The notes under the pieces were generated by a model. It had not been told where the DNA came from and did not search any database. It was given only the letters and a program-made list of their open reading frames with translations. Positions 1-64,000 of a stretch of DNA of 64,000 bases are shown piece by piece. This DNA comes from Acidobacteriota bacterium. Its GTDB lineage: Bacteria > Acidobacteriota > Terriglobia > Acidiferrales > UBA7541. The position numbers and the translations under genes were made by a program. The number at the start of each line of letters is the position of its first letter. The stretch's first letter is position 1. Where the stretch lies: NCBI GenBank assembly GCA_003224085.1, contig QHYK01000041.1, forward strand, positions 1 to 64,000, written 5' to 3'.

Positions 1-1
1 C

Positions 2-262
2 GACGAAGAATCGGCCACAGGCAAAAACGTGAAGGAGCTCGATCCCGAACGCGAGAGGGAGAGCCGCAAGCCACGTCCCATTCGTGGTCTTGGCGAGGAG
101 GCTTACTGGGTCGCCAGTCCCGTTGCCAGCGCGCTGTACGTGCTCAAAGGAGAGATGTTCCTGAGAATCAGCGTTGGCAGCGCCGCCCGAGAATCCGAGC
201 GCATGGGAAAATCGAAGGCGCTGGCCCGCGCCGCGCTTAAGCGCCTCAGACTCCTCGAATAA
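2..262 (+). CDS. C-terminal part of a small hypothetical protein, cut by the window edge
   Basis: The frame is open from the first bases of the window, so the real start lies upstream and only about 86 C-terminal residues are visible. The segment has a charged stretch followed by IRGLGEEAYW, a short hydrophobic beta-like part (SALYVLKGEMFLRISVG), and a basic helical end rich in Lys, Ala and Leu. I recall similar endings in uncharacterised small acidobacterial exported proteins, but no function can be assigned. The gene ends at TAA 262. It is followed by a gap of about 350 bases that holds an istB remnant and the promoter region of the padR gene. Confidence 0.5.
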   Translation, partial: DEESATGKNVKELDPERERESRKPRPIRGLGEEAYWVASPVASALYVLKGEMFLRISVGSAARESERMGKSKALARAALKRLRLLE

Positions 263-362
263 TGCGTCTCAATCGCTGTCCACAACTTCCAATTAGCCGT
301 GTAATGCTGGGCAGGTCTATGCTCATAACACAGGGAGGGAGCAATATTAGATTGGTGTGGGT

Positions 363-520
363 TCCGGAAATTCTGAGCCGTTTTGTGTTTTCTTCCAGGT
401 TGAGATGACGGGTTCTCCCGGAGGGTCCATCGAGGTGGATAAAGCGCCCACGCTCGAGAACCCGATCGAGGATGGCCGCTGCCATATCTTCGTCGTGTAA
501 TACCTTTCGCCAAGACGTGT
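363..520 (-). pseudogene. Remnant of an IS21-type istB (transposition helper ATPase) C-terminus
   Basis: The minus-strand translation reads SWRKVLHDEDMAAAILDR, then VLERGRFIHLDGPSGRTRHL and NLEE. This is the typical end of IstB-like helper ATPases: the DxxxAxAILDRLLER motif followed by a beta hairpin with RTRHL. The Walker A and B parts of an IstB protein (normally about 250 residues) are absent, and no IstA transposase is nearby. I read it as a leftover of an old IS21-family element in the gap before the padR promoter. Recognition rests on motif memory, not on a search. Confidence 0.6.
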
Positions 521-529
521 TTATTTGAC

Positions 530-556
530 TTGACCTCGGCAGCGCTCTCATACTAT
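530..556 (+). promoter_or_regulatory. Candidate promoter of the padR-ADOP operon
   Basis: TTGACC at 530-535 is a good -35 box. Possible -10 boxes are TACTAT at 551-556 (15-base spacer) or CTATCT at 553-558 (17-base spacer). The first start codon of the operon follows at 612, behind a strong Shine-Dalgarno stretch (GGGAGGAAGAGG, near 592-603). The position fits a promoter that reads through the palindrome at 560-575. Confidence 0.4.
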
Positions 557-559
557 CTT

Positions 560-575
560 ACTCTAGGCATAGAGT
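560..575. promoter_or_regulatory. Perfect inverted repeat, candidate PadR operator
   Basis: ACTCTA-GGCA-TAGAGT is a perfect 6-base inverted repeat with a 4-base spacer. It sits a few bases past the candidate -10 box and about 36 bases before the padR start. PadR proteins are dimeric winged-helix repressors that bind short palindromes in their own promoters, so this is a natural candidate for autoregulation. Binding itself is an inference. Confidence 0.45.
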
Positions 576-611
576 CGGCAAGCCTGCAGGTGGGAGGAAG
601 AGGCTGTTCAC

Positions 612-953
612 ATGAAAAAAGCAGCACAGCGAGACCTTTTTCCGGGCGCCCTGGAGATGATGATTCTCCGAATGCTGAAGCGACAGCCCTTGCATGGCTA
701 CGCACTCGTACAGTACATCAAGCGAACTTCGCGCGACTTGCTTCAGATCGAAGAAGGATCGCTGTATCCGGCTCTTCAGCGTCTCCTCAAAGCAGAACTG
801 GTCAAGGCTGAGTGGGGCGTCTCTTCTACAAACCGCCGCGTTCGGATTTACAAATTGACGGCGGCAGGCGCAAAGCACCTGGAACGTGAGGTATCAAGCT
901 TCGAGCGCATGCTCGAAGGGATCACACGTGTTTTGGCCGTGGGTGAATCATGA
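612..953 (+). CDS. PadR family transcriptional regulator
   Basis: This is a 113-residue cytoplasmic DNA-binding protein made almost entirely of the PadR winged helix. It has the hallmarks MILRMLKRQPLHGYALVQ (helix 1 to 2), EEGSLYPALQRLLKAELVKAEW (recognition helix and start of the wing) and RRVRIYKLTAAGAKHLERE (second wing strand and dimerisation helix). The length fits PadR subfamily 2. The start is supported by a strong GGGAGG/AGAGG ribosome site just upstream. The stop codon overlaps the start of the ABC permease gene by four bases (ATGA at 950-953), so the two are translationally coupled. This PadR-ADOP pairing is very common in Acidobacteriota, where the regulator presumably represses the operon until an unknown ligand is sensed. 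Confidence 0.93.
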   Translation: MKKAAQRDLFPGALEMMILRMLKRQPLHGYALVQYIKRTSRDLLQIEEGSLYPALQRLLKAELVKAEWGVSSTNRRVRIYKLTAAGAKHLEREVSSFERMLEGITRVLAVGES

Positions 954-3631
954 GTTGGCTGACGCAACTGTTCTCGCGGCGGCAGCGGTACAGCGAGCTG
1001 TCGGAAGAGATTCAAGCGCATCTCGACGAAAAGATCGAGGAGTCGGTTGCTGAGGGAATGTCGAGAGAAGAAGCGAGCCACTTGGCGCGGCGCGAGTTTG
1101 GGAATGTCGGACTGACTGAAGAGAGCAGCCGCGAAGTGTGGCGGTGGCCGTCCGTTGAAGACTCTCTCATGGACGTCAGCTACGGCGTGCGCACGCTGCG
1201 CCACAACCCGGTTTTTACCGCGGTCGGCTTGCTGACCATCGCAGTTGGAATCGGCGCGAACGCCGCGGTGTTCAGCGTGGTGAATAGCGTGCTGCTGAAG
1301 CCACTGAATTATCCGAAGGCGGAAGAACTGGTGGCGCTGCACCAGACCGCTCCGGGTGCGGCAGGACTGGCAGATTTCGAGAATGGCCTGCTGCTCTCGC
1401 CCTCTATGTATTTCACGTACGCAGAACAAAATCGGACGTTTCAATCGCTGGGCGTATGGGTCACAGGTACAGCGAACGTCACGGGCCTTGCTGAGCCGGA
1501 ACAAGTGCGCACGGTTTACGTGAGCGATGGCCTGCTTCAGGCGCTTGGCACTCGGCCGGAAGTTGGCCGCTGGTTCTCCGCTGCGGAGCAGATTCCACGC
1601 GGCCCGGAAACGGTGACGCTGAGCTACGGGTATTGGCAGCGGCGCTTCGGAGGAGACCGTGCAGTGATCGGGCGCAACCTCACGATGGAATCGCGGCCTC
1701 GGGAAATTATCGGGGTGATGCCGCAGGGGTTTCGATTCGTTGATACCGACTTCGACGTGATCGTGCCACTGGCGTTCGATCGCGGGAAGCTGATCCTGGC
1801 GGGATTCGGATTCCACGGAATCGCGCGGCTCAAGCCAGGCACGACGATTGCGGAAGCCAATGCGGACATAGCGCGAATGCTGCCGATCTGGATGGACTCG
1901 TGGTCGAACGGGCCGGGGACGAATCAGCATATCTACGAAACTTGGAAAATCACGCCGATGATTCGGCCGTTGAAGCAGGAAGCGATCGGCAACGTGGGCG
2001 AATTGTTGTGGGTGGTGATGGGAACGATTGGCGTGGTGATGTTGATCGCGTGTGCAAACGTAGCGAACTTAATGCTGGTGAGGGTGGAGGCGCGGCAGCA
2101 GGAGCTGACGGTTCGCGCAGCGCTTGGCGCGGGCTGGGGACGCATCGTGCGCGGACTCCTCGTGGAAAGCGTGATGCTGGGGCTGATGGGCGGGGTGATT
2201 GGTGTTGGCTTGGCGTATGCGAGCGTGCGTTTTCTGGTGACGACCGGTCCGGCGAATTTGCCTCGACTCGGCGAAATCTCGATCGACGCGCGGGCGCTGG
2301 GATTCGCGTTGGTTCTTTCCGTGCTCTCCGGTTTGCTGTTCGGATTGCTGCCTGCGCTGAAATACGCGGTACCGCGAACTTCTTTAGCACTTCGGAGTGC
2401 GGGACGGACGATTAGTGTGAGCCGGGAGCGCCACCGGGCGCGCAATTTGCTGGTCGTAGGTCAGGTGGCGATGGCATTCGTGCTTTTGGTGAGCGCGGGG
2501 TTGATGATTCGTACGTTCGAGGCGTTGCGAGCGGTCGAGCCGGGATTCACGGACGCGCAGCATTTGCAACTCATGCGAATCTCGATTCCAGATTCGCTGA
2601 TCCAGGAACCGGAACGAGTGACGCGAATACAGCATGGCATTCTCGATAAGCTGGCCGCGATTCCGGGCGTGAAGTCTGCCGGGTTCGTAAGCGAAATGCC
2701 GATGGAAGGCTTCGATTCCGCTTGGGACGAGATCTTTGCTGAGGACAAAGTGTATTCTGCCGACTCAATCGCGCCTTTGCGGCTGTACAAGTATGTCTCT
2801 CCTGGTTTCATGCAGACGGCAGGGACAAGATTGGTTGCGGGGCGCGAAATGACGTGGAGTGAAGTCTACGCCCTGCGGCCGGTGGTGATGATTTCTGAGA
2901 ATTTGGCACGAGAGATGTGGGGCACGCCGTCGGCGGCGATCGGGAAGCATCTGCGCGAGTTTTCGAACATGCCGTGGCACGAGGTGATCGGAGTGGTCCA
3001 GGACGTTCGTGAGAAAGGCGTGCAGGAGCGGGCGCCAGAAATGGTGTACTGGCCTCCACTGATGCGGGATGGTTTTGCACCGGCCGTGCGGACGGTGACG
3101 TTCGCGATGCGAAGCGACCGCGCAGGCACCGAAGGTTTTCTCGATGAGGTCAGGCAAGCTGTGTGGTCGGTGAATTCGAATTTACCACTGGCGTCCGTGC
3201 GGACGATGCAGGCAGTGTATGGCAAATCGCTCGCGCGAACTTCCTTCACGCTCGTCATGCTCGGGATTGCGGGGGCCATGGCGCTCACGCTGGGAATCAT
3301 CGGAATTTATGGCGTGATTTCTTACACAGTGTCACAACGCCAGCGCGAGATTGGAATTCGTTTGGCGCTCGGGGCGCAAGGTGGAGACTTGCTGCAAATG
3401 GTTTTGAGGCAGGGCGCGAAGTTGGCGCTGGTGGGCGTGGCGATCGGAGTCTGTGCTGCTTTCGAACTGACCCGGTTGATGAGGAATCTGCTGTTTGGTG
3501 TGACCGCATACGATCCATTGACTTTTGCGGCGGTCGCTGTCCTGCTCGTCTTAGTTGCGCTCTTGGCTTGCTACATTCCTTCACGCCGTGCGATGCTCGT
3601 TGACCCAATCGTGGCGTTGCGCTACGAATAG
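950..3631 (+). CDS. ABC transporter permease, ADOP (acidobacterial duplicated orphan permease) family
   Basis: An 893-residue inner-membrane protein. It opens with the ADOP N-terminal helical segment (about residues 1-80; LSEEIQAHLDEK, REEASHLARREFGN). A first MacB-type periplasmic core domain follows, behind the segment VGIGANAAVFSVVNSVLLKPL, then FtsX-type membrane helices (about 350-470), a second periplasmic domain (about 500-760) and a last FtsX block ending in PSRRAMLVDPIVALRYE. It is the duplicated MacB-like permease seen as a single chain in Acidobacteriota, usually without its own ATPase gene, as here. The substrate is unknown; relatives of MacB move lipoproteins, peptides or drugs by mechanotransmission. 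It is coupled to the PadR gene by an ATGA overlap. No frameshift or missing domain is visible. Confidence 0.93.
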   Translation: MSWLTQLFSRRQRYSELSEEIQAHLDEKIEESVAEGMSREEASHLARREFGNVGLTEESSREVWRWPSVEDSLMDVSYGVRTLRHNPVFTAVGLLTIAVGIGANAAVFSVVNSVLLKPLNYPKAEELVALHQTAPGAAGLADFENGLLLSPSMYFTYAEQNRTFQSLGVWVTGTANVTGLAEPEQVRTVYVSDGLLQALGTRPEVGRWFSAAEQIPRGPETVTLSYGYWQRRFGGDRAVIGRNLTMESRPREIIGVMPQGFRFVDTDFDVIVPLAFDRGKLILAGFGFHGIARLKPGTTIAEANADIARMLPIWMDSWSNGPGTNQHIYETWKITPMIRPLKQEAIGNVGELLWVVMGTIGVVMLIACANVANLMLVRVEARQQELTVRAALGAGWGRIVRGLLVESVMLGLMGGVIGVGLAYASVRFLVTTGPANLPRLGEISIDARALGFALVLSVLSGLLFGLLPALKYAVPRTSLALRSAGRTISVSRERHRARNLLVVGQVAMAFVLLVSAGLMIRTFEALRAVEPGFTDAQHLQLMRISIPDSLIQEPERVTRIQHGILDKLAAIPGVKSAGFVSEMPMEGFDSAWDEIFAEDKVYSADSIAPLRLYKYVSPGFMQTAGTRLVAGREMTWSEVYALRPVVMISENLAREMWGTPSAAIGKHLREFSNMPWHEVIGVVQDVREKGVQERAPEMVYWPPLMRDGFAPAVRTVTFAMRSDRAGTEGFLDEVRQAVWSVNSNLPLASVRTMQAVYGKSLARTSFTLVMLGIAGAMALTLGIIGIYGVISYTVSQRQREIGIRLALGAQGGDLLQMVLRQGAKLALVGVAIGVCAAFELTRLMRNLLFGVTAYDPLTFAAVAVLLVLVALLACYIPSRRAMLVDPIVALRYE

Positions 3632-3779
3632 CTCATAGTTCTTCGAACCACAACGAACCATGAAAAGAGCCACAAAGTGCCCTTTGAAAAGAAAGAGGTT
3701 ATGGTTATTTTCTATCTTTCTTCTGTAAGGCTGCAAGAAACCTGCTACCAATCCTCTTTTTCCTGGCTCGAGGGCCCTC

Positions 3780-4110
3780 ATTTCCATTTTCTTCCGCGCT
3801 CGCCGCGGGCCCTTCGCGCGGCGCAGCAGTTCGCGGTTGATGTCGGATATTTGCTCCAGGTGCTCACTCACACGGCGATAGCTTTCAATGCCGCGTCGCA
3901 CGCGCTCTAGATGATCGGCGGGCACCCTGGTGCCGTTGGTGCCAGTTCGTGTGATTGGTCCAAGCTGACACTCAGATACCAGACCGGCCCGTGTCGCTCA
4001 CCTAGGGCGCATCGGCAGTCTTGGCTTGCCGCAGGTCAGAAAGCGCTCCGTCAAGGAACCTCGAAGGATTTCCCTGATTTCTCCCGGCGGGAAAGTTTTT
4101 CTGGGACATA
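3780..4110 (-). pseudogene. Frameshifted remnant of a DUF6788-like small protein gene
   Basis: Three consecutive minus-strand pieces in different frames join into one family-like protein. The first, near 4090-4030, reads REIREILRGSLTERFLTCGK. The second, near 4022-3950, reads CRCALGERHGPVWYLS. The third, near 3945-3785, reads TRVPADHLERVRRGIESYRR followed by SEHLEQISDINRELLRR. This order (CGKxxCxCxxGxxHGPxWYLS, then VPADxLERVRRGIExYR) is that of the DUF6788-type proteins I associate with transposase neighbourhoods. At least two frameshifts are needed, so the gene is dead. No transposase follows, because the end of the ADOP gene lies directly beyond. The open frame 3581-3925 is the last piece plus unrelated bases. 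Confidence 0.6.
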
Positions 4111-4221
4111 AAGTGTGCTGTTCCCCAGATTCAGTGTGTATTAGATGTGATCCGCTAAAGGTACGCCTGCCGAACGCTCTGTGACTAGCTCGTTGTTATT
4201 CTATAGCCCTCTGACGTTCTC

Positions 4222-5532
4222 CTACCCAGGTATCGCAACGGAGTCTGCACTGCGCGAGGTGTCTTCGAATGAGCAACGCGTGGTCGACCTACTTCGCTTC
4301 AGATCGAGCAGGATCGCCTCCATGATTCGCGTTCCGGCCCAGCCGTCCCATTTCTCCGGTGCTTGAGCCCTTGGTCCAGTTTTCGTCTGCGCTTTGATGG
4401 CATTCCGGATCCTCTGGGTCTGAGTACCAGCGATCGTATTTGTGCCGGAACTTACGGTAACGGGTCTTTCCGTGTTCTCCCGCACCGTGATACAGGGGAC
4501 TCCCAGGTAGGTGGTTTCTTCCTGGATTCCTCCAGAGTCGGTGATCACCAGGACGGCGTGTTTCATCAGACAGAGAAAGTCAAGATACCCAAGAGGTTCG
4601 AGGATATAAATCCCTCTGTGCGGAGAAAGATCCTTCGGACCGTTCGCCTCCGCTTTCCTATGTTTGAATTCAAAGAAAGGCTCAAGTCCAAATTCTGTGA
4701 TCCGCTTCCGAGTTCTCGGGTGAGCCGAAAAGAAAATAGGGCACGAATCCGATAATTCCCTCAATCCTTCCAAAATGCTTAGAAACGTTCCTCGATGATC
4801 AACATTCGAAGGACGATGGAGAGTCAAAAGTGCGTACTTGCGGGTCCCGCTCGCTGACAGGGGCTTGCTTGATCCGTTTCGCAAACCTAGCTTTTCAAGG
4901 ATGGCGGACCGGTCCGCTTTTTTCTGATAGGCGACAAGAGAATCAATCATGGTGTTACCCACGAAACGAATTTTATTGTCCGGGATACCTTCGTTCTTCA
5001 GGTTCCGAACACCGCTCTCCTCGGTCACAAAGAGCAGGTCACAAAGGTGATCAGTCACGATGCGGTTTACTTCTTCCGGCATCGCACGGTCGAAGGAACG
5101 CAGGCCGGCCTCGACATGGGCGATCATGGGCCTTGTTTCATCCGAATCGTATGAAACCTTTGCCGCCACCAGTGCGCAGGCTAGTGTGGAATTAACGTCC
5201 CCCACGACGACAACCACCTCCGGACGCTCCCGCATAAGCACCACTTCGAATCGCAGCATAATCTCCGCTGTTTGTACGGCATGGGAGTAGGAGCTGACCC
5301 CCAAATGTACATCTGGCTTCGGCAGGCCGAGATCGGCAAAAAACGAGCCCGACAAGGCCTCGTCGTAGTGTTGTCCCGTGTGAACGAGGACTCCTTCAAT
5401 CTGGTCTGCTTCAATAGGTTGTTCCCCGGGCGAAAGGGCCACAGCCCTTTGATTGTGCTCGCGGATAGCAGCAATTAAGGGAGCGGCCTTCATGAAATTT
5501 GGCCTAGCTCCCACAACAATCATGATTTTCAT
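4222..5532 (-). CDS. wecB: UDP-N-acetylglucosamine 2-epimerase (non-hydrolysing)
   Basis: This cytosolic enzyme interconverts UDP-GlcNAc and UDP-ManNAc, supplying ManNAc-type sugars for surface polysaccharide. The 436 residues show the full GT-B-like epimerase pattern: VGARPNFMKAAPL at the start, HTGQHYD, GDVNST, HVEAGLRSFDR, EEVNR, LTLHRPSNVD, HPRTRKR, ITDSGGIQEE and RENTERPVT. The length is somewhat above the usual 360-390 because of an insertion near residue 45 and a Ser/Thr/Arg-rich tail. ATG 5532 opens directly into the first strand (MKIMIVVGARPN), which supports that start. It is the last gene of the minus-strand EPS locus and lies divergent to cpsB. The wecB symbol follows the family; the final sugar is unknown. 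Confidence 0.93.
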   Translation of the reverse strand: MKIMIVVGARPNFMKAAPLIAAIREHNQRAVALSPGEQPIEADQIEGVLVHTGQHYDEALSGSFFADLGLPKPDVHLGVSSYSHAVQTAEIMLRFEVVLMRERPEVVVVVGDVNSTLACALVAAKVSYDSDETRPMIAHVEAGLRSFDRAMPEEVNRIVTDHLCDLLFVTEESGVRNLKNEGIPDNKIRFVGNTMIDSLVAYQKKADRSAILEKLGLRNGSSKPLSASGTRKYALLTLHRPSNVDHRGTFLSILEGLRELSDSCPIFFSAHPRTRKRITEFGLEPFFEFKHRKAEANGPKDLSPHRGIYILEPLGYLDFLCLMKHAVLVITDSGGIQEETTYLGVPCITVRENTERPVTVSSGTNTIAGTQTQRIRNAIKAQTKTGPRAQAPEKWDGWAGTRIMEAILLDLKRSRSTTRCSFEDTSRSADSVAIPG

Positions 5533-5879
5533 GTTTGTGCCTTCAATAGGCGTTCGCTCTCGAGCGTTTCATCTGCCGGAAAGCCTGTTGGAGCTGGAGC
5601 ATGTTCTGGACTTGCCCCTAGACTTTGTTAAAACCCAGGCCCAGACCCAGCGGCTCGAGGGCACCGAAAATTCCAGGGCCGATTCTGAAACTCAACAAGC
5701 ATCAGCCACAGGGTCCAGGGAGTTCCTTCGCGATGGAGGGGTTGTCACACGGGGCGCACTGCCGCGCTTTTTGATAAGGGAGGACTTTACTTTTCACGAG
5801 CTTTGTCCCAGACATTCTTGTCGTGCCAGAAGCTGCAGTCGGCGCTTAAATGCTAGACTGACACACGGATTAATCGATC

Positions 5880-5936
5880 CAAGCTGTGCCGCCGCCGGTG
5901 GATATAATCTTGGCTGTGTTCGAAGAGAGCGAAACT
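5880..5936 (+). promoter_or_regulatory. Candidate promoter and leader hairpin for the CpsB-like phosphatase
   Basis: A consensus -10 box TATAAT lies at 5903-5908, with no good -35 box at 17 bases. Transcription would start near 5915. Just before ATG 5947 the leader contains GAGAG-CGAAA-CTCTC, a small perfect hairpin that covers the place where a ribosome site would be. The rest of the gap 5533-5946, between the divergent wecB and cpsB genes, holds no gene I can support. Confidence 0.35.
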
Positions 5937-5946
5937 CTCGATTAGC

Positions 5947-6696
5947 ATGATTGACATTCATTCTCACATCCTACCTTGCGTGGATGACGGTGCTTCAAGC
6001 TGGGTTATCGCCGTCGAGATGGTCGTGGCCGCGGCAAAAGATGGAATTCGTCACATCGTAGCGACGCCGCACAGTAATGCTCAATTTCGCTACGATCGTT
6101 CCGCGTTCGCCGATCGCTTGCTGGAACTCAGAAAGCGCGTAAATGTCCCAATCGAGCTCTCTTTGGGATGCGACTTCAACTTCTCTCTAGACAACGTGCA
6201 AGCTGCTCTCGACGACTGGCGGCAATTCTGCATCGGATCCGGTCCCTATTTGTTGGTCGAATTCAGCGATTATGGCATACCGCCGAATGCCGATACGACT
6301 TTACGGCGGCTCATACGTTGCGGGGTAAGACCAATAATTACGCACCCTGAGCGAAATCCGTTCCTCAGGTCGAAGCCGGACATGCTTTACTCGATGGTTG
6401 GAATGGGCTGCTTGGTACAGGTGACTGCCAACTCTATCACTGGATTCTGGGGAAAAGAGGCCCGCCGAACTTGTTGGGGGCTGCTCGCGCGAGGTTTAGT
6501 GACTGCGGTTGCCACTGACGCGCACGATTTGACACGGCGACCTCCGATCATGAGTGCCGCTCGCGACGCCATCCACAGCAAATTCGGAAAAGACATTGCC
6601 GAGGCCCTATGCTCAACAATTCCAAACGCGATTGTTGAGGGAAAGCCAATTCCCGATATCCCTTCGCTTAGGACCCTCCGCGAGGCCGGAGGCTAG
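5947..6696 (+). CDS. CpsB/YwqE-type tyrosine-protein phosphatase (PHP fold)
   Basis: A 249-residue metal-dependent phosphotyrosine phosphatase of the PHP superfamily. In EPS systems such enzymes dephosphorylate the tyrosine cluster of the BY-kinase co-polymerase. Metal-binding motifs are in the expected order: HSHILPCVDDG at the N-terminus, ATPHSN near residue 40, a central Glu in LLVEFSD, THPERN near 135 and TDAHD near 190. Length is normal for CpsB/YwqE (about 245-255). It is the only plus-strand gene inside the EPS locus, about 31 kb from its likely substrate, the Wzc-like kinase at 37461-39734. It must therefore have its own promoter. The gene converges with the dehydrogenase gene that ends at 6797. 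Confidence 0.9.
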   Translation: MIDIHSHILPCVDDGASSWVIAVEMVVAAAKDGIRHIVATPHSNAQFRYDRSAFADRLLELRKRVNVPIELSLGCDFNFSLDNVQAALDDWRQFCIGSGPYLLVEFSDYGIPPNADTTLRRLIRCGVRPIITHPERNPFLRSKPDMLYSMVGMGCLVQVTANSITGFWGKEARRTCWGLLARGLVTAVATDAHDLTRRPPIMSAARDAIHSKFGKDIAEALCSTIPNAIVEGKPIPDIPSLRTLREAGG

Positions 6697-6742
6697 TCTG
6701 CCATTCTATTCACCCGTCAATGTCATACCGTGCTATACCAAT

Positions 6743-6770
6743 TCGGCAGTTTTGGCATGCTCTCTGCCGA
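6743..6770. terminator. Candidate bidirectional terminator hairpin
   Basis: TCGGCAG at 6743-6749 and CTGCCGA at 6764-6770 form a 7-base-pair stem with a 14-base loop, in the 100-base gap between two convergent genes. No long T run follows on either strand, so intrinsic termination would be weak. The assignment rests mainly on position. Confidence 0.35.
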
Positions 6771-6796
6771 GTCCGTGATGAGCAATAAAATGAAAA

Positions 6797-8980
6797 TCAA
6801 AAAGGACCACAAACATGGACCGGCAATGCCCTGCCGCATTGCAGCGACTCGCGAATGCGGAAGGTGGCCAAGGTGGATGCGTAAAGGCTGTGAAATGGGA
6901 TGGGCGATTCCACTCCATGCTTCACAGCCGCGACAAACGCACGGAGCTCTTCTCGATGCCCCTTTTTATGAAAGAAACTCCGTTCCCGCCGGTGCTGGTT
7001 GCCCCGGTAAAAGTGGCAGGTTCGGAAGTCCTCGCATATTGCGGTCCGTCCCTCACCGAAAACTTCGATGCGTTCTTTAGACACGCTCGCGCTAGCCGAA
7101 CAGAGGTAGAGGATCTCGCCCCGAGAGCCATCGGCGAATCGAATGTGAACGTGAATGTTGTCTTCAGGGTTGGCGTCAAGATGGTCCACGGGCCATGCTT
7201 GGACTTCCACCGGGAGAGAGGAAGACAAAAACCCCATGAGGTCTACAAAGTGGCAGATCTCGCCAATCACTCGGCCATGACCTTGGGTCGGGTGATGAAC
7301 CCAGTGCCCGCTCGGCAGCCGTCCTGCGTTCACCCTGTAAAGCATAGACAGCGACCCAATGCGGCCCTTAAACAGATCAGTGCAATCCGAGGCGAAGGGA
7401 GAGTAGCGGCGATTAAAGCCCACGGCCAGGATTCGCCCCGAACGTGCATAAGCCTCGGCTATCTGATTCAGTTCGGCTTCATTGACGCAAAGCGGTTTCT
7501 CGACAAAGACATGTTTACCCCGGTTCAGGGCGCCAATCACCAATGAGGCGTGCAGGTGATGTCGTGTGCCTATGAAGACCGCATTTATGGCCGGATCATC
7601 CAGAATCTCATTGGCATCTGTACAGCAATAACCAAATCCGAAGTTCCGCGCCGCTCTTTGTGCCGAAATCCCAGTCGCACTGGCTAGGCCCACAAACCGG
7701 ACACCAGAGATCTTTTGCAGTGCAGGAATCAGTTTCGCCCGGCTGAAGCTGCCGGCGCCAATCCATCCCGCGCCGACCGTCTCGCACGTTCCTCTTGGCC
7801 CAGAGCGACGTTGCAAATCCTGTCTAAATAAGACTCTTTTTCCCGGTGGCGACGCATCAGCGTAAGTAAGAAGGATTCCGACATATTTCTCCTTTCTCTC
7901 ACCCGAGAGCAGCCTGTAGGCCTCCGAGGCCCCACTGATGTTGAACCGATGCGTCAATAACGGTTCAACGCGCACCTTTTGCTGTGCGACGAGCTCCAAG
8001 AAGGCCTCCATGTTTCTTTTCTCTGTCCAGCGCACAAACGCGTGCGGATAATCACGCCCACATTCTTCGTACTCGGGATCGTAACGGCCAGGTCCGTAGG
8101 AGCGTGAGTAACGCAACTGCAGTTCTTTCTTGTAATACAGCTCGCGAGGAATGTCGGTGCGCACGTCGCCTACGAGGGCCACGATGCCTCGGTCACGCGC
8201 CAGCCGTCCCGCCAATTCGATAGGCTCGGCGGACCTGGTTGCCGCCGTGAGGATCACGGCATCGGCTCCGTGTCCGTGCTGACCCAAGGCGCTCCACGGG
8301 CTTTGCTCCCAATCGCGGTTTTCGCAAGCATAGTCCGCGCCGAGCTCCCGCGCCAACCGCACGCGATCCGGATCGGTGTCCAGCCCCCATACTACGCAAC
8401 CCGCCGCGTGGAGAATCTGTGCCACAAGCTGCCCCACGAGCCCCAATCCGATTACGGCCACGCGCTCGCCGAGTTTCGCCTCCGCGACGCGCACCCCGTG
8501 CAATGCAATGGCGCCCAAGGCCACTGAGGCCGCTGACTCGCAACTAACGTTCGGAGGGATCTTCACGCACAGGTTTTTGGGAATCCAATTCACCTCTGCA
8601 TGGCTGGCATAACCCGCTCCTGCGCAAGCCACGAGGTCGCCCACGACGAACTCATTTATGCCAGCCCCAACCTCCAGCACCACGCCTGCCGAGCTGTAAC
8701 CTAGCGCTATGGATGAGTCTAAGCGCGAGCGCACCGTGGCGATCACATCTGTCACGCCGGCTGTCTTGAGGCGTCGAAAGACCTGCCGCACTAGGTCGGG
8801 CCGCTCGAAAGCTTTTCCGAGCAAGGATCTGCCCCCGAGGCTTATCGTCGCCCGCTCCGTCCCACTGCTAATCAAAGACGCGGCACTCTTTACTAACACA
8901 CCGTCTGGAAGACAGGAGGGGGGCGGTACTTCTTCCACCACTACTTCGTGAGAGCGAAGGTCTTGCAGAAGTTGCTTCAT
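6797..8980 (-). CDS. Bi-domain oxidoreductase: zinc-type alcohol dehydrogenase-like domain fused to Gfo/Idh/MocA domain
   Basis: A 727-residue cytosolic fusion. Residues about 1-350 are a medium-chain dehydrogenase/reductase: SAASLISSGTERA, GYSSAGVVLEVG, and the Rossmann motif VIGLGLVGQLVAQ. Residues about 385-727 are a Gfo/Idh/MocA NAD(P)-dependent sugar oxidoreductase: GAGWIGAGSFSRA, then FIGTRHHLHA and GKHVFVEKPL, which carries the catalytic EKP. This two-part architecture is known from EPS and O-antigen loci, where it is thought to oxidise or reduce a nucleotide or lipid-linked sugar; the true substrate is not established. The start ATG 8980 overlaps the end of the WecA-like gene by four bases (ATGA), so the two are probably translated together. 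Confidence 0.88.
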   Translation of the reverse strand: MKQLLQDLRSHEVVVEEVPPPSCLPDGVLVKSAASLISSGTERATISLGGRSLLGKAFERPDLVRQVFRRLKTAGVTDVIATVRSRLDSSIALGYSSAGVVLEVGAGINEFVVGDLVACAGAGYASHAEVNWIPKNLCVKIPPNVSCESAASVALGAIALHGVRVAEAKLGERVAVIGLGLVGQLVAQILHAAGCVVWGLDTDPDRVRLARELGADYACENRDWEQSPWSALGQHGHGADAVILTAATRSAEPIELAGRLARDRGIVALVGDVRTDIPRELYYKKELQLRYSRSYGPGRYDPEYEECGRDYPHAFVRWTEKRNMEAFLELVAQQKVRVEPLLTHRFNISGASEAYRLLSGERKEKYVGILLTYADASPPGKRVLFRQDLQRRSGPRGTCETVGAGWIGAGSFSRAKLIPALQKISGVRFVGLASATGISAQRAARNFGFGYCCTDANEILDDPAINAVFIGTRHHLHASLVIGALNRGKHVFVEKPLCVNEAELNQIAEAYARSGRILAVGFNRRYSPFASDCTDLFKGRIGSLSMLYRVNAGRLPSGHWVHHPTQGHGRVIGEICHFVDLMGFLSSSLPVEVQAWPVDHLDANPEDNIHVHIRFADGSRGEILYLCSASASVSKERIEVFGEGRTAICEDFRTCHFYRGNQHRRERSFFHKKGHREELRAFVAAVKHGVESPIPFHSLYASTLATFRIRESLQCGRALPVHVCGPF

Positions 8981-10509
8981 CCTTTTTGTCCATTTGCAAG
9001 AACACTGTGTTGAAAGGCAAGCTGCCTTTCCACGGCATACATGACCGCGAAATTCGCTTCCTCGGAGTCATAGCAGCGCTTGACTTGTTTCCCAAACGCC
9101 GGAATCAGCGTGTCCAGAAGCGAGGAGAAATGAAAGATCAGATGCTCTTTGCCGAGCGTACGTCGAAGCTGTAACTGCCCTAAGGCTTTTCCGCCCGCGC
9201 GCAGAGGGATGGAAACAGTCCAGCGGTCGCCATTTTCACTCTCGCCCGGGCGAGACCAGGGGGCTAGGAAGGGCGTCGAGCCATTTTGCCAGCCCGAAAG
9301 CTGACAAGTGACACTGTCAAAGTCCAATGCTTCCAGCGCCTTAACCAGTACTTGCCAACTTTCCTCGAGATCTAGCTGGGGCTCTTTCAACTGTCCCGAC
9401 ACTTTACGAATCAGGATTTGGTTAGCCAGGACCCTGCGTTGTGAATGAAGGGCCCGTGAAACATGCACTTTCAACTCTGACAACTCCTCGTAGTGAAGCC
9501 GACTAGTCAAAAACCAGCTCGAGACGCCAGCCAGCACGGCCACCAGCGCTACCAGGTTTCCGGTGGAGTGAATGATGAGGAGCGACCCGAACGAAAAGAG
9601 TGCCGTCAAGGCGTAGAGCACCAAGGCAGCTGCAGGCGGCGAGAGCCTTTGAAGCAGTCGGTGGTGGATGTGATCGTGATCGCCGACAAACAAGGGCCGA
9701 CCGCTCAGAAAACGGCGCACGACGGTAAGCGAAGTATCGAACACGGGCAGACCGAAGGCTGCAAAAGGTACTACGATGGCGAGCAACGTCGAACTCTTCT
9801 GCGAGGTGTGAATGGCCAGTGTCGCCAAGACAAATCCCAAGAAAAGGCTGCCGGTATCGCCCAGGAAAATCGTGGCAGGAGAAAAATTAAATCGCAGGAA
9901 TCCCAGCAACGCACCGGCCAGCGTGATGGCCAGAATGCAACCAAAGTGGTTACCCTGGATCAGCGAAACCGCAAAGACGGAAAGGGTAACGAAGAAGGCG
10001 ATACCCGCAGCCAAGCCATCTAGCCCGTCAATAAGGTTAAACGAGTTGGTCATCGCAACGATCCAGAACACAGTAATGGCTAAGCTCAGGAAGAGACTGT
10101 GAATACCATAGCCAAAAATGGGTAGGTGGACGATGCGAAAGCCCACCCACCAAACCATCCCTGCTGCGAGCGTCTCAATTATCAATTTTTGCCACGGGGG
10201 TGCGCCCATCAGGTCGTCATACACACCCAACAGCAGGACCAACGTGCCTGGGGCCATCAAGACGGCCATAGTGCGCCACTCTGAAAGAAACCGCGCTCGC
10301 ACATCATTCGGCACGAACAGCAGCACGCCCCAGGCCGCAAGCGCTGCCACAAGAATCGCAAGACCCCCCAAGCGTGGAATATGGGGCTGTTCCCGCCCAT
10401 CGTCTGCTTGGCCGTAGGCCTGCAGCCAATGACCCAGGGTCCTCACTGCTGGCGTCACCAGCAAGCTGAACAGCGCGGCAATGAAGAACAGTCCGAGGTA
10501 GCTTCTCAT
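8977..10509 (-). CDS. WecA/MraY-family undecaprenyl-phosphate sugar-1-phosphate transferase with a C-terminal cytoplasmic extension
   Basis: A polytopic inner-membrane enzyme that transfers a sugar-1-phosphate, often GlcNAc-1-P, from a UDP sugar onto undecaprenyl phosphate. This is the first step of repeat-unit assembly. The family signatures are all present: VYDDLMGAPPWQK (Mg-binding Asp pair), NSFNLIDGLDGLAAG, FLGDTGSLFLGF and GDHDHIHHRLLQ. The first 330 or so residues hold about ten membrane helices. The last 180, starting near LHYEELSELKVHV, are soluble and unlike plain WecA (about 350 residues). They match the extended form seen in some EPS loci, and their role is unknown. No WcaJ-type initiating enzyme is seen in the window, so this is the probable starter of the EPS chain. 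Confidence 0.87.
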   Translation of the reverse strand: MRSYLGLFFIAALFSLLVTPAVRTLGHWLQAYGQADDGREQPHIPRLGGLAILVAALAAWGVLLFVPNDVRARFLSEWRTMAVLMAPGTLVLLLGVYDDLMGAPPWQKLIIETLAAGMVWWVGFRIVHLPIFGYGIHSLFLSLAITVFWIVAMTNSFNLIDGLDGLAAGIAFFVTLSVFAVSLIQGNHFGCILAITLAGALLGFLRFNFSPATIFLGDTGSLFLGFVLATLAIHTSQKSSTLLAIVVPFAAFGLPVFDTSLTVVRRFLSGRPLFVGDHDHIHHRLLQRLSPPAAALVLYALTALFSFGSLLIIHSTGNLVALVAVLAGVSSWFLTSRLHYEELSELKVHVSRALHSQRRVLANQILIRKVSGQLKEPQLDLEESWQVLVKALEALDFDSVTCQLSGWQNGSTPFLAPWSRPGESENGDRWTVSIPLRAGGKALGQLQLRRTLGKEHLIFHFSSLLDTLIPAFGKQVKRCYDSEEANFAVMYAVERQLAFQHSVLANGQKG

Positions 10510-10536
10510 GCTTTCCTTATGTTCAACATCTCTCGG

Positions 10537-11850
10537 TTATTTGACTGAAGTGGGCTTCCCCGGCTGCAACTGCTCTGGCACACCGTGGTGCCGGGGAGTG
10601 TTCACCAGCCCAGCGAGAAGCTCCAAGTAGGCAGTCGATTGGTGCCGACGAGTGTACTTATCAAGCGCTGCAAGCCTTCCGTTGCCTCCCTGTTTAAGGC
10701 CAAGTACGGGGTTCTTCCAAAGTGTACAAATCGCCCCGGCAAGCGCCTCGGCATCTTCGGGCGGGACAGCAATTCCGGCCCGTGCTTCAAGCAAGATCTC
10801 TTTAGCTTCGCCTTCGACTCCCAGGATCACAGGTTTAGCGGCAATCATTGCTTCAAACATCTTGGAAGGGATAGCGGTTTTAAAGACCTCGCTTCGACGG
10901 AGAGGGACCAGACATGCATCAGAAGCGGCAAGGAATGCAGGGATTCTCTCCCTCGCCTGCTTGCCGAGATAGCGTAGGTTGCTTAGACGTAACTCGTCGA
11001 TCCGCCGTATGATCTTGTCCCGTTCCGCGCCTTCACCTAGCAAAAGGAAAACAATCTCTGGCCATTGGCGTAATCGGTCGGCGGCCAAGAGAACTGTCTC
11101 GAGGCCGTGAGCCATTCCAAGCGTTCCGCAGTACATCACTAAGAACTTATCAAGCAGCTTCAATTCGATCCGCAGTTGTTGGCGAGCAGATAGCGCGCCC
11201 GCTGACTCGGGCTCAAGACAAAAATCTTCCGCCACACCATTCCTGATGACCACGATCTTCTGGGGTTGGACCCCGGCAGCGGCTAGTGTGCATCTCTTCC
11301 ATTCGCCGTCCACCACAATGCGGTCAGCGCGTTGATAGAGAAACCTTGCAAGGCGTTCCAGGCTGCGATAGAAGATTGAACTTGATGGAGCAGCTCCCAC
11401 AGCCTCCAGAGATTGCGGCCAGAGATCGCGCACTTCGAACACAAACGGTTGCCTCCGCGTCCGTGCCACCGCGTACCCTGCCGCACCTACCAGAAGTTGA
11501 GGGGAGGTCGCGATGACCACACCATTTCTTGGGGCGATCCATGGGCCTACCAGGGCGGCTGAAAGTGCAAAAGAGCAGTAATTTGCCGAACGACCCCATA
11601 CGCCACGATTGGCTGCCGGATAAAGCCATGTCCGGTAGACCTTCACACCATCGCGCGTCTCACGGCTAAATCCCCTTCGCCACTGCCGTCGGTAATCGGA
11701 GTGCAAAACTCCTTCCGGATGGTTAGGGAAACCGGTCAATAACTTGACCTGATGCCCTGCTCGTACCCACTCGTCGGCCAGATCAGCAGCACGCACCGCA
11801 GGCGCGCAAACCTCGGGCACAAAATATTGGGAGATATAAAGAATGTTCAA
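10537..11850 (-). CDS. Glycosyltransferase family 4 (WbuB-like)
   Basis: A 437-residue GT-B glycosyltransferase that probably adds one sugar to the lipid-linked repeat unit at the cytoplasmic membrane face. The start reads NILYISQYFVPEVCAPA, followed by HQVKLLTGFPNHPEG. The second half has the GT4 donor-site features VMYCGTLGMAHGLETV, LRYLGKQARERIP and the EAMIAAKPVILGVEGEA region with its conserved glutamate. This pattern resembles the WbuB fucosaminyltransferase subgroup. The best start in this frame is a TTG (11850); no clear ribosome site is seen. It lies 27 bases from the WecA-like gene and 19 from the heparinase-type gene, consistent with one operon. Confidence 0.85.
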   Translation of the reverse strand: MNILYISQYFVPEVCAPAVRAADLADEWVRAGHQVKLLTGFPNHPEGVLHSDYRRQWRRGFSRETRDGVKVYRTWLYPAANRGVWGRSANYCSFALSAALVGPWIAPRNGVVIATSPQLLVGAAGYAVARTRRQPFVFEVRDLWPQSLEAVGAAPSSSIFYRSLERLARFLYQRADRIVVDGEWKRCTLAAAGVQPQKIVVIRNGVAEDFCLEPESAGALSARQQLRIELKLLDKFLVMYCGTLGMAHGLETVLLAADRLRQWPEIVFLLLGEGAERDKIIRRIDELRLSNLRYLGKQARERIPAFLAASDACLVPLRRSEVFKTAIPSKMFEAMIAAKPVILGVEGEAKEILLEARAGIAVPPEDAEALAGAICTLWKNPVLGLKQGGNGRLAALDKYTRRHQSTAYLELLAGLVNTPRHHGVPEQLQPGKPTSVK

Positions 11851-11869
11851 GGGAAGAACGAAAGCTTTC

Positions 11870-13681
11870 TCAGCTTAAAGGTAGCGGAATATTGTCGACT
11901 TCAACGGCTTCTTGGCCTAGACATTGCGATATGACCGGTGGTCTTTCTCCATCCGGAGTCAGAGTGTAAATAAGCCTTACGGGCAAATCACCTTCCCAGC
12001 TCCAGTGGAGTGTCGTTCGGTGCTGCCGCAAGCCGAATTCAGGCGCGTACCAGCTTTCTCGCGCCATCAATTCTCCAGGCCCGAGAGTCATCAAGAAGTA
12101 TCGTCTTTCATCGAACTGTATTGCCCAGCGCTCACTGGCTGTACCGACAGCACTTCTGGCTGGATTGTTCACATTCTCGACTCGGACTGCCGGGTGGAAG
12201 TGGATGAAGGACTCGACGAGGTGCTTCCCCTTGCCACTCAGTGAGTCGATGACCACCCAACTGTTTCTGGGCGTCAGGACGATCATGCGAAAGTGAGTAA
12301 CGCTACGGTGCTGGTAAGCGAAATGCTCTCCTCGCACAAAACTCATTCCAGCGGTTTCACCCGCGTCGATTCGGCCGACACGGGGCCGGCGTCCCACGCG
12401 AAAGCTCGCCCAGATTTCAGCCTGGTCTTCTCCATCGATGCGAATCGTGTTGTGCGCTGCTGCGGAACGCTCATAGCGTCGCTCGGAGCAAGACTCGTAA
12501 GTACTCACGCCGGTGTCAACCACCACGCGCTGGCCGTGCAAAGAAAGTTCGTAACTGAGGACATCGGAATGCCCGTGGCCGGGTTGGTAGTCGGGCCCCA
12601 GCGGTCCGCAATCGAAAATCAAACATCCCCCAGAGCTCGGGGCGCGAATCACAGCGTACCCCGTATCGTCCAGAATGCTCACCTCGGGGCGAGCGATTGA
12701 CGGAACTGCGACTGAATCCCCCGTCAGCGTGAGGAGTTGACCGGCCGGTCGCGCGATCTCTAATGCCGAGTCATTGAAAAGCGGAATCTCGCCGTCGGGG
12801 TGGAGAATGCGACGGAGAAAGGCAGCCATCTGCGCAATGCATGCTGACAACTGCGGCGCACACTTCATGAGGCACCCGCACGCTGAAGCCAGCGTCCTGA
12901 TGTCCAGGAGATCTTCCAAGACCTCGGCGTGGTACATCGGAGATCGCTCGAAATGTCCACCGTCGGCAAGGATTTGTTCGGCAAGTTCTCGCTGCAGAAG
13001 CCTTTCGCCCTTTGCCCACCAGCGCGAGCTTTCAGGTGCACCGAGGAGCGCGCCAGCAAACATCAGGGCCTTGATATTTTTCATGAGGTGGTTTGCTAAA
13101 AGGTGCGTCTCCAGTCGGGCCTCAAGGGCAAGCGCTTGGATTCGCAGGCCCGCAAGCAGGACCTCGAGAGTCTTCCCTTCCCCCAGAGCCTCTGCTCTCT
13201 CCGCGTTTCGCATTAGGAATTTCAGCCAATTGACGATGCGCAAGGAGAGCGGATATGGTTCCCACCCAACCTCCATGCCTGTTGTGTTCTGTGTGCACCA
13301 ATCCAGTGCTACGTCCAGCGCCCTAACTAAATGAAAGCGACGCTCGAACGCACAAAGATCGACATTGAGGAAATCGCAGTAATTGAGATGATAGAGCCAA
13401 AGTCGGCTGAATTCCCTCGACGACCAGGGAATGTACGCTGATGGTGGATGCGTGACATTCAGGAAGCGGAATTCACGAGTTTCAATTGCCTGAAGCGCTG
13501 AAGGTGCCTGCCACTCCGGGAATGAGGCAGGTTGCGAAACTTTTTGCAGTACAACTGCGACAAACTTCCACCGTCGGAGCGTTTCGCGCCGCAGCACGCG
13601 CCGCTGAGCAAGAGCGGCAAGTTGCGACCCCCGCAGATGCTGCACGGTCCGCCAGTAGGTTCCAACGGTAGGCCGTGTCAC
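11870..13681 (-). CDS. Heparinase II/III family protein (alginate-lyase-like)
   Basis: A protein of about 603 residues with an N-terminal alpha/alpha toroid (about 60-340; SRLWLYHLNYCDFLN, LLANHLMKNIKALMFAG). A C-terminal heparinase II/III beta-sandwich follows (about 350-590; IFDCGPLGPDYQPGHGHSD, VVVDTGVSTYE, RSAAAHNTIRIDGEDQ). Such proteins are frequent in EPS loci, where they are proposed to cut or modify uronic-acid-containing chains. The visible Asn/His/Tyr motifs fit a beta-eliminating lyase. No classical signal peptide is seen, so whether it acts in the periplasm is unclear. GTG 13681 is preferred because its GTGA overlaps the stop of asparagine synthetase 1; the longer frame to 13765 would overlap that gene by 88 bases. 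Confidence 0.85.
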   Translation of the reverse strand: MTRPTVGTYWRTVQHLRGSQLAALAQRRVLRRETLRRWKFVAVVLQKVSQPASFPEWQAPSALQAIETREFRFLNVTHPPSAYIPWSSREFSRLWLYHLNYCDFLNVDLCAFERRFHLVRALDVALDWCTQNTTGMEVGWEPYPLSLRIVNWLKFLMRNAERAEALGEGKTLEVLLAGLRIQALALEARLETHLLANHLMKNIKALMFAGALLGAPESSRWWAKGERLLQRELAEQILADGGHFERSPMYHAEVLEDLLDIRTLASACGCLMKCAPQLSACIAQMAAFLRRILHPDGEIPLFNDSALEIARPAGQLLTLTGDSVAVPSIARPEVSILDDTGYAVIRAPSSGGCLIFDCGPLGPDYQPGHGHSDVLSYELSLHGQRVVVDTGVSTYESCSERRYERSAAAHNTIRIDGEDQAEIWASFRVGRRPRVGRIDAGETAGMSFVRGEHFAYQHRSVTHFRMIVLTPRNSWVVIDSLSGKGKHLVESFIHFHPAVRVENVNNPARSAVGTASERWAIQFDERRYFLMTLGPGELMARESWYAPEFGLRQHRTTLHWSWEGDLPVRLIYTLTPDGERPPVISQCLGQEAVEVDNIPLPLS

Positions 13682-15609
13682 GCGGGATGCGAACTCTGGC
13701 AGACGAACTTCGCAGGCTCCGCTGACTGCGTACGCGGTATCGAATCCAGGTATTGTCGATGCCATTCTTCGAAGGAAATCAGTGCCCAGAGGTGGAGAGA
13801 ATAATCACGCCGACCTGTCATCAGGTCGCGAATCAATTCCGTTACCGTTTCTGGGTCAAAATACCCTCGGCGCCTTACCTGATCAGGTGAAAGATACTCG
13901 CTCAGCAGGGGACGCAGATGCCCTCGGAGCCACACCCCCATGGGAGGGTTCAATCCCAGCTTGCCCCGCTTGAGGACACTTTCCGGCAGCCAATCCTGAG
14001 CAGCTTGCCGGAGAAGGAGCTTGGTTCGGTTCCCCCGCAACTTATATTGCCACGGCACGCGAGCCAAAAATTCGATGAGCTTGTGATCCGTGTAGGGGCA
14101 ACGAATCTCCAGCCCGTGAGCCATACTCATGCGGTCGCTATAACGTAGGATGTTGTACGGAAGAAATGAATGGAGGTCGACGTAATTGATGCGATCGATC
14201 AGATCAGCGCCTCCCGCTCTGGTGAAGAGTCCCATTAGAAACGCAGAGGGATCGTGGCCGGCCAATTCGCGTTTCAAATCCTGTGAATAAAGGCGGTTAA
14301 GCAGCGCTTGGTCAAAATAACGGACCCAATTAAGGTACATGAGTTCGCGGGGATGGCAGCTGCCGACAAGAAACTCCCGTGCCCGCCGCTTAAAATGATT
14401 TCCATTACTGGCCTCCGGAAGGTGTTCGGCCCCCCAAGCCGCCACCCGCCTCAAAAAGAGCGGGACACTCCGATACCGCGAAGATAGTAGCGCGCCCTGG
14501 TAGCGTGGATAGCCCAGAAAGACCTCGTCGCCCGCATCGCCGGCCAACACCACGGTGACATGTCTTCGTGCTGCCTCGGAGAGTTGGTAAAGCAAGATCG
14601 ACGTTGGGTTGCCGAAAGGCTCATCAAAGTGGCGGGTTACAGCGCCCAGCAATTGTGCAGACTTAGCGATAATTTCCAGTTCGTTGGATTCCGCGCCAAT
14701 GGCTTCGGTGATCTCGCGGGCGAATTCCACCTCGCTATACCAGCGCCCTGCTTCCTGGAATTTTAGCGTGAAGGCGCGCACAGGTTCCGAAACGTGGTTG
14801 GCCATCAATCTGGCAATGGTGCTGGAGTCGATCCCGCCGCTCAGGAAGACGCCCAGGGGCACGTCGCTAATCAGTCGCGCCGTCACGGCATCTTCGAGGA
14901 CTTCCTGGGCTTCTTTGACGACTTCACGCGACGCATCCTTCTCCCTCGTGAAATCAACGTCCCAGTACTTTCCCGTGCGGAGCCGTCCCTCCTGCCATTC
15001 CAGCCAGTGCGCCGCCGGCAGCTCGAAGAGACCCTGAAAGATAGTTTGGGGAGGGGGGACATACAGGTACGTCAGGTAATCGTCCAGGGCGGCGCAGTTG
15101 AGTTTCCGTTCCCAGCCGGGGAGCAGCAGCAGGGATTTCATCTCGGATGCAAAGGCGAACTGTGTGCCGATTTGCGCGTAATAGAAAGGCTTCAGCCCGA
15201 TGCGGTCGCGGGCTGCGAACAGCGTACGCTCTTGCTTATCCCAAATAGCGAACGCAAACATTCCGCGCAGTTTCTCGAGCCCGTTTCTTCCCCACGCGAC
15301 GTAGGCCTCCAGCAAGGCTTCGGTATCCGAGCGCGTGCGAAACCGCACGCCTCGGCCTTCCAGCTCGCGCCGCAGCTCCTGAAAATTGTAGATCTCGCCG
15401 TTAAAGACAATTGTGTAGCGCCCATCCGCCGTGGTCATGGGCTGCTGGCCCGTCGCAAGGTCAATGATGCTCAACCGGCGATGACCCAGGGCGAGGCCCT
15501 TGTCCCAATAGTAGCCCTCGCCATCCGGCCCGCGATGCGCCAGTGCGCCCGTCATTGCACGGATCAGGTCGTCGTCAGCTTGTCCGACGAGTCCAGCTAT
15601 GCCACACAT
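13678..15609 (-). CDS. asnB: Asparagine synthetase-like amidotransferase 1 (glutamine-hydrolysing)
   Basis: A 643-residue class II glutamine amidotransferase fused to an ATP pyrophosphatase synthetase domain. Cys2 of MCGIAGLVG is the glutaminase nucleophile. ALAHRGPDGEG, FNGEIYNFQELR and FRTRSDTEALLEAY build the glutamine site. FLSGGIDSSTIARL is the PP-loop near residue 265, and DEPFGNPTSI and LAGDAGDEVFLGY complete the AMP-forming site. In EPS and O-antigen loci these AsnB-like proteins, such as WbpS, are thought to amidate sugar carboxylates or peptide-like substituents rather than make free asparagine. A second copy lies 5 kb downstream on the same strand. It is separated from the methyltransferase gene by 16 bases. 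Confidence 0.88.
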   Translation of the reverse strand: MCGIAGLVGQADDDLIRAMTGALAHRGPDGEGYYWDKGLALGHRRLSIIDLATGQQPMTTADGRYTIVFNGEIYNFQELRRELEGRGVRFRTRSDTEALLEAYVAWGRNGLEKLRGMFAFAIWDKQERTLFAARDRIGLKPFYYAQIGTQFAFASEMKSLLLLPGWERKLNCAALDDYLTYLYVPPPQTIFQGLFELPAAHWLEWQEGRLRTGKYWDVDFTREKDASREVVKEAQEVLEDAVTARLISDVPLGVFLSGGIDSSTIARLMANHVSEPVRAFTLKFQEAGRWYSEVEFAREITEAIGAESNELEIIAKSAQLLGAVTRHFDEPFGNPTSILLYQLSEAARRHVTVVLAGDAGDEVFLGYPRYQGALLSSRYRSVPLFLRRVAAWGAEHLPEASNGNHFKRRAREFLVGSCHPRELMYLNWVRYFDQALLNRLYSQDLKRELAGHDPSAFLMGLFTRAGGADLIDRINYVDLHSFLPYNILRYSDRMSMAHGLEIRCPYTDHKLIEFLARVPWQYKLRGNRTKLLLRQAAQDWLPESVLKRGKLGLNPPMGVWLRGHLRPLLSEYLSPDQVRRRGYFDPETVTELIRDLMTGRRDYSLHLWALISFEEWHRQYLDSIPRTQSAEPAKFVCQSSHPA

Positions 15610-15625
15610 AGGTTGTTGAGCTCGA

Positions 15626-16396
15626 CTACTTATGCGCGCGAATCAGCAGGAACCAACCCAGCCGATTTGGAACCATCCGGAGCATCCAGCGCGGCGCAAA
15701 CCGGCGTCGCCTTAGGCGCAAGTCATAGACGGTCACGACCGGCCTGATTTTAATTTCCCGAAAGTCCCGGAAAAGAAATCTTGCTTCACGGCAGGTGAAT
15801 GCCTTTGTGCCGGGGCTTTCAATGTTGGCCGCAATCAGGTCTGAGAGTGGGATGAATGGCCGAAGCCTACCCAAACCGTAGCGCAGGTAGCACTGCAAAG
15901 CCACCAGGGAATGCCGGTGGTAGAGCATCGCGCGGCATTCGCCACCTGGCCTGAGGACCCGATGGATCTCCTGCAGCGTCCGGGCAACGTCCGGCGAGTG
16001 ATGCAACACACCCCAGGAATAAACCAGATCAAAGGTCTCGTCGGCAAACGGCAAGTATTCTGCATCAGCATTTAAGAGATTTGCCGCAACTTTATTTGTT
16101 GCTGCATTTTGGCGCGCCAGCTCAAGCGAACGGAGTGATAAATCAAGCCCGATTGCCTTGGCTCCTGCTCTTAGAAATTGAACATAGTCTGCTCCAATGC
16201 CGACGCCGATTTCCAGCACACACCGCCCTTCCCAATGGCTGAATTCCGCAAAGGGCATAATATCGGGCTCCCTCTCGTAACGCATCCGCGCGTACGTCCG
16301 AAAGAATTCGGCTGGGCTACTCTCATTCGGTGATTCGCCCGACCCGCAAGGCCTGCTATTCCAGTACGTCTGAACCGCGCACTTAACTGAATTCAT
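15626..16396 (-). CDS. Class I SAM-dependent methyltransferase
   Basis: A 256-residue Rossmann-type methyltransferase. VLEIGVGIGADYVQFLRAG is the SAM-binding motif I, DLSLRSLELARQ holds the acidic residue that binds the ribose, NADAEYLPFADETFDLVYSWG is motif II/III and ALHEIHRVLRPGG-like residues (LQEIHRVLRPGGECR) form the post-motif. The N-terminal AVQTYWNSRPCG and a basic C-terminus (RRRRFAPRWMLRMVPNRLGW) recur in EPS-locus methyltransferases. It probably O-methylates a sugar of the repeat unit, an inference from context only. Spacing is 8 bases to the GT2 gene upstream. Confidence 0.85.
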   Translation of the reverse strand: MNSVKCAVQTYWNSRPCGSGESPNESSPAEFFRTYARMRYEREPDIMPFAEFSHWEGRCVLEIGVGIGADYVQFLRAGAKAIGLDLSLRSLELARQNAATNKVAANLLNADAEYLPFADETFDLVYSWGVLHHSPDVARTLQEIHRVLRPGGECRAMLYHRHSLVALQCYLRYGLGRLRPFIPLSDLIAANIESPGTKAFTCREARFLFRDFREIKIRPVVTVYDLRLRRRRFAPRWMLRMVPNRLGWFLLIRAHK

Positions 16397-16403
16397 TGCG
16401 TAC

Positions 16404-17327
16404 TTACTGTCCTGACCTCCTTACCTGTCGAACCACAGAATCGTCTGAAGCCTGACGACGAGCTGGTTCACGTGACCAGCCGAATTTCACCACACCCTGT
16501 CGCTCGATAATCTTTGCGCTGATAAGAAACTGATACCAGAAGCTCCAGAGTACGTGGTAAATGAAACCAGCCTTACCGTCCAAAAAGCCTCCCTTGAGAA
16601 CGTAATTTCGGAAGAAGAATAGGAAAGGGCGCAGCAGCAAAGGCAGGTGGTTCCAAACACACAGCTTGACCCATCGTTTTCTTTCAGACTGGGCGCCCCA
16701 GAATCGAATCCCGATCGAATCCTGGTAGCCTTCGCCGGAGGTTTCTTCGACGTATTCGTCAGCCCCGAGCTCCGCATAGCGGTTGTGTTTCGCAATCCAC
16801 TCGGAGAGCGGCCGGTTGTCACTGTGATCGAAAGGATTCTGCAGGTAACCCGCTTCGCCATCGAGAATGGCGTGTTCGTTCAGCGGGCGCTCTTCGATCT
16901 GGACACGCTGACGCTTGAAGAGACGCAAAATCCACGTGGGGTACAGACCACCCCATTTTACCCACTGGCCCATAAACAGGAAACGCCGTTTAAGGTAATA
17001 TCCGTCAAAAGGATTCTGGGGAGTGTCAAGAGCAACTTGAATTTCCTTCGCCAACGCCGAGGGGATCCGCTCGTCGGCATCGAGCATTAAGACCCAGTCG
17101 TTTGAAAAGGGTAGGTTGTTAAGCGCCCACTTACGTTGCTCGGCATACCCCTCAAATGAATGAGAGACGACGTTGGCGCCCAACGTCCCAGCAACCTCGA
17201 CGGTGCGGTCTGTGCTGGATGCGTCGACAACGAAAACCTCACGGGCCCACCGGACGCTGTCCAGGCACGCTCCGATGTTCGATTCCTCATCGCGTGTAAT
17301 AACCAGAACGCTGACGCAAACACTCAT
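16404..17327 (-). CDS. Glycosyltransferase family 2, WaaE/KdtX-like
   Basis: A 307-residue GT-A glycosyltransferase. The nucleotide-sugar site shows VLVITRDEESNIGACLDSV, VFVVDASSTDRTVEVA and the metal-binding LMLDADERIP. FMGQWVKWGGLYPTWILRLFKR is the hallmark of the WaaE/KdtX subgroup, which includes the LPS core beta-1,4-glucosyltransferases. The C-terminus carries a hydrophobic stretch (LLLRPFLFFFRNYV) likely to sit at the inner membrane. Start ATG 17327 overlaps the stop of the preceding methyltransferase gene (ATGA), giving tight coupling. The acceptor is unknown. Confidence 0.88.
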   Translation of the reverse strand: MSVCVSVLVITRDEESNIGACLDSVRWAREVFVVDASSTDRTVEVAGTLGANVVSHSFEGYAEQRKWALNNLPFSNDWVLMLDADERIPSALAKEIQVALDTPQNPFDGYYLKRRFLFMGQWVKWGGLYPTWILRLFKRQRVQIEERPLNEHAILDGEAGYLQNPFDHSDNRPLSEWIAKHNRYAELGADEYVEETSGEGYQDSIGIRFWGAQSERKRWVKLCVWNHLPLLLRPFLFFFRNYVLKGGFLDGKAGFIYHVLWSFWYQFLISAKIIERQGVVKFGWSREPARRQASDDSVVRQVRRSGQ

Positions 17328-18169
17328 CGTGGATCGCTGCTAATCTCGGCCTCGGAAGGATGTAAGGACCGACGCCTTGGTTGTATCTGGACGAACATTA
17401 GCAAAAAGCGAGCCCAGAAGTGATGTCTCAGCCCTCGTCCGCCGAGCTGCAACCGTTGGACGACCGCATCGTTTCGGAGGAGCTGTTTCAAGTCCCAGAG
17501 TGACACCCAATGCACGGCATCAGCATCCCGAAACCATTGCTTATGAAATATGGCTGGATCCAGATGGATGAGAAACCGGGGCTGGCCGCCACCCAAAACG
17601 CGAAGCCTTTCCAGCACGAGCCACGCCGCAATGACGAGCTGGCGCACTCTTGAGAGGTGACGCGCAGTCGGGCTGATATAGAAGGGGAAGTCATACCGCG
17701 GACAGGCCAGGAAAACGCTGCCGCCGGGTCTCAAAATTGTCAGCAGATGTCTAAGCGTGGCTTTGGGGCGCGTGAGATGTTCGAACATGAACGTCCCGAA
17801 GATGACGTCGTAGCGCTCGCTGATTCGCGTGATTTCTCCGATGTAAACGCGGTCAGCGACCGCGAACAAGTGTTCAGCGTTTCGATCGACGACATCTTGT
17901 ACGGCGAAGAAGACGCGGCCACGCAACTCTTCCCCGAGGTATGCTGCGAAACCGGTTCGACCAGCCCCGACCTCTAGAACTCGGCATTGCCCCCTCGCTG
18001 CCATTTGCGCGATATTAGCGCGTATTGGGGCCCAGAACTCCGGTTTGGAGTTCACAGTCTTGAATGCGTCGTAGCTCTGGCAGCTTGCGTAGAAACCTCG
18101 CAATCGGTGTTCCAGCTGTACCAAGCGTGGATCGTGTTCAGAAGCAAAGAGCGTGCCCACCGAGGTCAT
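17324..18169 (-). CDS. Class I SAM-dependent methyltransferase
   Basis: A 281-residue methyltransferase. CRVLEVGAGRTGFAAYLGEE is the SAM-binding motif I, YDVIFGTFMFEHLTRPKATL is the motif II region of the Methyltransf_11/23 type, and LLTILRPGGSVFLACPRYDFPF is the post-motif. The first 60 residues (LEHRLRGFYASCQSYDAF) are helical and specific to this subgroup. The last 80 are basic and hydrophobic, suggesting a membrane-facing acceptor. It overlaps its neighbours by four bases on both sides (ATGA at 18169 and at 17327), a sign of a tightly packed operon. The target is probably a sugar of the EPS unit. Confidence 0.82.
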   Translation of the reverse strand: MTSVGTLFASEHDPRLVQLEHRLRGFYASCQSYDAFKTVNSKPEFWAPIRANIAQMAARGQCRVLEVGAGRTGFAAYLGEELRGRVFFAVQDVVDRNAEHLFAVADRVYIGEITRISERYDVIFGTFMFEHLTRPKATLRHLLTILRPGGSVFLACPRYDFPFYISPTARHLSRVRQLVIAAWLVLERLRVLGGGQPRFLIHLDPAIFHKQWFRDADAVHWVSLWDLKQLLRNDAVVQRLQLGGRGLRHHFWARFLLMFVQIQPRRRSLHPSEAEISSDPR

Positions 18170-19326
18170 TGGGCCACGCGATTGTGTGGGACACGGCGCG
18201 CGGCGCCGATCACAGCAAAATCCTTAAGATACATTTCAGCAACATTCGCTGATTGATAAACCCGCGAGACCTCATGGCTGCGGACGGCCACTGACATGAG
18301 CTCTTGGTCCGAGCTGAGGATTGTCTTCAGTGTGCGGTACAGTTCTTCTTCGGGACGGTCCGCGCGATGGTTAAAGATAAACCCAGAGCGACCGTTTTCG
18401 ATGAAGTCTTGAAAGCACGCTAGCGTTGAAACCAAGGGCGGGCAGCCTTGCGCCATCGCTTCCAATGGAGCGAGACCAAACGCTTCTCCGTACTCCGCCA
18501 GAGAGGGATACACAAAAAGTTTCGCGTGCCGGTAGTGGATAGCCAGGACGTCTGGGTCGAAAATCGGGCCTAACAGATTTACCATGTCCACGACCGGAGC
18601 TCTCCTGGCCCGCAGAGATTGGTAATAGCCTTCCCCACCACCACCTTGGGCCGCAGCCCAAGGCCCGACTACTATAAGACGCCAGCCGTGCACACCCGAC
18701 TGCACCAGGAGTTTAAAGGCGTCAATCAGCAGATGGACACCTTTTTCCGGATGGACGCGCCCGACGTAGAGGATCTGCTTATTTCGTTCCTGCCATGACG
18801 CAGCCACGTCTAGCGTGCAAATGGCGCTCGGCAGTGGATTTGGAATCACACGCACTTTTCCACCGATCTTCGGAGCCTGGCTTATTATGGCCTCGGCGGC
18901 TGCCTGAGATACCGTCTGGATGCGGCTCGCGTGGCCGTAAAAACGCATCTGACGCTTGGGGTACCTTGCCACATGGACATAGAGGGCTCCGAATTGGGAG
19001 GTCCGGATCAGAAGGGGAAGCACCGGATTGTTCGTAACCAAAATGTCGGCCCGCGGAAGCACGTGCAGTACTCGGGCTGCATACCCGAGGTCCCTCCACA
19101 GAGCGATGTATCTTTTGGATGAGAGTTCGAAGCCCTTTACACGTACATGATGGACGCCTTCGAGCCACTGCTCGCTTGGAAGTTCTGAAAATGTTCGTGA
19201 GATGTGGGTTACCTCGTGACCCCTCTTTGCGAACTCTCTTCCGAGGCTAAACCAAACCTTCTCTACAGCTCCGCCACGGACCGGAGGGATGGGCAATGCA
19301 CCTCCTTGAACTATAGTGATCTTCAC
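18166..19326 (-). CDS. Glycosyltransferase family 4
   Basis: A GT-B retaining glycosyltransferase of about 386 residues. It begins VKITIVQGGALPIPPVRGGAVE, where the PPVRGGA loop is the usual glycine-rich acceptor-side loop. The donor half shows ILYVGRVHPEKGVHLLIDAF, LIVVGPWA and YGEAFGLAPLEAMAQGCPPL, which holds the GT4 EX7E motif. GTG 19326 is the likely start because GTGA overlaps the upstream stop at 19323. The longer open frame to 19425 adds 33 residues that do not look like the family. It probably transfers a hexose to the growing EPS repeat at the cytoplasmic face. Confidence 0.85.
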   Translation of the reverse strand: MKITIVQGGALPIPPVRGGAVEKVWFSLGREFAKRGHEVTHISRTFSELPSEQWLEGVHHVRVKGFELSSKRYIALWRDLGYAARVLHVLPRADILVTNNPVLPLLIRTSQFGALYVHVARYPKRQMRFYGHASRIQTVSQAAAEAIISQAPKIGGKVRVIPNPLPSAICTLDVAASWQERNKQILYVGRVHPEKGVHLLIDAFKLLVQSGVHGWRLIVVGPWAAAQGGGGEGYYQSLRARRAPVVDMVNLLGPIFDPDVLAIHYRHAKLFVYPSLAEYGEAFGLAPLEAMAQGCPPLVSTLACFQDFIENGRSGFIFNHRADRPEEELYRTLKTILSSDQELMSVAVRSHEVSRVYQSANVAEMYLKDFAVIGAARRVPHNRVAQ

Positions 19327-20492
19327 AGGGTCTCGCCAGCGGCGGCAAGTAGTCGAGCCACGTGATCTTTCCACTTGAAAAACCCAACCGTTCGTGCGAA
19401 TCCACTTTCGGCGCATTTCCGCCACAGGCCTGCGTCGGCGTACAGCCGTTGGACCTTCTCAGCCAAGTCTTTTGGGTCACGCGACCGGAAGTAAAGGGCC
19501 GCCTCCCCACAAATCTCCCGGTTGACCGGCGTGTCGGAAGCAACGATGGGAAGACCGTGTGCCATCGCCTCCACCATGGGATGACCGAAGGATTCGCAGA
19601 GGGAGGGGAACACAAAAAGGTCGGCCCGCCTGTAGAGGTCTTGGACCTGCTCGTTCGGGAGTGGGCCTAAGAACTCGACACACTGAGCCACATCCGGTTG
19701 GCACGCCAAGGCCAATTCCCGTTTATGTGTAGCCGTCCAGGCTGCTCCGTTCCACGCAGGATCCGCAGTTGTTCTCAGCAGGAACTTGACAGCGCTATCC
19801 CGGTTTAGTTCGGGAAGCGCTTTCAGGAGCGTAGACAGGTTCTTTTGCTCAATGTACAAGGAAACGTAGAGCAAGCAAACGATGGGCTGTGCTGCCTGGG
19901 GCAGCCGTGTGGCCTTTCTCTGAGGCCCGGGCTGGGAAGCATCGGCTGGGGCCACCCCGTAAGGATTCACCACAGCCTTCTGCGTAGGCACGTCAACAAA
20001 CCGGCGCAGGTCCTCCATCATCGCGCGAGTGGGCGTCATCACCACATCCGCAGCGCGCACACTCCGGCAACAGAGCCAGCGCCCAAATTTCAAGCGCACC
20101 CTCATCTTAAGTGACTGTTCGGACAGGAAGACGTCGGAATAGGTTCTGGAGAAGTACACCGGGATGCGGACTAAGAGAACCTGGGGGACGGGGCAACGGA
20201 ACATCGCGAAGTTTGCGGAGGAAAATAGGGCGTTAGCGCGCTCTGCGAGTAAGAGGCGTCGCAGCGTCGCCTGCTCCCACCACAATCGCCTCCACCAGCT
20301 CCGGTGCCCAACCGTTGTGGGAACGAGTCGAACATTTTTGTGCATCCCGCTCTGTTTCCCAGCAGTCTCAGGGGGAAGAAAAACCAAGAATTCGTACCCA
20401 CTCTCAGGGCCCGGCAGGTGCCGCAGAAGGTTCGTGATGTAAGTGACTGCTCCGCCCATTTTGGCCGAGACGGCATTGATTACCATTTTCAC
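19323..20492 (-). CDS. Glycosyltransferase family 4
   Basis: A GT4 enzyme of about 389 residues starting VKMVINAVSAKMGGAVTYI, where the SAKMGGAVTY loop is diagnostic of a common EPS mannosyl- or glucosyltransferase group. The donor site is seen as LLYVSLYIEQKNLSTLLKAL, VEFLGPLPNEQVQDLYRRAD and PSLCESFGHPMVEAMAHGLP, followed by VASDTPVNREICGEAALYF. GTG 20492 is chosen: GTGA overlaps the stop of asparagine synthetase 2, and the extra 32 residues of the longest frame lie inside that gene. ATG 20486 is an alternative two codons later. Confidence 0.86.
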   Translation of the reverse strand: MKMVINAVSAKMGGAVTYITNLLRHLPGPESGYEFLVFLPPETAGKQSGMHKNVRLVPTTVGHRSWWRRLWWEQATLRRLLLAERANALFSSANFAMFRCPVPQVLLVRIPVYFSRTYSDVFLSEQSLKMRVRLKFGRWLCCRSVRAADVVMTPTRAMMEDLRRFVDVPTQKAVVNPYGVAPADASQPGPQRKATRLPQAAQPIVCLLYVSLYIEQKNLSTLLKALPELNRDSAVKFLLRTTADPAWNGAAWTATHKRELALACQPDVAQCVEFLGPLPNEQVQDLYRRADLFVFPSLCESFGHPMVEAMAHGLPIVASDTPVNREICGEAALYFRSRDPKDLAEKVQRLYADAGLWRKCAESGFARTVGFFKWKDHVARLLAAAGETL

Positions 20493-22390
20493 GCGGCAAC
20501 TCCCAGGTTGTGGGCAACCCACCGCTTCAGCGCAAACAACGACCAGGGCCGCGACCAAGAGGTCTTGCCAGCGAGGAAGGCTTTCCAAACATTTGCCACC
20601 TCGCGGGCGTCCAGAGGAATGTGCCCGTTGGGGCCGGGGTCTAAGAGTTCACGCTCCAGCACAGCTCTCAGTCCGTTTCGCATCCAATGTTCAAAGGGAA
20701 ACGTAAAGCCCATCTTGCGCCGCAGATATATCTTTTCGGGCACGCCGTGGCCAACGGCACGGAAAAGAAGAGGCTTGGCAACACGCGGGACGAGTTTCAG
20801 CCTGCCCGCCAGAGGAAGGACATATTCCCATAGTCGGTGATCCAAGAACGGGCAGCGGACCTCGAGCGAAACTGCCATGCTCATGCAGTCGGTATCACGA
20901 AGAAGCATGTTGGCCATATAGGTCAACCCTTCAAGCACCGAGACCTGGTTCACCGGGTCAAGGTTGCGAACTCGCTCGGCCAACCCTGCGCCATTCCGGG
21001 ACGCCAGAAGGTTACCGTTCTTGGCGGCCTGACGACCGAGCAGGGTCTGGACGGCTCCCGGCAGGAAAAGCGCGCGCGACAGGAAAAGAGGGTGGCCCTT
21101 GCAATAGTCATTGTCGGCCATGGCTAGGAGTTTCGAAAGCTTGTTTGTCTCGTTGGCGCCATACAAGGCGCCCAATCTGTTCGCGACAGGGGCCAGCCAT
21201 CCAGCGTACCGCTGGAAGCTCATCATTTTCGGGACAAACCGGAAACTGGAGTATCCGGCGAAAATTTCGTCGCCACCCAATCCGCTCAGTGCCACGGTCA
21301 CTCCGGCTTCTTTTGCGGCCCGCGAGATGACGTACGTGTTGACACCATCAACACTCGGTTGATCCATCGAACATAAGGCTTGGGGGATTTCTTCCAGCAA
21401 ATTGGCTTCGGTCAACTCAACCTTATGGTGATGGCAACCAAACTTGCGCGCGACTTGGTCAGAGTAGGTGGCCTCGCAGAACTCGCTATCTTGGAACACG
21501 ACGGAAAAGGTCTCAACCGGCTTGGAAGAAACCGCACTCGCCACGGCCACGATGGAACTTGAGTCCACACCCCCGCTCAGGAAGACCCCGATTGGGACGT
21601 CGCTGGTCAGCCTCTGAGAAACGGCTCGCTGAATTAGGTCTCGAACTGCGGCCGCGGCTTCACCCGGAACATCGGTCTCGGGTGGATTCCCAGCCACCTT
21701 CGCCAAGCTCCAGTATTCTCGTGTTTCGACAAGCTTCTTTTCCCAAATGAGGGTATGCCCAGGGAGAAGTGAGCGCACGCCTTCGATGATGGTAATGGGG
21801 TCCTGCACAGCTCCGAAAGCCAGGTATGAGGCAAGGCCCTCCGTGTCCAGGCGACGCGGGACAAGCCCGGTACCCATCAACGCGCGGATTTCCGACCCAA
21901 AGAGAAACAACTCGGACGACGTGTAATAATAGAGCGGCTTTACACCCAGCCGGTCGCGTGCCAGAAAAAGCCTTTCTTTCCGCGCATCCCACAGTGCGAA
22001 AGCAAACATACCGACGAGACGATCCAGGCACGCCTCACCCCACTCACTGTAGGCTCTTAGCAGCACTTCTGTATCTCCCCGGGAGCAAAACCGATGTCCG
22101 AGTTTTTCAAGTTCGTCACGGAGGATTTGGAAGTTATAGATTTCTCCGTTGAAAACAATCCAATTGTTCGTGGTGGGATCTTTCATCGGCATGTGCGCGG
22201 CAGGGGACAAATCCTGAATGGAGAGTCGTCGGCTTCCCAAGCCGACGCAATACTCCGCATTACTCGCCGAAGGTAGAAGCTCAATCCCCTCGTCGTCGGG
22301 CCCGCGATGAGCCAGCGCCTGCGTGCCCGCTGCCATCACCCAAGCGAAATCCAGCTTCCGTCGGGTTATTAATCCGAATATTCCGCACAT
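20489..22390 (-). CDS. asnB: Asparagine synthetase-like amidotransferase 2 (glutamine-hydrolysing)
   Basis: A second 633-residue AsnB-type protein. MCGIFGLITRRK carries the Cys2 nucleophile. ALAHRGPDDEGIEL, FNGEIYNFQILRDEL and FCSRGDTEVLLRAYSEWG form the glutamine domain. FLSGGVDSSSIVAV is the ATP PP-loop and SGLGGDEIFAGYSSFRF follows. The two copies are clearly diverged from each other (Ile/Val in the PP-loop, different lengths, different C-terminal domains), so this is not a recent duplication. In its operon context it most likely amidates an EPS sugar acid or amino-acid substituent. The downstream glycosyltransferase start overlaps its stop codon. Confidence 0.88.
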   Translation of the reverse strand: MCGIFGLITRRKLDFAWVMAAGTQALAHRGPDDEGIELLPSASNAEYCVGLGSRRLSIQDLSPAAHMPMKDPTTNNWIVFNGEIYNFQILRDELEKLGHRFCSRGDTEVLLRAYSEWGEACLDRLVGMFAFALWDARKERLFLARDRLGVKPLYYYTSSELFLFGSEIRALMGTGLVPRRLDTEGLASYLAFGAVQDPITIIEGVRSLLPGHTLIWEKKLVETREYWSLAKVAGNPPETDVPGEAAAAVRDLIQRAVSQRLTSDVPIGVFLSGGVDSSSIVAVASAVSSKPVETFSVVFQDSEFCEATYSDQVARKFGCHHHKVELTEANLLEEIPQALCSMDQPSVDGVNTYVISRAAKEAGVTVALSGLGGDEIFAGYSSFRFVPKMMSFQRYAGWLAPVANRLGALYGANETNKLSKLLAMADNDYCKGHPLFLSRALFLPGAVQTLLGRQAAKNGNLLASRNGAGLAERVRNLDPVNQVSVLEGLTYMANMLLRDTDCMSMAVSLEVRCPFLDHRLWEYVLPLAGRLKLVPRVAKPLLFRAVGHGVPEKIYLRRKMGFTFPFEHWMRNGLRAVLERELLDPGPNGHIPLDAREVANVWKAFLAGKTSWSRPWSLFALKRWVAHNLGVAA

Positions 22391-22434
22391 CGCCGTAGTG
22401 TTAAGCTATCGGTCTCGAATCCTGGTTACTTCCG

Positions 22435-24111
22435 TCAGAAGCAGATCCATGAACCGTCGATTCTAAAGGCAAACGTACCTGTCCCCACCCCCGAGCACGG
22501 ATTGCTTCCCTTCGTGCAGTCGGAGCAGTACACTAGCACCCCATTGACAGCGGCCTTGAGATTGGCAAACGTAAGCGAGGTGATCTTGACATAACCGCCG
22601 TTCAGGATCGCCAGATACTGTGTTGTTCCGCTCGCGTTCTCTGTCGAGAGTATGTTGTTCCCACCGGACTGGCGGATGGTGAGCTGCGCGGGGAAATCGA
22701 CGCCGTTACTCCCGACGACGGTCAAGTTGCCGTTGGGATTAACCAAGAGCAATTGCCCCGGTTCTGACGTAATGGCTGGACCTGAATACGTGCCGTCAGA
22801 GCGGAGAATCATTCCCTGCGAAGCCCCCGTGATGTCGAGCAGCCGGTTGAGATAGAGGTTGCTCCACCGAGCCTTTGGTCCGCCCAGATTGTTGTCAGCG
22901 CCGCCCACCATCCACGGCTGGATCACATCTGGTACTGGGGTCAGGTTGGTGCCGTTCCAACGCCAATTTCCTTGTGTGCTCCAGTTCCAGTTTCCTATTC
23001 CGACGAAGGGTTTAGGGACGGTACTAGAGAGCGTATTTCCCTGGGCCAGCCCCCTGCACTCAGCCACATGGCAGTCGAGGAAGAATCGCAAGCTTGGGAC
23101 GTTGCCGACAAAGTTGTTTTGATAAATGGCCAGGACACCTGCGTGCGTGTAGTACACCACGTTGCCATCGGGGTTGAGGGCGGTTGTTTCCCATTCGTTG
23201 CCAATCAGAGTGACGGGCCACGAACTGGAGCTGTTACCAGCGGTCAGGAGGAAGCGGTCCGAGCCCAGCCAACCGCTGTCGATTATGTTAATCGGATCAT
23301 TGGGCGACCCCAGGTAAAAGTCTGCTACGGTGTTGCCGCCGCCGCCGCCGCCAATCCACCTAAAGCTCCCCCCCTGTCCACCCACTCCAAGGGCCGTGGT
23401 GATGCAATACTGGCCTCCCCCGTTGCCCGAGCAGCTGCAGGAATACATCTCGTGACCCTTGCTCTGGCTGTGCTCGAAGCTCCACCCCGCAGTCGAATAG
23501 TTCGACACCCTAACGCGAGTGAACACGTCAACGTCGTTGTTGACATCCCCATTTATACCTATAATGAACCGAAAGCCCTTGGAGATCCCGCCATTCGTTC
23601 CATCTATATTGATGTCAGTGAAATGGTTGCCTGTGGTCAATATGCCGCCGGAGCCGCTGTCGCTCAGAATGGCGGTGACCAGCGGTTTAGCACTGCTGGT
23701 CCGAGCCGTGAACATGCGGAAATCAGCGTTGCGTACTCCACTCAGCCTGAACATGGGAGCGGTAGCGTCTCCAGCCCAAATGAAAACAGTCATGTTGTTG
23801 GAGGGGAGTACGGTACCTACGCCAACAAGCGACGGACCATCCACATTTTGCCACGTCACCGTTCCCGTCACGGAGTACTTTGCGGCCCCCATCAGCAATC
23901 TGACCGGCTTGGCGATGGTAAGCGAGGAAATGCTCTGCTCGCCGGTTAGTCCGCGAGCGTCGCACACCCCGCCTGCGGAGGGAAGGGCCGCAATGCACGC
24001 GGCAATCTTCGTGCCGGCGTTCGCGCCCGGAAAATCCGTGGCGAGTAGTGCGGGCTGCTGCGCACGAGCGAAAGAGCCAAGAATCAACAAGCCTACGGTC
24101 AAAAAGCGCAA
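22435..24111 (-). CDS. Secreted beta-helix (pectate-lyase-like) protein with a tail-fibre-like C-terminus
   Basis: A 558-residue exported protein. Residues 1-17 (MRFLTVGLLILGSFARA) are a signal peptide. DFPGANAGTKIAACIAALPS is the typical start of a pectate-lyase-3/right-handed beta-helix fold. About 300 residues of Gly/Asn/Ser-rich rungs follow (GGGGGGNTVADFYL, IDSGWLGSDRFLL). The end (YCSDCTKGSNPCSG, then GTGTFAFRIDGSWICF) resembles the C-terminal tip of phage tail and tail-spike proteins and has four conserved cysteines. It may bind, cut or acetyl-trim the locus polysaccharide, as tail spikes do. No catalytic residues can be assigned by eye. Its start overlaps the end of the GT4 gene by 13 bases. 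Confidence 0.7.
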   Translation of the reverse strand: MRFLTVGLLILGSFARAQQPALLATDFPGANAGTKIAACIAALPSAGGVCDARGLTGEQSISSLTIAKPVRLLMGAAKYSVTGTVTWQNVDGPSLVGVGTVLPSNNMTVFIWAGDATAPMFRLSGVRNADFRMFTARTSSAKPLVTAILSDSGSGGILTTGNHFTDINIDGTNGGISKGFRFIIGINGDVNNDVDVFTRVRVSNYSTAGWSFEHSQSKGHEMYSCSCSGNGGGQYCITTALGVGGQGGSFRWIGGGGGGNTVADFYLGSPNDPINIIDSGWLGSDRFLLTAGNSSSSWPVTLIGNEWETTALNPDGNVVYYTHAGVLAIYQNNFVGNVPSLRFFLDCHVAECRGLAQGNTLSSTVPKPFVGIGNWNWSTQGNWRWNGTNLTPVPDVIQPWMVGGADNNLGGPKARWSNLYLNRLLDITGASQGMILRSDGTYSGPAITSEPGQLLLVNPNGNLTVVGSNGVDFPAQLTIRQSGGNNILSTENASGTTQYLAILNGGYVKITSLTFANLKAAVNGVLVYCSDCTKGSNPCSGVGTGTFAFRIDGSWICF

Positions 24112-25358
24112 GATTGAACCCCCTTCCAGCGGTCACTGAGATGCTCCGGGTTAGGCCTTGATGGTTCTGGAGAACGGAGAGAGTCCCGTTTTCCTTGTTC
24201 AGTAATTGAGCAACCGTTATAGGGAGCCAGCAGTTCAGCGAGGGTCTTCCTCATTGAGGCGATCGTAAAGTTCGCTTGCGCCCAGCAACATCCCTCCGCT
24301 CCCATTTTCGCCGCGAGGACAGGATCTTGCAGCAGCGCCAGCAGTGCTTCTGAAACCTCGCGAACCGACGAGGGATCAACCAGAAGGCCTGTCTTGCCGT
24401 CCAGAACCGCTTCCGCCGCGCCGCCGCTACGACTACCGACAACAGCCTTTCCGGCCAAGGCCGCCTCGACGTAGACTCGGCCAAATCCTTCTCCTTCCCA
24501 TTGCGTCTTATTACGCTGCGATGTTTTGCTGGGAAGCACAAAAATGTCACAGGTGCGATAGTGAGCTGCCAGTTCAGGATCGGAGATTTCGCCGGTAAAG
24601 TTGACTTTGTGTCCGACCCCCACCTCGTCCGCCAGTTTTTTCAGGCGCTCCTTATCCTGCCCTTCGCCCACAATCTCGTAACGAAGGTTGGGGACAGCTT
24701 TCAAAACTTCGGGCAGGGCCCGGATCACAACGTCAAATCCCTTATATGAATGACCGCTAGAAAGCGAGCCCACAGACAGCAACCACTTGCTATCCCCGTT
24801 GCGCTCTGCGCGCACCGTACCAGCGTCCTGGCGTGAAGCCAACATCCGGGTGAATCCCTCGGGGATGGCGTTATAGAGAACTCGCATAATAGATTGTGGA
24901 ATTCTGCTTACCTTGTGGAGCATGGAAGCTGTAAAGCGGCTGATGGGAAGGACCAAATCCGCGCACCTTAGCGCTAGAAGCTTGGTGGGTCCCAGGGGCC
25001 GCCATGCCTCGGTTCCGTGGCACGCGACCCAGTAGGGCGATCCGTAGACAAGCCGTATGGCCCCGGCAATCGGTGCCAGGGCTAAGTGAGTACAGACGAC
25101 CAAGTCATACCTGTGGCGGGCCTGCGCGAGGGCTTTCCCCGCGAACCGGATCTTCGCAATCAGAGTCAAACGCTCAGTAACGACATCCAGAATCCGGAAG
25201 TCCTCCGGAATTTCCCCCGCTCCCCCCTTGCCCACTAGCGCCAACACATGCACGTTCCGCCCGCCAATGAGACCGCCCAAGGCCGACGCCAACGTCCATG
25301 TGTACCGGGCAATCCCGCCCCTTGTTTGAATGTCGGTGGCTACGATTAGGACTTGCAT
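24099..25358 (-). CDS. Glycosyltransferase family 4
   Basis: A GT-B glycosyltransferase of about 419 residues. It begins MQVLIVATDIQTRGGIARYT with the RGGIARY acceptor loop. The donor half has LLSVGSLSSGHSYKGFDVVI, VNFTGEISDPELAAHYRTCD, EGEGFGRVYVEAALAGKAVV and GSRSGGAAEAVLDGKTGLLV. ATG 25358 is chosen because 30 extra N-terminal residues of the longest frame (to 25448) lie within the upstream polymerase gene and look unlike the family. The two genes overlap by 13 bases. The last 45 residues are Ser/Arg/Pro-rich and overhang the beta-helix gene start, so the C-terminus may be an extension of little function. Confidence 0.85.
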   Translation of the reverse strand: MQVLIVATDIQTRGGIARYTWTLASALGGLIGGRNVHVLALVGKGGAGEIPEDFRILDVVTERLTLIAKIRFAGKALAQARHRYDLVVCTHLALAPIAGAIRLVYGSPYWVACHGTEAWRPLGPTKLLALRCADLVLPISRFTASMLHKVSRIPQSIMRVLYNAIPEGFTRMLASRQDAGTVRAERNGDSKWLLSVGSLSSGHSYKGFDVVIRALPEVLKAVPNLRYEIVGEGQDKERLKKLADEVGVGHKVNFTGEISDPELAAHYRTCDIFVLPSKTSQRNKTQWEGEGFGRVYVEAALAGKAVVGSRSGGAAEAVLDGKTGLLVDPSSVREVSEALLALLQDPVLAAKMGAEGCCWAQANFTIASMRKTLAELLAPYNGCSITEQGKRDSLRSPEPSRPNPEHLSDRWKGVQSCAF

Positions 25359-26902
25359 GAACGGGTAGCGGGCCTCACCACATCGCGGGGGACAATCGAG
25401 TTCCGATGCAGCGGGCCGTAAAAGAACCACGCTAAGATGCACAAGCACACAAACGCCTTGATAAGAGTGACCCAGTAGCTGAAGTAATCAATTTCCATAT
25501 TAATCAATGATATTAAGATACTACTATATAGGAAAACTTGGAACTTATCGGACGGGCCGCGTACGCGGTTCGTTAACCATTGGGCGACCAGCCCCAATGT
25601 CAACATTCCGAGTAAGATTCCTGGCACGCCGGCCTCCAAGTATAAGGAGCCCGGGTAACTGATCGCAGTGGATGTGTGTGCGCCAGCCCCGAGAGCCTCA
25701 CTGAAGCGCCCGCCCATTGTCAATACAGGTTTGGAAGGCCACAAAAATCGTGGGACAAAAGGGTAATAGGGAATCATCCACCATCGCTCCTCACCCTTCA
25801 GGTAACTTGTTCTGGACTCTAGGTTAATGGACAGCGCCATCGCCTGGAGTAGATCCATGCGAAGCTCACTCTCTTGCCATCCGGTCGCTAACCACTCACT
25901 CGGGCTTTGGTTGATGTACGTCGCCTGGCGGATTGCGTCTTTGCCTGCTTCCAAAGCCCCGCCAAGGCCGGTGACGCTTGCCCCCGACTCTCGCAAAAAA
26001 TGCCTGTAAGAATTCGAAAACGGATACACGACGATCAAGACTGCGATCGGGACTGGCAGCCATCGCATCGCCTTCTTCTTCTGGACCAGCGACAAAACAA
26101 TCGCCACGTTTATGAATGGTATGAGCAACTCCTGCTTCATTCCGGAGATTAGCCCCCAGATGCACTCCGACGCGAAAATCAGACCAAAAACGAAATGACA
26201 AACTCTGTCCTTTGGGTGGGTGTATTTTTCGATCGCCGCTGCGACAAAAACGTAAGTCCCTAATGTCCCAAGCACCATGAGTACCTGAGCCGAAGCAACG
26301 TTGGACCAGTACACTTCCTCTCTTCCAGTGTAGGAGTACATGCCGGCTCGAAGAAGGTAGAGGCGGGCGGCGACGGCTACTATATAAACGAAGCCTACCC
26401 GAACCAGCACGGGAAGGGGGGAAGAGACACGCTCCTCATTGGCCCCTCCTGCGTCCCGTCTGGTCCATGCCAGCCGCCTGGAGCACCCGAGTTTGCAACC
26501 GATCCAAAAGGCGACCATGCCGAGGGCGAAGAGTAGAAGTGTCTTTACTAGCGAGTGGCCATAATCGCCGCGAAAGTACACGCTCACCACGCCCGGATCG
26601 AGGAGGCCGACCATGGGCACCAAGCCAAACCTCAAGTAGCAAAGAAGGGTTAGAAGGACCGGCGCCTGAAATATGGAATCCGACCCCGCCCTGAGTCTGG
26701 GGAAAAGAAACGAAGACGAAGCAAGGCCGTACAATGCCAATAGGAGAAGGTAGAGTTCCAGGTTCTGTTCCTGGCCTCCTGCGATCATCGTGGCGCCCCA
26801 GGCGGCAGTAATAACTGACAGAATCAACAGAAACGTGAGCTGGGCCGGTCGAACAGCATCAGGCACGCGCTGCTGTCTCGAGCTAGCGGTAAGGTGGGTC
26901 AT
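25346..26902 (-). CDS. Polytopic membrane protein, probable O-antigen/EPS repeat-unit polymerase (Wzy-like)
   Basis: A membrane protein of about 518 residues with roughly 12 hydrophobic segments (LTFLLILSVITAAWGATMI, LYLLLLALYGLASSSFLF, LLLFALGMVAFWIGCKLG and more). A large soluble loop in the second half carries YYPFVPRFLWPSKPVLTMGG and TSTAISYPGSLYLEAGVPG. That loop pattern (FVPRxxWPxKP, then a GxxxxEAG helix) is typical of oligosaccharide-repeat polymerases in EPS loci. ATG 26902 is preferred: it has AGGGG six bases upstream, whereas the longer frame to 27058 adds 52 residues lacking family features. It is a different family from the O-antigen ligase at 41108-42502, so the locus has two polymerase/ligase-type proteins. 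Confidence 0.72.
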   Translation of the reverse strand: MTHLTASSRQQRVPDAVRPAQLTFLLILSVITAAWGATMIAGGQEQNLELYLLLLALYGLASSSFLFPRLRAGSDSIFQAPVLLTLLCYLRFGLVPMVGLLDPGVVSVYFRGDYGHSLVKTLLLFALGMVAFWIGCKLGCSRRLAWTRRDAGGANEERVSSPLPVLVRVGFVYIVAVAARLYLLRAGMYSYTGREEVYWSNVASAQVLMVLGTLGTYVFVAAAIEKYTHPKDRVCHFVFGLIFASECIWGLISGMKQELLIPFINVAIVLSLVQKKKAMRWLPVPIAVLIVVYPFSNSYRHFLRESGASVTGLGGALEAGKDAIRQATYINQSPSEWLATGWQESELRMDLLQAMALSINLESRTSYLKGEERWWMIPYYPFVPRFLWPSKPVLTMGGRFSEALGAGAHTSTAISYPGSLYLEAGVPGILLGMLTLGLVAQWLTNRVRGPSDKFQVFLYSSILISLINMEIDYFSYWVTLIKAFVCLCILAWFFYGPLHRNSIVPRDVVRPATRSCKS

Positions 26903-27153
26903 ATGCACCCCTACTCGCACCGTGGGCCGCCCACTGGGGCTATAAGAGCACGGTACATTGAACCTGATATTGAATGGGATGAGACCTGAGGACGAGCAGG
27001 CGCTAAAGTGACATCCGCATGCGAACTCATGCGCGATTCGCGCGGTCCGTAAATCCACATAACAGCGAGCACGCTATAGCGTAAGGAACCTACTCCAGTT
27101 GGCAACGGTTTTGAGCCAAGAATTCTGACGAATGCGCACTTGATTTGGAGACC

Positions 27154-27419
27154 TTACATTCTCCGCTGGTCCCTGGTTGGCATGGCAAGATCGGTTGGTG
27201 TGTGGCTTGACTTACGATACGGCGCGCCTTCATTCAACTTCTGCGGGAGAGATGCGGAACGATCCCCACTCCACTCGACACGTGCTCTACCTGTAGGGCC
27301 TATCGGATGCAGCAGTTGCACACGATCTTCTCTCGAAAGGATCATGTTGCGCATTCGAAAATCATAGAGGCCCTCCCCATATTTCGGGTAGTAGATAAGA
27401 CCGAACGGACTCGCAGCTA
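27154..27419 (-). pseudogene. 3' part of an EPS-locus gene interrupted by the IS630 element
   Basis: The minus strand from the IS left end (27419) reads LAASPFGLIYYPKYGEGLYD, then FRMRNMILSRED, and stops at 27154. If the element and one TA copy are removed, this frame joins without a break to the frame on the other side of the element (DLRYVL before, LAASPFG after). The sequence is therefore the distal part of one former gene. I do not recognise the family. The region 26903-27153 beyond it holds only the leader of the polymerase gene. Confidence 0.55.
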
Positions 27420-27450
27420 GTGTAGTGCGTCATAAATAGAGACGTTTATT
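27420..27450 (+). repeat. IS630 left terminal inverted repeat
   Basis: It begins GTGTAGTGCGTCA directly after the TA duplication and ends CGTTTATT. The middle ten bases differ from the right end at six positions. Confidence 0.85.
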
Positions 27451-27485
27451 ATCGGGTCGCGTCCAATACAATGTGGAGGCGGCTT

Positions 27486-28571
27486 ATGCGAATTGCACTC
27501 CCCGTTCAGCTAAGCGAGGAAGACCGGAGTCAACTTCAGGCGCTGGCGCGAGCCAGGAGTTTGCCGGCAAGGGCCGTCGAGCGTGCTCAGATTGTTTTGC
27601 TGGCCGCTATGGGAAAACAGGACTTGGAGATTGCTGAGGAGCTATCCGTTACCCCGCGAACCGCAGCTCGCTGGCGCGCGCGCTACCTGAAAGCGGGAAT
27701 TGACGGCCTGAAGAAGGATGCGCCGCGTCCCGGACGTACTCCCATTTTTACACCAGAGAAGATTCGGATGGTCGTCGAAAAGACCACTCAAGAGAAGCCC
27801 CCGGATGCCACCCATTGGAGCACTCGCAGCATGGCCCATGCGGTGTCCATGAGCGAAGCCACCGTCCGCCGCATCTGGCACAAACACGGTTTGAAGCCGC
27901 ATGTGGTGAAGACCTTCAAGCTCAGCAACGATCCGCAATTCATCGAGAGGCTGGAAGATATCGTGGGGTTATACCTGAATCCACCGGAGCATGCCCTGGT
28001 CCTCTCCATCGATGAGAAGAGCCAAATTCAAGCTCTGGATCGTACTCAACCAGGACTTCCGATGAAGAAAGGGCGAGGTGAAACGAGGACTCACGATTAT
28101 AAGCGCCACGGTACGACCACGCTGTTCGCCGCACTCAATGTCGCGGATGGAAAAATCATCGGCACCTGCATGGACAGGCATCGCCACCAAGAGTGGCTAA
28201 AATTCCTGCGTCGGATTGATGAGCAGACCCTGGCTGACAAGCAACTGCATCTAATTGCTGACAACTACGCGACGCACAAGCACCCCCGAGTGCAAAGCTG
28301 GCTCAAGCGTCATCCGCGCTTCCACATGCACTTCACACCGACCAGCGCTTCCTGGCTCAACATGGTGGAACGTTTTTTTCGAGATCTCACCGACAAGTGC
28401 ATCCGCCGAGGCGTGTTTCACAGCGTTAAAGAACTCGTCACCACGATCATGCTTTCCCTCGCGCAACACAACAAGGAGCCCAAGCCGTTTATCTGGACAG
28501 CCAAGGCCTCGGATATCCTGGAAAAGGTAAAACGCGGACGAGCGGCCCTCAATAAACGACCATCTGTGTGA
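27486..28571 (+). CDS. IS630-family transposase
   Basis: A transposase of about 361 residues. The N-terminal half has two helix-turn-helix units (PARAVERAQIVLLAAMGKQD with SVTPRTAARWRARYLKAGID, and SMSEATVRRIWHKHGLKPHV) for binding the inverted repeats. The catalytic DDE domain shows the three acidic residues in LSIDEKSQIQALDRTQPG, LIADNYATHKHP and WLNMVERFFRDLTDK. ATG 27486 is preferred because GGAGG lies seven bases before it; ATG 27471 is five codons upstream. The stop codon lies inside the right inverted repeat. All catalytic residues are present, so the enzyme may be active. Confidence 0.93.
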   Translation: MRIALPVQLSEEDRSQLQALARARSLPARAVERAQIVLLAAMGKQDLEIAEELSVTPRTAARWRARYLKAGIDGLKKDAPRPGRTPIFTPEKIRMVVEKTTQEKPPDATHWSTRSMAHAVSMSEATVRRIWHKHGLKPHVVKTFKLSNDPQFIERLEDIVGLYLNPPEHALVLSIDEKSQIQALDRTQPGLPMKKGRGETRTHDYKRHGTTTLFAALNVADGKIIGTCMDRHRHQEWLKFLRRIDEQTLADKQLHLIADNYATHKHPRVQSWLKRHPRFHMHFTPTSASWLNMVERFFRDLTDKCIRRGVFHSVKELVTTIMLSLAQHNKEPKPFIWTAKASDILEKVKRGRAALNKRPSV

Positions 28572-28581
28572 CGCACTACAC
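28551..28581 (-). repeat. IS630 right terminal inverted repeat
   Basis: It is the reverse complement counterpart of the left end, ending TGACGCACTACAC before the TA at 28582-28583. It contains the transposase stop codon. Confidence 0.85.
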
Positions 28582-28583
28582 TA

Positions 28584-29080
28584 GCAACACATAACGAAGA
28601 TCGTTTACAAATGTCTTATTTGCACCTGGCAAGTGCACGGCCGACCATAGAAGATACCTAAATTTTTCGATCAAATTATTCTCCTGCTTTCCCGGCTTCA
28701 CGCACGGCCCTCTAGCTGCCAGATCGAGTGCCTGCCGCTCGCCTATTAATTAAGACGCGCTGCAGGCATTCGAGTACGCCGTCAACAATTTGGGGCTCCA
28801 TTCTGGATGAGTTTTCGCGATTCTTGGCGGACGTGTAGCGCAAAGCCAGGTTGAGCAGCAGCTCCCGTAGTCGCGCAGTATGGTTCCGTCAAAGTCGGAG
28901 TGGCTGAGGTGTCCAAAAATAGCGTCGCGATCACGTCTACGCAGGTTGGTCCGCGGGACTACCGACCAGTCAGGCCAAAAAAGCCTTTCTTGTTGCCTGA
29001 AGCGTCAAGCAGGCTTGGCGCGTGCACCGGCCCAAGGCCTCAAGTAATCGGGTCGTTCTGGCATCGGTTCCCCTAACTAA
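28584..29080 (-). pseudogene. 5' part of the interrupted gene, decayed by frameshifts
   Basis: The 620-base gap between the IS and the next gene contains scattered protein-like pieces on the minus strand. Near 28970-28875 is NLRRRDRDAIFGHLSHSDFD. Near 28880-28770 is LRELLLNLALRYTSAKNREN, then MEPQIVDGVLECLQRVLI. Near 28750-28584, in a third frame, is ERQALDLAARGPCVK, then LIEKFRYLLWSAVHL and FVNDLRYVL, which runs straight into the IS target site. An in-frame stop lies near 28990. So the gene carried at least two frameshifts and the IS insertion. The family is unknown; from its place it was probably an EPS modification or transfer gene. Confidence 0.4.
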
Positions 29081-29203
29081 GTCCTTTAGATAGACCCATA
29101 TTTGCCTTATGCGATTCCACAGGATTTGTCCGGCATGAAAGTCCTTAGATTAGAGAGCCCGCGAAGTTATCCCTGCCAGCCTCGTGAGATTTATCTCGCA
29201 CCT

Positions 29204-30301
29204 TTAATTGAACCTCCTGCCATTCGCCTGTGCCAGCGCACGGACCTCCGAGGCCGGGGTCAACCTCGGCTTGGTGGCACATGTTGGATCGAAGCGTAGT
29301 CCACAATGCTGAGATACAATCTTCAAGAGTCGGCGAAGACGGACCTCGTACGTATGCTCTCGATGGGCCCGGCGGCAACCCGCTTCGGCAATGGCTTCGC
29401 GCTCTTGCGGACGTGCGAGGTAGTATTTTACCTTTTCCACGAGATCAACGCTGGACTCGAACATCGCGACTTCTCGTCCGGGTTCGAAGAACTTCCGCAC
29501 CACCGGGCGCCCTTCCGTGAGAGTGAATCCTCCGCATCCAGTAGCCTCAAAGAGGCGGCAGTTCACGCTGTCAGTCTCTTTATGCACAAAGGTATTAAGG
29601 ACGATCTTAGTGGCGCGAAACGCCTTGGCTTTCTCCCCTTCTGCAAGGTAGTAGCGTTGTCGCAATCGAAGCATCGGATGCTCGAGCCAGCGTGCCGCCC
29701 TACCTCCCCAAATCTTGACATCAATTCCGCTTAGCCCCTCGATCATCCTCAGGCGGTAGTAATAGCAGTTGCCGGCGATGGCAACATCGCACCCGAACTT
29801 CGAGATCTCTTCCTCCGAGCATGTTGTGGGTCGGTGCCAAAGAGGATTGCAGCATTCCGGAAGGAAATACGCCGGCAGATCGAGATTCCGACGGAATAAG
29901 GAGACCGCCCTGGGCTCCTTAAAAAAGACGCAATGATAGTCCGACCCCAAGATATATTCGCGACCGAGATTGGCCGAGGGGTCCGGATACCAAGCGACAA
30001 CAGCAGGGCAAATGGCCCGCAGCGCCCTAACGGTCTGAGGAGTCAGCTCGCCGTAGGTGACTAGGACGAGGTCAGGCCTCGTCTTTTCAACCGCACGCAC
30101 GAAAGTCTGCTGCACTAAGTTTTCAACACGTGGCGATATTTGCAGGCCCAAGGAAATAAACGGATTGAGCTTCAGATCCCGTCGCCCCTCCATCCACCCA
30201 GGAGTTCCCGTGCTGACTTGGAAGTGCATTTGTTCCAGAGTGACGGCAATGTTCCGCGCGAAGGAGTCAGGAAATTGGGGCCCGACCACAAAGATTCTCA
30301 T
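29204..30301 (-). CDS. CgeB-like glycosyltransferase (GT-B, Glyco_trans_1_2 type)
   Basis: A protein of about 365 residues starting MRIFVVGPQFPDSFARNI. RPDLVLVTYGELTPQTVRAL and VVAWYPDPSANLGREYI are typical of the CgeB/DUF3880 N-terminal domain. The C-terminal domain has IVLNTFVHKETDSVNCRLFE, GCGGFTLTEGRP and YEVRLRRLLKI, the spore-coat CgeB-like donor half. It probably glycosylates an EPS unit or surface protein. ATG 30301 is chosen because the 55 extra residues of the longest frame (to 30466) are low-complexity and unrelated. The stretch between this gene and 30536 contains a GGCTA-rich repeat and no gene. Confidence 0.75.
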   Translation of the reverse strand: MRIFVVGPQFPDSFARNIAVTLEQMHFQVSTGTPGWMEGRRDLKLNPFISLGLQISPRVENLVQQTFVRAVEKTRPDLVLVTYGELTPQTVRALRAICPAVVAWYPDPSANLGREYILGSDYHCVFFKEPRAVSLFRRNLDLPAYFLPECCNPLWHRPTTCSEEEISKFGCDVAIAGNCYYYRLRMIEGLSGIDVKIWGGRAARWLEHPMLRLRQRYYLAEGEKAKAFRATKIVLNTFVHKETDSVNCRLFEATGCGGFTLTEGRPVVRKFFEPGREVAMFESSVDLVEKVKYYLARPQEREAIAEAGCRRAHREHTYEVRLRRLLKIVSQHCGLRFDPTCATKPRLTPASEVRALAQANGRRFN

Positions 30302-30535
30302 ACTAAGTCGCCTTGGTGATACGACACATCGATCCGAAACACGAGGCCCGGGCCCACACGGGGCTAGGCTGGCTAGGCTAGGCCAAGCCACGAAGGTGGA
30401 CGAGCTGTGCGCCTCGTGTGCGTTACCCGCGTTGGGGCACACGACCTTGGAACAAGCGGCTGCCACGTGCCACTGTCAGCCGAGTTCAGCAACGATTCCA
30501 CGAAGGGCTCGAACAGATGACATCTACGTTTTCTC

Positions 30536-31723
30536 TCAGTTTGACAACGTGGCGGCGTTTTGCTCCAGCGCGCCCGAGGTTGCCGAAGCGAAAATGGCAT
30601 CCTCGTAAGCTCGGAGCATTTGTTCCCCGTAGTTATTCCATCCCCGGAGGGTTTGAACACGCGTCAGAGCCGCCTGGGCCATGTCGTCCCGTACATCCCG
30701 GTGCTGGTAGAGATGCAGGACCTTCTGGCGGATGGCTTCCGGGTCACGAATCGGAACGATGAAGCCTTCAACTCCATCGTTGAAAAGATCTTCTACGCCA
30801 GTGTTTGTTGTCGCAATCACGGGAAGGCCACAAGCCATGGCTTGCGCCTGGACTAGGGCTAAGCCCTCCTCAATGGAGGGTAGTACGAACACAGAAGCCT
30901 GGCTGTAATAGCGATAGAGCTCGGTTCGGGGGAGAGGCCCAAAGTATCGAAATAAGCCATCATATTTGGCCAACAATGGCCTCACCTCGCGCAAGGCTGC
31001 GCCTATAAGCCAGACCTCGAATTGTGGTAGGCGCAAGCCCTGCATGGCCTGCAGGAGGTAAAGCACTCCTTTCCGGAGAGACAGCGCGCCGACGTAGATG
31101 ATTCGGAAGATCCGGTCTTTTTTTGGAGTCGGGCGAAAAGTGCACAGGTCTACCCCGTAAGGAACCTTTCGCAACTTCGCCTCAGGGAGGCCTTTTTCAA
31201 TAAAGGAGCGATAGGCGAAGGTTGAAGGCACCGTAATTAGGTCACATGCTTCGTACTCTTCCAGTTCCCAATCAACAATGCGGCGGTCAATGGGCCTGTA
31301 TGGAATTCCCCAAAACCTGTGCTCTTCAGCGAGAATCTCGTCCTGATAGGCAATATGAGACGACCCCCGATCACACACCGTGACAGCTCCAAGCTGCTCC
31401 CGCGCAACACGGTGGGTCCGCCGCCCAAAGCTCGAAAGGCAGTGGAAAACATCACAAGCACGCAACTGCCGTGCCATCCAGCGGTCAAAGGTGTCGTGAA
31501 TAATCCAATCAATTTCCTGCGGAGCATGAATGCCGGTCATCCGGGCCAAGGCGACGGAGGCCGTCATCAGCCACGGAAACGTGCGGACCTTCTCACTCGG
31601 GAGACCATCCACCTTCCACCGGGGATAGGCGGTGTACACACGTCCAAGGTGGCCCAGCCGTTCCATCTGCCGGGCCAAATCAAAAGTGTGAAAGCGACCA
31701 GCGCTCCCTATGCAAACCTTCAA
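30536..31723 (-). CDS. Glycosyltransferase family 4
   Basis: A 395-residue GT-B enzyme. It starts MKVCIGSAGRFHTFDLARQM, with FHCLSSFGRRTHR and AVTVCDRGSSHIAYQDEIL in the N-domain. The latter resembles a subgroup of EPS glycosyltransferases that carry a CDRGSxH motif. The C-domain shows IIYVGALSLRKGVLYLLQAM, FRYFGPLPRTELYRYYSQAS and PSIEEGLALVQAQAMACGLP, then VIATTNTGVEDLFNDGVEGF. The gene lies 13 bases downstream of a methyltransferase gene. Donor and acceptor sugars cannot be told from sequence. Confidence 0.87.
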   Translation of the reverse strand: MKVCIGSAGRFHTFDLARQMERLGHLGRVYTAYPRWKVDGLPSEKVRTFPWLMTASVALARMTGIHAPQEIDWIIHDTFDRWMARQLRACDVFHCLSSFGRRTHRVAREQLGAVTVCDRGSSHIAYQDEILAEEHRFWGIPYRPIDRRIVDWELEEYEACDLITVPSTFAYRSFIEKGLPEAKLRKVPYGVDLCTFRPTPKKDRIFRIIYVGALSLRKGVLYLLQAMQGLRLPQFEVWLIGAALREVRPLLAKYDGLFRYFGPLPRTELYRYYSQASVFVLPSIEEGLALVQAQAMACGLPVIATTNTGVEDLFNDGVEGFIVPIRDPEAIRQKVLHLYQHRDVRDDMAQAALTRVQTLRGWNNYGEQMLRAYEDAIFASATSGALEQNAATLSN

Positions 31724-31736
31724 ATTGCTATCCCCT

Positions 31737-32549
31737 TCACTCTCTATTATCCGGAAGCCGTTTTACCCCTACGACGACCAATGAGAGATATGGATGTCGG
31801 GTGAGGGCCGTGAGTGGGCGATCGAGAATGCCGAGGGCCCTGAATGGGAGCGTAAGGCACCAGGCCATCCTTCCGTTGATCCTACCAAGCATTCGAATCA
31901 AGTTGGTCAGCTCCTGGGTAACAACTCCCGACACGTATTCCTCGGACTCGGTACAGATGCCATTCTCATCGAACAGTCTCCGCAATTGCTGATGCGTGTA
32001 CCCTCGCCTCACGTGGCCGCCATCTTCATGGTCAGAAATCTTGTCACCGAATAATGGGTTGCACAGCTCGAACGGCGTACTCAGAATGAGCCTGCCACCC
32101 GGTTTCAGTAGTCTAGCGAAGTCTCGGATCAGCTTCCGGTCGTCCTGAATGTGCTCGATAGTCTCGGTACAGATGATCTGGTCAAATGGAGGCCACTCGA
32201 ACCCGTCGAGCTGCCGGAGATCACCTTGAATAAACGCGACGGGAAGGCCCAGCAGGGCGGCCCGCCGCCGCGCTTTCATGACTTCATTATGTTGGAAGGA
32301 TACCCCTACGCACTCGTTACCCACCGTCGCGGCGTACAACGAAAAGGCACCCGAGCCGCACCCGGCATCAAGGGTGCGCCATGGCCCTCGCCGGAGATGA
32401 CGCGTAAGCCAGCGCCATCTGTCGTAGACGCAAGGATCCCCGGCCAGTATCGTCGATTTCCAGCCGAGGAGTTTAATTAGAAGATCTATGTGTGTTGAAC
32501 CGTGGACCCACCTACTCACTGCGCGCGAACCATTCCGAGGTTGTTGCAT
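31737..32549 (-). CDS. Class I SAM-dependent methyltransferase
   Basis: A 270-residue methyltransferase. WRTLDAGCGSGAFSLYAATV is motif I, FIQGDLRQLDGFEWPPFDQI and ICTETIEHIQDDRKLIRDFA form motifs II and III, and LLKPGGRLILSTPFE is the post-motif. GDKISDHEDGGHVRRGYTHQ, followed by LRRLFDENG, is a segment common to small-molecule or sugar methyltransferases of EPS loci. The C-terminus is hydrophobic. Its start touches the end of the truncated methyltransferase fragment at 32549. Confidence 0.84.
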   Translation of the reverse strand: MQQPRNGSRAVSRWVHGSTHIDLLIKLLGWKSTILAGDPCVYDRWRWLTRHLRRGPWRTLDAGCGSGAFSLYAATVGNECVGVSFQHNEVMKARRRAALLGLPVAFIQGDLRQLDGFEWPPFDQIICTETIEHIQDDRKLIRDFARLLKPGGRLILSTPFELCNPLFGDKISDHEDGGHVRRGYTHQQLRRLFDENGICTESEEYVSGVVTQELTNLIRMLGRINGRMAWCLTLPFRALGILDRPLTALTRHPYLSLVVVGVKRLPDNRE

Positions 32550-32878
32550 CAGCGAACCCCGACTCCGGACTCACCCGCACAACGCCCTGGCTGCTGAAAT
32601 TCTGCGGGCGGAGCGCCCGCGCCTTGGAGAAGCCCACCCAAGCGCTGTTCGCGCCGATTTCCCTGACCAAACCGAGCCCTGCGCCGCGAGACTTCATAGC
32701 CTACTGCCACGTACCCGTGATGAAGAAGGCGCTGCACTATATAACCCCACGAGCAGCCATAGTCCAAGACCCTGCCTTTCTCTGTTTCGATGGTTTCATC
32801 GCTCAACTGTATGCCTTTTGATAATGCTCTACCGCCTCGGCGGGAGTCTCGACGCGCTAGCGAAAGATTAGCAGGCAC
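32549..32878 (-). pseudogene. Truncated SAM-dependent methyltransferase fragment
   Basis: In this 109-residue frame only about 45 residues look like a known family: ETEKGRVLDYGCSWGYIVQR, then LLHHGYVAVGYEVSRRRARFGQ. This is SAM motif I and the following acidic beta-2 end of a Methyltransf_23-type enzyme. After that the sequence turns into low-complexity Gly/Ala/Arg text and stops where the next gene starts. Motifs II, III and the substrate half are missing. A working member would be about 250-330 residues. I read it as a gene truncated at its 3' end, perhaps by recombination with the neighbouring methyltransferase. Confidence 0.6.
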
Positions 32879-32968
32879 TCCCCACAGCGAAATATCGATA
32901 GGGACGTACTACTTGCGGCTTGTCGCGCGTCGGCAGTTCGAGGAAAATCAATTTAGACAAACGGTTCA

Positions 32969-34159
32969 TTACATACCTCTAAAACAACCCGTCACCCTCC
33001 CAAGGGCTCCGAGAATCCCCTCAACAGTGTGAGCTATGTCCCATCCCTTTATGATCTCCAGGGAGGAATGGCCGAAAGCTTCACGCTGTTCCGGATGTGC
33101 TACTAACTCCGCAAGTGAGTCGGAAAGTTGGTCAACGGATTGATGCGGGAAAACATACCCGTTCTCTCCCTGTCGCACCAAATCCAGTCCGCAACCCACG
33201 CGATCGCTTACCACAATGGGAAGCGAGAAATTCATGGCTTCATTGACGACCAGTCCCCACGGTTCCTCAGCGGAGGGGAGGACGAGGATGTCACCCGCCG
33301 TGTATGCTCGGGGCAACTCCGTCTGGTTCAAAAAGCCTGTAATGGAGACATCAGGAATACTCTCCTGTGTGATAATCTCCTCTAGGGTCCTGCGCAAGGG
33401 ACCGTCACCCGCAAAGAGCAAGGCACAGGTGAAGCGGCGGCGTAATCTGCGGTAAGCTTCGAGTAGGAACAGCGGCTGCTTCTTGGGGATGAGCTTTCCC
33501 ACAAAAAGGAGAACGGGTCGGTTATCATGAATTCCCCATTCTGCCCGGATCGCATTTCGCTGAAGCTCCAGGTTCTTAGCGTAGCGAAAGAAAAATGCGT
33601 TGTCTACTGTGTAGGGCGTAAAAAAAAGACGGGATTCTGGCACTTGATAGTGAGAATAAAATTCCTTGCTGTTCGATCCGATATAAAGGCAAGCGGCTAC
33701 GTTCCGCAGCAAAATCTTCAAGATGATCTCCTTCGCAATTTTCCTGTGAATTGGTGCCGAACTTCGAAGGTACGTTTCACCGTGGAAAAAGATTGGCGTC
33801 CGCGTGATCCAGCAGCCGGCCATCGCCAGCCAATTTGTTAGGATTGAGTAGCCGTGGACCAGAACCGCCTGGTAGCTCTGATGCAAGAGCTCTCCGACAA
33901 TCACCGGGTTGATGAGGCCGACGGTCCAGTCATCCCTCGAAACGCCAAAGAGCCCCGGCAGGAACTTATGCCGGTATCCTTCCAGCAACGGGACGTCCCA
34001 AACCACGTCCTCCATGAACCCAGGATCCAGCGCGGGCACCGTTCCTCTTTGGTCGCAGAAGTAAACCGTCAGATCCACCTCTGGCCGCGCTGCTAGCGCT
34101 CGCAGCAACGGAGCGAAGTACTGGATCGGATGTGAGAAAATCGCAGCTAGTTTGACCAC
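32969..34159 (-). CDS. Glycosyltransferase family 4
   Basis: A 396-residue GT-B glycosyltransferase. It starts VKLAAIFSHPIQYFAPLLRA (an acceptor loop subgroup with SHPIQY), followed by LDPGFMEDVVWDVPLLEGY. The donor half carries LLFVGKLIPKKQPLFLLEAY, VSITGFLNQTELPRAYTAGD, PSAEEPWGLVVNEAMNFSLP and the closing DLVRQGENGYVF. SHPIQY-type enzymes occur in many EPS loci; the sugar is unknown. The Wzx gene ends three bases upstream of its start, so they are co-transcribed. Confidence 0.87.
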   Translation of the reverse strand: MVKLAAIFSHPIQYFAPLLRALAARPEVDLTVYFCDQRGTVPALDPGFMEDVVWDVPLLEGYRHKFLPGLFGVSRDDWTVGLINPVIVGELLHQSYQAVLVHGYSILTNWLAMAGCWITRTPIFFHGETYLRSSAPIHRKIAKEIILKILLRNVAACLYIGSNSKEFYSHYQVPESRLFFTPYTVDNAFFFRYAKNLELQRNAIRAEWGIHDNRPVLLFVGKLIPKKQPLFLLEAYRRLRRRFTCALLFAGDGPLRRTLEEIITQESIPDVSITGFLNQTELPRAYTAGDILVLPSAEEPWGLVVNEAMNFSLPIVVSDRVGCGLDLVRQGENGYVFPHQSVDQLSDSLAELVAHPEQREAFGHSSLEIIKGWDIAHTVEGILGALGRVTGCFRGM

Positions 34160-34162
34160 AAG

Positions 34163-35503
34163 CTATCCCTTGAGGATCGCCAGCAGCCTTTGCCGAACGA
34201 AGAGGAAGTCCGCTCTGCGGGGCCGCAGCAGATTCGTCGCTGAACACCCGATCTTGCTTCGGACTTGAATCACCAGGGAAACGCAAACTGCGACATACGC
34301 CAAGAGCGATGCAATTGCAGCTCCCACAATGCCAAGAGGGCGCAAAAGAAGCGCCAGTGCCGCGATCGTCGTCACCAGCCCGGCGAGCTCGCTCCACAGG
34401 ATGACCCGCGTGTCGCCAAGTCCGCGAACGCCCTCTTCGAGAATCACGTTCAGGCCCAGAACAGCGCCCGCGACCGTTAGGATCAGCGCCGCCGGGATTG
34501 CGGGCGCAAACCGGGCGCCGAAAAGCAGAGGTATCCCTACGGGCGCAAGGATGAGGACAACTCCGCCGACGCAGGCGCACGCGAGGATTCCGAGGCGGAT
34601 CGTCTGCCCCAAGGTTTCCGCCCCCGCCGCTGCTAAGCGCTGTGAAGCCACACGAGGGAAAGCTACTGCTCCTATGGCGCTCGCGGCGGGAGCGGCCGCC
34701 CCGCTCCAGGCAACGGCAACGACATAGAGCCCTAATTGTCGCGGCGCGAACAGTGCTGCCATCAGCATCTGATCTAATCGAAGATTGAACATCTGCGGAA
34801 CTGATCCCACCGCAGAGGGAGCGCCGTAACTCAACATAGGTCTCCATAGGCGGTAATCAGGAGTGAAAGGACCCGGGACGCGACGCCGAGTCACTACAAA
34901 AACAGGGACAAACAGGAGGGACAAAACGACAAGAAACGTACCAGCCAGCCATTGAGGTGTTGCGGCACGCAGGCTACAGGCGGCGATGAGAACTATCAGC
35001 CAGCCGATATTAGGGGTCAACCGCAGAGCGTTCCAGATGAGGAAATCGCTTCTTCCCCGCAGCGCATTGAACGGCATGCCCACCAAGGCCATCACGGGAA
35101 TTAACAAGAGATACCAGCGCGCTGCCTGAATGACATGCACGGACTGCGCACTAAGTAAAACGGGCATCAGGAGGTAGGCAATTAGTCCCACGGGAGGACT
35201 CAGCAGCAACGCAAGCGCTATGGCAGATGAGAGGTGCCTTCCGGCCTGGCGCGGCTCACGGGCGCTGAAATAGACTGTCGCCTCAGCCAGCCCGAGCATG
35301 GCGAGCGACGCAATATTAGTTGGCCAGGTTTGAATGGCCGCAAGTTCCCCTCGGCCCTGCGGCCCCAACAATCGTGCAACTAGCACTCCCGTCACAAGAC
35401 CCAGCAACGCTAGACACCCGTTGCCAGCGAACGTGACAAGAAGATTGCCCACAAGTGAACTGGAAAAGAGCTTCTCAATTCGAGATTTGTCAAACTGGAT
35501 CAT
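34163..35503 (-). CDS. Wzx-like polysaccharide flippase (MOP/MATE superfamily)
   Basis: A 446-residue protein with about 12-14 hydrophobic helices. It starts with a short cytoplasmic helix and GNLLVTFAGNGCLALLGLVT, then GVLVARLLGPQGRGELAAIQ, which is the classic first-helix motif of polysaccharide exporters. LSYGAPSAVGSVPQMFNLRL, then DQMLMAAL, is the helix-7 region of Wzx proteins. It should move the undecaprenyl-linked repeat unit across the inner membrane, upstream of the Wzy-type polymerase. It is the only flippase in the window, which marks the locus as Wzx/Wzy-dependent rather than ABC- or synthase-dependent. Confidence 0.86.
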   Translation of the reverse strand: MIQFDKSRIEKLFSSSLVGNLLVTFAGNGCLALLGLVTGVLVARLLGPQGRGELAAIQTWPTNIASLAMLGLAEATVYFSAREPRQAGRHLSSAIALALLLSPPVGLIAYLLMPVLLSAQSVHVIQAARWYLLLIPVMALVGMPFNALRGRSDFLIWNALRLTPNIGWLIVLIAACSLRAATPQWLAGTFLVVLSLLFVPVFVVTRRRVPGPFTPDYRLWRPMLSYGAPSAVGSVPQMFNLRLDQMLMAALFAPRQLGLYVVAVAWSGAAAPAASAIGAVAFPRVASQRLAAAGAETLGQTIRLGILACACVGGVVLILAPVGIPLLFGARFAPAIPAALILTVAGAVLGLNVILEEGVRGLGDTRVILWSELAGLVTTIAALALLLRPLGIVGAAIASLLAYVAVCVSLVIQVRSKIGCSATNLLRPRRADFLFVRQRLLAILKG

Positions 35504-35584
35504 CGACCAGTTTCCAGCAAGAGATGGGTTCAGAAAGATCTTGATTTGAGGGTCTCAATCGGATCTCGCCTGCAATCTTCCGGG

Positions 35585-36445
35585 CTAGCATCCCGGTCGA
35601 AACGCCATAATCTCATCGGTCTCATCCACGTTTCTTCCGACTATCGGTTTTAATTCGTACGGTAGAGAACTCAGGAACTGGCAGCACTCGCGGCGTGAAT
35701 GCTTACCGAAAACGGTGGGATGCAGATTTGACAGAAGACCCTTAGCGCCATTGAGGACACGCGCCTCTGCGCCTTCAACATCGATTTTGATGCAGCTAGG
35801 GATCGCCACATCCCGTGCTGAAACAAGTTCATCGAGAGCTACGACCTTCACTCGAAGCATCCCCCTATCAGCGAGGTGACCCATCGAATCATTGGCCCCC
35901 CCGTCAAAAGAGGCCTCGCCCATACAATCGGAAACCGCCGCCTCAATTACGTTTACGTTGGAGAGGCGGTTGAGTTGTAGGTGAGCTTTCAGATAACACA
36001 CGTTTCTCGGTCCTCGGCGAGCTGAATCGAACTTGAACGCCTGCTTCGGCAGCCAAATGGCTTCGATATGCCGGATAATTCCTCGGTGAATCTCCGCGGT
36101 GTCCTGGAAACAGAGAACATGGGTCTTCCCCGGTAGAAGACGGTTGCCTGGTTGATGCCCAGCGAGGCCAACATGACCTAACACTGAGGGCCACAGAATA
36201 AGCGCAGCGAGTCCCCGCGACCCTGGGGGCCCAGAACCGCGCTCACGCCACACCCGTGAAGCCCCAGCCCGAGAATGCCCAATTGGACAAGGAGCGGACA
36301 CGAACCCACCTGCAATGCGGCGTGCCAACATGGTCATTATGATTGACTTCAGCGGGATGTCACCCAGCGTAATTTCCGCGCCCATGGTTTCACTCGAACG
36401 CTTCACACCGAGCCGCCACACTGAAATCCTTCGGTCCCCCAACAA
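35585..36445 (-). CDS. FkbM-type methyltransferase, intact C-half but doubtful N-half (possible pseudogene)
   Basis: Residues about 140-286 match the FkbM methyltransferase family: RNVCYLKAHLQLNRLSNVNV, IEAAVSDCMGEASFDGGAND, VVALDELVSARDVAIPSCIK, IDVEGAEARVLNGAKGLLSN and LHPTVFGKHSR. The N-terminal half, which should hold motif I (VDVGANxGxxT) and the FEP strand, does not look like the family in this frame. Instead it reads Gly/Arg/Ser-rich text with SVLGHVGLAGHQPGN. Neighbouring frames show short partial alternatives, so one or more frameshifts before residue 135 are likely. It would O-methylate a sugar if functional. It may also be a translated but inactive remnant. Confidence 0.6.
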   Translation of the reverse strand: MLGDRRISVWRLGVKRSSETMGAEITLGDIPLKSIIMTMLARRIAGGFVSAPCPIGHSRAGASRVWRERGSGPPGSRGLAALILWPSVLGHVGLAGHQPGNRLLPGKTHVLCFQDTAEIHRGIIRHIEAIWLPKQAFKFDSARRGPRNVCYLKAHLQLNRLSNVNVIEAAVSDCMGEASFDGGANDSMGHLADRGMLRVKVVALDELVSARDVAIPSCIKIDVEGAEARVLNGAKGLLSNLHPTVFGKHSRRECCQFLSSLPYELKPIVGRNVDETDEIMAFRPGC

Positions 36446-36454
36446 TCAGCAAAT

Positions 36455-37189
36455 TCAAGATTTGTCACCGGAAGCCAAGATGGAGGAGGTGAAAAGCGTG
36501 CGAAGCCTGTCGCCAGGCCCGCCTTCGACGATCTGAACAAACCGCAGGCCCCCGCTGATCATCTTCCACAAGACCAGTCGCACCGCGCTCTTCATCCCGT
36601 GCGCCACCGGCCCTATCGGTGACACACGCACGTTGGCGAAATTGGCGAGCTCGAAAACCATCTTCAGGCTGGGCCCGGTAAAAGGTGTTTCATGGCTAAA
36701 GTCCATGAAGAAGGTCGGCGAGTAAAAAGCCCCCAGATTGGGCACTTTGCACACGAGTCGTCCCCCGGGCCGAAGGGCACTGTGGATCAGGTCGAGGAAT
36801 CCCAAAACGTCTTGTTTGGGAATGTGCTCTAGGACTTCGATGGCGGAGATGAAATCGAACTGCGAGGTAGACTCGCGCAAGAACTCGCGGGCATCGCCGT
36901 GACGAAGATTGAGCACGCCCAAACGCTGACCGACTTCCACTTGCTGCTGGACAAGGTCAATCCCCATCGCTACTGAGTACCCCCGGCTCTGAAGGAAATG
37001 TACGAAATGGCCGTACCCACAACCAATGTCGAGGATTTTCGCGTCTTTGCGGGCGGGCAGCAGAGGAACCAGGAATTTGCGAAAGATAACGTCGGCGCCC
37101 GAGAGGAGTTCGGTCCGGTTCGTGGGCACAGGGTAGTGAGGGCGAACTTCGGAGTACCGGGCGTATATTCTGTGCTGATAGTCGCTCAT
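36455..37189 (-). CDS. Class I SAM-dependent methyltransferase
   Basis: A methyltransferase of about 244 residues. AKILDIGCGYGHFVHFLQSR is motif I, MGIDLVQQQVEVGQRLGV carries the ribose-binding Asp, FDFISAIEVLEHIPKQDVLG is motif II/III and LRPGGRLVCKVPNLGAFYSP is the post-motif. The N-terminus YQHRIYARYSEVRPHYP is a short helical cap. ATG 37189 is preferred over the frame start at 37234, because the 15 additional residues are not family-like; no strong ribosome site marks either. It lies directly upstream of the damaged FkbM gene. Confidence 0.83.
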   Translation of the reverse strand: MSDYQHRIYARYSEVRPHYPVPTNRTELLSGADVIFRKFLVPLLPARKDAKILDIGCGYGHFVHFLQSRGYSVAMGIDLVQQQVEVGQRLGVLNLRHGDAREFLRESTSQFDFISAIEVLEHIPKQDVLGFLDLIHSALRPGGRLVCKVPNLGAFYSPTFFMDFSHETPFTGPSLKMVFELANFANVRVSPIGPVAHGMKSAVRLVLWKMISGGLRFVQIVEGGPGDRLRTLFTSSILASGDKS

Positions 37190-37460
37190 GACCGTCAGGT
37201 TTACCTGCGATTCTGGTCTAGCGTCCCGAGGCAAGGGTTATGAACCTCCCTCGGTTGTCTATGCGGCGTAGCACGGAAATCCTGGCCGTGCGCATGGCAG
37301 GATGCCCAATGTTAGAACGACAATCTGTCCGGTAAGCGCGTGGGTCACCGGAAGGGCGAGGTTTTAGCGCCGCCGGACTGAGGCGCCACCCAAGCTACGT
37401 CCCGCGTCTTAGAGAATGAGGTATCCACCGCCATGGAGCAGGAAATTGCGCCCGATTATC

Positions 37461-39734
37461 CTAACCTGGAAGGTGTGAGCTGACTGATTCCGAAGCCGGA
37501 GTTCGCTTCGTCTTGCCGGAGCCGGAGGAATAGTAGTAATGACCATAGTAACCGTAGTATCCGTTATGACGCACGTCTACCTTATTGAGGACCAATCCTA
37601 GAATTCTTGCTCCTGCATTCTCCAAGACCCTGCGAGCGCGCGCCACTGCTCCTCTGGCGGTTACCCCACTTTCGACGACAAAAGCAACACCATCCACGAA
37701 CGTTGAAAGGATCATCGCATCGGTCACGGGAAGCACGGGTGGCGAATCGATCACCAGGAACTTGAACCGCTGACGCAATTCTTTCAGTAAGGACTCCATG
37801 GCAGACGAGGAAAGCAATTGTGCTGGGTTGGGAGGCTTGGGACCGGCGGGGAGTACCCAAAGCGTAGGTACAGGAGAAAACTGTCTTAGTGCCGCCTCAA
37901 TGCTGTGGGCTCCCGTCAGGTAGCCAGCGAGACCTTCTCCATCAACGAGATCTAGCGACTCGGCGATCCCTGGCCTTCGAAGATCGGCATCTATGATCAG
38001 AGTGCTGTCTCCTCTTTGAGCGAGTGCAATCGCCAAGTTGAGAGCGGTCGTGCTTTTCCCCTCTCTAGCCGTAGCGCTGGTTATCAATAACGCCTGCGGA
38101 GGCCGTGGCGCCGTCGAGAGTACTACAGAAGTGAGGAGGGTTCTAAAGGATTCTGCGAGCGCTGACGACGGCTCCTTTAAGAGCGCCAACTCTGCACCGC
38201 TCGACTTTGAGTTGCCGTTGTTTCGGGTGAGTGATCGAGCTGGCCGGTGAGGGAGTTCGCGCTCGAGCGGAACAACCGCCAAGGCGGGAGCGTTCACAAC
38301 TCTCTCTGCCTCTTCGATGCTCTTGATCGAACTGTCCAAGGCTTCCTTTACAAAAGCGAGCGTCACCCCGAGGATCAGCCCGACAACTAGGCTTACGGCG
38401 ATATTAAAAAGTTTTTGAGGTCGGACAGGCACCTTGGGAGGCCGAGCCAGGTCAACCACATGAATGTTGGTTGCGCGAAGACCGGCTGAAACCGTTGCAT
38501 CCTTGAGCCGCTGAAGCAGGCTGTCATAGAGTTGTTGATTCGTATCAAACTCACGCTTCAGGAGATTGTGTTGGATCAGGAGCTGGCTCAGTGCTCCGAC
38601 CCCGACCTTTTCTTTGGCAACTGCCGCAGCTAGGAGCTTTTCCCGGCCGAGCGCTGCCTCGTAATCATTCCTCAACCTTTCGACCACTCGCTTCCGTTCT
38701 GTGTCAATGAGAGATTGAATTTCGTCGACTTGGCTCCGTAACCTCTCCACTTTAGGATGTTTTGGCCCGTATTGCTCCAAGGCGTCAACGTATTGCGCTT
38801 TCAGATCGGCAAACTTTTCTTCTAGCCGCTGCAAGATCTCGTTTTGAGCAACGAAAGCCACTTGCGATTCATTCGATCGCACTAGTTCATAGAGCGACTC
38901 CTTTTGGACCCGATCGCCTTCGGCGTTGGTCAAGTCTCGGCTAAGGTCAGCCAGTCGCTGCTCAACGACACTCTCTTTGTCGCTGATATTGACGATTAAG
39001 TTTTGCCTCTCGTAATCGACCAGTGCCTGCTGGGACTTTTCAACCTTGGCTTTTAATTCATCAAGCTGCTGTTCCAACCATCCGGATGCTTGGCGAGTCG
39101 CATCGTACTTCTGCCGAAAATTGTATTCGATGTAGTTGTTTGCCAGCGAGTTCGCAATTTTGGCTGAAAGGCCGGGATCCGGACTCTCGAAACTAATGTT
39201 CACTACGTGGCTGTCCCGGACTCGCTGAACGTGTAGACGGCGCTTGAACGGTCCGAGGAGCCTATCCTCCCATACCTGAAGTTGTACTGGAGGCACGTCG
39301 TTGCCCAGCCCGACGGCCAACGCCCAGGCCGGATCTCTTGCCAGCCCTAGCTGCTCGATTGTCCGCTGCGCCAGGTTATCACTCTCGAGGACTTGGATTT
39401 GGGTGCCGATGAATGCATCGTCCGTCGGAACCTGCCGATAAAGGTCGTTGAGGGATTGGATTTGCGGTGTATCTGCCTCTATATCCAGATGAGCCGTGGC
39501 TTCATAAATCGACACCATCTTAAAAGAGGCGATGGCGACCAGCAGCGTCACAATAAAGGCGACGGTCACGATCGTCCATCGGCGCTTATTAATGATGTTC
39601 CAATAAGTTTGCAGATAGCTGAAGCTCTCGAACTCTTGTACATCGGTCCCAAGAACAGGGAAAGCAGGCAAGTGCGGCGATTCCGGCACCGGCAGCCTTG
39701 GCCCGCGTAGCGACAGCGCTTGGTTGTCAGGCAT
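37461..39734 (-). CDS. Wzc-like polysaccharide co-polymerase with BY-kinase domain
   Basis: An inner-membrane protein of about 757 residues controlling EPS chain length and export. The N-terminal Wzz domain has a first membrane helix near residues 55-75 (TIVTVAFIVTLLVAIASF). A long periplasmic coiled coil follows (about 190-400) and a second helix near 440-460 (LFNIAVSLVVGLILGVTLAF). The cytoplasmic tyrosine kinase has Walker A TSATAREGKSTTALNLA, Walker A' TLIIDADLRRPG and Walker B FLVIDSPPVLP. The C-terminus carries the autophosphorylated tyrosine cluster (YYGYYGHYYYSSG). CpsB (5947-6696) should be its phosphatase and the Wza-like protein its outer-membrane partner. ATG 39734 is used; a TTG start at 39755 adds seven residues. 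Confidence 0.93.
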   Translation of the reverse strand: MPDNQALSLRGPRLPVPESPHLPAFPVLGTDVQEFESFSYLQTYWNIINKRRWTIVTVAFIVTLLVAIASFKMVSIYEATAHLDIEADTPQIQSLNDLYRQVPTDDAFIGTQIQVLESDNLAQRTIEQLGLARDPAWALAVGLGNDVPPVQLQVWEDRLLGPFKRRLHVQRVRDSHVVNISFESPDPGLSAKIANSLANNYIEYNFRQKYDATRQASGWLEQQLDELKAKVEKSQQALVDYERQNLIVNISDKESVVEQRLADLSRDLTNAEGDRVQKESLYELVRSNESQVAFVAQNEILQRLEEKFADLKAQYVDALEQYGPKHPKVERLRSQVDEIQSLIDTERKRVVERLRNDYEAALGREKLLAAAVAKEKVGVGALSQLLIQHNLLKREFDTNQQLYDSLLQRLKDATVSAGLRATNIHVVDLARPPKVPVRPQKLFNIAVSLVVGLILGVTLAFVKEALDSSIKSIEEAERVVNAPALAVVPLERELPHRPARSLTRNNGNSKSSGAELALLKEPSSALAESFRTLLTSVVLSTAPRPPQALLITSATAREGKSTTALNLAIALAQRGDSTLIIDADLRRPGIAESLDLVDGEGLAGYLTGAHSIEAALRQFSPVPTLWVLPAGPKPPNPAQLLSSSAMESLLKELRQRFKFLVIDSPPVLPVTDAMILSTFVDGVAFVVESGVTARGAVARARRVLENAGARILGLVLNKVDVRHNGYYGYYGHYYYSSGSGKTKRTPASESVSSHLPG

Positions 39735-39792
39735 GTCCTTCACTTTATGAGGCAAGAATCGGCAACGAGAGTCTGCGGTGCCTCACTCATCT

Positions 39793-40884
39793 TCAGCGAC
39801 GCCAGATGATGAGGCCGGTGGTGATGTAGACTGCAGAATCGACAGCGCGGCGTAGGGCCTTCGTCCCTGAGCTATCTGGAACAAAGAGAATATCGCTGGC
39901 TTGCATGCGGGGGTCGGGGGCTCGACCTGTCAATACGTTCTTCAAATTCACGGCAATCTCTTCTCGTTCATTCTTCTCTTGTGGATTTTTCCGGATGATC
40001 ACCGCTTTGGATTTTTGGGCTGTGGATTTCGTGTCCTCCGCAAGCGCAAGTGCCTTCAGGACAGTCATTTCCTCTTCGCTGCTCCGTAATGGGAATCCTC
40101 CTGGACGATTTACGGCCCCGACGACATAAACGACTCCGGCGCGCTGAACGGTGACCCGGTCGCCCGGATAGAGCTCCACGTTCGAGGCCGGTTCTCCGGT
40201 CTCCATAAGCCGCTTGAGGTCGATTGTGACTTTTTCTGTACAAGCAACATCACTGTTGGGACTATTGGAGGGAGTGCATACTCCGGATTGGTTGAGGGCC
40301 TGAATCGCGACTTCGCCACGGGTTACGAGCGCCATATTACTCGCGTCATCCGAAAGGCCGCCCGCCTGCGACAAAACATCCAACACTGTCGTTTTTCCGA
40401 ATAATGGGTAGATCTGGGGGCTTTTCACGGCCCCGGCTACGGTAATAGAATGGATACGAGATTGTTTGACCGCCACGGTCACGCGAGCATTACTAAAGAT
40501 TTCTTCCTCACCGTATTTCTTGACTAGGAGTCTAGAGAGCTGAGCGGGTGTCAGCCCAGCGGCTTCCACAGCCTCGGCGAGCAACGGTAACTCAAGCTGG
40601 CCAGCTGGCCCGACGCGGTACTCGCCCGAAATATCCGGGGCGTCATAAACGTTGATGCTGAGCACGTCGTCCGGACTAATAATGTACTCCGGGAGCGTGA
40701 GCGAGGTGGCAAATTTCGAGGGCGAACCGGATCCCGGTAAGGTTTTTGAGCTAGAGCTAGTCGTTGAATAGGTTTGGGCAGCCAGGGACGAACAGGAAAC
40801 GGACACCAGCAGACAGGCGGCGACAAGGCTGCTCCCACGGAGCGTCCTCAGGGGGGCACACATTACGCCAGTAGAAACCATCAT
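39793..40884 (-). CDS. Polysaccharide export protein (Wza-like, SLBB domains)
   Basis: A 363-residue exported protein. An N-terminal signal region (LRGSSLVAACLLVSVSCSSLA) is followed by the polysaccharide export sequence domain YIISPDDVLSINVYDAPDIS, GPAGQLELPLLAEAVEAAG and RVTVAVKQSRIHSITVAGAV. SLBB-type folds come next (VYVVGAVNRPGGFPL). The Cys at about residue 31 could be a lipidation site as in Wza, but the surrounding residues are not a clean lipobox. It should form the outer-membrane exit channel, docking onto the Wzc protein encoded next. The start at 40884 has GAGGAG seven bases upstream. A TTGACG-like box lies near 40960 on this strand in the 223-base gap before it. Confidence 0.9.
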   Translation of the reverse strand: MMVSTGVMCAPLRTLRGSSLVAACLLVSVSCSSLAAQTYSTTSSSSKTLPGSGSPSKFATSLTLPEYIISPDDVLSINVYDAPDISGEYRVGPAGQLELPLLAEAVEAAGLTPAQLSRLLVKKYGEEEIFSNARVTVAVKQSRIHSITVAGAVKSPQIYPLFGKTTVLDVLSQAGGLSDDASNMALVTRGEVAIQALNQSGVCTPSNSPNSDVACTEKVTIDLKRLMETGEPASNVELYPGDRVTVQRAGVVYVVGAVNRPGGFPLRSSEEEMTVLKALALAEDTKSTAQKSKAVIIRKNPQEKNEREEIAVNLKNVLTGRAPDPRMQASDILFVPDSSGTKALRRAVDSAVYITTGLIIWRR

Positions 40885-41107
40885 TTCGGTTCTCCTCGTT
40901 ATCTTGCATCAAGGGAATTAATCTGCGTTGTACTTGCTACTAGCGACGTCGGGCGTCAATAGCACACACCATCAGGCGTGAGCGCGAATCCTGTTGCCGA
41001 TCCAATACACTGACCCATGCCGTTCTGGTCTCGGCACCCGCTCCACCGCCCTGCATCTGCTGTCGGTCATAGAGTTTGGAACTAACTCAAGATTCTGATT
41101 CTGAGAT

Positions 41108-42502
41108 TTAATAAGCGGCTCTAGTCTGAGGCCATGGGCTCTGTCTTGAATTGGATGATTGTTCTCCTGTAGTTGCCAACCCGGCCAGCGTTGCAAACCA
41201 TGCTGCGTTAGCCGGGATGTGTAAATTGAAATCAAAGAAACTATGCACAAGCAGGCCACAGCATCCTATTGCCGCACCCAACCGAATCCAACCGCCTTCA
41301 GATCTTAATCGGTGGCGCAAATCTCGAAACGCCAGACGAAAAAAGAGCGCCAGGGCTGACAGAATGAGTACTGTCCCCACCAGCCCGGTCTCAGCCGCTG
41401 CTTCCAAGTAGTCGTCATGCGCGTAATCGATCCACAAGTCCGTGGGGAGGCTCTGATAAGCGGGATAAGCAGTCTCAAAATTCCCCAAGCCCACACCTAA
41501 GATACGGTGATCCCGCCACATCCGGAGCGAATCCAGCGCCAAATTCTCGCGGGAAATTTCGCTCCCACCTGGACTTTCGATGTTGAAGATCAGTGCCAAG
41601 TGTTTGGAGGCCCGGCCGGAGTCGACCCAGGAGAATAGCAGCATTGCCGCCAGGATTGTGGCCGCCACAGCCTTGGCCAATCTCCGTTTCTCAGCAGTCC
41701 GGGCGCCCCACCCGAGCAGGGCAACCATGATCGCCGTCTCGTCGACCAGCGTAAGCAAGCCGCCACGAGAGCCAGAAAGCAGCAACGCTGCCACGGCGAC
41801 CGTAGCAATAACAACGAGCAACGGCAGTGCCGCAACAGAAGATCGTCTATACCGTCCAGCAATGTAGAGCACTGCAACCGGAATAAGCATTTCCATGAGC
41901 CCGGCGTAGTGGTTGGGGTTAACGTAGGGGCCAAAGTGGGCATTACTCGGAGTATCCACTATGCCATAAATCTGGCGCGTGCCCAAAGCAATCTGCAGAA
42001 TCGCAAACAACCCCAGTGAACCAGCAAAGAGCAGCACGGTGGGGCCAAACAAGCGCCACGTTCGGCTATCAGCGCTTGCGAAAAGCTGGGCGGCGAGGAA
42101 AAAGAACGTGAGGTCCGCCCCCAGCAGCACCAAAGCCTGGCGCGTCTCGAACCGATCAAGTGGAAGCTGCGCCCAATACTGAGCGAGTCCCAGAAGAAAA
42201 AATATCGCCAAGGGTATGTAAAGCGGCGACCAGATTAAGTCGAGCCTCCCTTGCCAAACGCTGCCTGTGGCCCACAAGAAGAGCGCGAGGCTAGCCACAA
42301 GCCCCAGTGCCATCCAAGCCCAGGTAACCACGGCCCCGAAGGCCAGTGGTGCGCCTATTAGCGCGACTACGAGCAAGACCCGAGCAACGGAGAACGCGAG
42401 CGGAACTGGCTCCGCCGCCAACTCACCCTGTCGGCGCGGAGCAACCTCAAACGATTCCACCGAGGCGACTGCTAGAGTGGGCGCGATCCGGGCGGAGGTC
42501 AT
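41108..42502 (-). CDS. O-antigen ligase/polymerase family membrane protein
   Basis: A membrane protein of about 464 residues with roughly 12 helices. The Wzy_C/O-antigen ligase signature lies in the large loop: LLLSGSRGGLLTLVDETAIM, then RMWRDHRILGVGLGNFETAY and DYAHDDYLEAAAETGLVGTV. The SRGG, GxGxGNF and HxxxL/HDDYLE elements are those of WaaL/Wzy-type enzymes, which transfer or polymerise lipid-linked glycans in the periplasm. ATG 42502 overlaps the TPR gene stop (ATGA), so it is preferred to the frame start at 42598. The TPR protein encoded before it is a likely working partner. Confidence 0.87.
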   Translation of the reverse strand: MTSARIAPTLAVASVESFEVAPRRQGELAAEPVPLAFSVARVLLVVALIGAPLAFGAVVTWAWMALGLVASLALFLWATGSVWQGRLDLIWSPLYIPLAIFFLLGLAQYWAQLPLDRFETRQALVLLGADLTFFFLAAQLFASADSRTWRLFGPTVLLFAGSLGLFAILQIALGTRQIYGIVDTPSNAHFGPYVNPNHYAGLMEMLIPVAVLYIAGRYRRSSVAALPLLVVIATVAVAALLLSGSRGGLLTLVDETAIMVALLGWGARTAEKRRLAKAVAATILAAMLLFSWVDSGRASKHLALIFNIESPGGSEISRENLALDSLRMWRDHRILGVGLGNFETAYPAYQSLPTDLWIDYAHDDYLEAAAETGLVGTVLILSALALFFRLAFRDLRHRLRSEGGWIRLGAAIGCCGLLVHSFFDFNLHIPANAAWFATLAGLATTGEQSSNSRQSPWPQTRAAY

Positions 42503-43806
42503 TTCTCGGCGGTGCAATCCTTGCATTCGAGGGTTACCGCGTCCAACCAGAAACTTCCGGAAATTTCCATGGGGAAAATCCGGCCACGAGGTCGCCATAG
42601 GGAGAGCCGCACAGACTGTGTTTCAGGCCCAGTCGAAAAAGACAGGCTCACTGGATGCCACTCGGTTGTTCGCACGGTAGTCTCGCTAATAGCGTCTTCG
42701 AATCCTCGTGGTTGGGCGTCACTCACGCGCAAGCAAGGGCCGCTAGTCGAGGTGATGTCCTGCGAGCGGACGTAGGCCTTCAGCGAGTACGTACGACTAG
42801 AATGGACTGGCACAATCTGATATACGGGCTCATATTCATTATTAGAACCAATTGTAAAGTCCACACGAAGGGAATGCGCACCGTGGTAAGCTCCGGGGGC
42901 TGCGAAATCCAGAGCAAGATAATTTGTCGAGCCGGTCCGCCAATCAAATCCCGCGTTTAATGGCGATTGTTCGAAACCGCCATTAAAGACCAGGTTGTTC
43001 TTCTCCTCGGCATCGGGACTTTTAACTGTCCCCCGGCGCTCGAGGTCCTGCCAGACATGCGTGGCCTCCTCGATTCTGCCCGTACTGATCAGGCGCTCGA
43101 GGTAAGACTGAACCGAAGAGAAAGGAAAAGGCCGGCCGTTTGCCACTAAGTTCCAAATGCGGTAGGCTGCATCGTTGTCGCCTTGGGCGCTCAAGAAATC
43201 TACGTAGCCCACCTCGACCGTCGAGTCAATTTTATTATTATTAGCCAACACCTTTTGAAAGATGACGTCGGGCTTGAGCACGGTTAGAAGATCGGCCCAG
43301 GTGCCCGTCGCGTATATTGGGTCAAGTTCCAATAAATGCCGGAACTGCGCGAGAGATTCATCAAGTCGATTCCTTCGCAGATAAGACTCAGCCGCGAGCT
43401 GATGGTAATAGGGCACCATGGGGCAAAGCCTCAACAGATGTTCCGCAGCCCAGTCGGCGCACTGTGTGTCATCGATAGATTGACAAGCTGAGGCTAGGTC
43501 TGACCAGTAGAGCCTGCTGTAGCGGCTTAGCTCTGCGGCCCTGCGCAGATATTGAACGCTTTTATTCGTATCGGTCTCCGCATAGACTTGCCCGAGCCGG
43601 TGCTGAATCTGAGCCTCGTCCGCACTCAGGAGCGAGACCAGACGACCCGTTGAAGGCCCCTCAAATGAGGAAGCGATCCCAACTAACGAGATTTCTGCTG
43701 CGAGCACTAGGCTCACGGCGCCGACCACTACCAGGAAGGGCAGCGAACGAGAACGCTCCTGAAGTGAGACTTCGACTCGCGCAACGCCAAATTGCCGCAA
43801 GCTCAT
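42499..43806 (-). CDS. Membrane-anchored tetratricopeptide-repeat protein with a C-terminal beta-sandwich-like domain
   Basis: A protein of about 435 residues. After a short cytoplasmic part comes one membrane helix (LPFLVVVGAVSLVLAAEISLVGIAS). About six TPR-like helical pairs follow (AQIQHRLGQVYAETDTNKSV, QYLRRAAELSRYSRLYWSDL, ESYLRRNRLDESLAQFRHLL, ELDPIYATGTWADLL). The last 150 residues (NLVFNGGFEQSPLNAGFDWR, YHGAHSLRVDFTIGS) look like a carbohydrate-binding-module-type jelly roll. The TPR part should face the periplasm and scaffold assembly, similar to TPR partners of polymerases. ATG 43806 has AGGG four bases upstream; a GTG at 43884 would add 26 residues and overlap the Cys-rich gene. 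Confidence 0.75.
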   Translation of the reverse strand: MSLRQFGVARVEVSLQERSRSLPFLVVVGAVSLVLAAEISLVGIASSFEGPSTGRLVSLLSADEAQIQHRLGQVYAETDTNKSVQYLRRAAELSRYSRLYWSDLASACQSIDDTQCADWAAEHLLRLCPMVPYYHQLAAESYLRRNRLDESLAQFRHLLELDPIYATGTWADLLTVLKPDVIFQKVLANNNKIDSTVEVGYVDFLSAQGDNDAAYRIWNLVANGRPFPFSSVQSYLERLISTGRIEEATHVWQDLERRGTVKSPDAEEKNNLVFNGGFEQSPLNAGFDWRTGSTNYLALDFAAPGAYHGAHSLRVDFTIGSNNEYEPVYQIVPVHSSRTYSLKAYVRSQDITSTSGPCLRVSDAQPRGFEDAISETTVRTTEWHPVSLSFSTGPETQSVRLSLWRPRGRIFPMEISGSFWLDAVTLECKDCTAEK

Positions 43807-43874
43807 GCACCCTGCACGGTTGATATGAGGTTTGCCCGGTCCGACTGGGACAAGCCTCTTCCTGCAGCCCGGAT

Positions 43875-44267
43875 TTACGAGCACTTATTCGAATTGACAC
43901 AAGGAGTGCTAGGCGACGGTCCGGGCGTGCAGCAGAGGCCCTTGCAGCACACTTTGCCCGGCGGACAGCACTTCGAATGACCCCCAGTCCCGCAGCAGCT
44001 CTCGTTGTTATTGCAGCATATCTTCTTGTTGCAGCAACTCTGGCTGCTATTGCAGCATTGACTGCCGCACGCGGTCTGATTCTGAGGGCAGGTGACAGCA
44101 GCTCCCGCGGGTCCGGGGTCGGGGCCACCGGAGCCCCAGGACGCCCTGCCGAAGCCCAGGGATGCGGACACGGCGCCAACAAACGCTCCACAAACTAGCC
44201 TGAGCGTTTTCCGTCTGGAAACCGGACTGGCAACGATCCGTGATACATCGTCAAGAAATGCGCTCAT
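43875..44267 (-). CDS. Small Tat-exported cysteine-rich protein
   Basis: A 130-residue protein with a twin-arginine signal (SRRKTLRLV at residues 17-25, then LVCGAFVGAVSASLGFG). A short Gly/Pro linker leads to a mature part of about 70 residues with 18 cysteines, most as CC pairs spaced 5-8 residues apart (CCNSSQSCCNKKICC, CCPPGKVCCKGLCC). The pattern resembles granulin or Dickkopf-like knots and the Tat-exported Cys-rich proteins of soil bacteria. ATG 44267 is supported by GAGGAGG six bases upstream. It overlaps the twin-redoxin gene by 17 bases, so the two are coupled. Up to nine disulfides are possible, and Tat export would deliver a folded, oxidised knot. The function is unknown. Confidence 0.78.
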   Translation of the reverse strand: MSAFLDDVSRIVASPVSRRKTLRLVCGAFVGAVSASLGFGRASWGSGGPDPGPAGAAVTCPQNQTACGSQCCNSSQSCCNKKICCNNNESCCGTGGHSKCCPPGKVCCKGLCCTPGPSPSTPCVNSNKCS

Positions 44268-45369
44268 ATGATTCCTCCTCTGATGCGCCCACGCCGTTCC
44301 CGGCAAGGGCCAAAATAGCGTTTTTTCCGACTGCCACGTCCCTAGCAATCACGCCGTCCTCTCTAATCAGAAAAGCTACGGGCGTGGCGAAAATTCCGTA
44401 TTCTTTCGAAAGCTTCCACTTTTCCTGAACCACGATGGGAAACTGAAACCCGTGCTGCTGCGCCTTACGGCGGTTCTCCTCTGAATTGCCCCGTCCGACA
44501 AGAATCAGGGCCAAGCCGTTGTTGGAATGCTTTTCGTGCAAGCGGACCAGATGCGGGGCGAGTTCGTCACAAGGTCCGCACTGAGGATCGCTGAAGACCA
44601 GGAGCACGCGCCGACCTCGGTATTCCTCTAACGAAATCATGCCTCCCTGGAGATCCGGAAGACGAAACGCAGGCGCGGGAGTCCCGACCTTCAGCCCGTT
44701 CCGTTCGATCCGGCTTTCGGAGAGCGGCCGCACGCCGGGAAGTTTGCTGCGCTGAAGTTGACGTTTGCCGGCCTGAAAAGCGCCGATCTCGCCGGTAGCT
44801 GCGTGACGGGCCAGTGCGATGACCTGATCCGCGCCACTGGCGTATGGCGCGGCCACGCGTCCCTGCTCATCTAACAAATAAGCTACCGGTGTGCCTTGGT
44901 TGCTAAAAGGCGAGGGGCTTTTCTCATTGTTGATGAGGAGCATAGGGCACTTCAGACCATGCTCCGCTGCCTGTCGTTGATTGGATTCGGAGTCGCCGTA
45001 GGTCAAGAGAACCAACTGGACGTTCCGCTTCTCGAGGCCGCTGTCGAGGTCTGCTAAGTCTCGAGCAATGAACTGGCAGTACCCGCACTCGAAATTCCAA
45101 TGGACAAGCAAAACGCGCTTGCCGCAGAAATCCTCAAGCGCGATCGTTCTTCCCTTCAGGTCGGGAAGCCTAAACGCGGGGAAATGGGCATTAAGCGGAA
45201 GTTCATCGGACTCAGTTTCGCCGCTCGGGTGCTCCAGCCCGCTTCCCGCGACTTTCGTGCTGCCCTCGATTTGGTCCAAACGAAGCAGAATTCGCCCTTG
45301 CTGTTTTACTAGAGCGTAGAAACACATCCAGACGCTGAGCAAAATTAACAGAAGGAGGACAACAGTCAC
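44251..45369 (-). CDS. Membrane-anchored protein with two thioredoxin-like (TlpA/AhpC) domains
   Basis: A 372-residue protein. One N-terminal membrane helix (VVLLLLILLSVWMCFYALV) is followed by two redoxin domains. The first, about 60-205, has PAFRLPDLKGRTIALEDFCG and the active site FECGYCQF. The second, about 225-365, has PAFRLPDLQGGMISLEEYRG and DPQCGPCDE. Each has its cis-Pro region (TPVAYLLDE and TPVAFLIRE). The repeat of near-identical PAFRLPDLxG openings shows an internal duplication. Facing the periplasm, it could oxidise or isomerise disulfides. The coupled gene makes a protein with 18 cysteines, an obvious candidate client. GTG 45369 has GAGG at good distance. It resembles MauD logic, a redoxin beside a Cys-rich exported partner, but this is an inference. 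Confidence 0.83.
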   Translation of the reverse strand: MTVVLLLLILLSVWMCFYALVKQQGRILLRLDQIEGSTKVAGSGLEHPSGETESDELPLNAHFPAFRLPDLKGRTIALEDFCGKRVLLVHWNFECGYCQFIARDLADLDSGLEKRNVQLVLLTYGDSESNQRQAAEHGLKCPMLLINNEKSPSPFSNQGTPVAYLLDEQGRVAAPYASGADQVIALARHAATGEIGAFQAGKRQLQRSKLPGVRPLSESRIERNGLKVGTPAPAFRLPDLQGGMISLEEYRGRRVLLVFSDPQCGPCDELAPHLVRLHEKHSNNGLALILVGRGNSEENRRKAQQHGFQFPIVVQEKWKLSKEYGIFATPVAFLIREDGVIARDVAVGKNAILALAGNGVGASEEESYERIS

Positions 45370-45486
45370 GGAATTTCCTCTTAACTTTGGGCTTTCACTG
45401 TCGAAGCAATTTGTTGGCTGATTCCAACCGGAAGGTCAGCAAGGCTTTCTGCTGGCGTCGCTTTAGACTCTGGCCGACTGTCGTCA

Positions 45487-46095
45487 TCAATTTCTTAAGC
45501 TAGGCGGGCCTTGGTAATTCGTGAATTTCGTGCTAAAGCGAGCCATCTTTGAGGCCGCGTAGTTCATTCGCTCAATTACAAAGGCATCAATTTCGACAGA
45601 AGCTGCCTTCCCAAGGATCTCGACGGAGAGGACCAGCCGATAAAGATTTTTCTTCCGCACCAGAATACCCTCGATTCCCTGCAAAGGACCGTATTTGACT
45701 CTTACCCATTCGCCGCATTTCAAGAGCGGATGTGGCTCGACGCAGGCACCACTTTCAACAGCCCGTCGAACGCCTTCGATCTCAGAGTGCGGAATCGCGG
45801 CTGGCTGGCCTGCGGTTGAGACGAGGGCACGTATGCCTGGTGTCGTCAGGATGTCCAGGCGACGCTCAAGGCCTCCTTTGAGGAAGACATAGCAAGGAAA
45901 CAGTGGCAAAGAAAGAAGCTTTGTGCGGTCCTTCCAACGGTGCGCAGCGGAATAGAGCGGGAGAAGGGTCTCAAATCCCTTGCTCGTGAGAATCCCTGCC
46001 ACGGTCTTTTCGTGTTGGTGCCGAGTATAAATCGCGTACCAACCGACGGCGTGGTCGGAAGGACGAACTTCTGACGCCGCTGCCATGGAAAGCAT
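45487..46095 (-). CDS. NusG/UpxY-type specialised transcription antiterminator
   Basis: A 202-residue NusG paralogue. The NGN domain (about residues 17-115) shows GWYAIYTRHQHEKTVAGILT, FETLLPLYSAAHRWKDRTKL and PLFPCYVFLKGGLERRLDIL. A KOW-like domain follows (about 135-180; GEWVRVKYGPLQGIEGILVR). The RW/W and PLFPxYVF patterns are those of UpxY/LoaP/RfaH-type paralogues, which load onto RNA polymerase near the start of long surface-polysaccharide operons and suppress premature termination. As the first gene of a minus-strand EPS locus of about 42 kb, its role is very likely cis antitermination. No ops/JUMPstart-like element could be recognised in the 250-base leader. Confidence 0.87.
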   Translation of the reverse strand: MLSMAAASEVRPSDHAVGWYAIYTRHQHEKTVAGILTSKGFETLLPLYSAAHRWKDRTKLLSLPLFPCYVFLKGGLERRLDILTTPGIRALVSTAGQPAAIPHSEIEGVRRAVESGACVEPHPLLKCGEWVRVKYGPLQGIEGILVRKKNLYRLVLSVEILGKAASVEIDAFVIERMNYAASKMARFSTKFTNYQGPPSLRN

Positions 46096-46343
46096 AGAGC
46101 TTCGCCCTGTGACTTACAGGACCTTGTTCCTTCCTCTAAGCCGTAAAGGAAATTTGACTCTTCTCACAGTGGCGCTGCGATCCGGGCCTTGAAATGCGCC
46201 TCGGTCGCCACCAAATTGTCCACTGTGCCTCAAGTTAAGGTCTGTTGAGGCGCTGCACACGCCAGAGACAAACTAACTGGGGCCGCTTCTAAGCCTGCCG
46301 ACTGGCCTTCGCTTGCTGCTCACTGGCAATTTCTCTGACTGAT

Positions 46344-46691
46344 TCACAGATCATTGCCGCCTTCACCTAAATTCAATCCTTCGAGAACAACCGCGAAACC
46401 TTCGTTCCCGACATCACTACTTGCATGCTCGACGCGAATCACGGTGGCTTCTGTTTTCAGCCGCAGGCTGCGCGTCCCGCCATGGAGGGGAAAAAGTAAA
46501 ACGTCGAGCTGGATTGTGGCTCCCACCGGTGGACACGTCAGACTGAATAGAAATGCTCCCCCCACACTGAGATCCCGAGTTACTCCTTCTCCATGCAACC
46601 AACCGCCCTCGGCGCTTCGCCATGTGAACACCGCCTCCGCTGCGAGTCGATGACGAACTCGGCTTCTCAGTTCAGTTTGCACCGCAAACAT
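46344..46691 (-). CDS. PilZ domain protein, probable cyclic-di-GMP sensor
   Basis: A 115-residue single-domain protein. The two c-di-GMP-binding elements are present: the arginine motif in ELRSRVRHRLAAEA (R-x-x-x-R) and DLSVGGAFLF ((D/N)xSxxG). Beta-barrel strands follow (LDVLLFPLHGGTRSLRLKTE, ATVIRVEHASSDVGNEGFAV). Such stand-alone PilZ proteins pass the c-di-GMP signal to EPS synthesis or to transcription. It is transcribed in the same direction as the EPS locus, 250 bases upstream of the antiterminator gene. It could be the first gene of the transcript or a separate unit. Confidence 0.88.
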   Translation of the reverse strand: MFAVQTELRSRVRHRLAAEAVFTWRSAEGGWLHGEGVTRDLSVGGAFLFSLTCPPVGATIQLDVLLFPLHGGTRSLRLKTEATVIRVEHASSDVGNEGFAVVLEGLNLGEGGNDL

Positions 46692-47251
46692 TCCGTGTTC
46701 CTGATTGCCTCGATGATGGCCTGCCCTCGTTTTTCTGAATTCGCTTTTGGAGACTACTGGAGCGGACCGGGCGGAACAAGTGGCAGAAAGTCCCCGGTAT
46801 TCTTGAGGGATCGCATCGCGACGATTGTGCGCAGTATCTTTGGCTCAGCCTGGTTAGAGTCTTTTGTCCGTATCCACATCAGTGGGGATCGAGCGTGACT
46901 TAGGGTGGATGCCAACCCTTGGCTATGTGCCATCTGCTTCAGGGTTAGGAGGTTGCTTCTGTCCAGCTGACGGCTAAGGCGAGCGAAAAAGACCTGTCGA
47001 GCGACATTGCGGCTAGATCGTCTGGAGTCGGGATCGTGGCCATGTCATGCCTTGAGGGAAACTGGCAAGTGTGCATGGACAAGTGGCTCAAGGACTTCGA
47101 ATGGCACTTTCACCGGTCACCAAGTATGCAAGTGCAAGTTTTGTTTTTTTTCCTTTGTCACCTTTGTCAGATTTCTCTTGCTTTTTGATAAGAGGTGCTG
47201 ATATAAGCACTTGCCTGGCCCACAAACACTGGAGAATCTGAGAGCTGAGTT
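46692..47251. promoter_or_regulatory. Divergent intergenic region with a tandem 9-base repeat and candidate promoter for the LuxR gene
   Basis: This 560-base gap separates the PilZ gene (minus) from the LuxR-type gene (plus); no gene is supported in it. CCTTTGTCA occurs twice in direct tandem at 47152-47169. The second copy contains TTGTCA (47164-47169), a -35-like box followed 16 bases later by TGATAA (47186-47191); TATAAG at 47212-47217 is another -10 candidate. Tandem repeats overlapping a -35 box are a common activator or repressor site. A GCAAGTGCAAG run with a long T tract precedes it. Confidence 0.35.
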
Positions 47252-48010
47252 GTGGAAACTTGTATGGATACTGTCCGCCAGCAAGGATCCTACCGAGTGC
47301 GTGTTTGCATCGCCGACGCCACCCGTATGAGCGCCCAACTGATTGCGGTGGCGTTGAAGCGGTACCACAAGAAGTTGGACATCTGCGCATTTGCAGGGAA
47401 CTCTTCCGAAGTATTTTCCGAACTAAGAACGTCTAGACCTGACATTGCCGTGATCAGCGCCCAACTGGAAGATGGCCGACTCGCTGGTTTCAAGGTCGTG
47501 GATCAGCTGCTCGCCTCGAACTCGAAAATCCGTTCAGTAATGTTGCTGGATTCCGATGAACGGGACCTCGTCGTCGATGCGTTTCGTGCCGGGGCGAGAG
47601 GTGTCTTCTGCCGGGGTAGCTCCTTCAATGCCCTCCCGAAATGTATCCGCCGCGTTTATGAAGGCCAAATTTGGATTAGTAATGCCGAACTAGAGTTTCT
47701 CCTTGGGGCAATCGTCAATCTGAGACGATTTCATATCCACAAAGGAAACGGAAACGTTTCCTTCACACCGCGCGAACGGGACGTCATCCGCCTCGTAGCG
47801 GAGGGGATGAGGAACCAAGAGATTGGCGTGGCGCTCAGCCTCCGCGAGCATACGGTTAGAAACTACATTTTTCGGGTTTTTGAGAAGTTGGGCCTATCGA
47901 GCCGGGTCGAGCTGGTTCTGTACGCGCTCAAGGCAGAACAATCTTTCGGCGACCAATCGTCTCGCGATGCAGCCGAGAGAACGGCTCCGGACATAGCTGT
48001 GGCTAGATGA
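47252..48010 (+). CDS. LuxR-type (NarL/FixJ-like) regulator with a degenerate receiver domain
   Basis: A 252-residue regulator. Residues about 14-130 fold like a receiver (RVRVCIADATRMSAQLIAVA, MLLDSDERDLVVDAFRAGAR). The C-terminal LuxR domain, about 170-235, has FTPRERDVIRLVAEGMRNQE, IGVALSLREHTVRNYIFRVF and EKLGLSSRVELVLYAL. In the receiver, the phosphoacceptor Asp after beta-3 is replaced: DIAVIS stands where DVVLLD is expected. The conserved Lys near the end is Arg (GVFCRG), and only one Asp of the acidic pair remains (ADA). Phosphorylation by a histidine kinase is therefore unlikely, and none is nearby. The GTG at 47252 or ATG 47264 may be the start. Its stop overlaps the start of the ATPase-amidase gene (ATGA). 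Confidence 0.86.
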   Translation: METCMDTVRQQGSYRVRVCIADATRMSAQLIAVALKRYHKKLDICAFAGNSSEVFSELRTSRPDIAVISAQLEDGRLAGFKVVDQLLASNSKIRSVMLLDSDERDLVVDAFRAGARGVFCRGSSFNALPKCIRRVYEGQIWISNAELEFLLGAIVNLRRFHIHKGNGNVSFTPRERDVIRLVAEGMRNQEIGVALSLREHTVRNYIFRVFEKLGLSSRVELVLYALKAEQSFGDQSSRDAAERTAPDIAVAR

Positions 48011-50202
48011 ACCTAGGGCGCATGCGAATCCAAGGCGACACATCTATGTTCCTGGAATTCTACGGGTTGAAAGAGCAGCCGTTCGGCGTCACGCCAGACC
48101 CGCGCTTCCTCTGCCCTAGCAAAACCCACTGCAGAGCGTACAACTCCTTGTCGCGTGGCCTCGAAGCCGGATGCGGCTTATTAGCTCTTGTTGCGAAGCC
48201 AGGCATGGGCAAGACCACGTTGGTGTTCCAGCTTTTAAAGCGGCTAAGTCAGACGTCTCGTCCGATCTTTCTATTCCACACGCAGTGTAATTCACATTGG
48301 TTCTTGCGCCACATACTTCGCTGCTTGGGAACGGACACGACAGGGCTAGATGCCGTTGGCATGCTCGGGAGACTGAACCAGCTTATCGTGCGTGAGCGGC
48401 TGGCTGGCCGGCAGCTTGTCCTGATCATTGATGAATGTCAGAACCTTGACAGCTCCGTGCTCGAAACGGTCCGGCTTCTATCCGACTTCGAAACACCGGA
48501 GACGAAGCTCATACAAATCGTTCTTGTAGGCCAGACCCAGTTGGCGGCGAACTTGTCAAGCCCATGCCTGGCGTCGCTTAGACAGCGCATATCAATCCTG
48601 TGCCGGTTGGAACCGCTTACGCGGGAAGAAATCGTTCGGTACATCGAACACCGGCTTCGGATAGCGGGTTATCGGGGAGCACCGCTGTTTACCGACGGAG
48701 CTCTGGAATGGATTTTGGTGCGCAGTGAAGGTATTCCTCGGAACATTAACAACCTGTGCCTCAATGCCCTGCTTGCTGGATACCAAGCAGGGCGCAAACA
48801 AATCGATTTCGATATTGTGGACAAAGTTCTGGACGACCTGGATGAGAACCCGCCGAAGCGGAAGATCGACCCGCAGCGGACACCAATCATTCTTGATTCA
48901 GGCATGTTCAGGGCCAATCGGGATAGCACGCAAGTCAGCTCCCAAGACATAGACGAGATTGTGATTGAGTTTGCCGAATCTCCGCCAGATCCGGTGCCGC
49001 AACTCGGTCACACGCAAGCACCACAGAAGGCGCAATCTGACCCTTACACCGCGAAGGGTAACATTTCGGGGCAAAAACAACTCGCTTCCAATGTAGCGGG
49101 TCATAACGCCGCTCACTCTGACACGAGCTCCCTTTCCCAGAAAACGTCCCAGTCAGTTCCTTTGCAAACTCCTGCACCGCAGCGCGCGGCCGTGATTTCT
49201 CATCCGGAGGTATCCAGTGCCCGCTGGCGCAGCAAGACCGTTGGCGCTTTGACTCTCGGTGCAGCGCTTACGGGTCTTTTACTCTTTTCTTTCAGAGGTG
49301 GGTTGCGCCGAGAATTTCAAGTCTCGCGTGGAGCAGTAGGGGCACCTGTTGGAGCGCCTCTACCGAGCCCACCGGTTTCGAGCGCCCTAGCCGCCGGCTC
49401 AACACCCGTTACCAGCCCTCTTGCGACGGATGTGTCACCTACACGGCCCTCCCTGACGCGCGCACCCGAAGGAAAGATCGTACGCATCGTGATTGATCCG
49501 GGTCACGGCGGCCGGGACACAGGCACTACTGGACCCGCGGGCTTAAAGGAGAAGGATCTTTGCATGGACATCGCGTTGCGGCTCGGGCGGATTATAAAGC
49601 AGCGGCTCCCCGGCGTAGAAGTCATATTCACACGAACGAATGATACGTTTATCCCTCTCGAAGAGCGCACCTATATCGCCAACGATATAAAGGCTGACCT
49701 CTTCTTGTCGATTCATGCGAACTCAAGCCCCTATCCCGCAGCCCGAGGCATCGAGACTTATTACTTGGACTTGGCAGAAAGCACGGAGGTGATGGAACTC
49801 GCCGCCCGCGAGAACGCAACCGCTCAAGGACCGGACAGGCTCGAGCGGATGAAGAAGACCGGGCTCGGAGAAAAAATCGAGGAATCAAGAATGCTTGCCG
49901 AAGACCTTCAAGAGTCTCTCAACCGGTTCGTCCAGCGCTCCGTGAGTGGGCTCGAGAGCCGTCGCGTGCGCCGCGCGCCCTTTGTGGTGTTAGCCGGAGC
50001 GAATATGCCTTCCGTGCTCACCGAAATCGCTTTTCCAAGCAATCCATCGGACGAGCAGCTCTTGAGGAAAGGCGAGTACTGTGAGCGTCTGGCCGAGGGC
50101 CTCTTTCAAGGTCTAGCAAACTATCTCCAGAGCCCCAACGGCGTCAAGCATAACCCACCGACGACAACGAAACCGGTTGTCGTACCTTCGGCTGCGTCGT
50201 GA
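48007..50202 (+). CDS. Fusion protein: ExeA-like AAA ATPase, membrane segment, N-acetylmuramoyl-L-alanine amidase (Amidase_3)
   Basis: A 731-residue chain with two enzyme domains. Residues about 14-285 are an ExeA/GspA-type ATPase: FLEFYGLKEQPFGVTPDPRF, Walker A VAKPGMGKTTLVF, Walker B VLIIDECQNLDS, and GIPRNINNLCLNALLAG. A Ser/Gln/Pro-rich linker leads to one membrane helix near 408-428 (GALTLGAALTGLLLFSF). Residues about 490-725 are an Amidase_3 zinc amidase with all ligands: VIDPGHGGRDTG (His), LKEKDLCMD (Glu), LSIHANSSP (His) and the catalytic Glu in VLTEIAFPSNPSDE. The ATPase would face the cytoplasm and the amidase the periplasm. ExeA couples ATP use to peptidoglycan opening for secretins. 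The first ATG overlaps the LuxR stop; ATG 48046 is the family-like start. Confidence 0.88.
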   Translation: MNLGRMRIQGDTSMFLEFYGLKEQPFGVTPDPRFLCPSKTHCRAYNSLSRGLEAGCGLLALVAKPGMGKTTLVFQLLKRLSQTSRPIFLFHTQCNSHWFLRHILRCLGTDTTGLDAVGMLGRLNQLIVRERLAGRQLVLIIDECQNLDSSVLETVRLLSDFETPETKLIQIVLVGQTQLAANLSSPCLASLRQRISILCRLEPLTREEIVRYIEHRLRIAGYRGAPLFTDGALEWILVRSEGIPRNINNLCLNALLAGYQAGRKQIDFDIVDKVLDDLDENPPKRKIDPQRTPIILDSGMFRANRDSTQVSSQDIDEIVIEFAESPPDPVPQLGHTQAPQKAQSDPYTAKGNISGQKQLASNVAGHNAAHSDTSSLSQKTSQSVPLQTPAPQRAAVISHPEVSSARWRSKTVGALTLGAALTGLLLFSFRGGLRREFQVSRGAVGAPVGAPLPSPPVSSALAAGSTPVTSPLATDVSPTRPSLTRAPEGKIVRIVIDPGHGGRDTGTTGPAGLKEKDLCMDIALRLGRIIKQRLPGVEVIFTRTNDTFIPLEERTYIANDIKADLFLSIHANSSPYPAARGIETYYLDLAESTEVMELAARENATAQGPDRLERMKKTGLGEKIEESRMLAEDLQESLNRFVQRSVSGLESRRVRRAPFVVLAGANMPSVLTEIAFPSNPSDEQLLRKGEYCERLAEGLFQGLANYLQSPNGVKHNPPTTTKPVVVPSAAS

Positions 50203-50217
50203 AGGGCCTCCTTCACG
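50198..50217 (+). terminator. Hairpin overlapping the amidase stop codon, candidate terminator
   Basis: CGTGAAGG-GCCT-CCTTCACG is a perfect 8-base-pair stem with a 4-base loop whose first arm includes the TGA stop (50200-50202). No T tract follows, so it may act in mRNA stabilisation or factor-aided termination rather than as a strong intrinsic terminator. Confidence 0.4.
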
Positions 50218-50390
50218 TCGTTGAAGATGTTGAGTTTCCATAGCGCTCAGCAAAATTGACCCACCAAGTGCACCGCTCTGGCTTGCTATCGGTTTCCGAG
50301 AATCATCCCGGGGCAGCACCGAGACTGCCGCTAGGCAAGCGGATCACTCAATCGTGCCCCGCGAACGATTGGGAAGAAACACAATTTTTG

Positions 50391-50430
50391 GACGCGGGAT
50401 TCGGACCCACGACCGTCTCTGAATCCCAGC
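50391..50430 (-). other. tRNA-like T-arm fragment (possible attachment-site scar)
   Basis: On the minus strand GTGGG-TCCGAAT-CCCGC has the 5-7-5 form of a tRNA T-arm, with loop TCCGAAT differing from the canonical TTCGAAT by one base. It is preceded by about 20 bases that only vaguely resemble an anticodon and variable region. No D-arm or acceptor stem was found, so it is not a tRNA gene. Such fragments are left by integrating elements. The gap 50203-50576 otherwise holds nothing I can support. Confidence 0.25.
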
Positions 50431-50576
50431 AAACTCTCTTCCCGGACCAGCAGGCACGCGCGGCCATCATCGAAGCCACCAAATCCGCAGATCCGTAATT
50501 CACATATTTATTTCCGTTTCGTAATCCTCGACGGCCCCGTCAGCTCGCCGTTGAATCCATGATTTTCTGGAACGCA

Positions 50577-51053
50577 TCAAGCGGCGGTCGCTGCTTTGGA
50601 GTTGGGTTCATCATAAACAACGCCAATGGCCTCATCGAGAACGTCATCGGCAAGATTGTTGATGGTTTCCCAAACCGCTTCGTAAATGGCGGCTGCGCAA
50701 ATTCCTTTTGCAGCCTCTTCATTGAGAAGCCTGAACAAACGATCTCTGAGAATCTTGTTTCGCCCCGCTATCTTCAACGACAAGTCGGCAACTCGCTGGA
50801 AGGGGTGTCGGTCCGAACCCCAGGGCCATTTAATGCTTTGGTCCAGCATTGCTTCGTCTTCGGTCACTTCGAAGAAGGCGCCGTTTTCTGCTTCCCTTCC
50901 TCGGCCTCTTCTTCGCACTTGGACCAGGTCCTCCATCTCGCCGCGTGCTTCTTGTGCGTAGCGTTCAATCTGTTCCGGGGTCAAATTGTCTTGCTGTCTC
51001 TTTTGTGTTACCGATCGCCGCTCCTGATAATACTCGAACCATGTTTGCCTCAT
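50577..51053 (-). CDS. Small soluble hypothetical protein
   Basis: A 158-residue, strongly charged, mostly helical protein of unknown family. It starts MRQTWFEYYQERRSVTQKRQ, continues LTPEQIERYAQEARGEMEDL, and ends with an acidic helix (IYEAVWETINNLADDVLDEA). The start is supported by GGGGAGGGG just upstream on the minus strand. No signal peptide or membrane helix is seen. The plus-strand frame over the same bases (50559-51197) is Phe/Cys-rich and looks like a shadow. The surrounding region is poor in genes and rich in remnants, so this may be an accessory gene. Confidence 0.5.
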   Translation of the reverse strand: MRQTWFEYYQERRSVTQKRQQDNLTPEQIERYAQEARGEMEDLVQVRRRGRGREAENGAFFEVTEDEAMLDQSIKWPWGSDRHPFQRVADLSLKIAGRNKILRDRLFRLLNEEAAKGICAAAIYEAVWETINNLADDVLDEAIGVVYDEPNSKAATAA

Positions 51054-51872
51054 TTTCCCCTCCCCAAAAATTTATGCAGCACTTTCGCGGAATGGCCAAC
51101 AAGACATCGCGGCAGGGATGACTGGGTTTGGTATTGCCGCTTCTACATCCGACCTACTTACGTACTAGGTGTGTGCAACGAACTGCCCGCTCTCTGATTT
51201 CGGCGCAGCAACCTCCTTGAACGTCTCCGAACCTCGCATTGTGCAACGAACAGCCTGAACCGCTGTTTCACCACGCAACAGCTGTCCGTGCCTGCGGAGG
51301 AAGAATCGTTCTTCGGTTGTTTGAATTTAGGTTCCTCGGCAGCTTGTGGCTGTTCCCCCGGAACCAATTTTCGCCGACAAGATACTGCACAAACGACCGT
51401 TTGCGCCTGACCGAATAGTCCCGAATTCGTACAGCTGGCCAAAAAAGTTTTTTCCTGTACAGGGGGACAGGACGGTCTTTCAAGCGAAAGGAGTTGGATT
51501 TCTCCTGAGCAGTCCATAGCCGGATCCGCCAGCTAAGAGTGCCCAAGCGTTCGTGGGTTTGGGGGACTCGGCACGGTCTACGGCCCTAGTTTCAGCGACA
51601 CGCATCTCGGCTCCAAAAGGCTTATGGAATTGGCCTTTGAAGAGCTGCGCAGGGCTAAGAGTGGTTCGCCTGCTTCTGACTCTAACAACGAACAGAATCA
51701 GTCCGCAAAACAGGCGCACCAAAATAGCTCGAATAACGGACAGCCAAAGCTGCACGAGCGAAGGCTGTAATAGCTCTCCAATCCTGGTACGCGGTCGTGC
51801 GCAGGGCGAATTGGAAAACGCCTGCGGAAATGAAACAGGTGTACGGCAACGCTGATCTGGTTGGACGAAGAA
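51054..51872. other. Gene-poor stretch
   Basis: No convincing gene was found in these 820 bases. The short open frames are Ser/Arg/Cys-rich in all frames and lack ribosome sites. A 12-base direct repeat, TGTGCAACGAAC, occurs at about 51172 and 51240. The stretch may be decayed mobile DNA. Confidence 0.4.
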
Positions 51873-52256
51873 CTACGAAGTGTGGCCAGCGGTCTTTTCC
51901 CGCTTTTTCATCGTATGCGAGCGGTACTGGGCTAGTAGCGCAAGTACTTTTGCTCGCGAAAATTGGAACTTTTGTGGCTCGGGACGTGCTAGCAATTCTC
52001 CGTTCGGGCCGATTTGACGGGTTATTTCGAGCCACTCCTCAGCTGATTCGGCTACTTGCACTGCCGCGAGTCCTAGGTCCCGGGGCACGTGATCTTCGCC
52101 ACCTTCCGGGCACGCGCAGTATGCCAGGACCATCTCTTCGTCTGGCATTTCAACTACCATCTTCCGGAAGTCCGCTTCAGACATTTCGATGTCCTTCCAG
52201 CGTTCCTGGGAAATCTGTCTTTCCCGCAAATCCTTCGCTAACTGATCAAGGTCCAT
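51873..52256 (-). CDS. Small acidic hypothetical protein
   Basis: A 127-residue soluble protein of unknown family. It starts MDLDQLAKDLRERQISQERW, continues with acidic, helical sequence (MSEADFRKMVVEMPDEEMVL) and a short AYCACPEGGEDHV segment, and ends in a basic tail (SHTMKKREKTAGHTS). AAAGG about nine bases before the ATG is a plausible ribosome site. The amino-acid balance looks like a real protein, unlike the overlapping frames. Nothing in the neighbourhood suggests a function. Confidence 0.45.
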   Translation of the reverse strand: MDLDQLAKDLRERQISQERWKDIEMSEADFRKMVVEMPDEEMVLAYCACPEGGEDHVPRDLGLAAVQVAESAEEWLEITRQIGPNGELLARPEPQKFQFSRAKVLALLAQYRSHTMKKREKTAGHTS

Positions 52257-52813
52257 TTGTTTGCCTTTCTATTCAAATCTGTTGCCGCCGTTCGGAGGAC
52301 CAAAATTACAAATTCGGTGCAGCTGTTTTTGGTTGCAACCTCTGCCCGCACCGCCAAATCCCCGAAGGCGTCTGGTGTCGGCGTGCTTTCCGCAGCGGCG
52401 CGCGGTCTAGAGCACGTACCCATCGCGTCCTTCACGTATTCTGGAAACGAAGCGAGCTCGGACCTGCTACTCCCGATCCAAGCACTTGACGCTCGGCGAT
52501 TTCGCCGTTTCATTTTACGCCCAATCGAGCATTTGAGAACAAACGACTTACAGTAGATTGAATTTGCGTCGACTTAGAAGTTGGACCGGGGCGGACAGGA
52601 GAGCAGGAGCATACCGAATTTTTGCCTCTGGCGAAGCGTTGTGGTGCCGCTCTCCAGCGGATGCGGAAGGGGCAAGCGGTGCCCGCGCTGATCAACAGTC
52701 AATCTCTCAGCTTCGTGCCGGGAATGGCGGATCGAGGAGACTTCGCAAGCAACAAGCAGGTGCAGCGCGACTACTCGGCTTGCGCTTCCAGATTCGCCAG
52801 CGCCCGGTTCAGC

Positions 52814-52951
52814 CACCGGACTTTCAGCGGCTACCCGGCACCTATTTCCTTGTTCGACTCCTTGGAAAGGGGCACACTCTCGGAAGAATTTCTGGAAGAG
52901 AATCCCGCCGTTTCGCGTGAAATGGGTTGTTTAGCGCTGCGGCGCCTTCAG
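52814..52951 (+). pseudogene. Remnant of a DUF433 (VapB-type antitoxin) gene
   Basis: The plus strand reads HRTFSGYPAPISLFDSLERG, then TLSEEFLEENPAVSREM. This follows the DUF433 pattern FxGTRVPVxxLFDYLExG, then xSLEEFLExFPxVSREQA. The GTRVP core is replaced by GYPAP, most simply by an inserted base and a compensating loss. No clear N-terminus, ribosome site or PIN-like toxin partner is present. It runs antisense into the end of the hydrolase gene. I read it as a dead antitoxin gene. The larger frame 52622-52993 around it is otherwise not protein-like, and the gap 52257-52813 holds nothing else I can support. Confidence 0.4.
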
Positions 52952-54928
52952 AGTATTGTCGAATCTGACTTCGGCAGGAACGGCCATCGCTGAGAGGTGA
53001 TCAATGTCGAACTCTTTGTACAGGTCAAGACAGAACAGTTCTGGCGCATTTTGAAACGTGACCGGAACCTGCAGCAAATAATCCAGACTAAGTATGCCTT
53101 CGTGGACAGCCACATTTGAAAAAATGTCTGGCTGAAGCGCCGCCGCAACCAGCGCGATTGCTTCCGCGCGGATACCCCTGGATTCCAGGCGCACCTTCGA
53201 TGCCGTGGTACCTCTTCGAAGCCACTCAGCAATCTCGATGAGTTGAGCCGCCTGAATTCCAACCGGACGCTCGCCTTCTCCATCTAGAATCTGCGCATAC
53301 GAATAGGGCTCGAGGTCCTTCCAGGTGTCGCCAAACAAAGTGAGGTCGAGAGCCAAAACTTGCTCGTCGCGATTCACGCGGCTGGACACATCCGCCGCTG
53401 CGGCCTTGCGGCCCTGATCGTGAAGCACGACAGTAACGGAAGCGTTCGCGGGAGCGCCGATTCCTCTCACCCAAACACCACTGGCGGCTAAACCATTGTC
53501 CATTTCAAACAAATACGAAAGCGTCTCTAACCCTTTGTTCTTGGTATTGGCCACGGTCCAGACGCGCGCTAGTCGTGCTGGCTTGTACCGAACAACCGAA
53601 TTTAATTTCTGTCGTTCCGAAATTGCCCAGGAAGACTTCGCGGTGGAGCCTGACGGAATGGGGGAGCGGCTTTTTGTGCCCGCCATCTTGCGCGCCAAGT
53701 CCAGAATGGTCAGATTGTGTTCGGGGAGCCCAACAGCGAGTTCATCATAAGTTTGGATGTCCTGGCCCGCGGGAATTTCCTTCTCAACGATAGGCATGCC
53801 GAATTGCTGGCTGAAGAAACGATAGGCGCGCTCGCGATTATCAAGCTGATAGTTATGCGTGCCAGGGTCGCGGTTCTCGTACCACTCGAAGACAGCCTCT
53901 TTCCCGTAGAGCTTGAAAAAAGGCCGAACGCCATCGTAAATCAACGGCTTCACCAGCGGCGCACGAAAACAGCAATCGTCTTCCGCATTGTGGATGAGCA
54001 ACGTGGGGCGAGGCGCCATCATGGCGGTTAAATGCGTGTAATCGACATTCGCAAGAAGATCTGTTCCGTTTTGTTCGAGGTCGCCTAAGTCGCCGTATTG
54101 CCTGGCTTCCACTTTAGTCGCGGTTGAGGAATAGCCCGCGACAGGCACCGCAACTTTTACCCGTTCATCCAAGGCGCTTAGAAAAATCGTTTGCCATCCG
54201 CCGCCGGAGAGCCCGGTAACGCCGATGCGATTGCGGTCCACAGCCGGATGGTCGTAGAGGTAATCGAGCCCGCGCCGCATTTCCAGCAGAAAAATTCCAA
54301 GCGCATTGGCACCGACCAAGTCCAGATGGGCCCCACACCAATGTTGGTTTCCCTCCGCCCGCAGCTCGCCAAAGGCGAACCATTCCAAGTTGAGTGCCAG
54401 GATGCCGTGCTTGGCGAAATTGATACACCGCTTTTGTTTGTATTCGACCGCTTTCCCCGGCGGTCCGACGTGCCCATTCACATTTAAAATTGCGGGCAGT
54501 TTGCCCTGTAACTTTTCCGGTTCGTAAAGGATCGCGACAGATTGAAAGCCGGGAACAACTTCATAGCGCAGTTTGCGAAGGCGGTATCCTTGATGCGTCT
54601 CAATCGTCCCAACCTCTTCGAAATTGGGTGGGGAGTTGACCCATTCCGGCGGCCAGCCGTGAAATACGACGTCTTGCAACAAGTGTCGGCGCAGGCGTTG
54701 GGACTCCTCCGTCCATTGCGCCGCGCTCGTCGCAATAGGCGGCCGAGGGACGCGGCTCAGGATGAACGCTTTCATCTGCAACAAAGCGGCACTGGGAGCG
54801 AGTATATCCTCCCCCAAAACGGTCTGAAGCTCTTCAGGGGTGCTTTGCGCGAAAGTTTCAATAGAAAACAGAATCCAAGCGAGGAGCGAAAGAACAATCA
54901 CGTGGATGTGATGGCGTAAGAACCGCAT
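52931..54928 (-). CDS. Secreted alpha/beta hydrolase (acetyl-xylan-esterase-like)
   Basis: A 665-residue protein with a signal peptide (VIVLSLLAWILFSIETFA). The alpha/beta hydrolase domain lies at about 100-395. LPAILNVNGHVGPPGKAVEY is the oxyanion strand, and GVTGLSGGGWQTIFLSALDE gives the nucleophile Ser in GLSGGG. The Asp is in LLIHNAEDDCC and the His in RDPGTHNYQLDN, so the triad is complete. It resembles the large hypothetical acetylxylan esterases of Acidobacteriota and Planctomycetota. The C-terminal part (about 430-665) is a second domain of mixed alpha/beta type, possibly a degenerate hydrolase (QAAQLIEIAEWLRRGTTASK). It may deacetylate plant or microbial polysaccharide. The 3' end overlaps an antisense DUF433 remnant. 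Confidence 0.8.
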   Translation of the reverse strand: MRFLRHHIHVIVLSLLAWILFSIETFAQSTPEELQTVLGEDILAPSAALLQMKAFILSRVPRPPIATSAAQWTEESQRLRRHLLQDVVFHGWPPEWVNSPPNFEEVGTIETHQGYRLRKLRYEVVPGFQSVAILYEPEKLQGKLPAILNVNGHVGPPGKAVEYKQKRCINFAKHGILALNLEWFAFGELRAEGNQHWCGAHLDLVGANALGIFLLEMRRGLDYLYDHPAVDRNRIGVTGLSGGGWQTIFLSALDERVKVAVPVAGYSSTATKVEARQYGDLGDLEQNGTDLLANVDYTHLTAMMAPRPTLLIHNAEDDCCFRAPLVKPLIYDGVRPFFKLYGKEAVFEWYENRDPGTHNYQLDNRERAYRFFSQQFGMPIVEKEIPAGQDIQTYDELAVGLPEHNLTILDLARKMAGTKSRSPIPSGSTAKSSWAISERQKLNSVVRYKPARLARVWTVANTKNKGLETLSYLFEMDNGLAASGVWVRGIGAPANASVTVVLHDQGRKAAAADVSSRVNRDEQVLALDLTLFGDTWKDLEPYSYAQILDGEGERPVGIQAAQLIEIAEWLRRGTTASKVRLESRGIRAEAIALVAAALQPDIFSNVAVHEGILSLDYLLQVPVTFQNAPELFCLDLYKEFDIDHLSAMAVPAEVRFDNTLKAPQR

Positions 54929-55419
54929 CAGCGCCTCCTAGGAAAATTCTGTAGGCACGTAAATCCCAAAAAGGGCGCTTTCCGTCTGGCTAAAGCGCAC
55001 GCAAGCGCAGTAGCATAGCGCGTGCGGCCGCGGCCGTCACGCTCTGCCGGACGTATTCCAGCGTCTGAATCTCAAGCGGGCGGAACGCATGATGAGCCAA
55101 CCGTTGCATTCGGAGGATTCATGGCTGAGGTGGGCCGAAGGCACTGGTTGCAAACTCGCAAAGGCGGAATCTTGGGCGGGCTTGACACCGGATTAAGCTG
55201 CCTCTCGTCTAAGCCGAGAAATTTGCGCTGATCGGCGCCGGCACCGCTGGCGCGAGTCTTTCATCCCCCGGCACTTGACAAGACTGGCAGGGTTGGACGG
55301 CTTTCGCCGAGGATAACTGCTTGGCCACAAGCCAAACGGTATGCTATAGCCGCCGACCACCAACGCGCGTATGTATATAGACTCAAGAAACGCCCGGCCT
55401 TCATCAGTGCACTTTAAGA
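54929..55419. promoter_or_regulatory. Intergenic region with candidate promoter for the membrane protein/VWA lipoprotein pair
   Basis: The 490 bases between two divergent genes hold no supported gene. TTGGCC (55321-55326) and TATAGC (55345-55350) are separated by 18 bases and could be a promoter facing right. The -35 box is part of a small palindrome TTGGC-CACAA-GCCAA, which could be an operator. A GC-rich block (CGGCCGCGGCCG) lies near 55024. Confidence 0.3.
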
Positions 55420-57312
55420 ATGGGACGACACCGCGCGGCGACAACGTGCTCGGCGTGGTCCACCGTTTCCGACGTCAAGTGGCTGCTTTTATACGGGGCT
55501 GTCTTCATGGAATCCTTGAGTAACGTCGTATCGCAACATATTCCTTGGTTCTGGGGTGTTCTGGCGTGGTCTCTGGCAATTCTTGGACTGCTCGCGATTG
55601 CCGCCATTCCAGCTTATTTCCTCTTCTATCCGATAAGCACAAATGTGCGGCGAGGAGTAGCATCCTACCTGTCTCGATTAGTCTCCAGGCAGTCGGCGGC
55701 GCGCGATCGTCGGCGGCGGGCAGTTGAAGCGCTGATTGAAGACTTTAAGGACAATGCGGGGATCACTTACGTGTCCGAACGCCTTACGCGCCTTGACGCA
55801 GTGCTGGTCTCCTTTTCCAAGATCACGAAAAAGCTAAAACCGCAGCTCGCTCGAGTTTCTGATCTACAGCGCGCTTTTGAGCGAGCCAGCAATAAACTGA
55901 CAGAAGCTGCGTTGAAGGCAGCTCCGGCTTTTCCGAACCTGCCAACGGCGGATCAACTACCTGCACTGCATGGAAGTCTCCGAACCGCAAAGGCCCGTTT
56001 GTTCGTATCGAGCATGATTCTGATCGCGTTGATCTCTGTCAATACAGGAATGCTGGGTCAGATTCTGCGAGATTTGGGATTCATCCCCCATGATCTTACC
56101 TATTTTGGTATTCCGCTGTACCTCGTTTTCGCCTTTATGCTTACGCTTGTCGAGGCTGGATTGGGATATGTGCACACGGCCGGCCGGCCGACGCCGGACG
56201 AGCCTTCACGTGTTGCGCTTTGGCCGCTCATTGCTTCTTGTTTCGCTGTAGTGATGGCCTGCGTGGAAGGCTTCTTCTATTCCCAGGTCGCTCCCAGCAG
56301 GAACTCCCTCGTTGACTTGCCGATTGGGCAACAAATCAAGCAGGGAACATTATTTTTTCTTTGGGGGGCGACTCTTGTACTTGTGCTTTTCGGCCTGGGA
56401 GCAATCTGGTCGGCATCCCTTGAGCGAATCGCCAAGTCGGCGGACCACTTACCAGCGCTCATACGACGCTTGTGGCGGTATCGCGAAAAATATGATGGTG
56501 CCTGCTCACGTGCAGGAACAGGCGCAGGCCGCCTGAGGGAGGAAGTTGAGGCTATGCGGCGAGAACTCCAAGCCGCAGCCCAAGAATCAACGTCGCTCGT
56601 CGCTTCGGTGACGGAACTGAAAGAGACCGCGACTTCAGAAAATCCTGAGGATGCTGTGGCACCCAGACAGCTAACCACGGCCGAAGCCCATCACTTTACG
56701 TCCTTGGCGGGAATGTGGTTCATGTTGACTTTCCTAAGTCTGTTCATCGTCACGGTGAGCGGACTCTATGCGTTCGTTCCTTACATTGGAATAACGCCGG
56801 CATGGCTCGTTTCCGTCGGCTTAGCTGCCTGCTTTTTGATCTTGGGATTGTTGCTACCGCGGGGCGAACTGCTTCTCGATGGAACGCGAAATCGGCGGCT
56901 AATAGTTTCGGGGGCTCTCTGGAAGCGAAAAACTGCTGTCATATTAGCTGCGATTGTTCTCACCGCGTTTGGCATACTCCTTTGGCGGGTTGGAGTGACT
57001 CGCTACCAGGCTGCATTCTGCATTCTCATGCTTGTCCTTTGTGGCGCGCTGAGTGCTGCTGCGAGTCAGGCGAGTGCGACGGGCAAGGGCCTGCGTATAT
57101 GGTTTCGTCTCTGTGTCGGCATGCTATTCGCAATCGTTGAGGAAGTCCTACGACTGAGTGTAAGGATTTTTCTTGCGGCCACGTTTTGTTTGGAGGTCCT
57201 GGCCCTTGCACTTGCCGCGCCGGCATTCCTGCTTCGCGGTCGCGAAGTGCCGCCACTCCATGCAGTTGAAGAAAGCAAGCGTCAGACGTTTTCGGTGCTT
57301 AGCGCATCTTGA
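55420..57312 (+). CDS. Multi-pass membrane protein with cytoplasmic coiled coils, unknown family
   Basis: A 630-residue membrane protein that I do not recognise. It has a hydrophobic pair of segments near 40-70 (FWGVLAWSLAILGLLAIAAI), then a charged helical region of about 110 residues (RDRRRRAVEALIEDFKDNAG, LARVSDLQRAFERASNKLTE). Four or so helices follow at about 195-335, a second coiled-coil stretch at about 365-410 (LREEVEAMRRELQAAAQEST), and four or five more helices to residue 610. The two halves have a similar order of soluble coil then membrane block. ATG 55507 (residue 30, GGGG upstream) is a possible real start. The stop overlaps the start of the VWA-like lipoprotein gene (TTGA), so the proteins are made together and may form one complex. 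Confidence 0.65.
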   Translation: MGRHRAATTCSAWSTVSDVKWLLLYGAVFMESLSNVVSQHIPWFWGVLAWSLAILGLLAIAAIPAYFLFYPISTNVRRGVASYLSRLVSRQSAARDRRRRAVEALIEDFKDNAGITYVSERLTRLDAVLVSFSKITKKLKPQLARVSDLQRAFERASNKLTEAALKAAPAFPNLPTADQLPALHGSLRTAKARLFVSSMILIALISVNTGMLGQILRDLGFIPHDLTYFGIPLYLVFAFMLTLVEAGLGYVHTAGRPTPDEPSRVALWPLIASCFAVVMACVEGFFYSQVAPSRNSLVDLPIGQQIKQGTLFFLWGATLVLVLFGLGAIWSASLERIAKSADHLPALIRRLWRYREKYDGACSRAGTGAGRLREEVEAMRRELQAAAQESTSLVASVTELKETATSENPEDAVAPRQLTTAEAHHFTSLAGMWFMLTFLSLFIVTVSGLYAFVPYIGITPAWLVSVGLAACFLILGLLLPRGELLLDGTRNRRLIVSGALWKRKTAVILAAIVLTAFGILLWRVGVTRYQAAFCILMLVLCGALSAAASQASATGKGLRIWFRLCVGMLFAIVEEVLRLSVRIFLAATFCLEVLALALAAPAFLLRGREVPPLHAVEESKRQTFSVLSAS

Positions 57313-58655
57313 TTCGTTTAATGCATTTATGTTGCTTGGCCACGTCCAAATCGCGCATTGTACTGCCACTCGTGGTCGCAGTCGCTTTGGGAGGATGCTC
57401 AGTCGATAAATCGCGATCCGCCGGCACCTCCTTGGTCGTGCTAGTGGACTTCAGCAAGAGCTTTGCGCCTCTCGTAAATGATGAGCGAGCACTTGAGGAA
57501 CTCGCGACCGCAACAGCAGAACTCGCTCAACGGGAATGGCAGGCTCCAGTAGAAATCCTGTGGTCACGTATTCAGACTGCCAGTTTGATTTCCAGCCCGC
57601 TGTGTGGTCCTTTCCAATTCCAGCAATCCCTGATTAAACGCGACAACGATGACTCCGCTCAGATGGCCGACAAATTGCACGCGTGTACGAAAGCGGTAGT
57701 GCGGGCCTCCACTGCTGGTTCCGAGCGGTCTGCCTATACGGATATTTCAGGGGCAGTGGCACTGGCAGCAGACCAAGGGCAAAGCGTTCTCGGTCCGAAG
57801 TACATAGTTATCGTCTCTGATTTTAAAGAGGATTTGCCACCGCGTAAGCGGCCGATCCGATTACAACTGAACGGTGAACGAATTCTTTTGCTCCACCGCC
57901 TGGGAACGGAAAGGACGCCGCTAACACTGGTTGACCATCTTGCGCGAATGCGGCGCTGGAGCGAAGCCCTGCGAGAAGCTGGAGCGGCATCGGTGGCAGC
58001 CCTTCCGTTAAGCTCTGTCACAGAGCAACGCATCGCGCGCGCGCTGGGAAGTGGAACTAAAGAAGGTACGGACGTCGTAGTTCTCCAAAACATGCCTGAC
58101 ACAGCGCGACCGGAGATGCTCAAGACCATTGCGGCCACGTTGAACAAGGCAGCACGGGATTGGCAGCCCCCCGTCACAGTGACTTGGGCGGACTTGCGGG
58201 ACGAACCTGCCATTCCGTTACAGATGCCTCCGCTGGAATTTACTCCACGGTTGGTCAAGGCCGCGGATTCCTCATCTCAGGATTTTCCCACGCTGTTGAA
58301 TGAATGTGCCGAGGGTATGCAGCGATTTTTGCCAGGAGCTAGGCTGGGAGACGTGGCAGGTTCGTTGAGCTTTTATACTTCGGCTGGCGCGCTCGATGCG
58401 GACCACGTCTTCCTGATCGTCTCCAGTTTCCCGAATTTGCCAAAAGGCCGGCCCGATTTGCCCTTGAACCTCACAGGCGTAAGGGTCGCGATGCTGCCTG
58501 CCCCCAATCGCGCGGACGCTTCTGACGAGGACGCCTACTTGGCGCGAGTCGCTCAGTGGGAGACATGGCTTAAACAACAGCACGCAAACGTCTGTCGTAT
58601 TCCCTTCAATGGCCTAACCACTGATTCATTGATTGAATGCCTGCATGGATCCTAG
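57309..58655 (+). CDS. Lipoprotein with two tandem VWA-like repeats, only the first with a MIDAS
   Basis: A 448-residue protein. LPLVVAVALGGC ends in a lipobox Cys at residue 30. Repeat 1 (about 41-240) starts SLVVLVDFSKSF, whose D-x-S-x-S is the metal-ion site of VWA domains, and continues REWQAPVEILW, KYIVIVSDFKEDLP and LQLNGERILLL, ending SVTEQRIARAL. Repeat 2 (about 255-448) shows the same steps: DVVVLQNMPDT, RDWQPPVTVTW, DHVFLIVSSFPNLP, LNLTGVRVAML and GLTTDSLIECL. Its metal site is lost (QNMPD). This is an internal duplication visible by eye. It should be anchored to a membrane facing the periplasm. Coupling to the preceding membrane protein suggests a two-protein envelope complex. ATG 57321 is an alternative start. 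Confidence 0.72.
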   Translation: MIRLMHLCCLATSKSRIVLPLVVAVALGGCSVDKSRSAGTSLVVLVDFSKSFAPLVNDERALEELATATAELAQREWQAPVEILWSRIQTASLISSPLCGPFQFQQSLIKRDNDDSAQMADKLHACTKAVVRASTAGSERSAYTDISGAVALAADQGQSVLGPKYIVIVSDFKEDLPPRKRPIRLQLNGERILLLHRLGTERTPLTLVDHLARMRRWSEALREAGAASVAALPLSSVTEQRIARALGSGTKEGTDVVVLQNMPDTARPEMLKTIAATLNKAARDWQPPVTVTWADLRDEPAIPLQMPPLEFTPRLVKAADSSSQDFPTLLNECAEGMQRFLPGARLGDVAGSLSFYTSAGALDADHVFLIVSSFPNLPKGRPDLPLNLTGVRVAMLPAPNRADASDEDAYLARVAQWETWLKQQHANVCRIPFNGLTTDSLIECLHGS

Positions 58656-58706
58656 TCCATGCTTGAACGCGATAGCGCGTCGCGGCCCGCCCGCGAAGCG
58701 CGGCAT

Positions 58707-58980
58707 TCAGAATGGAGCTGGGCTGCGAGTATTTTCTGGCGAACAGCCGCCCCAATCTGCCCTTCTGATTTCCGCTCTTTTAGCCTCTGGGGCTTGGCTC
58801 AACAGCTTCTCGAACTCCTCCAGCTTGGGCCGGGTGATGACCTTCAAGTTCACCGCGTCGCCCTTTCCAATGACCACGAACTGGTCGCTTTGAGTGAGTC
58901 CGAGATCATTGCGAACCTCTTCGGGAATAATAGCGATTCTGCAATCGGGCCTCCTCTGATCATTGAAAAGATTGGACTGT
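58707..58980 (-). pseudogene. AbrB/SpoVT-type antitoxin-like gene with a damaged start
   Basis: The minus strand encodes RIAIIPEEVRNDLGLTQSDQ, then FVVIGKGDAVNLKVITRPKL and EEFEKLLSQAPEAKRAE. This is the swapped-hairpin AbrB DNA-binding domain (xxTIPxEVRxxLGLxxGDxxxVxxxGxxxxLxxI) with a helical tail, as in MazE/VapB-like antitoxins. The expected N-terminal strand with an ATG (MxxTxVxxKGQ) is missing: the frame continues upstream into unrelated Arg/Ser-rich text up to 59339, and the first strand has an extra Ile (AIIPEE). No toxin gene is adjacent. Probably a decayed orphan. Confidence 0.45.
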
Positions 58981-59203
58981 TTGCCCTTTTGGTGCGACTC
59001 TGCCAAAAGTCCTTTCGCAACACTCGTAACTCGACGGCGTCGGTAAATTCCGCCTCGCCCAGAGAGGTTAGCCCGCGACTTAGAGTCTTTTTCTCCTTGT
59101 CGCCACTGTAACAAACGCGGAGCCCGTACCGTCGGAGAATAGCGCGAGGTAAGATACCCGTGGCCCTCGATGAAGCCCGAGCCCCATTCGAAGTAGGTGT
59201 GAC

Positions 59204-61054
59204 ATGAAGCTTGAGCGGTTTCTCGAGAGCAACGTGGTTTTGGCCGTGCTGGCGGCCTCAGCCTTCGCGACAGGTTGCGGGGGTGGGGGATCGGCGAGCA
59301 GCACCCTGCCAGCGCCTTCCGGACCCCTTTCGGTATCACTTTCTACAGGTACTGTGGTTGTGCCTCAGGACGGAACGCCCGGGACTGTTGGTATCACTGT
59401 CAGTGGGATAAATCCGGCGAGCCCGATATCGGTTACGGCGAGCAACTTGCCAAGCGGAGTCACTTCGCAATTTATTCCCACGGCCGGAGGATCAGGCGGT
59501 GCTCTTTCTTTGACCGCCGCATCCACGACCCCGTCAGGAACATACTCTGCGAATGTGGTAGTGACAGACGGGACCCGGACCGCGAGCCAGCCGTTTGTGC
59601 CGGTGATTGCAATTGCCGCATCCGCCGCGAGCGCTGTCGATACGACCCTTGGAGTTGGCGGCAAGTTGGAAGAATTCATGTCCACGTCGTTCCAGCCGTC
59701 AGGGGGGAACTATCTATTCTTCCAGAATCACACGGCGACGGAACCGGCTCAGCTGAACAAACTTGGCCCGCAACATATTCGCCTGCAAGCCATCGACCAA
59801 GCAGTGCCCATGAAGGCAAACACCGGATCCGCCACGGACTGGGACTTTTCCAGCCTGGACTCGGTTGTGCAGCCGGTGCTGAGTGCGGCGGATAACAGTC
59901 CGGAGTTTCAGATCGCCGTGGCGCCGGCCTTTCTGAATGATCCGACGACAGGCCAGTTCATTTTTAATGCTGCAAACGTGCAGGCTTTTGCCGATTACAG
60001 CGCGAACTTGGTGAAGTATTACAACAAGGGCGGTTTCACCTGGGGAGGAACTACGTTTGTTTCCAGCTATCCACAGCATCCGATTACCTGGTGGGGCATT
60101 TTCAACGAATACAACATCAACGGAATGACGGCGAGCCAGTACATACAGCTTTACAATACAGTTGTTCCCGCGATGCTCAGCGTAGACAGCACGATCAAGT
60201 TTTCCGCGCTGGAACTTGCGGTGACGAACCCAACGACGGACCTGCCGCCGTTCGTGGCCTCCCCAGCGAATGGAGGAGTCAATGCGCAGGTCAATGTCGT
60301 CTCCACGCATTTCTATCCCACCTGCGACCAGCAAGACGTGGACGCCACTTTATTCGATCGCGTGCTGCTGATGATTCAATACATCAACTACGTCTATCAG
60401 GAACTGGGAACGCGAACGGACCTGAAAAGCGTGCCGCTTTGGGTGACGGAAAACAATGTGAACGCGGACTATTCCAATCCCGACGGAACGAGCAATTGCA
60501 ATCCAACGGTGAAGTTCGTTTCCGATCCGCGAGGAACCAGCCCGTTTTTTGCGGCCTTCCGGCCCTACGTGTTTTCGCAATTTGGAAAAGCGGGCAATCA
60601 AGCGCTGTACCACTGGGTTTATGCGGCGGATACCCAGTCCGGCGAAGTGGACTTCAACACCGGAAGCACTTATCTGAGCTACTGGGTGGATTATTGGTTG
60701 GGGCAGATGTTTCCTTCGATGCCTCAGTCACCAGGCCCTTACATCCTGCAATTATCTGTGACCGAGACGTCAAGCGCAGAGGTTCTTGCGACAAAGAATG
60801 GCGACGGATCCGTAGTGATCATGATCGTAGACCACGCAGTGCATGCCGCCACCGACAATAATGGGCCGGGCGATCCGCGAACTGTGATTGCCGATGTTTC
60901 GGCATTGGGAACGTTCTCCAGCGCCACGTCGATGACCATTGATGCAAATACGAACACGACGAGCGGACCTTCTGCAGTAAGCATCACGCCCACGCAGAAG
61001 ATGTCAGTGACGATGGGCGGGTACGGCGTGACTTTTGTAAAGTTGAAGCCCTAA
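59204..61054 (+). CDS. Lipoprotein glycoside hydrolase-like protein (clan GH-A TIM barrel, GH39-like)
   Basis: A 616-residue exported lipoprotein. The signal region ends in a lipobox-like AFATGCGGGG. An Ig-like/BACON-type beta-sandwich follows (about 40-140; VSLSTGTVVVPQDGTPGTVG, NLPSGVTSQF). From about 150 to 530 comes a TIM-barrel glycosidase-like domain. PITWWGIFNEYNINGMTASQ gives the Asn-Glu acid/base pair of clan GH-A after strand 4. VPLWVTENNVNADYSNP gives the nucleophile Glu after strand 7. A C-terminal beta domain closes the chain (TKNGDGSVVIMIVDHAV). It may act on plant or bacterial polysaccharide; the substrate is unknown. AGGTG lies just before the ATG. Confidence 0.75.
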   Translation: MKLERFLESNVVLAVLAASAFATGCGGGGSASSTLPAPSGPLSVSLSTGTVVVPQDGTPGTVGITVSGINPASPISVTASNLPSGVTSQFIPTAGGSGGALSLTAASTTPSGTYSANVVVTDGTRTASQPFVPVIAIAASAASAVDTTLGVGGKLEEFMSTSFQPSGGNYLFFQNHTATEPAQLNKLGPQHIRLQAIDQAVPMKANTGSATDWDFSSLDSVVQPVLSAADNSPEFQIAVAPAFLNDPTTGQFIFNAANVQAFADYSANLVKYYNKGGFTWGGTTFVSSYPQHPITWWGIFNEYNINGMTASQYIQLYNTVVPAMLSVDSTIKFSALELAVTNPTTDLPPFVASPANGGVNAQVNVVSTHFYPTCDQQDVDATLFDRVLLMIQYINYVYQELGTRTDLKSVPLWVTENNVNADYSNPDGTSNCNPTVKFVSDPRGTSPFFAAFRPYVFSQFGKAGNQALYHWVYAADTQSGEVDFNTGSTYLSYWVDYWLGQMFPSMPQSPGPYILQLSVTETSSAEVLATKNGDGSVVIMIVDHAVHAATDNNGPGDPRTVIADVSALGTFSSATSMTIDANTNTTSGPSAVSITPTQKMSVTMGGYGVTFVKLKP

Positions 61055-61353
61055 GGCAACTGTTGTCTCTGAAAGAATGCCTCGCTGAGATTCTAGCCGA
61101 CGGCCTCTTCACGCCGTAAGACCTCACGCCGCCCTCTGGTACCGCCGACCAGCACCGCTCCTGAGACGGAGTTCAGCCCCACTCCAATGCGGCGCATCGA
61201 GGAATCGTCGGCCGGCCCGGAACGGGAGCATCGAGCAAACCAGGCGTCGGTTGGCGAATGCCGGGAGCGCACTTAAACGATGGATGAGGCGGCGGACGCA
61301 GCCTGGGGACACCTGCCACATCTCGGCCTCTGTTCGACTCGGAGGACTTTGTA

Positions 61354-61929
61354 TCACTGGTTGAGTGGTTTGCTCGGTTGATCCCCGTGGGAATGCTTCG
61401 GGACCTCTGGCTGTGCAGGAATGACGCCGCCACAAGGTCCTAACTCCTTCTGCGTCTTTGCTCCTTGCTTTTTTGCTCTTTCTTGCTCCCGCTCCGCCTC
61501 GCATTCCTTGACTGCCTCGAGCTGTTTCGCTGGGATGATCTTTGCGATTTCCTGCTCCGTCTGCTCGTTGATCTCCTGGATCTTCTCACGCTTCTTTTCC
61601 GCGGTCAGGGACGCGTCGTCGCACACAACAGCGATCTTTCCTTTTGCGTTATCCTGAATGTACCATCGTTGGTTCACGGCTGCGGGAGCTACACCGACCA
61701 CGCGCAAGCAGGACGCCTGACGCCGCCCGGAGGCCCGTCTGGAGACAGGGGGCGTAGCCTGCGGGGGTGGCGTTTGAGCAGGAGCCTGCGGAGGAGATTG
61801 GGCTGCGGGGGCCTGCGGCGAACTCTGCTGAGACCGGTCCGTCCGAGCACGCCCGAGCGAATGGGCCACCACCGATACTGTTACCGCCAACGCCAGGACG
61901 GCGAAGACGCCGATTTTTAACGAGCGCAT
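61354..61929 (-). CDS. Exported Pro/Gln-rich protein with a charged helical C-terminus, unknown function
   Basis: A 191-residue protein. MRSLKIGVFAVLALAVTVSV is a signal peptide or membrane anchor. Next is a low-complexity Pro/Gln/Ala linker (residues about 35-65). A compact middle part has two Cys (SCLRVVGVAP, IAVVCDDASLTA). A Glu/Lys/Gln-rich helix follows (KREKIQEINEQTEQEIAKII) and ends in a Cys-containing tail. AGGAG eight bases before ATG 61929 supports the start. It looks like a periplasmic or envelope protein, and the hydrophilic helix may form a coiled coil. I do not recognise a family. The gap 61055-61353 holds nothing supported. Confidence 0.65.
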   Translation of the reverse strand: MRSLKIGVFAVLALAVTVSVVAHSLGRARTDRSQQSSPQAPAAQSPPQAPAQTPPPQATPPVSRRASGRRQASCLRVVGVAPAAVNQRWYIQDNAKGKIAVVCDDASLTAEKKREKIQEINEQTEQEIAKIIPAKQLEAVKECEAEREQERAKKQGAKTQKELGPCGGVIPAQPEVPKHSHGDQPSKPLNQ

Positions 61930-62224
61930 GCTCTAAATCTCCTAGACTTACGTTCCTCAGAGGGAAAAGCGACCTGCAAATGCTTATGCTCTCGACCGGT
62001 CATACCCACGAAATGCCCGGCAGCGCAATGCTTACCGTAGTATACCTCATCCATCCAGCACGGTTCTATTCTCGCTCTTGGAGAATTTCTTGAACGCTGA
62101 CGCTAAGCCAGAGCGTATATCGAACCCATTCACGTCGTCCGTAAAGTGCTGCTCAGTTCCCTCGAACGAAGCGAGCCAGGCAGGCCAGCGAATCCAAAGC
62201 AAAGTTTGAACGATTTGCGCGCCG

Positions 62225-62800
62225 CTAGGAGCCGGCGGGTTCTCGGGCGTGTACGCAAGCGGACCATCGGCCGCTAGCAGCTAGCGTGGCGGCGGTTGGC
62301 TCCGTTCCTGTTACGGCTTTGGGAGAGAGCTTGGCCAAGCCAAAATCGAGGATTTTGGCATGACCCCGTTCTGTGACAAAAAGGTTGGCAGGCTTAATAT
62401 CGCGATGAACGATTCCCTTGACGTGCGCGGCATCCAGCGCGTCGCTGATCTCAATACTCAGTGAGACCAGAGTTTCCAGGTCCAGCGCACGGCTGGCGAG
62501 GCGGTGCTTCAGCGTCGTGCCCTCCAGAAATTCCATGGCGATAAATCTTTGTCCGTCCAGCTCCTCGACGTCGTAGATCGTGCAGATATTGGCGTGGTTC
62601 AGGGCGGACGCAGCCTGGGCCTCGCGCCGGAACCGGGCGAGTGCATGCGAGTCCCGAGCTATGTGGTCAGGTAGGAACTTGAGCGCAACAAAACGGCGGA
62701 GCCGCGTGTCCTCAGCCTTGTAAACCACTCCCATCCCGCCGCCACCGATCTTTTCGATGACACAGTAGTGCGAGATGGTCTGGCCGATCATTGATGGCAA
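62225..62800 (-). pseudogene. Ser/Thr protein kinase (PknB-type) truncated after the DFG motif
   Basis: The 191-residue frame is a clean N-terminal kinase domain: [20 protein letters not shown] (P-loop), VALKFLPDH (ATP Lys), [16 protein letters not shown] (catalytic loop) and [12 protein letters not shown] (DFG). It then stops about 25 residues later, just before the activation segment should reach GTxxYMSPEQ. The whole C-lobe, the substrate site and the WD40 or TPR sensor region usual in acidobacterial kinases (500-900 residues) are absent, and the following 130 bases do not restore them in any frame. All ATP-site residues remain, but a lobe-less kinase should be inactive. Probably a truncated gene. 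Confidence 0.75.
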
Positions 62801-63110
62801 ATCGCCGTTGACGAGACATGTTAGGTTGCGCCTAAAAGCAAGTCAACGTACGCGCCGACGCAACCGACGCAAGTCCCGAATCATCCGTGATCCAGGCGGA
62901 ATCCCAAGAGACCGCTAAAGGACTGCGGAAGAACCCCTTCTAACACTGGCCGACCAGTCTGCGTTCTTCAATCCACGGGGCACAAGGGCCTTGACGGCGC
63001 CTGCTGCTCGCGGGTAGCGTCTTCCCATTCAACAAGGCGCTCTCGATTATCGGGTCATTTCCTTTTGTGGTGTGCGCGAGAGTTGACCCACGCCCCGGTC
63101 ATTCACTGAA
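62801..63110. other. Intergenic stretch, no gene seen
   Basis: About 310 bases between the truncated kinase and the M20 pseudogene. No open frame with protein-like composition or ribosome site, and no clear promoter or hairpin, was seen. Confidence 0.4.
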
Positions 63111-63123
63111 ATGGAGGAACAGT

Positions 63124-63660
63124 ATGTCCGCCATACACTCGAGAACGACCGTCAGGAACGTATGCCGAATAGCTTCTCTTCTTGCATTTGCCATTCTGTG
63201 GATGGCTTCATTCGCCGCACGTCCTTCACGAGCCCAAGGAACTGGCTCTTCAAAGTTTCACGTCGGCTCTCAATTTTTGCAAGGCACGCTTGTGCCATGC
63301 GTGAGGTGGTTCGCGCGGAAAGCGCCCGTCAGGTGGGCTACATGAAAGCAGATCCTGGAGCCATTAACGTTATCCCCGGCCGTGTGGAGTTTCCGGTGGA
63401 GTTGCGAGATTGCGACGCCGCAAAGATTGACCGCATGTGGGAACACATTCAAGAAAGATTCAAGCAGATCCACAGGGAAGAAAACGTCGAGACTCAGGTG
63501 GCACCCCTTTGGACAATGTCGCTCCCGTCTACTGCGAGCTCTTGCGGTTCCCGTGTAGATGAGGGCGTACATGCCACCGGAGTGTGCTGTGCCGAGCAAC
63601 CAGGGAGGAATGACCGGTGGTTTTTATGCTTCGCCGGGTGCAGGCGGGAAAACGGGGAGT
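63124..63660 (+). pseudogene. M20-family hydrolase (N-carbamoyl-amino-acid hydrolase-like) with a large internal deletion and frameshift
   Basis: The 5' end is well preserved: GGAGG seven bases before ATG 63124 and a signal peptide (RIASLLAFAILWMASFAARP). After about 40 residues the sequence jumps. In another frame (from about 63300) it reads EVVRAESARQVGYMKADPGA, INVIPGRVEFPVELRDCDAA and KIDRMWEHIQERFKQIHREE. This is the dimerisation domain of M20 amidases, which normally begins near residue 210. The metal-binding part between them is missing. The end, near 63610-63670, contains a further shifted tail. A functional protein would be about 430 residues, so this is a deletion pseudogene. Confidence 0.65.
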
Positions 63661-64000
63661 CGTGCGGTCTAATTTGAACGTCGTTCACCGGTCTCCGGGC
63701 CGGCAGTTCTCTATTTGTTCGCTCTGTAGACTCGCCCTTCTGCTTCTCCTCAGCTCACTTGTCCTTGCCATTCCCGCTCTTCCAGCCGACGTTGGCGGCG
63801 TCGTCACCAATGCCCAGGGCGGCGAGCCGTTGGCTAAGATTCAGGTCGCGCTTCTCGAACGCAGCATAACGACAATTACCGGCCCGGACGGGAAGTTTCA
63901 CTTCTCCCAGCTTCCTGCTGGGAGCTATGTCCTCCAGTTTAGCGGCGTGGGGTACCGCTCCTTCCAGATCTCTTTTCAATTGGAATCGCCCGAGGAAACA
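63626..64000 (+). CDS. TonB-dependent receptor, N-terminal part (continues beyond the window)
   Basis: The frame is open to the last base. It has a hydrophobic signal (LCRLALLLLLSSLVLAIPAL), then a carboxypeptidase-regulatory-like beta-sandwich: ADVGGVVTNAQGGEPLAKIQ, TTITGPDGKFHFSQLPAGSY and LQFSGVGYRSF. This VVTNAQGxP...TDxxGxF.F..LPxGxY pattern opens the OmpA-related/CarbopepD_reg TonB-dependent receptors that are abundant in Acidobacteriota. The plug and barrel would lie to the right. The start is uncertain: ATG 63626 or GTG 63662, with no clear ribosome site. It would be an outer-membrane transporter of unknown substrate. Confidence 0.65.
   Translation, partial: MLRRVQAGKRGVVRSNLNVVHRSPGRQFSICSLCRLALLLLLSSLVLAIPALPADVGGVVTNAQGGEPLAKIQVALLERSITTITGPDGKFHFSQLPAGSYVLQFSGVGYRSFQISFQLESPEET

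What the first reader, a model, noticed from the sequence alone, without database searches (positions are those of the whole stretch)
48007..50202. One polypeptide joining a cytoplasmic ExeA-like ATPase to a periplasmic peptidoglycan amidase
Walker A/B and all Amidase_3 ligands are present on either side of a single membrane helix. Normally an ExeA/GspA ATPase works with a separate peptidoglycan-binding partner, and amidases are controlled by EnvC-like activators. A fusion could transmit ATP-driven movement directly to wall opening, for example to insert the EPS exporter or another secretion conduit. The FYGLxxxPFxxxPDP start also resembles the PEP-CTERM-locus ATPases, yet no exosortase is visible.
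Basis: partly seen in the sequence, partly recalled or inferred. Interest (0 to 1): 0.6.

Follow-up and report, generated by a model that had tools for sequence, protein, structure and literature searches.

The report
ATPase-tethered cell-wall amidase, fused twice
A soil bacterium makes one protein that joins an internal ATP-using domain, through the membrane, to an external cell-wall-cutting enzyme, and related bacteria appear to have built the same joint twice, which suggests that holding the cutter on this particular ATPase is useful.

Summary
The finding is real. Window 48007-50202 (+) is one intact 731-codon ORF: ExeA/TIGR03015-like ATPase, long low-complexity linker, one membrane helix (411-429), second linker, Amidase_3 with all four catalytic-site residues. 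It is no sequencing join: 14 unbroken fused genes were read from separate Acidobacteria genomes.

Two fusion clades exist. Clade A (window, five others) is ATPase-TM-Amidase_3; clade B (eight) is ATPase-TM-AMIN-Amidase_3. The amidase tree puts A with the housekeeping amidase of the window's own genus and B with that of other genera; one origin is rejected (AU p 0.0014; 0.0026 without long branches). The ATPase tree alone does not reject one origin (p 0.10). The same ATPase elsewhere carries LysM-like, PEGA or TonB_C ends, LysM-like ones inside EPS loci.

Most likely: an ExeA-type assembly ATPase whose wall-binding end was replaced by a wall-cutting end, so ATPase-dependent clustering or recruitment sets where the amidase works. 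EPS linkage holds for clade A only. No assay exists; ATP control of cutting is untested.

The parts
48007..50202 (+). fusion gene, 731 aa as the longest ORF; likelier start ATG 48046 (718 aa)
   Evidence: MFLEFYGL start shared with relatives
48046..48846 (+). cytoplasmic AAA_22/ExeA-like ATPase domain, residues 14-280; Walker A 63-70, Walker B ending D142 E143
   Evidence: (TIGR03015 14-280, 236 bits)
48847..49236 (+). low-complexity linker before the membrane, residues 281-410
   Evidence: low-confidence coil in the model
49237..49293 (+). single membrane helix, residues 411-429
   Evidence: hydropathy
49294..49470 (+). periplasmic linker, residues 430-488; no AMIN domain in clade A
49471..50142 (+). 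Amidase_3 catalytic domain, residues 489-712 (H500, E515, H570, E673)
49771..49932 (+). AmiA/B/C-type helical insert, about residues 589-642
   Evidence: helices 103-117, 124-131, 133-156 of the domain model; present in AmiA, absent in 5emi and in phage L087
47252..48010 (+). LuxR/NarL-type regulator directly upstream (ATGA overlap with the 48007 start); receiver has Ser69 at the position of the phosphorylated Asp
   Evidence: Asp position assigned by recalled NarL motif
46344..46691 (-). PilZ-domain protein, part of the conserved neighbourhood
45487..46095 (-). UpxY-family antiterminator, head of the EPS gene block
   Evidence: (108.9 bits, cut-off 100)
39793..40884 (-). Wza-type polysaccharide export protein
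37461..39755 (-). Wzz-Wzc fused chain-length/tyrosine-kinase protein

Best explanation
It is an inner-membrane, ATPase-tethered peptidoglycan amidase. Shown by sequence: an ExeA/TIGR03015-like ATPase module with one membrane helix, whose periplasmic end, LysM-like (presumably wall-binding) in relatives, is replaced by an AmiC-like Amidase_3 domain with its catalytic residues; this most probably happened twice, from duplicated housekeeping amidases. Inferred: the ATPase domains self-associate with ATP or a partner, as ExeA does, gathering several amidase domains at one place at the inner membrane; local concentration, and perhaps release of the AmiA/B/C-type inhibitory insert, opens the wall there. 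In clade A, which sits beside a Wzx/Wzy-type EPS locus that has no other such ATPase, the place is probably where the polysaccharide export complex crosses the wall.
For: Single intact ORF with both domains over cut-off. Fusions in 13 of 89 family genomes plus one of another family, 14 genes read in full. Both domains conserved, linkers much less. Same ATPase-TM module with LysM-like, PEGA and TonB_C ends, LysM-like members between Wzz and Wzc-like genes. Clade B's membrane region is homologous to LysM-like ATPases L059 and L066 (1.2e-6, 2.6e-5), so an end swap after the helix is visible. Amidase tree: A with genus g1 housekeeping amidases 99/99, B with others 99/98, one clade rejected p 0.0014, 0.0026 without six long rows. 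The window holds no second ATPase of this type. ExeA: ATPase, one TM, peptidoglycan-binding, multimers of up to 12 (PMC4098917, passages).
Against: No assay; neither ATPase nor amidase activity is shown. The ATPase tree alone does not reject one fusion origin (p 0.101), and gene conversion of the amidase part by the housekeeping copy could imitate two origins. Clade B loci show no EPS block, and A member L023 lacks the UpxY/PilZ/LuxR block, so EPS export cannot be the shared role. Membrane orientation is not decided by charge. Self-association is by analogy only; L024 has Ser where the other nine aligned fusions have Arg194.
Confidence: 0.55

Rival explanations
1. Direct mechanical or allosteric gating: ATP hydrolysis in the cytoplasm pulls or twists the membrane helix and so unblocks the amidase, an FtsEX-EnvC-AmiB pathway in one chain.
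For: The amidase keeps an AmiA/B/C-type insert; FtsEX-EnvC is precedent for a cytoplasmic ATPase controlling such amidases (PMC7668044 and PMC11139282, passages).
Against: Linkers on both sides of the helix are long, low-complexity, variable in length and fast-evolving.
Confidence: 0.2
2. The ATPase domain is only a recruitment handle for an envelope machine, and the amidase is always active or is switched by a separate LytM-type activator.
For: Own genome has four Peptidase_M23 matches, so activators are possible; clade B keeps AMIN, a second targeting domain.
Against: Walker motifs kept in all 14 fusions suggest nucleotide use.
Confidence: 0.2
3. A second-hand wall binder: the amidase domain anchors rather than cuts.
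For: It takes the place of LysM-like ends.
Against: All four catalytic-site residues invariant in 10 of 10 aligned fusions and amidase dN/dS 0.16-0.31.
Confidence: 0.05

Closest known systems
ExeA/GspA of type II secretion
   Same: cytoplasmic AAA-type ATPase, single TM, periplasmic peptidoglycan-interacting end in one chain; needed to assemble an outer-membrane secretin (PMC4098917, passages)
   Different: ExeA's end binds peptidoglycan; here it is a predicted amidase; no T2SSB match in own genome, though that search's control rang nowhere
TIGR03015 XrtA/PEP-CTERM-associated ATPase
   Same: best NCBIfam match of the ATPase, full length of the model, EPS neighbourhood
   Different: 236 bits against a cut-off of 324.5; no exosortase; carries a TM and an amidase
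ATPase-TM-LysM-like proteins of Acidobacteria (L034, L036, L041, L059, L066)
   Same: nearest ATPases, same layout; the likely parent type
   Different: LysM-like end instead of amidase
AmiA/AmiB/AmiC (Amidase_3)
   Same: domain fold (AmiA 8c2o_A Z 27.7, rmsd 2.4, 201 aligned; AmiC 4bin Z 27.4, rmsd 1.8, 191 aligned) and helical insert
   Different: secreted, with separate activators; not fused to an ATPase
FtsEX-EnvC-AmiA/B
   Same: cytoplasmic ATPase governing a periplasmic amidase (PMC7668044, passages)
   Different: ABC-type ATPase and several polypeptides

Membership tests
Amidase_3 (PF01520) | score over the curated cut-off | tested here: met
   155.8 bits, cut-off 27
Amidase_3 (PF01520) | catalytic-site His/Glu/His/Glu | tested here: met
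   H500, E515, H570, E673 invariant, 10 of 10; role recalled
Amidase_3 (PF01520) | amide-bond cleavage in peptidoglycan | not testable with these tools
   needs an assay
AmiA/B/C subgroup | helical regulatory insert before the last catalytic strand | tested here: inconclusive
   insert present and helical, partly at pLDDT 56-57; occlusion of the site not examined
TIGR03015 XrtA/PEP-CTERM ATPase | score over the curated cut-off | tested here: not met
   236 of 324.5 bits
TIGR03015 XrtA/PEP-CTERM ATPase | exosortase in the genome | tested here: not met
   PF09721 0 matches in a 97% complete genome; control rang in 1 of 14
ExeA/GspA | ATPase plus single TM in one chain | tested here: met
ExeA/GspA | own peptidoglycan-binding domain | tested here: not met
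   no such Pfam match in P0001
ExeA/GspA | GspB partner | tested here: inconclusive
   PF16537 0 matches, but control rang in none

The most novel reading that the evidence does not exclude
A single-chain, ATP-gated wall cutter: an ExeA-type ATPase that normally escorts an exporter through peptidoglycan has, twice, acquired its own amidase, so that exporter or envelope-complex assembly and wall opening are coupled within one molecule and switched by nucleotide state.
Probability: 0.25. Interest if true: 0.78.

Novelty: new variant of a known kind. Interest (0 to 1): 0.58.

Why it matters
How wide envelope machines get through the peptidoglycan net, and how cells keep amidases from lysing them, are open questions usually spread over many interacting proteins. 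A natural single-chain fusion, apparently arisen twice, says which two activities benefit from being joined and gives a compact test: one protein, one Walker mutation, one amidase assay.

Tried and rejected
Sequencing join: rejected, intact single ORFs in 14 separate genes. Chance ORF: rejected by domain scores and dN/dS. Exosortase link: none found. One fusion origin: rejected on the amidase tree, not on the ATPase tree. Fusions outside the class: none seen in 396 phylum genomes at E <= 1e-90, but only two candidates per genome were scored; none among 231 matching plasmid records reached 80% coverage. Other phyla could not be searched by profile (searches did not accept the centre given). Full-length AlphaFold2 with five rows failed (mean pLDDT 37.1) and is not used except to note absence of predicted structure in the linkers. 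Literature: ten searches listed no such ATPase-amidase fusion by title or abstract start; for most papers only that listing was seen, and one search listed 12 of 121, so this does not show that none is in print.

Full report
The window's 48007-50202 (+) is one open frame of 731 codons with AAA_22 at residues 55-180 and Amidase_3 at 494-704, both over Pfam's cut-off. The ATPase part matches TIGR03015 over its full length, but at 236 bits against a cut-off of 324.5. Between them lies one hydrophobic segment, 411-429. The start at 48007 overlaps the upstream regulator's stop (ATGA), but relatives begin at MFLEFYGL, residue 14, so 48046 is the likelier start.

It is not an artefact. The window's genome is an Acidobacteria MAG, judged by its relatives' titles. 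Among 89 genomes of its family, 13 hold a profile match at E <= 1e-150 and all 13 prove to hold a fusion in one frame: nine in the window's genus (36 genomes) and four in two sister genera. One more, L024/G365, belongs to another family. That is 14 of 399 genomes of the class draw, where only two candidates per genome were scored and not all matches were listed. A draw of 396 genomes of the phylum gave only the window itself. Against five clade A relatives, dN/dS is 0.18-0.63 in the ATPase, 0.16-0.31 in the amidase and 0.62-0.67 in linker plus helix; the ATPase's 0.63 is from L021, whose divergence is too small to weigh.

Two kinds of fusion exist. Clade A (window, L021, L022, L023, L024, L033) has no AMIN domain; clade B (L029-L032, L047-L049, L051) has it in the six members scanned: four of the ten members of A1, and L048 and L051; L047 and L049 were not scanned but look alike by eye. 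In the ATPase tree of 43 rows each clade is 100/100, and B lies among LysM-like ATPases (98/88 with L059 and L066). In the amidase tree of 50 rows A falls with the genus g1 housekeeping amidases (99/99) and B with housekeeping amidases of other genera (99/98); a single fusion clade is rejected (p 0.0014), also after removing six long rows (p 0.0026). Holding all fusions together on the ATPase tree is not rejected (p 0.101). The housekeeping enzyme of the own genome, L040, is TPR-AMIN-Amidase_3, and clade A member L023 shares its C-terminal tail beyond the Pfam domain. I read this as two independent captures of the housekeeping amidase; conversion of the amidase part in a single older fusion is the alternative. 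Clade B is found in genera g1, g25 and g26 while its amidase groups with g26-type enzymes, so transfer between genera is likely.

The ATPase is a general carrier. It is found with a LysM-like end (L034 20.4 bits, just under the cut-off of 20.9; others by eye), PEGA (L057), TonB_C (L062) and Sel1 repeats (L052). LysM-like members sit between a Wzz gene and a Wzc-like gene, with an UpxY/NusG-type gene nearby. Clade B's membrane region is still recognisably that of the LysM-like L059 and L066.

Neighbourhood. In 5 of 6 clade A loci (window, L021, L022, L024, L033) the block UpxY, PilZ, LuxR-type regulator, fusion is kept; L023 lacks it. Only the window and L024 reach well into EPS genes. The window's EPS locus has Wza, Wzz-Wzc, Wzy and flippase-like genes and no other ATPase of this type. 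The regulator has Ser69 where a receiver has its phosphorylated Asp, invariant in five of five (position by recalled motif), so it is probably not switched by phosphorylation. Clade B loci share no gene with the window by BLASTP apart from the fusion and, in L032, two genes unrelated to EPS (one search covered L029-L032; L047-L049 and L051 were seen only as ORF lists).

Structure. The amidase domain modelled with 56 rows has mean pLDDT 87.2 and matches AmiA, AmiC, AmiB and short Amidase_3 enzymes (Z 26-30). The AmiA/B/C-type insert is there as helices, one of them at low confidence. Whether it covers the site was not examined. E. coli amidases of this type are described as autoinhibited and freed by LytM activators under FtsEX (PMC11139282, PMC7668044; passages).

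Mechanism. ExeA, with ATPase, one TM and a peptidoglycan-binding end, multimerises with ExeB on peptidoglycan and lets the secretin assemble (PMC4098917, passages). The fusion has the same plan with a cutting end. Since 109-192 low-complexity residues of variable length part the ATPase from the helix in clade A, I favour clustering or recruitment over a lever. Shown: architecture, conservation, separate amidase sources. Inferred: topology, self-association, ATP dependence, EPS role in clade A. Not shown: any activity.

Noticed in passing
window 47252-48010: NarL-type regulator with Ser in place of the receiver's phospho-Asp, conserved in five of five relatives: a likely phosphorylation-independent regulator of the fusion or EPS locus.
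   Followed up: partly
L052:1973-3901 (G077:C126): Clade A-type ATPase whose amidase start is broken off after its first motif and followed by Sel1 repeats to the contig end: another end swap, or an assembly join.
   Followed up: no
L025/L064, L037:7575-9462, L044:7225-8027: Broken or contig-cut copies of the ATPase or amidase part (63-71% identity to the window): the fusion seems to be an accessory gene that decays.
   Followed up: partly
L024 (G365): Clade A fusion with a collinear EPS neighbourhood (mostly 75-88% protein identity) in a genome of another family: island transfer or a MAG binning error.
   Followed up: no
L062:6893-8788; L057; L061; L063: The same ATPase fused to a TonB C-terminal domain or to PEGA-type repeats, i.e. 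a general ATPase-TM carrier for envelope modules in Acidobacteria.
   Followed up: partly
L054, L055, L060: ORFs with about 290-370 residues before the ATPase (perhaps only over-long ORF starts) and a short cysteine-containing end without an obvious membrane helix; function unknown.
   Followed up: no

Follow-up and report, generated by a model that had tools for sequence, protein, structure and literature searches.

A rare gene pair of soil Acidobacteria encodes a multi-pass membrane protein and a lipoprotein with tandem VWA domains

In our study, the window (the whole stretch of 64,000 nucleotides that was analysed) was found to contain a real two-gene unit, in which a coiled-coil membrane protein is followed by a lipoprotein carrying two VWA domains. 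To judge from its relatives, the lipoprotein is a member of a group of periplasmic VWA proteins, some of which are encoded together with motor-like proteins, and the pair probably functions as an envelope sensor of a type that we have not found described. The first-pass annotation of this DNA had described a multi-pass membrane protein coupled to a lipoprotein; two neighbouring genes on the + strand were confirmed, the second being a reading frame of 448 codons.

Gene 1 (55507..57312, + strand) encodes the multi-pass membrane protein of 601 aa, with about 10 transmembrane (TM) segments and two coiled-coil-like stretches assigned to the cytoplasm. Gene 2 (57321..58655, + strand) encodes the tandem-VWA lipoprotein, which has 444 aa when read from the ATG at 57321 and 448 aa when read from the TTG at 57309. 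The start of gene 1 had earlier been placed at 55420; it was corrected to the ATG at 55507, as the three homologues begin at the Met of this position. The four-locus alignment showed that the ATG at 55420 lies inside an insertion of ~87 bases (55405..55491, no strand) between the promoter block and gene 1, which is unique to the window genome and which encodes the 29 residues preceding Met 55507. The overlap of the two genes by the four bases TTGA (57309-57312), from which translational coupling had been concluded, does occur in the window but lacks conservation, since only 2/4 copies share it (the window and L009). L010 contained TAA at this site, which rules out a TTG start, and in L008 an earlier stop of gene 1 leaves a gap of 26 bases to gene 2. 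Gene 2 more likely starts at the in-frame ATG at 57321, 8 bases past the stop of gene 1, because the window genome differs by one base. Translational coupling of the two genes is possible, and the tight spacing persists; it is unproven, since the four-base overlap is not conserved.

Gene 2 was found in 4 of the 95 genomes of the order and gene 1 in the identical four, always adjacent and in order. These genomes are G000 (the genome of the window), G012, G013 and G014, and the loci other than that of the window are designated L008, L009 and L010. The first-pass annotation would have been refuted by homologues that usually lack the membrane protein; the close homologues of the lipoprotein occurred with it in all four cases, in the same genomes and with the same gene order. 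Within the genus, the pair was present in 4 of 36 genomes, at differing genomic sites. The dN/dS values ranged between 0.12 and 0.25 across gene 1 and each half of gene 2 (0.14-0.21 for gene 1 at the pair-bearing loci), indicating purifying selection. The unit is preceded by a conserved block (55258..55404, + strand), probably a promoter or operator, which shows 80-91% DNA identity over 74-145 bases to the three other loci and contains a hairpin-like repeat, GCTTGGC-CACAA-GCCAA(A/G)C; no consensus sigma-70 site was found in this block. The DNA similarity among the loci covers the upstream block (up to ~250 bases 5' of gene 1), resumes past the insertion and stops at the stop codon of gene 2, and the flanks beyond it are unrelated among the four loci. 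In the window, the upstream neighbour is an esterase-like gene (52931-54928, PF00326/PF05448) on the strand opposite to the pair, and the downstream neighbour is a putative lipoprotein gene (59204-61054) with no match to a Pfam family. The upstream flanking gene was found in 3/3 and the downstream flanking gene in 2/3 of the other pair-bearing genomes, on contigs other than that of the pair; therefore a relocation of either the unit or its surroundings has taken place. No mobile element was seen at the ends of the unit. In L009 a deletion in the linker splits gene 2, and this copy may be decaying or misassembled. Hits in G087 and G091 were rejected because these are TonB-like proteins whose match covers a 'DWQPP' stretch, and the hit of G296 was rejected because it overlaps unrelated genes and contains a stop. 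No relatives of gene 1 or gene 2 were found on plasmids by tblastn or on viral contigs by peptide-pattern scans.

The product of gene 2 begins with a lipoprotein signal peptide (57321..57398, + strand), recognised by inspection of the sequence, which ends in LGGC and is conserved in the four copies. The lipobox, SKSRIVLPLVVAVALGGC-S by inspection, contained the lipidated Cys, encoded at 57396-57398 and with Ser as the next residue, and this Cys was kept in 4/4 copies. The signal peptide is followed by VWA domain 1 with an intact MIDAS (57423..58064, + strand) and by VWA domain 2 (58065..58652, + strand), in which the three MIDAS positions are all lost. The proposed duplication was supported by hhalign, which aligned the two halves over 195 residues with a probability of 98.7%, an E value of 2.6e-16 and a score of 106; the maximum score in 100 column shuffles was 19.9. 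The paired segments named in the first-pass annotation aligned in register between the halves, and it had rightly assigned D-x-S-x-S (VDFSKS) to half 1 only. Half 1 also carries the other two MIDAS positions, the T of AYTDISG and the D of IVSDF, whereas half 2 contained QNMPDT, LGD and VSSF at the equivalent sites and has none of the three parts. The MIDAS codons of domain 1 (D 57447, S 57453, S 57459, T 57738 and D 57819, + strand) are conserved in position in 4/4 copies.

No VWA profile of Pfam or NCBIfam matched gene 2 at E <= 1, the protein being too divergent for these profiles, and the VWA assignment is therefore based on fold and motif. A whole-protein AlphaFold model built with three close sequences had a pLDDT of 39 and was discarded. 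Half 1 was then modelled with all eight half-sequences pooled as one family alignment, and this model was of moderate confidence (pTM 0.65, pLDDT 61.6), with the secondary structure order b-a-b-(b)-a-a-b-b-a-b-a. Foldseek returned 17 matches at E <= 0.001, nearly all of them VWA domains, and the VIA-align comparison with VWA gave a Z of 10.9 with 180 residues aligned at an rmsd of 3.9, so that the VWA fold guessed earlier was upheld for half 1. The structural matches included the BatB-type proteins 3ibs and 4jdu together with VWA domains of integrins and of the anthrax receptor. These last matches, and the frequent binding of matrix or surface proteins by VWA domains with an intact MIDAS, would suit a cell-surface adhesin which gene 1 merely localises. 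We consider this very unlikely, as no export or surface-display partner was seen and as the related g2 proteins of the plasmid operon described below have a TM anchor and are encoded alongside motor-like proteins of the inner membrane.

The multi-pass topology described for gene 1 in the first-pass annotation was confirmed by hydropathy, from which ~10 TM segments were predicted, together with two stretches that are charged and resemble coiled coils. The first stretch, identified from hydropathy and charge, was located in the interval between TM1 and TM2 (55642..55914, + strand); the loop between these two segments has 132 residues, of which 24 are K/R and 11 are D/E. It is followed by a central block of four TM segments (55999..56406, + strand), by the second stretch (56416..56634, + strand), in which hydropathy was accompanied by weak matches to coiled-coil families over residues 330-424, and, at the C-terminus, by a block of roughly five TM segments (56695..57222, + strand). 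No relatives besides its own were found for gene 1 among 297 sampled genomes of the phylum. Neither gene 1 nor gene 2 had a credible or fitting family in Pfam, NCBIfam or PADLOC, and the earlier statement that the combination belongs to no named system was upheld for the window proteins.

The C-terminal block lies outside the coiled-coil part of gene 1 and might belong to a transporter or to an enzyme of envelope biogenesis, with the tandem-VWA lipoprotein as its assembly or substrate-presenting subunit. The VWA proteins of Bat-type systems are thought to be subunits of this kind, and the BatB-type aerotolerance proteins, which are membrane-associated, were among the best bacterial VWA matches. 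However, they contain a single VWA domain and have no detectable sequence relation to gene 2, no transporter or enzyme family matched gene 1, and none of the 4 copies was seen to be accompanied by a MoxR ATPase, a BatA-type neighbour or a substrate gene; Bat-type partners were likewise absent beside the window pair. A transporter or biosynthetic role is thus regarded as unlikely.

Two samplings of the phylum, of 297 and 396 genomes, yielded a single additional relative of gene 2, P0005 of G290, which belongs to another Acidobacteriota family. P0005 was 29% identical to gene 2 over both halves (E 2.6e-36), and its 5' end is truncated at a contig edge. It also keeps the T and D of the domain 1 MIDAS, and its half 2 contained ADFKPH, GTDLSG and VSDF, so that the T and the last D are still there. 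Because the distant homologue retains these two residues, half 2 of the window protein has probably lost its metal site stepwise. P0005 is directly followed, with an overlap of 8 bases, by P0003, which has four TM segments and then a long coiled coil, and next by P0004, which has one TM segment and then a coiled coil. This order of a 4TM-coiled-coil and a 1TM-coiled-coil protein resembles the motors of the Zorya/5:2 MotAB/TolQR/ExbBD type. P0003 matched ZorA models with E values of 1.4e-7 and 7.4e-7, but mainly over the coiled coil, and MotA_ExbB (PF01618), the most frequent Pfam match of the TM region of its family (3/10 members), reached a best E value of 0.0097, below the curated cut-off. 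A P0004-like gene was also present in G379, where recognisable partners were absent nearby.

A tblastn search with P0003 led to 17 alphaproteobacterial plasmids, in which an operon of fixed order was found: g1 (coil, four TM segments, coil), g2 (one TM segment and a VWA-like domain), g3 (the P0003 family) and g4, which has one N-terminal TM segment and an OmpA/MotB domain (OmpA at the Pfam cut-off, 27.2 bits; MotS, E 1.4e-4). The g1 and g2 genes co-occurred on an identical set of 24 plasmids. The TM part of P0003 matched g3 with an E value of 5.5e-12 and no shuffle came near, and P0004 matched the N-terminal part of g4 only, with an E value of 2e-7 and no shuffle close; the plasmid relatives of P0004 bear the OmpA/MotB-type domain. 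In the profile comparison, g2 aligned collinearly with VWA half 1 as a weak match (E 9e-4, score 31.1 vs a maximum of 23.2 in 100 shuffles), and no alignment was obtained with half 2. Like the window pair, the plasmid operon places a coiled-coil multi-pass membrane protein before a periplasmic VWA-like protein; unlike the tandem lipoprotein, g2 has a single VWA-like domain, a TM anchor and an altered metal site (LLDxxD), and g3 and g4 follow it. Homology of gene 1 to g1 was not demonstrable: hhalign gave E values of 0.04-0.06 and 4 of 100 shuffles reached the full-length score, the core of gene 1 scored a marginal 21.5 vs a shuffle maximum of 20.1, and the two proteins agree only in layout (coil, four TM segments, coil) and in their place in the gene order.

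As to function, the first-pass annotation had guessed at a periplasmic VWA sensor or an adhesion-dependent switch that would act on a membrane partner. The surroundings of the distant homologue, which lay beyond the sequence available to that annotation, suggest an envelope module that may be related to motor operons of the MotAB/ZorAB type. A genome search found no homologue of the MotA/ZorA-like g3 in G000, G012, G013 or G014; therefore the window pair probably works independently of that motor or relies on a different, unrelated motor. For the same reason, the link between the pair and the motor operons is drawn through one distant homologue at a contig edge and one weak profile match. No ZorA/ZorB-like gene was seen beside the pair in the four copies, a ZorA-like and a MotB-like gene flanking only the G290 homologue, and the immediate neighbours seen in the window and in G290 included none of ZorC-ZorG. 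In PADLOC, gene 1 and gene 2 of the window matched no Zorya effector (ZorC/ZorD, ZorE, ZorF/ZorG). Membership of the window pair in Zorya was rejected, as the pair lacks both the ZorA/ZorB core and the effectors. The components of Zorya listed in PMC11890865 include no VWA proteins, and a literature search, which covered few subscription papers, found no paper that links a VWA component to Zorya or to the plasmid operon.

A looser kinship was also considered, in which the pair would be a small anti-phage or conflict module, a motor-less cousin of Zorya whose VWA lipoprotein senses perturbation of the envelope and whose membrane protein is itself the effector, which might depolarise the membrane or open it. 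The scattered occurrence in the genus at differing sites, the ZorA-like and MotB-like proteins adjoining the distant homologue and a thermonuclease-like gene adjoining the plasmid operon in 8 of the 12 loci examined would agree with such a role. However, ordinary genes can also relocate without a mobile element, neither gene fits a defence model of PADLOC or NCBIfam, and no nuclease, helicase or known defence gene lies beside the pair in the window. A conflict module is accordingly considered rather unlikely.

Our preferred reading, which we put forward tentatively and at slightly less than an even chance, is that of an envelope sensor and transducer complete in these two genes, related to the VWA-motor modules but lacking a motor. 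The lipoprotein would be anchored at a membrane, and the Ser next to the lipidated Cys makes the outer membrane the probable one; its two VWA domains would face the periplasm. Domain 1, with its complete metal site, may bind an acidic ligand or a partner through the metal, and domain 2, whose metal site is gone, may serve as a fixed protein-protein interface. The membrane protein would relay the signal to the two coiled-coil stretches on its cytoplasmic side, so that the window version, with no motor gene alongside, would use its own multi-pass partner. Since the cassette is patchy, relocated and under purifying selection, a conditionally useful function is suggested, such as defence or response to envelope stress.

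A broader proposal, which we regard as unlikely, is that periplasmic VWA proteins with one or two such domains might form, together with coiled-coil membrane proteins, ZorAB/MotAB-like motors and in many cases a thermonuclease of the periplasm, an undescribed class of envelope machines that sense contact with the envelope and drive, for example, the degradation of incoming DNA, and the window pair might be its minimal, motor-independent branch. The findings link an unannotated protein family to ion-driven membrane motors. Should the VWA protein prove to be a sensor gating a ZorAB-like motor, one would learn what a motor-based envelope system listens to; to our knowledge, the work on Zorya leaves open what that system senses. 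The findings also draw attention to a conserved but unannotated operon that well-studied rhizobia carry on plasmids and that is open to direct testing by deletion, for example on pRL11 of Rhizobium johnstonii 3841 (RL_RS31080-RL_RS31095). The products of g1-g4 are annotated as hypothetical or as 'OmpA family', and one record names a chemotaxis protein and a DMT transporter, apparently wrongly.

The upstream block of the pair was conserved and was found in the window at nucleotides 55258–55404. It contained an inverted repeat, GCTTGGC-CACAA-GCCAAGC, which was imperfect in the window copy and disrupted in L010, a locus of a related genome that also carries the pair; the block with its repeat may be an operator. 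Immediately 3' of the pair, a short segment (58776–58928) was present, which was found again at several sites in related genomes with 70–75% identity. The segment overlapped an antisense ORF, the C-terminal part of which looks AbrB-like; no family match to this ORF was found in Pfam.

In one genome (G013), a deletion with a frameshift in the stretch joining the two VWA domains broke gene 2 of the pair at locus L009 into two fragments (L009:4170–4200), and each fragment still resembled the intact copies. The gene 1 copy of L010 (L010:4215–5978) lacked 14 residues in the loop preceding TM5, in the LVDLPIGQQIKQGT region, and this deletion was in-frame.

The alphaproteobacterial plasmids contained a conserved operon, nearly without annotation (L029–L034, L035, and L038–L042), encoding a coiled-coil 4TM protein (g1), a VWA-like protein (g2), a MotA/ZorA-like protein with a long coiled coil (g3), and a MotB/OmpA protein (g4). 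One such plasmid was pRL11 of Rhizobium johnstonii 3841. A secreted thermonuclease gene (SNase and “sunset” domains) adjoined the operon in 8 of the 12 loci. In the Acidobacteriota genome G290 (contig C254, L024:1–3060), a tandem-VWA protein, a ZorA-like coiled-coil protein, and a single-TM protein were encoded in one operon, the 5' side of which was cut off by the contig edge. The single-TM protein and g4 had a T-x-A-E membrane motif in common.

Elsewhere in the window, nucleotides 48007–50202 (+) encoded an AAA (ExeA-like) ATPase fused to an N-acetylmuramoyl-L-alanine amidase (Amidase_3) in a single protein of 731 residues. A protein-kinase-like ORF of 191 residues (62225–62800, −) stopped within the kinase domain, covering positions 2–153 of the 263 of PF00069, and looks truncated.
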